This document shows, piece by piece, positions 1 to 24,615 of a stretch of 24,615 bases of DNA. The notes under the pieces were generated by a model that searched no databases, was not told where the DNA came from, and worked only from the letters and a program-made list of their open reading frames with translations. The translations under genes were made by a program, and so were the position numbers. Source of the DNA: a virus; the IMG/VR virus record IMGVR_UViG_3300021197_001148, positions 1 through 24,615 of that record; one strand, written 5' to 3'. The first letter of the stretch is position 1. Each line of letters opens with the position of its first letter.

Positions 1-722
1 GGATTTATATTCCTGTTAGTTGGACTACTTACTATTGTGATGGTTATAATAGAAATGAATTGCAATCATTTTTAAATAACCTAGACCCTAGTTTAAAATA
101 CTACACTGTCTGTCAGCACGATGATGCCCCACAAGAAAATCTACCTGAAGATACATTGATATTTTCTGCTGGCGGTAACTGCGAAAAGTCTGGTGTGATT
201 CCCATACCTCTAGTCTGTTCGCCACTACCATCTGAGTTGATAGTGGAGCGAGAAAGAACTATTCTACTTTCCTTTGTTGGTTCAGTGACACATCCAATAA
301 GACAAAAGTGTATAGAATCGTTACGCGATGAGTCTGATGTTGAACTTGCCTTCAGTAACTGGAGTAACAGAGTTCCAGAGGATAACTTCAAATACTTCAT
401 AAACAAAACTCTTAGTAGTAAATTTTGTTTAGCACCAAGGGGATATGGTGCTTCTAGTTTTAGAATGTATGAAGCAATGCAATTGGGTTCTATTCCTGTG
501 TATGTTACAGATAAAGTTTATACTCCATTCACAGATGTTCTTGACTGGAACGATTTTGCTGTTATAATAAAGGAGAAAGATATCTCAAGTATTCATGAGA
601 TTCTTCTTTCTTATGACGAAGATAGAATTGTTATGATGCAGAAAAACTTGAAAGAAGTATGGAATAAATACTTTAGTATCGACGCTGTTTGTCATAACAT
701 CAAAAGAATATTGGAATTATAA
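1..722 (+). CDS. Exostosin-like (GT47-type) glycosyltransferase, 5' end cut off by window
   Basis: The reading frame is open from base 3 to the stop at 722, so the true start lies upstream; an internal TTG at 60 is not a convincing start because in-frame protein sequence precedes it. The visible part of about 239 residues has the C-terminal half of an exostosin-family glycosyltransferase: a strand with LSFVGSVTHPIR, then FCLAPRGYGASSFRMYEAMQ and LGSIPVYVTDK. The last two are the hallmark of this family, with the Arg/Glu nucleotide-sugar site in the second Rossmann-like domain. It probably transfers a sugar to a surface glycan; donor and acceptor cannot be read from the sequence. Three bases separate it from the next glycosyltransferase. 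Family assignment is fairly sure, specificity is not. Confidence 0.75.
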   Translation, partial: IYIPVSWTTYYCDGYNRNELQSFLNNLDPSLKYYTVCQHDDAPQENLPEDTLIFSAGGNCEKSGVIPIPLVCSPLPSELIVERERTILLSFVGSVTHPIRQKCIESLRDESDVELAFSNWSNRVPEDNFKYFINKTLSSKFCLAPRGYGASSFRMYEAMQLGSIPVYVTDKVYTPFTDVLDWNDFAVIIKEKDISSIHEILLSYDEDRIVMMQKNLKEVWNKYFSIDAVCHNIKRILEL

Positions 723-725
723 ATT

Positions 726-1466
726 ATGAGTAAATACCTATTGGTTATTGCCGATTACCCATCACCCAAACAAGAAATATTTGATAATCAAATTTCTCCG
801 AGAAACAAAGAGTTCGCGGAGCAGCATGGTTATGAATATATTGTCAGTAAAGGCCGTGATCAGAAGTTCAGAGGAAATCCGACATGGTGGAAGTTTACTA
901 TACCAGTTGAGATGATTCAGGATGGGACTCTAAAGAGAGGTGATAAACTGGTTCACTTTGACGCTGATATGGTTATGTGTAAACCAGAACTAGACTACCC
1001 AAATGATAAATCATTCGCATATTCTATCGACAATGGAAACACTCACTGCATGGGGAACTATTCTCTAATGATGGATGACTGGTCTGTTGGTATGTTGGAA
1101 AGTATGTTGAGTGAAGAGTTATGGCGAAAAATGTACAATAATCCACATTGGGTTAACTTCAGAGAGCAAGCATCTTGGTATACTCTTGCTGGTATTGTAA
1201 GTCATAGTTGGACTCCATTCTTTGACTTAGAAAACTATGGATGGCATTCTAACGTCACAGAAAATATGAAGTATAGTATTGATGAGTTGAATGAACATGT
1301 TCATATACTTGGACCAGAGTGGAACACTACTCTTCTTGAGGATGATGCCAATGATCCAGTAACACAACAACTACTAAAATATAATATAGTGAAGAGTAAG
1401 AAGGAAGATACAATCATTCGTCACTTTGCTGGTGGACAACCTTGGGAGGTTGAACGATGGCTTTGA
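726..1466 (+). CDS. GT34-like (galactosyltransferase GMA12/MNN10 type) glycosyltransferase
   Basis: A 246-residue protein with a GT-A layout: an N-terminal strand (KYLLVIADYPSP), the motif GNPTWWKFTIP near residues 50-60, a DXD metal-binding motif DAD at residues 79-81 preceded by VHF, an acceptor-side segment EQASWYTLAGI, and late motifs LGPEWNTT and IRHFAGGQPW. The W-K-P segment, the HFDAD core and the terminal HFAGG...W resemble the GT34 galactosyl/mannosyltransferase family. It would act in the cytoplasm on a nucleotide-sugar donor. It starts three bases after the upstream gene and overlaps the downstream GT10 gene by 10 bases, so translation is probably coupled. Family call is by motif memory; the sugar is unknown. 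Confidence 0.65.
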   Translation: MSKYLLVIADYPSPKQEIFDNQISPRNKEFAEQHGYEYIVSKGRDQKFRGNPTWWKFTIPVEMIQDGTLKRGDKLVHFDADMVMCKPELDYPNDKSFAYSIDNGNTHCMGNYSLMMDDWSVGMLESMLSEELWRKMYNNPHWVNFREQASWYTLAGIVSHSWTPFFDLENYGWHSNVTENMKYSIDELNEHVHILGPEWNTTLLEDDANDPVTQQLLKYNIVKSKKEDTIIRHFAGGQPWEVERWL

Positions 1467-2332
1467 AAGTTAACTTCACTGATTTTTGGGATGGGTTCAA
1501 AAGAGATCATAACTTTTTCCTTTACATGCTAAGAGATTTATATGGTGATGTTGAAGTTACCGATTCAGAACAGGCGGATGTTCTAATCTATTGTGGTGAT
1601 TATGGTGGAAGAGAACATGCCAGATTTGATCCTAAGTCTAAGGTAAAAATATATTACACTGGTGAAAACAATAGACCAAACTATGATCAATGTACATACT
1701 CATTGACTTTTGATTATGATGATTATGGTGGTAGAAATGTTAGACTACCTCTTTGGTTCCTTCAGTTAGATTGGTATAATAAAGGTGGTTATACTAATCC
1801 TGAGTTTGTATTGCCAATAGATCAAGTAAACAAAAATAAGTATATTGAAAAACCAAAAACTAAGTTTTGTGTTTTAGTTAATAACAACTTGTTCGATAAT
1901 AGAATGCAATGCGTTAACGGACTTAAATCATATAAAAATGTTGAATGTTATGGTAAACCTTTTGGTAATTGGTTCTATGGGGAATCTAAGAAGTATGAAA
2001 TCTTTTCCGATTACAAATTCTCAATCTGTTTTGAAAATGCTCTTGCTCCTCAAGGTGGGTATTATACAGAGAAATTAATTCATGCCAAATGCTCTGGAAC
2101 TATTCCTTTGTATTACACAGATCCCGCAGTGGGTCATGACTTTAATACTAAAGGTTTCTTAAATTTGTATGACTACTCTAACATGGACGAGTTTATACAA
2201 AGAGTAATCGAAATAGATAATGACGAAGAAGAGTATCAAAGAATTTTAAAAGAACCTTTGTTCACTAAAGATATTACTATGGTCGATTTAGAAAATATGA
2301 AAACAAAAATTAGAAATATGATAGGTCTTTGA
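1457..2332 (+). CDS. GT10 alpha-1,3-fucosyltransferase-like glycosyltransferase
   Basis: A 291-residue protein matching bacterial GT10 fucosyltransferases. YYTGENNRPN at residues 66-75 corresponds to the first conserved block seen in Helicobacter enzymes. KFSICFENA at 187-195 followed by YYTEKLIHA and SGTIPLYY at about 202-220 is the GDP-fucose-binding alpha-1,3-FucT motif. The ATG at 1457 sits inside the upstream gene and is preceded by GGGAGGT at 1444-1450, a strong ribosome site. Known family members use GDP-fucose; no GDP-mannose dehydratase or GDP-fucose synthase lies in this window, so the donor must come from the host, from elsewhere in the phage, or be a different GDP-sugar. Confidence 0.8.
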   Translation: MALKVNFTDFWDGFKRDHNFFLYMLRDLYGDVEVTDSEQADVLIYCGDYGGREHARFDPKSKVKIYYTGENNRPNYDQCTYSLTFDYDDYGGRNVRLPLWFLQLDWYNKGGYTNPEFVLPIDQVNKNKYIEKPKTKFCVLVNNNLFDNRMQCVNGLKSYKNVECYGKPFGNWFYGESKKYEIFSDYKFSICFENALAPQGGYYTEKLIHAKCSGTIPLYYTDPAVGHDFNTKGFLNLYDYSNMDEFIQRVIEIDNDEEEYQRILKEPLFTKDITMVDLENMKTKIRNMIGL

Positions 2333-2333
2333 T

Positions 2334-3386
2334 ATGAAAAAAGTTTTGATTACTGGTTGTAATGGGTTAATAGGTTCTCAGTGTGTTGAATACTTCTGTA
2401 GTCTAGGAAAAAGTGTTGTTGGTATTGACAATGACATGAGGTCTTATTTCTTCGGTGAGAATAGTTCTACCAAAGAGGTTGGTGATCTTCTGAAGTCAAA
2501 GTATGACAACTTTGAGTATCATGATATTGACATACGAAACCTGAACGATTTATCTCATATTTTTGAGTCAAATGATTTTGAATTGATTATACACACTGCT
2601 GCTCAACCATCTCATGATTGGGCAGCAAAAGAACCCATCACAGACTTTGAAGTTAATGCTCTGGGTACGGTGTACATGTTAGAGTCGTATAGGCAATATT
2701 GTCCTGATGCTACTTTCATTTTCACATCAACCAACAAGGTGTACGGCGATCGTCCAAATTATTTAAACTTGGTAGATGAAGGTAGTAGAATCGAACACCA
2801 CGGTGGTGATATCAATGAAGATATGTCTATTGATAACTGTTTACACTCCGTCTTTGGTGCATCCAAAGTTTCAGCCGATGTAATGGTTCAGGAGTACGGT
2901 AGATATTTTGGATTGAATACAATGGTGTTTCGTGGTGGGTGTCTAACAGGCCCTTCCCACAAGGGTGCTGAACTTCATGGGTTTTTATCATATCTAATCA
3001 AGTGTATGGTACACTCTAACCACTACACAATTTTCGGCAATGGTAAACAAGTCAGAGATAATATTCACTCTTGGGATTTGGTAAATCTTTTCTGGCATTG
3101 TCACCAGTCTCCTCGAAGTGGTGAAGTTTATAATATCGGAGGCGGTAGAGAAAATTCAATCTCTATTTTAGAAACAATCTCTAAAGTCAATGAGATACTA
3201 AAGGAAAACAATCTGTCTGAATGGAACAACTATACAATTGAAAAGGATAACTGGAGAATTGGTGACCACAAGTGGTACATTAGTGATTTGACTAAAGTAC
3301 AAACACATTATCCCGAATGGAAGATGAAACATTCATTGAATGACCTAATCACAGAAATGACACTGAAGGAAATCTCACAACTATGA
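2334..3386 (+). CDS. NAD-dependent epimerase/dehydratase (extended SDR, CDP-tyvelose/paratose epimerase-like)
   Basis: A 350-residue extended short-chain dehydrogenase. The Rossmann glycine motif TGCNGLIGS spans residues 7-15, the HTAAQPSHD block follows strand 4, and the C-terminal half has GGCLTGPSHKGAELHGF, QVRDNIHSWD and EVYNIGGG, typical of nucleotide-sugar epimerases close to CDP-paratose 2-epimerase. The catalytic YxxxK is odd: residues 174-178 read FGASK, with Phe where Tyr is usual and Lys178 kept. From memory, relatives with this same HSxFGASK segment exist, so the enzyme may still be active through an altered mechanism; this is recall, not a search. It likely makes a sugar nucleotide for the neighbouring transferases. 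Its stop overlaps a tiny downstream ORF as ATGA. Confidence 0.75.
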   Translation: MKKVLITGCNGLIGSQCVEYFCSLGKSVVGIDNDMRSYFFGENSSTKEVGDLLKSKYDNFEYHDIDIRNLNDLSHIFESNDFELIIHTAAQPSHDWAAKEPITDFEVNALGTVYMLESYRQYCPDATFIFTSTNKVYGDRPNYLNLVDEGSRIEHHGGDINEDMSIDNCLHSVFGASKVSADVMVQEYGRYFGLNTMVFRGGCLTGPSHKGAELHGFLSYLIKCMVHSNHYTIFGNGKQVRDNIHSWDLVNLFWHCHQSPRSGEVYNIGGGRENSISILETISKVNEILKENNLSEWNNYTIEKDNWRIGDHKWYISDLTKVQTHYPEWKMKHSLNDLITEMTLKEISQL

Positions 3387-3463
3387 CATGTGACATCAAA
3401 ACATATATTGTGCATTGTAAACGATTAACAGATTTGAAGAGAATAAAGGAAATTTTAAAATGA
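3383..3463 (+). pseudogene. 26-codon remnant of a GT25 glycosyltransferase gene
   Basis: The ORF encodes 26 residues. It begins with an ATG overlapping the previous stop (ATGA at 3383-3386) and ends with a TGA overlapping the next start (ATGA at 3460-3463). Its residues KTYIVHCKRLTD align with KTYVLHCKKLTD at the N-terminus of the intact GT25 protein encoded at 4095-4778, 9 of 12 identical, in the same place relative to the start codon. After that the similarity stops. The simplest reading is a duplicated GT25 gene that lost its body by internal deletion while keeping the translational coupling. Whether a 26-residue peptide is made or only the coupling is used is not known. Confidence 0.7.
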
Positions 3464-4098
3464 GATACATGAAAATAACTACAGATTTGACTATGGTGGA
3501 TGAAGATCATCTTGGTGGTTTCATCATAGAAAATGACCCCGCAACCTTTACCCCCAATCTGTGGGAACATATTTGTTCTGAGTATAAAATTGAAAGTGTT
3601 GTTGATCTTGGTTGTGGGATGGGTTTCTCTATGGAAGAGTTTATGAAACACTGTTCTGATGTTGTTGGTATTGATGGTTCTGAGTATGTGCAGGAACACA
3701 GTAAACTAAAAGACAGTATTATGAAGATTGATTTTTCTAAAGATAAATATACTCCAACGGTCTCTAAATATGATTTGGTTTGGTGTTCTGAATTTTTAGA
3801 ACATGTACACGAAAGGTATATTCCGAATTACATTGATGTCTTTAAGAAGTCAATGTATGCTGCTGTTACATATGCAGGGCCCGGTCAACAAGGACACCAT
3901 CATGTTAACTGTAAACCAAGGGAATATTGGATTGATGTATTCACAGAAAATGGTTTTGAGTTTTTGCCTGACGATACAGAAGAATTGAAGAAAGTTGCTT
4001 ACACGGATGGTGTCAAATACAATCCCTTGTATAAGGATAATCATTTTTATCTTAGAGGACTTTTCTTTAAAAATACGAAACTAGGGGACCGAAAATGA
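3460..4098 (+). CDS. SAM-dependent class I methyltransferase (copy 1 of a paralogous pair)
   Basis: A 212-residue Rossmann methyltransferase. Motif I VDLGCGMG is at residues 48-55, the motif II acidic residue is in VVGIDGSEYV, and YDLVWCSEFLEHV is the post-II segment seen in Methyltransf_11/23 proteins. A distinctive C-terminal block reads GQQGHHHVNC then EYWIDVF and GFEF; the same block occurs in the protein encoded at 5858-6601, so the two are paralogues. The ATG at 3460 overlaps the stop of the GT25 remnant, with AAAGGA at 3445-3450 as ribosome site. It ends as ATGA with the GT25 gene. It probably methylates a sugar or sugar nucleotide in the glycan pathway; the substrate is inferred from context only. 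Confidence 0.75.
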   Translation: MRYMKITTDLTMVDEDHLGGFIIENDPATFTPNLWEHICSEYKIESVVDLGCGMGFSMEEFMKHCSDVVGIDGSEYVQEHSKLKDSIMKIDFSKDKYTPTVSKYDLVWCSEFLEHVHERYIPNYIDVFKKSMYAAVTYAGPGQQGHHHVNCKPREYWIDVFTENGFEFLPDDTEELKKVAYTDGVKYNPLYKDNHFYLRGLFFKNTKLGDRK

Positions 4099-4778
4099 AT
4101 GTAAAAACGTATGTGCTACATTGTAAGAAATTGACAGATCGGTTTCAGTTTATGAACCAACAGATGTCGGATCATGGGTTTACCAATGTAACATGGTACA
4201 CGGATGACGACGCTTCTGACTTGGAGGGGAAAGACTTAACAGGTCTATACGGATTTGTCAGGGAAGAAATCTTACTAGAAAAATGTAAAGTGGGAGGGTG
4301 GTCAGTACCATCTAATATTTTTAGACAAATGTCTCTTCCTGAAATATCACTTACCACAAAATGGGGTAAGGTACTTGAATTCATCGGAAAGGGAGATGAT
4401 CCATATGTGTGTGTCTTTGAAGATGACGTTATCTTATGTGATAATTTCTCAGAAAAATTCAATTTATATTTAAGTGAAACTCCAGATGATTGGGATGTCA
4501 TTTATATGGGAAACGGGGCAAACTTACATGCGCCGAATGTTCGGGAAGGTAAACTGGCATACAAAGTAAATCATCCGGCTAGTCGTTGTCTTGATTCTAT
4601 AATTATGAAAAAAGATGCAGCCGCCAAACTTGCTGAAGAATACTTTCCGTTTGACTTGTGTTCCGATTGGGAGATTGGTTATCAGCAAGCAAGACACAAT
4701 CTAAATGTTTATTGGTGGGAACCAACAATATGCACACAGGGTTCCGAGACAGGTAAATTTAAAACCACTTTGAGGTAG
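4095..4778 (+). CDS. GT25 family (LPS-type) glycosyltransferase
   Basis: A 227-residue protein with the layout of LPS glycosyltransferases of family 25 (LgtB/LpsA type): an N-terminal KTYVLHCKKLTDR strand-and-arginine motif at residues 4-16, a TTKWGKVLEFI helix, then YVCVFEDDVIL with the EDD metal/donor motif at residues 109-111, and a WDVIYMGNG strand near 145. Family members transfer galactose or glucose from UDP-sugars to lipooligosaccharide; here the sugar is unknown. It overlaps the methyltransferase upstream by ATGA and has AGGGGA upstream as ribosome site. A truncated relative of its 5' end survives at 3383-3463. Confidence 0.8.
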   Translation: MNVKTYVLHCKKLTDRFQFMNQQMSDHGFTNVTWYTDDDASDLEGKDLTGLYGFVREEILLEKCKVGGWSVPSNIFRQMSLPEISLTTKWGKVLEFIGKGDDPYVCVFEDDVILCDNFSEKFNLYLSETPDDWDVIYMGNGANLHAPNVREGKLAYKVNHPASRCLDSIIMKKDAAAKLAEEYFPFDLCSDWEIGYQQARHNLNVYWWEPTICTQGSETGKFKTTLR

Positions 4779-4781
4779 AAT

Positions 4782-5861
4782 ATGAAAATTGCTTTTGTGA
4801 AATTTGCAGGATGTGCGGCAGGTGGTGTTGAAAAATATCTTCAAACCATTGCTATGATGGTAAAAGATGCCGGTCATGATGTTGATTATTACTATACCAA
4901 CGCCGCCCCTATCACTACTACGACATGGGTGCATCCTGACAACGACTCGGTTCGTATTAAACTATTGGAAGATAGTGGAATCAATGTAATTAAAGTTAAT
5001 GTCGAATCTAGACATCACAACACTTGGATTAATAGCGACTTCTTTGAAAAGTTCAAGGAGGATGATTACGATTATCTAATAACAGCGGGTAATGGCGAAC
5101 CTGAATATCCTTACACCGAATTACATAACGTCCCAATTATACACACTGTTCATGGTCATCATGCTTTTAATAAATCAAATATTTGTAATTCTGTTTTGTT
5201 GTGTAATTGGCAAGCAGAGATGTGGTTGAATGGGGGAGGAGATTCTACAAAATTAACTATTATACCTCCGTTCGTTTCTGTTCCAAAAGAACACTCCAAA
5301 GGACTTAGAAAAGAATATAATATTCCCGATGATGCTTTTGTTTTTGGTATGCACCAGAGAAATGATCCTAGTATTTTCTCTAACTTCTCACTCGAATGTT
5401 TTAGTCAATTAAACAATGAAAATACTTACATGTTTATCATGGGTGGTAGTAATAGGCATAGAGACTATGTAAGAGAGCATAATATCGAACGGGTTGTGTT
5501 TGCTGACTTTTGTTCTAGTGTAGATGGTATTCATAACTTTCTCGACAGTCTAGATGTTTATGCCCATGCCCGTGCAGACGGAGAGGTTTGCTCTGCGTCT
5601 ATAATTGAGGCTATGTCTCATGGACTGCCAATAGTTACATGTCCTGGCGTAAACAACGGACACAAGGAACAAGTTGACGGATGTGGTTTCTTCTGTTATA
5701 ATGTGGAAGATTATAAGAAAGCAATGAGTAATCTTGCCATAGACACTAAGTTATATCAGAACATGTCAAAGAAAACATTACAGAAATATAACGATAAGTA
5801 TAGTTTCGAGACAACAGTGTCAATGTTTGTTTCGTTATTACAAAATGAGGTTTTAACATGA
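4782..5861 (+). CDS. GT4-type (GT-B fold) glycosyltransferase
   Basis: A 359-residue GT-B glycosyltransferase. The N-terminal domain opens with a MKIAFVKFAG strand and the glycine loop AAGGVEKYL at residues 12-20 that contacts the donor phosphate. HTVHGHHAF is an acceptor-side strand, LTIIPPFV leads into the C-terminal domain, and EVCSASIIE at residues 268-276 is the EX7E donor-binding motif of family GT4, followed by AMSHGLPIVT. The start ATG at 4782 lies six bases after GAGG. The stop overlaps the next methyltransferase start as ATGA. Its place between a GT25 and a methyltransferase suggests work on the same oligosaccharide. Donor sugar is unknown. Confidence 0.82.
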   Translation: MKIAFVKFAGCAAGGVEKYLQTIAMMVKDAGHDVDYYYTNAAPITTTTWVHPDNDSVRIKLLEDSGINVIKVNVESRHHNTWINSDFFEKFKEDDYDYLITAGNGEPEYPYTELHNVPIIHTVHGHHAFNKSNICNSVLLCNWQAEMWLNGGGDSTKLTIIPPFVSVPKEHSKGLRKEYNIPDDAFVFGMHQRNDPSIFSNFSLECFSQLNNENTYMFIMGGSNRHRDYVREHNIERVVFADFCSSVDGIHNFLDSLDVYAHARADGEVCSASIIEAMSHGLPIVTCPGVNNGHKEQVDGCGFFCYNVEDYKKAMSNLAIDTKLYQNMSKKTLQKYNDKYSFETTVSMFVSLLQNEVLT

Positions 5862-6601
5862 TTAATGATGTAAAAACAAATGTCCTTGAGACATATCCAG
5901 AAAATTTATTTGGTGCCAGTTTTAACGATGGTGACTTGGGTGGTTGTAATGTTCACGGAGATCCGTTAACAGAAAATGTAAACACATGGAAGTACTTAAA
6001 GGAAAAATATAACATAAAGAGTGCAGTTGACGTTGGTTGTGGATTTGGATTTCACACGGCTACTCTGAGAGATTATGTTGGTATACCGAAGGTTATCGGC
6101 ATTGAGGGGTCTTCTAAGGTTGTGGAGTGTGCTTGTATACCCGAGGTTGTGTGTAATGATTATTCTAAATCTTCTTATGAATTACCTGAGATTTTTGATT
6201 TTGGTTGGTCTACTGAATTTCTAGAACATGTGGATGCTAATTACCTCGACAACTTCATGAAAACATTTAAATCATGTAGGTATGTTTTGGTGACTCATGG
6301 TACACCCGGACAGCCTGGACACCACCATGTAAATTGTCAGCACGGGGAGTATTGGATTGATGTCTTCAAGTCTTATGGGTTTGAGTTCGACGAAGAAGAA
6401 ACGAACAAGTGCCGAGAGATAGCAAAAACTGATGTAGAGGAATTCCTGAGTTGGTATTGTAACCCCATCGGCGAGGCTTCTGGGTATGCAGCAAAAGAAC
6501 ACCGAGAACGGAGTGTTACAGATTATTGTTCTGATGTAAATTTCATGCAATGGGCTTGGTTGAATAAGAGTGGACTGTTCTTTAGAAATACAATGATATG
6601 A
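5858..6601 (+). CDS. SAM-dependent class I methyltransferase (copy 2 of a paralogous pair)
   Basis: A 247-residue paralogue of the methyltransferase encoded at 3460-4098. Motif I is VDVGCGFG at residues 57-64, followed by VIGIEGSSKV, WSTEFLEHVDANYL and the shared block GQPGHHHVNC, EYWIDVF, GFEF. It is longer at the C-terminus because of an inserted segment of about 35 residues (roughly 190-230), before the common ending GLFFRNT (GLFFKNT in copy 1). The N-terminus also differs. Both ends overlap neighbours as ATGA. The two copies probably methylate related but different glycan positions or substrates; that is inference from divergence and context. Confidence 0.75.
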   Translation: MINDVKTNVLETYPENLFGASFNDGDLGGCNVHGDPLTENVNTWKYLKEKYNIKSAVDVGCGFGFHTATLRDYVGIPKVIGIEGSSKVVECACIPEVVCNDYSKSSYELPEIFDFGWSTEFLEHVDANYLDNFMKTFKSCRYVLVTHGTPGQPGHHHVNCQHGEYWIDVFKSYGFEFDEEETNKCREIAKTDVEEFLSWYCNPIGEASGYAAKEHRERSVTDYCSDVNFMQWAWLNKSGLFFRNTMI

Positions 6602-7308
6602 AATACTGTTTTGATTTAGATGAAACTTTATGTGCGACACCAACTTCTCGAAAGTATGCCGATGCTGTGCCATACTATCCAGTTATTGATAGAGTCAATC
6701 AACTACATAATGAAGGTCACCACATCACAATCTATACTGCTAGAGGTGGAACTTCCAAAATTAACCACAACGAATTAACCACCTCTCAATTGAAAAGGTG
6801 GGGTGTAAAGTATGACCGTTTGATTGATACTGGTAAGCCAGATTGGGATATTTTTATTGATGATAAAGCAATAAACTCTATTGAATGGAGAAATCAAGAG
6901 GGGATACAATTAGTAGGATTTGTTGCCAGTTCTTTTGATTTACTACATGCAGGTCATTGTTTGTATTTAAAAGAAGCGAAATCTGTTTGTGATTATTTGG
7001 TGGCTGCTTTACAAACAGATCCAACTTTGGATAGGGTGTATAAGAATAAACCTGTTCAAAGTATAGAAGAGAGAAAGATACAATTAGAATCTAATACATA
7101 CGTCGATGAGGTTGTAGTTTATGATACAGAAAGTGATCTATGTGATATACTAAAACAACTAAAACCAGACATAAGAATTTTGGGATCTGATGCCATAGGA
7201 AAACCTATTACTGGTATTGACTTTTGTAAACAAATAAGGTATCATGTTCGTAATCATGATTGGTCTTCTACCCAATTAAAAGAAAGAATTAATAATGAAA
7301 CTAGATGA
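6598..7308 (+). CDS. HAD phosphatase fused to HxGH-type nucleotidyltransferase
   Basis: Two enzymes in 236 residues. Residues 1-100 are a small HAD phosphatase: FDLDETL at 5-11 gives nucleophile D6 and acid/base D8, YTARG at 46-50 gives T47, GKPDWD gives K80, and FIDDKAIN gives D88/D89. This type is common in capsule clusters. Residues 103-236 are a cytidylyltransferase-fold domain: SSFDLLHAGH with HAGH at 117-120, NKPVQSIEERK, LKPDIRILGSDA and the late WSSTQLKERI signature. In context it could remove the 7-phosphate from heptose-1,7-bisphosphate and then activate heptose-1-phosphate with a nucleotide. The nucleotide (CTP, ATP or GTP) cannot be told; a glycerol-3-phosphate-type substrate is an alternative. 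ATGA overlap upstream, 14-base overlap downstream. Confidence 0.78.
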   Translation: MKYCFDLDETLCATPTSRKYADAVPYYPVIDRVNQLHNEGHHITIYTARGGTSKINHNELTTSQLKRWGVKYDRLIDTGKPDWDIFIDDKAINSIEWRNQEGIQLVGFVASSFDLLHAGHCLYLKEAKSVCDYLVAALQTDPTLDRVYKNKPVQSIEERKIQLESNTYVDEVVVYDTESDLCDILKQLKPDIRILGSDAIGKPITGIDFCKQIRYHVRNHDWSSTQLKERINNETR

Positions 7309-7972
7309 AAAGATATTAGAAATAGAATCAAGAGTCAGAAACTCTGAGATAGTTTTGATAGGAACTGGTGATTACCATAAGACCTATTTTGATACTGTTG
7401 TTCCTCTAGTTAAGAACGATGGACTGTGGTTAGAATTTGGTGTTTATAGAGGTAGAAGTATTCAAACAATTAGTGGAAAGATCAATAATAAAATTTATGG
7501 CTTTGATACTTTCACAGGACTACCAGAGCATTGGGATGTGAACAATCCGAAAGGATGTTATAGTGTTGGTGGTGGAATCCCGCCTGGTGCAATTGTCGGT
7601 ACTAATCAATCGATGTACGATCCATCACCAACCATTAATTATGAACCTTGGAATGATAATGTAATATTAACTGAAGGTTTAATTGAAGATACTCTTGTTC
7701 CTTTTTTAAATGATCATGAAGGAGATGTTGCTTTTTTACATATTGATACTGACATTTATAGTGCCTGTTCTTTTGTCCTTACTACTTTAAGAGATAGAAT
7801 TGTCGATGGAACTATTATTTGTTTTGATGAACTTTTAGATTATCCTGATTATAAAGAACATGAGTTGAAGGCCTTTGCTGAGTTCTTGATTGAAACTAAT
7901 TATGATTTTGATCCACTAGTTCAGCACTCAGATAATTACAGCCAAGCATGTGTGAGGATAAAGACTAAATGA
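7295..7972 (+). CDS. TylF/macrocin-type O-methyltransferase
   Basis: A 225-residue SAM-dependent methyltransferase of the TylF-like group. The SAM loop is WLEFGVYRGRS at about residues 45-55, followed by IYGFDTFTGLPEHW at 67-80, and HIDTDIYS at 149-156 carries the acidic residues that bind the divalent metal in this group. Family members O-methylate sugars, as in macrocin and capsule modification. It has no visible relation to the two paralogous methyltransferases upstream. It starts inside the end of the HAD-nucleotidyltransferase gene (14-base overlap) and ends overlapping the GmhA-like gene as ATGA, so it is translated as part of the heptose block and may methylate the heptose-containing glycan. 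Confidence 0.75.
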   Translation: MKLDEKILEIESRVRNSEIVLIGTGDYHKTYFDTVVPLVKNDGLWLEFGVYRGRSIQTISGKINNKIYGFDTFTGLPEHWDVNNPKGCYSVGGGIPPGAIVGTNQSMYDPSPTINYEPWNDNVILTEGLIEDTLVPFLNDHEGDVAFLHIDTDIYSACSFVLTTLRDRIVDGTIICFDELLDYPDYKEHELKAFAEFLIETNYDFDPLVQHSDNYSQACVRIKTK

Positions 7973-8544
7973 AAGATTATGCAATTAAATATCTAAAAGA
8001 ACTTAACGATATTATCAAGAATGCTAAGTATGATATTATCGTTGATATGACAACTAAGATTCTAGAAGTAAAAAAGAAAAATGGAAGACTTTTCTTCTTG
8101 GGTGTTGGTGGGAGTGCGGCAAACGCTTCTCATGCTGTTAATGATTTTAGAAAGATTGGTGGTATCGAGTCATACGCAATCACAGATAATGTCGCTGAAT
8201 TAACTGCCCGTGTAAACGATGAAGGTTGGGATACCTCTTTTTCTGAGTGGTTGAAAATTTCAAACCTCAATGACACAGACGCAATCGTAATTTTCTCAGT
8301 TGGTGGTGGTTCCGAAAACACATCACAAAACATTGTTAAAGCAATTGACTTGGCAAAAGAAAGAAACTCTACAGTGTTGTCTATTGTTTCTAGAGATGGT
8401 GGTTATTCAAAACAACATTCAGATGTATGTTATCTGATACCCATTGTTAATGAGTCGAGAATCACACCACACGCAGAAGAGTTTCAAGGTGTTGTTTGGC
8501 ATCTGTTAGTAAACATGGTAAAGGAATTTGATAATGAAAATTGA
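7969..8544 (+). CDS. gmhA: GmhA-like phosphoheptose isomerase (SIS domain)
   Basis: A 191-residue SIS-domain protein, the usual GmhA length. GVGGSAANASH at residues 45-55 corresponds to the GmhA phosphate-binding GxGGSA segment, LTARVNDEGWD resembles the second GmhA block, SVGGGSENTSQNIVKAI matches the sugar-phosphate loop (GNSxNV...AI in GmhA), and the C-terminal ESRITPHAEEFQGVVWH carries Glu and His at the positions used in isomerisation. GmhA converts sedoheptulose-7-phosphate to D-glycero-D-manno-heptose-7-phosphate in the cytoplasm. The next gene is a transaldolase that could make its substrate and the one after is a heptose kinase, which supports the call. A generic ketose-phosphate isomerase of another sugar cannot be excluded. 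Confidence 0.75.
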   Translation: MKDYAIKYLKELNDIIKNAKYDIIVDMTTKILEVKKKNGRLFFLGVGGSAANASHAVNDFRKIGGIESYAITDNVAELTARVNDEGWDTSFSEWLKISNLNDTDAIVIFSVGGGSENTSQNIVKAIDLAKERNSTVLSIVSRDGGYSKQHSDVCYLIPIVNESRITPHAEEFQGVVWHLLVNMVKEFDNEN

Positions 8545-9226
8545 TTTGTATGCAGATGGTTCTGATATTGCAGAAATTAAACGATTAAATGAAGATGAAA
8601 CCATTAAGGGGTTTACGACCAATCCAACTCTCATGCGAAAAGCAGGAGTAAAAGACTACATTCAATTTGTTAAAGATGTAGTTGATGTTGTTAAATATTC
8701 TCCAGTTTCGTTTGAAGTATTTTCAGATGATTTGTCGGAGATGGAGGAGCAGGGTAGAAAGATTGCCGAGTATGGTGATAATATCTACATCAAAATTCCA
8801 ATCACAAACACTAAAGGAATTTCTACCGCCCCTGTCATCGAGTCTCTTTTGAATGATGGTATCAAGGTGAATGTGACTGCGGTGTTTACGGAAAAACAAA
8901 TCAGAGACCTTCTTCTAATTATGGATTCAGAAACTCCAGTGGTACTCTCCATCTTTGCAGGTCGTATCGCAGACACCGGTGTTGACCCCAAACCACTCGT
9001 AGCATGGGCAGTTGAAACGGTTACTCCTAACGTGGAAGTTCTGTGGGCAAGTCCTAGAGAAATTTACAATCTTTATGAAGCGGAGTCGGTTGGTTGTCAT
9101 ATAATTACGATGACTCCCTCTCTCATTGCGAAGACTTCTTTGGGTGGTAAGTCTCTTGATGAGTATTCATTGGATACTGTTAAGATGTTTTATAGCGATG
9201 CTGCGGAGGCGAAATATTCTCTATGA
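8534..9226 (+). CDS. Transaldolase (TalC/fructose-6-phosphate aldolase-type)
   Basis: A 230-residue small transaldolase. FTTNPTLM near residue 29 is the family N-terminal signature. YIKIPIT holds the Schiff-base lysine K87 (IKIP corresponds to VKVP in FSA/TalC), NVTAVFTEKQ follows, then SIFAGRIADTGVDP and LWASPREIYN and GCHIITMTPSLI. The ATG at 8534 was chosen over an in-frame TTG at 8528 because AAGGA at 8521-8525 is well placed for it and the protein then begins with the beta strand MKIDLYADG. Transaldolase moves a dihydroxyacetone unit and can make sedoheptulose-7-phosphate. Cyanophage transaldolases are known as pentose-phosphate auxiliary genes; here it sits between a heptose isomerase and a heptose kinase, arguing for heptose supply. 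Confidence 0.85.
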   Translation: MKIDLYADGSDIAEIKRLNEDETIKGFTTNPTLMRKAGVKDYIQFVKDVVDVVKYSPVSFEVFSDDLSEMEEQGRKIAEYGDNIYIKIPITNTKGISTAPVIESLLNDGIKVNVTAVFTEKQIRDLLLIMDSETPVVLSIFAGRIADTGVDPKPLVAWAVETVTPNVEVLWASPREIYNLYEAESVGCHIITMTPSLIAKTSLGGKSLDEYSLDTVKMFYSDAAEAKYSL

Positions 9227-10200
9227 TTATTTCTAGATCACCATACAGAATTACTCTAGGAGGAGGCGGAACAGATCTACCTTCCTACTACGAACAGAAT
9301 GGTGGATTCTGTATTAGTATGGCAGTAAACAAATACATGTATGTTTCTCTGAAGCCCGATGAATTAGATCGAATGTGTAAACTAAGATACTCGGAGATTG
9401 AGAATGTATCAGCAGCATCTTTTTTAAAGAACACCAGAGCAAGGGAAGTTCTGTGTCTTCATGATATATCAGCGGTAGAAATTAATACTTCAGGTGACTT
9501 GCCCGCTAAAGCGGGTATGGGTTCTTCTGGAACTTTCCTTGTTGGATTGATCAAGGTGATACGAGAATATAAGAGATTAGACAATTCACCTTCGGTTGTA
9601 GCAGAGGAAGCATGTGATATTGAAATTAATAGATTGAAAGAGCCAGTAGGAAAGCAAGATCAATATATTTCTTCTTATGGTGGTGTTAGAATACTTGACA
9701 TTAATCGTAGTGGAGATGTTAGTGTTAGTAATTTAAATCTAACTCCTAATGAATTATCTGAATTTATATCAAACATTCATGTGTATTCTATTGGTATTGA
9801 GAGAAATGCCTCAGATATACTAATCAATCAGTCTAAACTAAAAGGAAACACAGAGTTTCTTCTTAATAAGATTAAAGAGTATGGTTATAAAACTAAAGAA
9901 GTGTTAGAGTCTAAAAACTATGATGATTATGGTTTGATCTTAGATGAATACTGGGCTACTAAGAAGTTACTATCAAATAATATTAGTGTTTCTTCTGTAG
10001 ATAAGATCTATGAAACATTAAAAAGCACATATAATGTTCTTGGTGGTAAGATAATTGGTGCAGGTGGTGGTGGGTTTTTCTTAGTGTATGCAAACAAAAA
10101 TATAAAAGCGTTAGATGAATTTATGAAACAATCAGGGATGGTTAAACTGAATTTTGGTATTGACTATTCTGGTTCTAAAATTATTGGAAATTATTTATGA
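9223..10200 (+). CDS. hddA: GHMP kinase, HddA-like heptose-7-phosphate kinase
   Basis: A 325-residue GHMP-family kinase. The start reads RSPYRITLGGGGTDLPSYY, close to the HddA/FucK opening. The ATP-binding motif 2 is PAKAGMGSSG (GMGSSG at residues 98-103), GKQDQYISSYGG at about 143-154 is the sugar-binding segment, and motif 3 is GAGGGGFF at 279-286. HddA phosphorylates D-glycero-alpha-D-manno-heptose-7-phosphate at C1, giving the bisphosphate. Related kinases act on fucose or other sugars, but the gene lies directly after gmhA-like and transaldolase genes, with ATGA overlaps at both ends, which favours heptose. All catalytic motifs look intact. Confidence 0.78.
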   Translation: MIISRSPYRITLGGGGTDLPSYYEQNGGFCISMAVNKYMYVSLKPDELDRMCKLRYSEIENVSAASFLKNTRAREVLCLHDISAVEINTSGDLPAKAGMGSSGTFLVGLIKVIREYKRLDNSPSVVAEEACDIEINRLKEPVGKQDQYISSYGGVRILDINRSGDVSVSNLNLTPNELSEFISNIHVYSIGIERNASDILINQSKLKGNTEFLLNKIKEYGYKTKEVLESKNYDDYGLILDEYWATKKLLSNNISVSSVDKIYETLKSTYNVLGGKIIGAGGGGFFLVYANKNIKALDEFMKQSGMVKLNFGIDYSGSKIIGNYL

Positions 10201-11093
10201 GATGTTTAGTTACGGGTGGTGCAGGATTTATTGGGTCTAATTTAGTTGATCGTTTAATTAAAGATGGACATAGTGTCATTTGTGTTGACGACGAATCTGC
10301 CGAGAGTAATGAGAAGTTTTATTGGAATGATGAAGCAGAAAATTATGTTGTTGACATATGTGATCATGAAAAACTTCTTCCGTTATTTGAGGGTGTTGAT
10401 TATGTTTTTCACTTGGCAGCAGAATCTAGAATTCAACCAGCAATAGAAAATCCTATTCGTGCTGTTAAGGTAAACTGCGAGGGAACCTGCTCAGTCATGC
10501 AGGCAGCAAGAGCAGCAAATGTAAAGAGAGTTATTTATTCATCGACCTCTTCTGCCTATGGTCTAACGGAAGCATGTCCTCAGATGGAAGACTTTCCAGA
10601 AGACTGTCTCAATCCATACTCAGTATCTAAGGTTGCAGGTGAAAAGATATGTAAGATGTACTCTGACTTATTTGGAGTAGAAACAATTATTTTTCGTTAC
10701 TTCAATGTTTATGGTGAAAGATCTCCTACTTCGGGACAATATGCGCCTGTTCTTGGAATCTTTCTTAGACAAAGAGATAATAACGAACCTCTCACTATTG
10801 TAGGTTCGGGTGAAAACTTGAGAGACTATGTTCATGTGTATGATGTAGTTGATGCCAACGTAAAAGCCATGAAAGAAGAAATTGACTCATCTTACTTTGG
10901 TCAGGTTTTTAATATTGGTTCTGGTGTTAACTATTCAGTAAAGCATCTAGCAGATGTGATTTCTACAAACTCTATACATATAGATGAACGATTAGGTGAA
11001 GCAAAAACAACACTGTCTAAATGTACAAAGATGGAAAAAGTTTTTGGTTGGAAGTCAACAATCGATGTGATAGAATGGTTATCGGATAAATAA
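10197..11093 (+). CDS. NAD-dependent sugar-nucleotide epimerase/dehydratase (extended SDR)
   Basis: A 298-residue extended SDR similar to UDP-glucose 4-epimerase and GDP/NDP-sugar dehydratases. The NAD loop is TGGAGFIGS at residues 6-14, FHLAAESRIQP follows strand 4, YSSTSSAYG has the catalytic Ser/Thr near 115-118, YSVSK at 141-145 holds the intact Tyr141/Lys145 pair, and RYFNVYGERS and LRDYVHVYDVVDA are the usual late motifs. Its stop/start overlap with the kinase gene suggests that it acts on the sugar nucleotide made by the preceding enzymes, for example by epimerising the heptose. Substrate assignment is inference; fold and cofactor are secure. Confidence 0.82.
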   Translation: MRCLVTGGAGFIGSNLVDRLIKDGHSVICVDDESAESNEKFYWNDEAENYVVDICDHEKLLPLFEGVDYVFHLAAESRIQPAIENPIRAVKVNCEGTCSVMQAARAANVKRVIYSSTSSAYGLTEACPQMEDFPEDCLNPYSVSKVAGEKICKMYSDLFGVETIIFRYFNVYGERSPTSGQYAPVLGIFLRQRDNNEPLTIVGSGENLRDYVHVYDVVDANVKAMKEEIDSSYFGQVFNIGSGVNYSVKHLADVISTNSIHIDERLGEAKTTLSKCTKMEKVFGWKSTIDVIEWLSDK

Positions 11094-11103
11094 TGGAGAT
11101 ATT

Positions 11104-12348
11104 ATGAAGCGCCCTAAAGTTACCCTGTGTATGATCGTGAAAGATGAGACTCATATCATTGAAGAGTGTCTTCGATCTATGGCAAAGTATGTCGATCGAT
11201 ATGATATTACTGATACTGGTTCTACAGATGGAACACAAGATCTAATCAAGAAGACAATGGATGAGTTGGGTGTTCCTGGCACCGTCCATCAGTCTGACTG
11301 GAAAGGTTTTGGTCCTTCTAGAACTGAATCACTACGAAACGCAGAGAAAAGTGATGCTGAATATGCATGGATGATTGATGCGGATGATTACATTACTGGT
11401 AATTTTAAATACCCACCTAATATGAAATGTGATTCGTATTCACTTCGTCTTGGTAGACCTGAGTTTATGTGGTGGCGTAATCAAATCTTTAAGTTGGGTA
11501 TTGGTTGGGAATATACAGGCGTTCTTCATGAATATGCTCATTGTCCATCAAAGCCAAAAGAAGAAGTTATTCTAGAAAAACTTCATGGTGATTATTTTGT
11601 AGTTGCTAGAACTGAGGGTAATCGTAACGTAGGTATTACCCCAAAGGAAAAATATACCAGAGATGCAGAGACTCTGTATTCGGCATTAAACAACTCAGAA
11701 GATCCACATTATGCGCCAACTAATGAAAGGTATCAATTCTATCTTGCTCAATCGTATTTTGATTCTCAGCAATTTGAAAAGTCATTTGAAGCCTATGAGA
11801 AGAGATTTAATATGGGTGGATGGGAAGAAGAGTGTTTCTATTCTATGTTTAGAATGGCTATGCTCGCCGGCATGATGGAAAAACCATTCGGTGAAGTATG
11901 TGAACTTCTTCGTCAGTGTTACGAATATCGTCCCATTAGAGCAGAACCTTTGGTTGAACTTTCTAGACTATATAGAATGAACAATCGTCCTAGAACGGCG
12001 TATCTCTACGCAAAGGCCGCAGCAGAACTTACAATTCCTCCTCAAGATATTCTCTTTGTTTCTGAAGATTGTTATAACTGGAGAGCGTTGGATGAAGTAT
12101 CTGCTACTGCGTTCTTTATGTTCCGATTTGAAGAAGGATATAATGCTACTAAGAAACTTCTTCAAGAAAATAAGATGCCGGCATCGGAAGTAGAAAGAAT
12201 CAAAGGAAATATGGTTCATTATGAGGGTAAGATGAAAGAGATGGAAGCACAAAAACGAGAATATATGGCAAATATGAAACAACAGAAATCTGTTTCTAAA
12301 CCTGTAATGAAAACTAAGTCATATAAAAAGAAAAAGGTTCGTTCGTAA
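11104..12348 (+). CDS. GT2 family glycosyltransferase with C-terminal TPR-like helical region
   Basis: A 414-residue protein. Residues 1-130 are a GT2 GT-A domain: KVTLCMIVKDE, ITDTGSTDGT at 35-44 and MIDADDYI with the DXD motif at 92-95. A WWRNQIFKLG...YTGVLHEY segment at about 124-147 is common to the SPBc2/tetratricopeptide-linked GT2 group. Residues about 190-330 are helical and TPR-like (NERYQFYLAQSYFDSQQFEKS, then REP-type LVELSRLYRMNNRPRTAYLYA split by loops). The C-terminus is a coiled, very basic tail ending in KKKKVRS. GGAGA at 11095-11099 precedes the ATG. It closes the glycan block and lies next to the virion genes, so a protein or fibre acceptor is possible but unproven. Confidence 0.78.
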   Translation: MKRPKVTLCMIVKDETHIIEECLRSMAKYVDRYDITDTGSTDGTQDLIKKTMDELGVPGTVHQSDWKGFGPSRTESLRNAEKSDAEYAWMIDADDYITGNFKYPPNMKCDSYSLRLGRPEFMWWRNQIFKLGIGWEYTGVLHEYAHCPSKPKEEVILEKLHGDYFVVARTEGNRNVGITPKEKYTRDAETLYSALNNSEDPHYAPTNERYQFYLAQSYFDSQQFEKSFEAYEKRFNMGGWEEECFYSMFRMAMLAGMMEKPFGEVCELLRQCYEYRPIRAEPLVELSRLYRMNNRPRTAYLYAKAAAELTIPPQDILFVSEDCYNWRALDEVSATAFFMFRFEEGYNATKKLLQENKMPASEVERIKGNMVHYEGKMKEMEAQKREYMANMKQQKSVSKPVMKTKSYKKKKVRS

Positions 12349-12351
12349 AAC

Positions 12352-12372
12352 CTATATACTGATATAGATCAG
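12352..12372 (+). promoter_or_regulatory. Two overlapping, mutually exclusive hairpins before the virion genes
   Basis: In the 33-base gap before the gene at 12382, CTATAT-ACTG-ATATAG (12352-12367) is a perfect 6-bp inverted repeat. CTGAT-ATAG-ATCAG (12359-12372) is a perfect 5-bp inverted repeat that shares bases with it. The second would tie up the first two bases of the ribosome site AGGAG at 12371-12375. They could act as a weak terminator, RNA processing site or translation switch. Both stems are short and AT-rich, so chance is possible. Confidence 0.3.
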
Positions 12373-12381
12373 GAGAATAAT

Positions 12382-12828
12382 ATGGCTGCCGGACAATTTG
12401 ATATTTTAGCAGATCAAGGAGCAAATTATGTTCTATACTTCACATATGAAGAGAACGATAATACTGTAATAGATTTGACTAATTATAACGGAAGGATGCA
12501 GGTTAGACGATCTGCGTTCTCGACTGATATTCTTTTATCTTGTGTTGGTAATACTGCTGATGGTGGTATTACTGGTGGTGGTGTTACTGGATCATTTACT
12601 GGAACTGGCGGAGTTGCTGGTTCTGGAACAATGCTCCTGAATGCTTCTACTGCTGGTCTAACTGGTGCTAGTGGTGCAACTGGTGGTGTGTTTGTTAGTC
12701 TTGATTCTACTTCTATGTCAAATATTCCTCACGGCCGTCATGTTTATGATATAGAACTAATTGCAGGTGAAACTGTTAGTAGAGTTGTTCAAGGACGTTT
12801 TGAGGTTAGAGCAGAGGTAACTAGATAA
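12382..12828 (+). CDS. Small phage virion-associated protein next to tail fibre (YDIEL...EVTR type)
   Basis: A 148-residue protein that I recognise as a common phage type usually found beside tail-fibre genes. The N-terminus [19 protein letters not shown] and the segment [15 protein letters not shown] match the usual opening (intrinsic beta strands, LTGYxARMQVR in relatives). The C-terminus [27 protein letters not shown]-like ending (V-x-G-x-x-x-V-x-x-EVTR) is the second signature. A glycine/threonine-rich loop at about residues 55-95, containing [10 protein letters not shown] and [11 protein letters not shown], looks inserted and resembles the fibre repeats next door. It is probably a baseplate or fibre-attachment component; the exact role is unknown. 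Its TAA stop shares one base with the fibre start, so the pair is translated together. Confidence 0.6.
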
Positions 12829-15395
12829 TGCCACAGATTAGAGTTATTACTAGTAAATCGGGTGATCCTCAGATAGTTGGGGTTGGTGGTATTGTTCGTT
12901 CTAATGGTAATCAAAATCAACCAAATATTATAAAAATTGTTCAAGCGTCTGGTGTTGGTCCACAGGGAGCAGTTGGCCCACAGGGCCCACAAGGACTCAT
13001 TGGAACAACTGGAAACACTGGAAACACTGGCGCAATAGGTAATACTGGTGCTGACTCTACAGTTGCTGGTCCTACTGGTGCCACAGGTAATACTGGTGCT
13101 GACTCTACAGTTGCTGGTCCTACTGGTGCCACAGGTAATACTGGTGCTGATTCTACGGTTGCCGGCCCTACTGGTAACACTGGCCCTACTGGCCCTACTG
13201 GTAACACTGGACCTATCGGTAACACTGGACCTATCGGTAACACTGGACCCGAAGGTCAATCCGCTACTGGTGGTTATCCATACACATATACATCAGGGAC
13301 AGTCATTGCTATTGCCAATGCCGATGGTGAATTTGTTCATAATACTACTAGTGGATTAATCACCATCTATATGGATGATGCCAATGGGGATAGTATTAAA
13401 GATTATCTTACCACTATTAACAGCGGTCAAAACAGCGGACAAGTTAGAATTGTGTTTGGTGACACTGGAATCGATAGATTTTTCTCATATGATTCTACGA
13501 GTTATGCCTCTAATGCTTTACAATTTACTAATACAGGAATAATACCCACTGGTGCTTCTGGTGGATCTGGTAAGTCTGTAGAGTTATTCTTTCTGCCGGG
13601 AGTATCACGGTTGGGTGCATCAGAGTATTTTAGATTCCCAGATGGAACTACCGCTACATCAATTGTTACATCATTCAATGGAGAAACTGGTGATGTCATT
13701 GGAGTTTCGAGTGTTAATGGACAAACTGGTGATGTAACGGGACAGGTTGGTCCAACAGGTGCAACAGGTGCTACTGGTGCTGACTCTACGGTTGCTGGAT
13801 CAACTGGTGCTACTGGCGCCACTGGCCCCGCTGGGTCTGGTGGAGGTGGTGGTGTGTCCGCTGGAGCAGGACTAACACTAAATGGATCTACTCTAGGTAT
13901 TGATCCAACCGCCATTGTTCATGTTGCTGGTATCTCTGCTGATGGTGGAATTACTGCATCTGGTAGATTTGTTAATGATGGTGGTATTGTTCAGACTTTA
14001 GGTAATGTAGGTTCCAGATATGGGTATATTAATGGATCAAATAATACCGCCGATACATCCCAATTTAAAGTATATGTAGGTAACAATACCCCCTTTCTCA
14101 CCGTCAGTACTAATGGAGTTGATTCAGGGACTAGGGTAAAAGCAGGAACATATGTTCACGCTGGAACTGGTATCTCTCTTGATGCTGGTGGTGTTACCTT
14201 CCCTGATGGAACCCACCAGACGACTGCTGCTGGTGGATCCACTATAACTGCTGGTGCAGGTATGACACTCGCTGGATCTACTCTAGGTATTGATCCAACC
14301 GCCGTGGTCGAAGTCGAGGCGTTGAGCGCCAATGGTGGTGCAACCTTTGGTGCTTCGATCGTCATTCCTAATGGTCAGTACATCTACAACAATCAAAGTT
14401 CAACTGCTCGACCATCTATTAGATTAGCGACCAGCGAGATCACGATTGATTCCAAAGGTAGTGGTGCGCCGGGAAGATTTATTATAAACAATAACGAAGT
14501 AAAAACTAAGAATGTTCCTTTCGTATCAGAGAAACTGATAAATGCTCAAGTGGGTATCTCAATGGATGCCGCTGGTATTACCTTCCCCGATGGAACCTTC
14601 CAGTCAACTGCATCCTCTGGTGGTGCAACTGGTGCCGCAGGAACTTCAGTTGGTTATACCGCAGGAAACACTGCTCCATCTGGATCTGCAACAGGTGACT
14701 TTTGGTACGAGAATGATACTGCTCTTTACTACGCAAATGTGTGGGACGGATCAACTCTAGGTTGGTTACAGATTTCTGGTATTGATGGTGTAACTGGTGC
14801 CACTGGTCCCGCTGGATCTGGTGGTGGAGGTGGTGGTGCAACGTACTACGGTGGTGATGGTCTTACACTTTCTGCTGGTAACACATTCTCTATCGATTCA
14901 ACCGCCATTGTTCATGTTGCTGGTATTTCAAGTGATGGTGGTATTACTGCCTCTGGTTTTAATGTAACATCACTTACCAATGGATATTTTGGTCTTGGTC
15001 CTGCGGATACCAGATTATATGTCTCTACTTCCAATCAAATATCAATGAGACTTGCTAATACCATTTACTATAAATTCGGAGTTTCTGAGTTTGTAAGTTA
15101 TGCAACTAAGAATACATTCCATAACCTTGTTCATGCCAAAGCAGGTATCTCAATGGATGCAGGTGGCATCACCTTCGCTGATGGAACCTATCAAGCAAGT
15201 GCCGCATCTGGATCTGGTGTTACTGGTGCTACAGGCGCCACTGGTGCTGACTCTACGGTTGCTGGACCAACTGGCGCCACTGGTCCTGCTGGTTCTGGTG
15301 GTTCGTCGGTGACTGTGGTTGGTTCTACAGGAGGACCAACTGCGGGATGGATATCAGCAGCAGCCACAGGCGATTTATGGATAGAAATTAACTGA
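12828..15395 (+). CDS. Collagen-like tail fibre protein
   Basis: An 855-residue protein, probably a homotrimeric tail fibre. Residues about 44-143 are G-X-Y collagen-like repeats rich in G-N-T, G-P-T and G-P-I triplets, broken by the GADSTVAG insert that shifts the triplet phase. After a beta-rich domain (about 145-280) comes [10 protein letters not shown] and [12 protein letters not shown], a fibre repeat seen in many phages, and a second short collagen run. Then three cassettes follow, each starting with a [21 protein letters not shown] border (13863, 14253, 14853) and ending with a [15 protein letters not shown]-like border (14169, 14553, 15144), with different middles. Gly-rich linkers GSGGGGG occur twice. 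It most likely mediates host contact; the receptor is unknown. Confidence 0.85.
13041..13184 (+). repeat. Three tandem 48-bp units in the collagen region
   Basis: Units at 13041-13088 and 13089-13136 are identical; the third at 13137-13184 differs at several bases. Each encodes [16 protein letters not shown]-like 16 residues. They are followed by an 18-bp unit (ggacctatcggtaacact) present twice. Such perfect DNA repeats inside a fibre gene can expand or contract by slippage or recombination. Confidence 0.9.
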
Positions 15396-16078
15396 TGACA
15401 GCAACAGGAGATTGGGTAACATCTTATGTCTATGACGGCGCAACTGCTGGACCAGTGGGAGAAATCTACACAAAGAACGCAGGAGCCACAGCGTCTGCAC
15501 TCGGAATCTGGGACAACACAGGACAACTTATATTCGAGCGTGATAAATGGATGACATGGGCAACGGATGTTATCCAAGTGAAGTTGCTGAAAGACATGAT
15601 TTATCGGTCATCATCATTTTACAATCTACGAATAGCAGACGGCGACATTGAACAACAAACATTAAAAGGATTAATTACGGTTCTTGACGACACGGGAGGA
15701 GGTGGTCCCGCAGCGATTGGAAGTGCGTATAACTATGAACTCTTCTGTCTCGATGTATCTAACACACCAGAAGGAACGATGGCCGCGTGGTTAACAAATC
15801 ACGGAAGCGATTTGTGGGTTTTCACTACTGAACGAAGATACGCCGACAATGAATACAGATTGATTCATGCTCAGACCAGCACGGGCAGCGGCACTGGGTA
15901 TCAGCAAATCCAACCCCCCGACAACTCTGCAAACTTCGGCAAAGCGTTGTGGTGGCAACGAACCGTCGCTGAAACCTCTGGCAACATCAAGAACCTTGCT
16001 GGAGATGTCTGGACTGTTTGGAACATGGGTCCATCGACAAACCATCCAGACTATCCACCACCGAGGGTCACAGCATGA
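15395..16078 (+). CDS. Unrecognised protein downstream of tail fibre, probably virion-associated
   Basis: A 227-residue protein I do not recognise. It is rich in Trp, Tyr and Gly, has no signal peptide or membrane segment, and contains segments such as WDNTGQLIFERDKW, LKGLITVLDDTGGGG, DLWVFTTERRY and LWWQRTVAETSG, giving the look of a compact beta-rich domain. Its first residues TATGDWVTSYVYDG resemble the fibre module ATGDFWYEN...YYANVWDG located at about 14690-14760. The ATG shares one base with the fibre stop (TGATG) and the gene ends as ATGA with the next one, so it is part of the fibre operon. It could be a receptor-binding tip, adaptor or fibre chaperone; none is demonstrated. Codons here are more C-rich than in the fibre. 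Confidence 0.55.
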   Translation: MTATGDWVTSYVYDGATAGPVGEIYTKNAGATASALGIWDNTGQLIFERDKWMTWATDVIQVKLLKDMIYRSSSFYNLRIADGDIEQQTLKGLITVLDDTGGGGPAAIGSAYNYELFCLDVSNTPEGTMAAWLTNHGSDLWVFTTERRYADNEYRLIHAQTSTGSGTGYQQIQPPDNSANFGKALWWQRTVAETSGNIKNLAGDVWTVWNMGPSTNHPDYPPPRVTA

Positions 16079-16281
16079 TATCAGAATATCCACAAGGAAC
16101 AACAGGCGACCACTGGGAATATCGTCAAGGTGTTACTGGAGGCACCTATGATTGGACAGGACAACCAGTCTTGATGCCGATTGATTTCCTAACCAACTGT
16201 AGGTGGGTCTACAAACAAGGTGACCCTAAACCTGCTAACCCAACTTATGTTGCGGATTGGTTAGGAGAGTTCGTTGAATGA
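16075..16281 (+). CDS. Small unrecognised protein, 68 residues
   Basis: The start is taken at the ATG at 16075, which overlaps the upstream stop (ATGA at 16075-16078); a longer in-frame ATG at 16018 lies deep inside the previous gene and is not needed. The product begins MISEYPQGTTGDHWEYRQGVTGG and ends VADWLGEFVE. The aromatic, Gly-rich N-terminal half echoes the neighbouring fibre-associated proteins; the rest is not recognised. It is probably a small virion or assembly component by position only. Confidence 0.5.
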   Translation: MISEYPQGTTGDHWEYRQGVTGGTYDWTGQPVLMPIDFLTNCRWVYKQGDPKPANPTYVADWLGEFVE

Positions 16282-16342
16282 GTATGATGTTCTCATATTG
16301 CTGCTAACGCACTCAAGGGCATCACTTTCGACGGTTAGTTTT

Positions 16343-16350
16343 TATAAATA
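16343..16350 (+). promoter_or_regulatory. T4-type late promoter (TATAAATA)
   Basis: An exact TATAAATA lies in the 101-base gap 16282-16382, 33 bases before the ATG at 16383. This octamer is the -10-like element recognised by T4 late sigma gp55 with the sliding clamp coactivator, and needs no -35 box. It would drive the small protein and the beta-helix gene. GGAG at 16369-16372 is the ribosome site. The rest of the gap shows nothing else that I can support. Confidence 0.65.
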
Positions 16351-16382
16351 CAAAGTACAATCTATTACGGAGATTAACTACA

Positions 16383-16709
16383 ATGGCTATTACAGACCCA
16401 GAAGCAATTAAATTTGTAAACGAGTACATCAGACCGATGTGCGAAAATGTTCGATACATGAACGCAAGAGGTTCCGACTTTGCACTTAAATGGGCAGCAG
16501 TTGGTTCTGATTTTCCAAATGATCCAGCAGAGATCGTAGAAGATGGTAGAGCCGCTGAAGGTGTCAGTGTTCTCACAGGAGCAGACATCAATGCAGTCGC
16601 TGCTGTTTTCTCTTCTCTTATTGGTGATCTTGCAGGAGCAACTGCTTCCGCAGTCATCAGTAAACCATGCGTTCGTCCTTTGATGTATACTCCTCAAACA
16701 AATGTCTGA
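16383..16709 (+). CDS. Conserved small phage protein of unknown function
   Basis: A 108-residue protein starting MAITDPEAIKFVNEYIRPMCE. I recall similar small proteins in phage virion regions with the same layout: an N-terminal DPEAIxFxNExIRP helix, a middle with a charged DGRxAEGVSxLTGADI segment, and a C-terminal ISKPCVRPL motif. No enzymatic motif is visible. The protein looks helical and soluble. It is the first gene behind the late promoter and precedes the beta-helix gene, which suggests a structural or assembly role made late. The function remains unknown. Confidence 0.6.
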   Translation: MAITDPEAIKFVNEYIRPMCENVRYMNARGSDFALKWAAVGSDFPNDPAEIVEDGRAAEGVSVLTGADINAVAAVFSSLIGDLAGATASAVISKPCVRPLMYTPQTNV

Positions 16710-16723
16710 TGTAGGGAATTTAA

Positions 16724-17941
16724 ATGCCAACATTTTACGTTAGACCAACTAACGGTGATGACACCAATGATGGGTTGTCTTTTGTGAACGCTTTTAAGAC
16801 TACACAAAAGGCAATCCTTGGTGTCACTACGGATACTGGTGACGAACAAATATTTTTATGTAATGAAGGTATAGAGGATGTTACCGAACAGGTAAACTTA
16901 CTACGAGATGTGGCTAGAACAAATCCCGTGTTCATACGAACAGCAAATTCTTCTGGTGTTACTGGTGCAACATTAGGTTTAAACAAATACACTATTCGAG
17001 CAACTGGTGGTAGTTATAGTGGGAATGGTGTTCTTGGTATGAGTGGGGGAAGTGATGGTAATGCCTATAGTGATGATTATAGATGTTATGATATTATATT
17101 TGATGCAAATGATGTAGCAGCGTATGGTTATTATCACGCTCTAAGTGCTGCGGCAAATGTGAACTTCTGGAACTGTAGATTTACGAATGCAACAACCTCG
17201 GGTGCGCGCCATAGTGGGTATAATTCACACCAATTTTTTGGTTGTGAGTTCGATAATAACACATCTTATGGTTGGCACCCACATACGGTGAATAGAGGTA
17301 ACTCTGTACATCTGAATTGTTCATATCATGACAATGGTACAGGTTTGTATGTTGGAAACAATGTGGATTTATTTAATTGTAGAATATACGATAATACAAA
17401 TTATGGAATCGAAGCAGTCAGTCGATATAACACCAGTTTTGAGATGACTAGTTGTGTCGTTTATAATAATGGTAGTCATGGGTATTATGTTAATAATAGT
17501 TCTGACGCTTCTTCTGGTAATGTATTTACAAATACCGTTATAGTAAATAATGGTGGTTACGGTATTCAGTCTAACACAACAGAAATCGATTCTGGTATGA
17601 AGATCCTTGGTTGTATCGTGAAAAATAATACATCAGGTCAGTATAACTTTACTGGTGTTACTTTTCCACCACCCGATTCGCTTGGACTTCAGTTTACCGA
17701 TGCAGATGTCACGATTCCTAATTTTGATGCTGCAACGGGTAAATTTAATTATAGTAGTGAAGCAGTAGATGCTATGTTCCCGTTCGGCGGTGCGCCGGGT
17801 GCTGTTTCCCGCGAAGACTTCAGTACTACTGTTTCGGGTAGTCTTAGTTTGGGTACGGGTGGTGTTGGTGATGTTGTTGTTGTTTCAGGAAGATCATTCC
17901 AGAAGATTGATGACGATCCAATCGTCTGGCGTCGAGTTTAA
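16724..17941 (+). CDS. Right-handed parallel beta-helix protein (putative tailspike/fibre-tip)
   Basis: A 405-residue protein. The opening TFYVRPTNGDDTNDGLSF is the typical capping start of phage and bacterial beta-helix proteins (DG-x-S-x-x-A-F). From about residue 120 to 300 the chain repeats short turns such as VNFWNCRFTNAT, HQFFGCEFDNNT, VHLNCSYHDNGTG, VDLFNCRIYDNTNYG and FEMTSCVVYNNGSHG, each about 22-25 residues with Asn and Cys ladders, which is a pectate-lyase-like solenoid. The C-terminus is a Gly/Val-rich segment ending SFQKIDDDPIVWRRV. It may be a spike that binds or cuts surface glycans; no catalytic Asp/Glu set can be assigned by eye. AGGGA at 16713-16717 precedes the ATG. Confidence 0.75.
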   Translation: MPTFYVRPTNGDDTNDGLSFVNAFKTTQKAILGVTTDTGDEQIFLCNEGIEDVTEQVNLLRDVARTNPVFIRTANSSGVTGATLGLNKYTIRATGGSYSGNGVLGMSGGSDGNAYSDDYRCYDIIFDANDVAAYGYYHALSAAANVNFWNCRFTNATTSGARHSGYNSHQFFGCEFDNNTSYGWHPHTVNRGNSVHLNCSYHDNGTGLYVGNNVDLFNCRIYDNTNYGIEAVSRYNTSFEMTSCVVYNNGSHGYYVNNSSDASSGNVFTNTVIVNNGGYGIQSNTTEIDSGMKILGCIVKNNTSGQYNFTGVTFPPPDSLGLQFTDADVTIPNFDAATGKFNYSSEAVDAMFPFGGAPGAVSREDFSTTVSGSLSLGTGGVGDVVVVSGRSFQKIDDDPIVWRRV

Positions 17942-17952
17942 ATAAAAAAACT

Positions 17953-17974
17953 ACTTGACATTGTGACTTGACAT
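17953..17974 (+). repeat. Direct repeat ACTTGACAT x2 in early promoter region
   Basis: ACTTGACAT occurs at 17953-17961 and again at 17966-17974, a 13-base period. Each copy contains a consensus TTGACA. The repeat could be a doubled -35 region or a binding site for a regulator. Confidence 0.6.
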
Positions 17975-17982
17975 GATATACT
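17955..17982 (+). promoter_or_regulatory. Sigma70-like early promoter
   Basis: TTGACA at 17955-17960 and TATACT at 17977-17982 are separated by 16 bases, a near-consensus host sigma70 promoter. It lies in the 72-base gap between the beta-helix gene and the dUTPase gene and would drive the nucleotide-metabolism and replication operon early in infection. The start of transcription would fall near 17989, giving a leader of about 25 bases. No clear terminator hairpin was seen after the upstream stop at 17941. Confidence 0.65.
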
Positions 17983-18013
17983 TCGTCTATACCTTTTTAC
18001 TTATGGAGTGAGT

Positions 18014-18583
18014 ATGACCGAGACGATGAAGATTTACAAGTTGTATCCCAATACACTTGAACTTAAACATGCCAGTCACGATGCTGCCTGTTATGACATT
18101 CACGCACATTTGCGTGGTCCAGTTACCCCCGAAGATGTTGCACCGACGATTCGTGATATCAAGTGGTTCGACTGCTATAATCAACCACATACTACGACGC
18201 CTAATGTTGTCTTTCAAGATGACACACCCAACTGCACATTTGAACTTGGACCTAAATGTCGTGCGTTGATTCCAACTGGTATGGTCTTTGATATTCCTGC
18301 CAGTTTCTCTGCTCGACTTCATCCTAGATCTGGTCTTGCATGGAAGAACGGCGTGACTCTTATCAATGCAGAAGGTGTGATCGACTCGGACTATTGCAAT
18401 GAAGTATTCATTCCTCTGTGGAACACCACAAGCAGTCCGTTCAAGATTACACACGGTGATCGAGTAGCACAAGTTGAGATTGTTCAATACAGCCGACTTA
18501 TTAGCCACATCACCTACACACAAGCAACCCCACAAACACAAAAGACCAATCGCAAAGGCGGATTTGGATCAACTGGAGTATAG
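18014..18583 (+). CDS. dut: dUTPase (trimeric dUTP diphosphatase)
   Basis: A 189-residue protein with all five dUTPase motifs: motif 1 ACYDIHA near residues 25-31, motif 2 PRSGLA at 104-109, motif 3 GVIDSDYCNEV at 121-131 with the catalytic Asp, motif 4 GDRVAQ at 148-153 and motif 5 RKGGFGSTG at 180-188. It hydrolyses dUTP to dUMP, keeping uracil out of phage DNA and feeding dTMP synthesis. An insertion of about 40 residues (roughly 34-75) between motif 1 and the core makes it longer than the usual 150. The ATG at 18014 follows GGAG at 18005-18008; an in-frame GTG at 18008 overlaps that ribosome site and is less likely. It is the first gene of the early operon. Confidence 0.93.
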   Translation: MTETMKIYKLYPNTLELKHASHDAACYDIHAHLRGPVTPEDVAPTIRDIKWFDCYNQPHTTTPNVVFQDDTPNCTFELGPKCRALIPTGMVFDIPASFSARLHPRSGLAWKNGVTLINAEGVIDSDYCNEVFIPLWNTTSSPFKITHGDRVAQVEIVQYSRLISHITYTQATPQTQKTNRKGGFGSTGV

Positions 18584-18584
18584 T

Positions 18585-18965
18585 ATGAATCGTGACGAAC
18601 TTTTAGAATATCATTCTGCAATTTGTAAAACAGCACAAGAACTGATGAGCCTAAAGAACCGAGACTATGCGGGGGATCACGGAAACGAGCCTTTTGCCAA
18701 CTTCACTCGCGTTGAAGCGATGGGCATCTGCACTACCGAACAAGGCTTTCTTACTCGCATCACTGACAAGATGAGCCGTTTGTCATCTTTTATCGATTGT
18801 GGGAAGATGCATGTTGAAAATGAATCATTTAATGATACAATAGTAGATGTAATCAATTACATGGTTCTTCTTAGTGCCTTTCTTAAGGACAAGGAAGAAG
18901 GTAACAAAAAAGATGCCATTATGGCAGATGGGTATTCCCATCAGAAAGTTCTCTTGAATGAGTAG
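18585..18965 (+). CDS. DUF1599 / nucleotide modification associated domain 1 (MazG-like) protein
   Basis: A 126-residue, mostly helical protein. MSLKNRDYAGD, FTRVEAMGICTTEQGFLTRITDKMSRL and the closing DTIVDVINYMVLL are the pattern I associate with the DUF1599 (Nmad1) family, distantly related to all-alpha NTP pyrophosphohydrolases such as MazG; the acidic residues in the last helix would bind metal. Members are frequent in phages with roles in nucleotide metabolism, but no biochemical activity is firmly attached to the family as far as I know. The ATG at 18585 has GGAG at 18575-18578; an upstream in-frame ATG at 18474 lies inside the dUTPase gene and is rejected. It overlaps the polymerase start by eight bases. 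Confidence 0.65.
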   Translation: MNRDELLEYHSAICKTAQELMSLKNRDYAGDHGNEPFANFTRVEAMGICTTEQGFLTRITDKMSRLSSFIDCGKMHVENESFNDTIVDVINYMVLLSAFLKDKEEGNKKDAIMADGYSHQKVLLNE

Positions 18966-21471
18966 ATTCTACACCAGTGTTTGTGTGTATGGTAAAAATG
19001 TTCTTTATCGTGGGTATGAAAACGGAAAGCAAATCACAGACAGGGTAGAGTATCATCCTACCCTGTTTGTGCCTAGCACTAATAATACATCGATTCATCG
19101 TTCTCTCGACGGTCACTTATTGGAGCCAGTTCAACCTGGCAACATTCCTGATTGTCGAGATTTCGTTGAAAAGTATAAGGGTATTCATGGTTTTCGTATC
19201 TTCGGAAACACAGACTACATCTATCCTTTCATTGCGGATAAGTTCCCTGATGATATTGAATATGATATGTCACAGATCGGTGTGGCGAACATCGATATCG
19301 AAACCGAGTGTGAGTATGGATTCCCACAGGTAGATGATCCTGAAGAGAAGGTGATCGCTATCAGTATGTTGATGAGAGGCAAGATGAATGTGTTTTGCTT
19401 CGGTGAGTTTGAGACTGATCGGAAAGACATCACGGTTCATACGGCGTTTACTGAAGAGGAAATGCTTGAGCGATTCATTCACCACTGGCAGCAGGACTTC
19501 CCTGATATCGTGACTGGTTGGAACGTCAAGTTCTTTGACATTCCTTATCTTGTAAATCGTATCAAGCGAGTGCTTGGTGAAGACGAAGCGAAGAAGATCT
19601 CTCCGTGGAACAAGATCAAGGAGAAGACTATCACGAAGATGGGTCGTGATCAAACGGCGTTCCATATCAATGGTGTCGCCGTCATCGACTACCTCGACCT
19701 CTACAAGACCTTCACCTATGTGAACCAAGAGTCGTATCGTCTCGATCATATTGCCTTTGTCGAACTCGGTAAGAAGAAGTTGTCCTATGCGGAACACGAT
19801 TCTATCCGCGAGTTCTACAAGAAAGACTTTCAGAAGTTCATCGAATACAACATCGTTGACGTTGAACTGGTTCAGCAACTCGAAGAGAAACTCAAACTGA
19901 TCGAACTCTCCTTGGCACTTGCTTACTCTGCCAAGGTTAACTTCGAGGATGTATTCTCACAGGTGCGAACGTGGGACGCAATCATCTATCACTATCTGCG
20001 TGAGCAGAACATCGTGATTCCTCCCAAGACTATCGGTAAGAAAACCGATCAGTATGCTGGTGCGTATGTCAAGGAACCAATCACTGGTATGCACGATTGG
20101 GTTGTGTCGTTCGACCTCAACTCACTATATCCTCACTTGATCGAGATGTACAACATCAGTCCCGAGACGCTTACTGACGACGGTATCTGGCGTGGACTTG
20201 ATGTTGACAAGATTCTCGACAAGACTCCTGAGACACTGGCCTATATCGAGAAGCACAAGGACAAGAACCTTTCTGTTGCTGCTACGGGCAATACGTTCCG
20301 CACTGATGGGAAGGGTTTCTTGCCCTCGCTCATGAACAAGATGTATGCAGAACGCAAAGAGTTCAAGAAGAAGATGATCGAGTGTCAGAAGCAGAAGGAA
20401 AAAGATCCCACGAACAAGGATCTAGACTATCAGATTGCCAAGTTCCATAACTTTCAGCAGGTTCGTAAGATTCAGTTGAACAGTGCTTACGGTGCGATTG
20501 GTAATCAATACTTTCGTTACTACTCGACAGAGATGGCGGAGTCCATCACTCTGTCTGGACAGTTGAGTATTCGTTGGATCATGAACGAACTCAACGAGTT
20601 CCTGAACAAAACACTGGAGACTGAAAACTATGACTATGTTGTGGCATCTGACACCGATTCTGTTTATCTGCGCCTTGGTAATCTTGTGGATCGGGTTCTT
20701 CCTGACTGCGATGATAAGGACAAGATCACGAACTTCCTCGACAAGAGTTCCAAGGAAATCATACTTCCTTTCATCAAGAAAAAGTATGATGAACTCTCGG
20801 AGTTGATGAACGCCTATGAAAACAAGATGGTGATGGATCGGGAAGTCATCTCGGACAAGGGTATCTGGACTGCCAAGAAGCGGTACATGCTCAATGTGAT
20901 CGACTCCGAAGGTGTTCGTTACGAAACACCCAAGATGAAAATCATGGGTATCGAAACTACTCGATCCTCTACACCACAGATCATTCGTGATCGACTCAAG
21001 AAAGCCATCAAGATCATCATGTATGATGACGAAGAGACGATGCAACAATACATCGCCGACTTCCGAACCGAGTTCAACAAACTCGATGTGGAGACTGTTG
21101 CTTTCCCGAGAGGCGTCAACAACCTTGGCAACTACACTGACGCGACTCACATCTATCGCAAGTCAACTCCAATCGGCGTGAAGGGATCTCTTCTATATAA
21201 TCATTATCTCAAGAAGAAGAAACTTGAGAAGAAGTATCCAATCATCCAAGAGGGTGACAAGATCAAGTTTGTTTACCTCAAGGTTCCAAACCACATCGGT
21301 GATCGCGTCGTGGCATTCCCGTCATCTCTTCCAAAAGAGTTTGACTTGAACAGGTTTGTCGATTATACTACACAGTTCGATAAGGGTTTCTTAGATCCTT
21401 TGTCAAATATTCTGACGGTCATCGGATGGTCGGCAGAGGAACGAAACACACTAGAAAGTTTATTCGCTTAA
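18958..21471 (+). CDS. 43: Family B DNA polymerase (T4 gp43 type) with 3'-5' exonuclease
   Basis: An 837-residue replicative polymerase, slightly shorter than T4 gp43 (898). Exonuclease motifs: DIETE with D113/E115, GWNVKFFDIPYL with D194, and YNIVD with Y297/D301. Polymerase motifs: A is DLNSLYPHLI with D386 (SLYPH where T4 has SLYPS, as I recall in cyanophage polymerases), B is KIQLNSAYGAIGN with K504, and C is ASDTDSVYL with D565/D567. TAKKRYML is the later KxRY motif. The C-terminus ends LESLFA, in the position of the clamp-binding peptide of T4 polymerase (which ends in a Leu/Phe-rich tail). The ATG at 18958 lies within the end of the upstream gene. Codons are more C-ending than in the glycan block. 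Confidence 0.96.
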   Translation: MSRFYTSVCVYGKNVLYRGYENGKQITDRVEYHPTLFVPSTNNTSIHRSLDGHLLEPVQPGNIPDCRDFVEKYKGIHGFRIFGNTDYIYPFIADKFPDDIEYDMSQIGVANIDIETECEYGFPQVDDPEEKVIAISMLMRGKMNVFCFGEFETDRKDITVHTAFTEEEMLERFIHHWQQDFPDIVTGWNVKFFDIPYLVNRIKRVLGEDEAKKISPWNKIKEKTITKMGRDQTAFHINGVAVIDYLDLYKTFTYVNQESYRLDHIAFVELGKKKLSYAEHDSIREFYKKDFQKFIEYNIVDVELVQQLEEKLKLIELSLALAYSAKVNFEDVFSQVRTWDAIIYHYLREQNIVIPPKTIGKKTDQYAGAYVKEPITGMHDWVVSFDLNSLYPHLIEMYNISPETLTDDGIWRGLDVDKILDKTPETLAYIEKHKDKNLSVAATGNTFRTDGKGFLPSLMNKMYAERKEFKKKMIECQKQKEKDPTNKDLDYQIAKFHNFQQVRKIQLNSAYGAIGNQYFRYYSTEMAESITLSGQLSIRWIMNELNEFLNKTLETENYDYVVASDTDSVYLRLGNLVDRVLPDCDDKDKITNFLDKSSKEIILPFIKKKYDELSELMNAYENKMVMDREVISDKGIWTAKKRYMLNVIDSEGVRYETPKMKIMGIETTRSSTPQIIRDRLKKAIKIIMYDDEETMQQYIADFRTEFNKLDVETVAFPRGVNNLGNYTDATHIYRKSTPIGVKGSLLYNHYLKKKKLEKKYPIIQEGDKIKFVYLKVPNHIGDRVVAFPSSLPKEFDLNRFVDYTTQFDKGFLDPLSNILTVIGWSAEERNTLESLFA

Positions 21472-21480
21472 GGAGAATAT

Positions 21481-22545
21481 ATGAGTTTTTTGAATGACAT
21501 TATTTCAAGTTCGGGTAATGAATACGCATCAATTGTTACGGATGGTTTAGAAGGAAGCGACATTAATGGTTTCTGTGATACTGGCTCTTATAGTTTTAAT
21601 GCTCTACTATCTGGTTCTCTATATGGTGGTATGCCCAATAATAAAATTATGGCAATCGCCGGCGAATCTGCTACGGGGAAAACATATTTCACTATTGGGA
21701 TTGTGCATAAGTTTCTTGTTGATAATCCTGATGGTGTTGTTTTGTATTTTGACACAGAGCAGGCCGTGACTTCTGATATGTTCAAGGAACGCGGTTGTGA
21801 TCCTGCTAGGATTGCAGTGTTCCCTGTTAGTACCATCGAGGAGTTTCGTCATCAAGCAATCACTGTTGTTGACAACTACCTTGAACTAAAGAAGAAAGAT
21901 CGTAAGCCGATGCTGATCTGTCTTGATTCTCTTGGTATGCTTTCGACCAACAAGGAAATGACAGACACAGCAGAGGGTAAGACTACTAAGGATATGACTC
22001 GCGCCCAGATCGTGAAGGCCACTTTCCGTGTACTGACTCTCAAACTAGGACGAGCAAATATTCCAATGATCATGACTAACCACACTTATGATGTCATTGG
22101 TTCTATGTTCCCACAGAAGGAGATGGGTGGTGGTTCTGGTCTGAAGTATGCCGCCTCTACCATCGTGTATCTCTCCAAGAAGAAGGTGAAGGAAGGAACT
22201 GATGTCATCGGTAACATTGTTCACTGTAAGTTGTTCAAGGGTCGAGTGACCAAAGAGAACTCAATGGTCGATGTTATCCTGAACTATGAAACTGGACTTC
22301 ATCCTTATTATGGTTTGGTTGATATTGCGATCAAGTATGAGATCTTCAAGAAGGTTTCGACACGCATTGAACTTCCATGTGGAACCAAGGTATTCGAGAA
22401 GGCCCTGTATCGAGATGCTGAAAAGTATTTCACTGATGATGTGATGGCACAACTTGAAGTCGCCGTTGGTAAGGAGTTTAAGTATGGTGACGGAATCATC
22501 GAGGATGTGGATGATGTGGTGGAGGAAGTAGATGCTGGAGAATGA
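21481..22545 (+). CDS. uvsX: UvsX-type RecA recombinase
   Basis: A 354-residue strand-exchange protein of the T4 UvsX kind. Walker A is GESATGKT at residues 61-68, FDTEQA holds the putative catalytic Glu93, and Walker B is LICLDS with D149. The segment [29 protein letters not shown] covers the L2-like DNA-binding region and the conserved GGxxLKYxAS stretch. The C-terminus is very acidic (VDDVVEEVD), as in RecA/UvsX. It forms filaments on ssDNA and drives recombination-dependent replication and repair. TAAGGAG at 21469-21475 combines the polymerase stop codon with a strong ribosome site nine to ten bases before the ATG. Confidence 0.94.
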
Positions 22546-22759
22546 TACAGTCGAAGTACAGGTAGGAAAATACAAAGGAACTCTTTTTCAATTCGGCAGT
22601 GTTTCTATTGAAGAAGATAAAGAAAATGATAGACTTAGACTGAAATTTGACTATAATATAGAATCATCTCCAGTTGAAGTAGATCATGAAGAGTTTTTAC
22701 AAGTTGCTGGTGACATCCTCGCTAACATTATAGGCCAAGGTGAAATTAAAAAAGTATGA
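22532..22759 (+). CDS. Small acidic protein between uvsX and helicase, function unknown
   Basis: A 75-residue protein that starts inside the uvsX end (14-base overlap, GGAGGAA at 22521-22527 as ribosome site) and ends as ATGA with the helicase gene. It looks like two halves: a beta-rich N-terminus ([32 protein letters not shown]) and a C-terminal helix ([18 protein letters not shown]). In T4, gene 40 occupies the same place between uvsX and 41, but gp40 is longer and I see no clear sequence likeness, so only position is shared. Tight coupling suggests a role with recombinase or helicase. Codons are more AT-rich than in uvsX. Confidence 0.7.
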
Positions 22760-24162
22760 AGACGATTGAAAGTTTGGTTCTAGAAAATCTAATCTACAAT
22801 GAAGAGTTTACTCGTAAAGTTCTGCCCTACTTGAGTAAGGAGTTCTTTCATGATCGAACTCACGGGATTGTGTATTCTGAAATCAAAGAGTTCTTCAGTC
22901 TATATAATCTACCACCGACAAAAGAAGCGATTGAAATTTCGTTGAATGAACGAAAAGATTTGAACGATGATGAGTTCAAATCCATTCAACAAGAGATGAG
23001 TGTGTATTCAAAGGCCGTTGAGTCAGATAAACTCCAATGGTTGGTAGATCAAACTGAAAAATTCTGCAAAGACAAGGCGGTGTACAATGCGATCATGGAA
23101 TCGATCCACATCATTGACGGCAAATCGAAATCAAAGACAGAGAATGCAATCCCAAGCATCCTATCCGACGCCCTCGCAGTCTCGTTCGACACCCACATCG
23201 GACACGACTACATCGAAGACGCCGACGAAAGATACGAATTCTACCACAAAGTAGAAAGCAAGATTGCGTTCGATCTAGAGTTTATGAATCTGATTACCAA
23301 AGGTGGTACTCCAGCCAAGACGTTGAACATTATCATGGCTGGTACTGGTGTTGGTAAGTCTTTGTTCATGTGTCACCACAGTGCCGCTTGTTTGTCACAA
23401 AACAAAAACGTTCTGTACATCACATGTGAGATGGCCGAAGAAAAGATTGCGGAGAGAATCGACGCCAATCTTATGGACATCACACTTGATGATCTCAGGG
23501 ATCTTCCATACGAAATGTATCAGAAGAAACTACAGAACGCCACTAGAGGAATCAGTGGGAAGTTGATCATCAAGGAGTATCCAACTGCTACAGCGAATGC
23601 GAATCACTTTCGTATTCTCATTGAAGAACTTAAATTGAAGAAGCAGTTCTCTCCTGATATCATCTTTATTGATTACCTCAACATCTGTGCCTCCAGTCGC
23701 CTTAAGGCAAACGGTGGTGCAAACTCCTACACAATCATCAAGTCAATCGCCGAAGAACTCCGTGGTCTTGCCGTGGAGCAGAACGTTCCTATCTTCTCTG
23801 CCACTCAAGTGAATCGAAGTGGGTTTACAAATTCTGACTTTGGACTTGAAGATACATCCGAGTCGTTCGGACTTCCAGCCACTGCCGACTTTATGATCGC
23901 ACTGATTGCGACAGAAGAGTTGGATGAATTGAATCAGGTACTTGTAAAGCAGTTGAAGAACAGGTATAATGATACAGCAGTGAACAGAAAGTTTATTCTT
24001 GATATCAATCGTGCCAAGATGAAACTGGCAGACTCTAGTGTAGATGAACAAGCACTAGTCGATTCTAATCAAGAAGAAGGAAACGGCTACGGTAGTGGTT
24101 TTGATGGAAGTAACTTCGACAATAAGTTCAAGTCGAAGACGGTAAATGACTGGACGATATGA
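22756..24162 (+). CDS. 41: Replicative DNA helicase, DnaB-like (T4 gp41 type)
   Basis: A 468-residue hexameric helicase. The N-terminal helical domain (1-110) resembles the DnaB/gp41 primase-interacting domain. The RecA-like motor has Walker A GTGVGKS at residues 196-202, ITCEMAEEKIAERI with catalytic Glu225, Walker B DIIFIDYLNI with D306, and SATQVNRSG as the H3-type sensor. It unwinds the lagging-strand template 5'-3' and pairs with the primase encoded immediately downstream to form the primosome. The start overlaps the previous gene (ATGA at 22756-22759). A stretch at about 23140-23250 (residues 129-165, linker) uses strikingly C-ending codons compared with its flanks. Confidence 0.94.
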   Translation: MKTIESLVLENLIYNEEFTRKVLPYLSKEFFHDRTHGIVYSEIKEFFSLYNLPPTKEAIEISLNERKDLNDDEFKSIQQEMSVYSKAVESDKLQWLVDQTEKFCKDKAVYNAIMESIHIIDGKSKSKTENAIPSILSDALAVSFDTHIGHDYIEDADERYEFYHKVESKIAFDLEFMNLITKGGTPAKTLNIIMAGTGVGKSLFMCHHSAACLSQNKNVLYITCEMAEEKIAERIDANLMDITLDDLRDLPYEMYQKKLQNATRGISGKLIIKEYPTATANANHFRILIEELKLKKQFSPDIIFIDYLNICASSRLKANGGANSYTIIKSIAEELRGLAVEQNVPIFSATQVNRSGFTNSDFGLEDTSESFGLPATADFMIALIATEELDELNQVLVKQLKNRYNDTAVNRKFILDINRAKMKLADSSVDEQALVDSNQEEGNGYGSGFDGSNFDNKFKSKTVNDWTI

Positions 24163-24615
24163 CATCTTACATAGATAAAAAGTTCATTAATTTAGTTTCA
24201 GGTAAACTCGATCGGTTCGCTTGGAAGAAGGGAAACCTAGCACAATGTCGTTGTCCTATCTGTGGTGACTCACAGAAGAACAAGAGTAAGGCGAGGGGGT
24301 TCTTCTACGAGAAGCAGAACAACTTCTTCTTCAAGTGTTTCAACTGTGGTTTTGGATCGAACATCTACAACTTCATGAAAGAAGTTGATCCGTCGATGTG
24401 TAAAGAGTATGCCATGGAGCAGTTCAAGAGTGGTAAATCTAATAACGTAAAGAGGACGGAGATGATATTTAATAAACCAAAGTTTAAGCCGAAAGATGAT
24501 CTGCTCAAACCACTGAAGTGCGTCAAGGATCTTCCTGAAGATCACATCTGCCGACAGTTCGTGGAGATGCGCCGTATTCCAAAGAAGTTCTGGGGTGTGT
24601 TATATTATAGTGACA
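24159..24615 (+). CDS. 61: DNA primase (T4 gp61 type), 3' end cut off by window
   Basis: The frame opens at the ATG overlapping the helicase stop (ATGA at 24159-24162) and stays open to the window end, giving 152 visible residues. A zinc ribbon is clear: CPICG with C32/C35 and CFNCG with C60/C63, flanked by the basic segment GDSQKNKSKARG. This matches the N-terminal zinc-binding domain of T4-like gp61 primases, which recognise the template trinucleotide for priming. The catalytic TOPRIM part would lie beyond the window. Its place directly after the helicase gene supports the call. Confidence 0.88.
   Translation, partial: MTSYIDKKFINLVSGKLDRFAWKKGNLAQCRCPICGDSQKNKSKARGFFYEKQNNFFFKCFNCGFGSNIYNFMKEVDPSMCKEYAMEQFKSGKSNNVKRTEMIFNKPKFKPKDDLLKPLKCVKDLPEDHICRQFVEMRRIPKKFWGVLYYSD

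Follow-up and report, generated by a model that had tools for sequence, protein, structure and literature searches.

A putative heptose-activation operon carrying its own transaldolase in a marine-type T4-like phage fragment

Introduction

In characterised systems, an HddA-type kinase works on the alpha anomer in a GDP route, whereas an HldE-C-like transferase belongs to the beta anomer and an ADP route. The reaction order of the HddA/HddC-type route is isomerase, GHMP kinase, phosphatase and nucleotidyltransferase, and the ADP-heptose pathway is formed by GmhA, HldE, GmhB and HldD. Among phages, the authors of the SynMITS9220M01 genome described heptose genes together with talC in 2020 (PMC7378029), and full-text searches for phage heptose operons retrieved nothing besides that article. 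Here we describe an operon from a stretch of 24,615 nucleotides (IMG/VR record IMGVR_UViG_3300021197_001148; hereafter the window), in which a first-pass annotation had seen an apparently complete heptose-nucleotide pathway.

Results

The window is a fragment of a marine-type T4-like phage, as tail-fibre, gp43, UvsX-like and gp41-like genes at 12.4-24.2 kb reveal its phage origin. These are preceded by a glycan island which includes the operon, adjoins the tail fibre and has a GC content of about 36%, compared to 42-44% in the remaining window. A domain scan of the island detected no GT9 heptosyltransferase of the WaaC/WaaF type, and in a near DNA search of phage records the SDR gene alone matched. 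The relevant features are:

1..12348, + strand, glycan island, in the order GT47, unknown ORF, GT10, SDR, methyltransferases, GT25, GT4, heptose operon, GT2
5858..6601, + strand, SAM methyltransferase (Methyltransf_11), directly upstream, its last 4 bases shared with the HAD-NT start
6598..7308, + strand, HAD-nucleotidyltransferase (HAD-NT) fusion, from ORF and profile matches
6598..6897, + strand, HAD domain, fusion residues 1-100
6898..7308, + strand, CTP_transf_like nucleotidyltransferase domain of the fusion, with HAGH motif
7295..7972, + strand, TylF/Methyltransf_24-type sugar O-methyltransferase (Pfam)
7969..8544, + strand, GmhA-like SIS isomerase of the cassette subfamily, H-D-E-H at the zinc site
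8534..9226, + strand, transaldolase (TIGR02134) with TalB-type active site
9223..10200, + strand, HddA/WcbL-like GHMP sugar kinase
10197..11093, + strand, extended SDR nucleotide-sugar epimerase, GalE-like rather than HldD-like
11104..12348, + strand, GT2 glycosyltransferase, directly downstream of the SDR gene after a 10-base gap

Open reading frames, Pfam and NCBIfam all place the five proteins named by the first-pass annotation where it had put them and in the same order. Its description of genes with almost no gaps is correct in that neighbouring genes share 4-14 bases where they meet, as would be expected of an operon with translational coupling, and it holds because a sixth gene that it had overlooked, encoding the TylF-like methyltransferase, fills 7295-7972. 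Translation of the transaldolase would start at the ATG at 8534, which follows AAAGGA, or alternatively at a TTG at 8528. Pfam E-values for the operon proteins ranged from 1e-7 to 1e-58, so homology is far above chance. In profile searches against the heptose families, only the transaldolase exceeded its curated NCBIfam cut-off, whereas the other four proteins gave weak matches to the heptose models (gmhA, HddA, rfaE domain II and heptose_epim), far under the respective cut-offs.

The transaldolase scored 290.8 bits against TIGR02134, for which the curated cut-off is 281.95 bits. All 11 active-site residues of TalB (Lys132, Glu96, Phe178 and others) are present, and none of the FSA type (Gln59 and Tyr131 in fructose-6-P aldolase); the same was found in all 98 relatives. 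A fructose-6-P aldolase was rejected because of these residues.

For the GHMP protein, HddA (NF049969) was the best family with 118.8 of 600 bits, and the kinase of the bacterial cassette described below likewise remained under that cut-off (180.6 bits). In the heptokinase WcbL, R13, D22, Q162 and D163 are required for activity, and S118-S120 were also tested (PMC4691232). The window kinase keeps R13, D22, S118, S119, Q162 and D163, and S120 is replaced by Gly. The four solved structures nearest to it are of heptose kinases or WcbL, and the ranking of profiles and PDB structures ruled out a fucokinase or galactokinase. Neither the kinase nor the SIS protein groups with fucose or hexosamine enzymes.

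In the case of the SIS protein, the label GmhA-like is appropriate for fold and best family, as the 28 top-ranking PDB folds all belong to phosphoheptose isomerases, 1x94 being a putative one, and TIGR00441 (gmhA) is the best profile. However, that score was only 53.6 of 209 bits, under the curated cut-off, and the zinc site differs. The GmhA ligands H64, E68, Q175 and H183 (B. pseudomallei numbering) are reported to be invariant in orthologues (PMC5705639). The window protein departs at two of these four in the alignment (E to D and Q to E), which gives H-D-E-H instead of H-E-Q-H. The H-D-E-H pattern is common to 96 cassette SIS proteins (95 relatives and the window), and the SIS protein belongs to a sister subfamily of GmhA. 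Of 20 cassette genomes that were checked, most encode a more canonical GmhA elsewhere, a duplication for which a second heptose pathway with its own paralogous GmhA would be an equally good explanation. At one acidobacterial locus both SIS types flank the transaldolase.

The fusion of a HAD phosphatase to a nucleotidyltransferase is real; its two halves do not correspond one-to-one to the heptose enzymes originally named for them. The HAD catalytic residues D6, D8, T47, K80, D88 and D89 are invariant across 29 relatives. Alignment with the GmhB proteins of E. coli and of the cassette shows that the zinc-binding Cys/His loop of GmhB (HAD-IIIA) is absent from the window HAD, and the closest solved relative is AfhF (9iqw), the D-arabinose 1,5-diphosphate phosphatase of phage HY126. 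The domain is nearer to an arabinose-bisphosphate phosphatase than to GmhB, and is not GmhB-like. The nucleotidyltransferase domain reached 70.7 of 181.5 bits for rfaE domain II (TIGR02199) and 56.7 of 165 bits for a cytidylyltransferase (TIGR01518), and its closest folds are glycerol-3-P cytidylyltransferase (TagD best) and HldC. It carries HAGH and R218, a candidate for the Arg of the RTEGISTT-type motif of GCT/TagD-like cytidylyltransferases, at a position where E. coli HldE has no Arg. These comparisons suggest that its distance from HldE and from cytidylyltransferases is about equal.

The last enzyme belongs to the extended SDR epimerases, with no specific link to heptose 6-epimerisation. 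Profile scores were 155 bits for galE, 137 for LegB and 116 for heptose_epim (TIGR02197, cut-off 275), and identity to E. coli HldD was 27%. An HldD identity is therefore unsupported.

The set is conserved in phages and in bacterial cassettes. We surveyed 80 loci of cellular genomes that encode the closest relatives of the transaldolase and found SIS in 76, a GmhB-like phosphatase in 65, a GHMP kinase in 58, an HddC-like GT-A transferase in 55 and all five in 46. In 10 of the 80, an HldE-like PfkB-plus-transferase protein occurs instead, and GHMP and PfkB kinases (58 versus 10) never co-occur (Fisher p 4e-7, the loci not being independent). Under NCBIfam the Polynucleobacter cassette members are HddA-, HddC-, gmhA-, GmhB- and transaldolase-like. 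The whole set is also found on six other viral contigs. Transaldolase and SIS define the same seven-phage clade, and the GHMP kinase unites these phages with three more. Among loci with both transaldolase and SIS, HAD-NT (7) never occurs together with GmhB (73), nor with HddC or HldE, which suggests that the fusion takes the place of GmhB plus the transferase.

Discussion

The operon probably makes a nucleotide-activated heptose that feeds the glycosyltransferases of the same island, and its genomic context lends the heptose reading good support. From the enzyme families and their neighbourhood we infer substrate, stereochemistry, nucleotide and glycan destination as follows. Transaldolase would form sedoheptulose-7-P from fructose-6-P and erythrose-4-P, and the SIS protein would convert it to aldoheptose-7-P. 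The GHMP kinase would then place a phosphate on the anomeric carbon, the HAD domain would remove the terminal phosphate and the fused transferase would add the nucleotide, for which ADP is no more likely than CDP. After that the SDR protein would alter a single carbon, and the sugar, perhaps with a cap from the methyltransferases, would end up in a glycan, probably on the host cell surface or on the virion or tail fibre. The pathway logic of the first-pass annotation survives in part: a source of sedoheptulose-7-P, isomerisation, an anomeric kinase, a phosphatase and a nucleotidyltransferase fit the conserved cassette and its alternative kinase/transferase pairs, but the SIS, HAD and SDR assignments are looser, and by joining an HddA-type kinase to an HldE-C-like transferase it had mixed two routes.

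The relationship of the HAD domain to AfhF, the abundance of HAD homologues in enterobacterial T4-like phages and a SIS-type homologue that is thought to take part in RB69 arabinosylation (PMC6024577) would all suit an operon for an NDP-pentose, for example of D-arabinose, used to hypermodify DNA in the manner of RB69-like phages; SIS would supply arabinose-5-P, and kinase, HAD and nucleotidyltransferase would act on it in turn. We consider this improbable, since ribulose-5-P is converted to arabinose-5-P without any transaldolase, the SIS protein matches GmhA and not arabinose-5-P isomerases, and the cassette lies among glycosyltransferases and sugar methyltransferases. Also, no thymidylate-synthase-fold gene (PF00303, the family including dCMP hydroxymethylase) was found in the complete SynMITS9220M01 genome or in the searched fragments of up to 122 kb; the window itself is a fragment. 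Still far less probable is a function in central metabolism, where the genes would rebalance the pentose-phosphate pathway during infection and the transaldolase would act like TalC, which is common in cyanophages. The window enzyme is of the cassette family, is 32-33% identical to talC of SynMITS9220M01 and Bellamy, and in seven phages is tied into an operon that also contains sugar-activation and glycosyltransferase genes.

Somewhat less remote, though unlikely too, is that the H-D-E-H SIS and transaldolase cassette, widespread in bacteria and acquired by T4-like phages, includes an isomerase of a kind not yet described and leads to a different activated higher sugar from D-glycero-D-manno-heptose, either a heptose of another configuration or an octose, with HAD-NT completing it in phages, because the H-D-E-H SIS would isomerise another ketose phosphate and the transaldolase would use another acceptor aldehyde. 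The conserved H-D-E-H pattern, the separate, more canonical GmhA of most cassette genomes checked and the acidobacterial locus with both SIS types (L033) are in line with this idea. However, the ordinary TalB-type active site, the presence in the kinase of all tested heptokinase residues but one and the ability of cassettes to use an HldE-type enzyme are all consistent with plain heptose-7-P, and a paralogous GmhA accounts for the duplicates just as well.

If the operon makes activated heptose, these phages can, essentially by themselves, turn sugar phosphates of central metabolism into a nucleotide sugar, and with the C7-precursor enzyme on the phage, glycan synthesis need not rely on host supply. 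The GmhA-like isomerase subfamily and the HAD-nucleotidyltransferase fusion defined here have directly assayable substrates, and the comparisons suggest that several HAD phosphatases of phages are misannotated as 'phosphoheptose isomerase'.

The suspicion that a phage with the full set had yet to be described did not hold in substance, as SynMITS9220M01 has kinase, SIS, HAD-NT and SDR plus talC; close parallels exist in many bacteria and in one described cyanophage at the least, and the window operon is not the first. In SynMITS9220M01, the nearest phage known from culture, the four genes are adjacent (genes 204-207, MT408532), and identities amount to 43% over the full length of HAD-NT and 56% for the SDR protein. 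However, its kinase and SIS are remote from those of the window, there is no methyltransferase within the set, and its talC is of the cyanophage type and lies 20 kb away, whereas the window transaldolase is inside the operon. Caulobacter phage Cr30 similarly has a D,D-heptose 7-phosphate kinase and a phosphoheptose isomerase near a glycosyltransferase and an epimerase, but no transaldolase was found and HAD-NT was not seen in the kinase/isomerase region. AfhF shares the HAD subfamily and a role as sugar-bisphosphate phosphatase; unlike the window HAD, it stands alone, acts on a pentose and belongs to a DNA modification context.

Compared to the bacterial HddA/HddC-type route, the window keeps the reaction order but lacks HddC, has a divergent SIS and a non-GmhB HAD, and adds a transaldolase. 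With the ADP-heptose pathway it has in common the HldE-C/HldC fold of the nucleotidyltransferase and an SDR enzyme as the last step, whereas that pathway employs a PfkB kinase in place of the GHMP kinase and the window SDR is nearer to GalE than to HldD. In the genomes searched, bacterial and archaeal cassettes (for example that of Polynucleobacter, L087) have the same transaldolase and SIS subfamilies as the window at 49-60% identity and share the HddA-like kinase and the logic of the steps, and where they use a GmhB-type phosphatase and an HddC-like GT-A transferase, the window phage has the HAD-NT fusion.

Results

Operon and gene content

The genes at 12.4-24.2 kb mark the window, a 24.6-kb virus record, as part of a T4-like phage genome; its gp43 DNA polymerase is about 52% identical to cyanophage polymerases. 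The following features frame the analysis:

1-12,348, all genes on one strand: glycan island, 36% GC versus 42-44% elsewhere in the window
3-722: phage-encoded GT47 exostosin-like protein, same island
1457-2332: phage-encoded GT10 fucosyltransferase-like protein, same island
7295-7972: TylF-like methyltransferase, inside the operon
12.4-24.2 kb: collagen-like tail fibre and assembly protein, dUTPase, gp43, UvsX-like RecA, gp41-like helicase

The operon lies in the 3' half of the island, and the gene order from 5858 to 11093 is methyltransferase, HAD phosphatase-nucleotidyltransferase fusion (HAD-NT), TylF-like methyltransferase, SIS isomerase, transaldolase, GHMP kinase and SDR, with neighbours overlapping by 4-14 bases; a GT2 gene follows the SDR after a gap of 10 bases. 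The first-pass annotation had proposed a heptose-nucleotide pathway from HAD-NT, SIS, transaldolase, GHMP and SDR, all of which are present, but had missed the TylF-like gene, which is kept beside HAD-NT in most phage contigs with the full set. When these five proteins were searched against family profiles, the transaldolase exceeded a curated cut-off and no other route enzyme did.

Phage relatives and cellular cassette

All five genes occur in six further viral contigs (L009, L010, L011, L015, L016 and L133), and L108 carries four of them. Transaldolase and SIS trees each yielded one seven-phage clade including the window, while the smallest group of the kinase tree with these seven phages also includes L012, L013 and L133. 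GmhB, HddC and HldE were absent from 7 of 7 loci with HAD-NT, transaldolase and SIS (GmhB-bearing loci, n = 73), a pattern that replacement by the fusion would predict. Remote versions of the kinase and SIS are encoded together with HAD-NT and SDR in at least 15 more viral contigs and in Synechococcus phage SynMITS9220M01; none of these clusters contains a transaldolase. A second phage-type order (L008, L021-L025) consists of stand-alone transferase, SIS, GmhB-like protein, transaldolase and then GHMP, and its transaldolases sit on a separate branch.

Neighbourhoods of the 80 best cellular transaldolase relatives, from many phyla, were scanned with window and cassette proteins. SIS was found in 76 loci, a GmhB-like phosphatase in 65, GHMP kinase in 58 and an HddC-like transferase in 55, and all five, transaldolase included, were together in 46; an HldE-like PfkB plus transferase occurred in 10. 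No locus among the 80 combined GHMP and PfkB kinases (Fisher p = 4e-7, which overstates the evidence because the loci are related). The interchange of two known types of heptose-7-P kinase between loci is the best reason to regard heptose-7-P as the probable substrate of the cassette. Members of the Polynucleobacter cassette receive matching heptose-route names from NCBIfam, mostly under curated cut-offs.

Individual enzymes

The transaldolase active site is of the TalB type at 11 of 11 compared positions and lacks fructose-6-P aldolase residues, in the window and in 98 relatives; with such a site, sedoheptulose-7-P can be expected as product.

The SIS model is confident (pLDDT 92), and each of its 28 top-ranking PDB matches is either a phosphoheptose isomerase or 1x94, an unnamed entry that a separate search gave as a putative phosphoheptose isomerase. 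The four zinc ligands H-E-Q-H are reported to be invariant across GmhA orthologues (PMC5705639), and since two of them differ in the phage protein (H-D-E-H, shared by 96 aligned cassette SIS proteins including that of the window), its sequence would class it as GmhA-like rather than GmhA. In the acidobacterial locus L033, a GmhB-like/transaldolase pair lies between two SIS-type genes (6849-7481 and 8731-9381), one encoding the H-D-E-H form and the other a canonical GmhA with H-E-Q-H.

HddA was the top profile for the GHMP kinase, and 3k85, 4n3o and WcbL were its top solved relatives. WcbL residues R13, D22, Q162 and D163 are conserved. Of three serines at the ATP site, two are kept and S120 is replaced by glycine; the functions of all these residues are described in PMC4691232.

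Catalytic residues of the HAD domain are complete and invariant across 29 relatives, and the domain lacks the GmhB zinc loop. Records of cyanophages and enterobacterial phages label HAD phosphatases of PHROG 1238 as 'phosphoheptose isomerase' (L007 9086-9430, many T4-like phages), although these proteins match the HAD domain and not SIS. The transferase domain scored 70.7 bits with HldE-C and 56.7 bits with glycerol-3-P cytidylyltransferase, its nearest fold. RTEGISTT-type motifs characterize cytidylyltransferases, and the motif arginine is present in the phage domain and absent from E. coli HldE; the nucleotide carrier may be CDP. The HxGH motif reads HAGH in the window and HPGY, with the second His lost, in cyanophage-type fusions (L112-L134 HAD-NT alignment). 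The SDR is a nucleotide-sugar epimerase closer to GalE than to HldD. A protein judged by eye, not by profile search, to resemble UDP-galactopyranose mutase directly follows the SDR in L009 (9872-10963) and lies near 637 in the L015 island, perhaps hinting at the furanose form of a sugar.

Discussion

The gene set is real and conserved, and quite probably forms an operon that activates heptose for a glycan encoded by the phage, with sugar, nucleotide and glycan target putative. The HAD domain, whose nearest solved relative is AfhF, a phage D-arabinose-1,5-bisphosphate phosphatase (9iqw), points to a pentose route like that of DNA arabinosylation. Against this stand the presence of the transaldolase, the similarity of the SIS to GmhA, and a complete relative in which no thymidylate-synthase-fold gene was found. 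A different higher sugar is a less probable product, suggested by an SIS zinc site that deviates from that of GmhA, by a further GmhA in most of the cassette genomes checked, and by one locus where the transaldolase is flanked by both types of SIS.

As to heptose activation, the first-pass annotation was aware of no described phage carrying the full set. The idea of such a route in a phage is already in print, since talC and LPS genes related to heptose were reported in the SynMITS9220M01 announcement, which left HAD-NT as a hypothetical protein (PMC7378029). There, talC lies 20 kb from the heptose cluster, whereas the window holds its transaldolase within the operon; the variant described here is an operon that has integrated a transaldolase of the cassette type.
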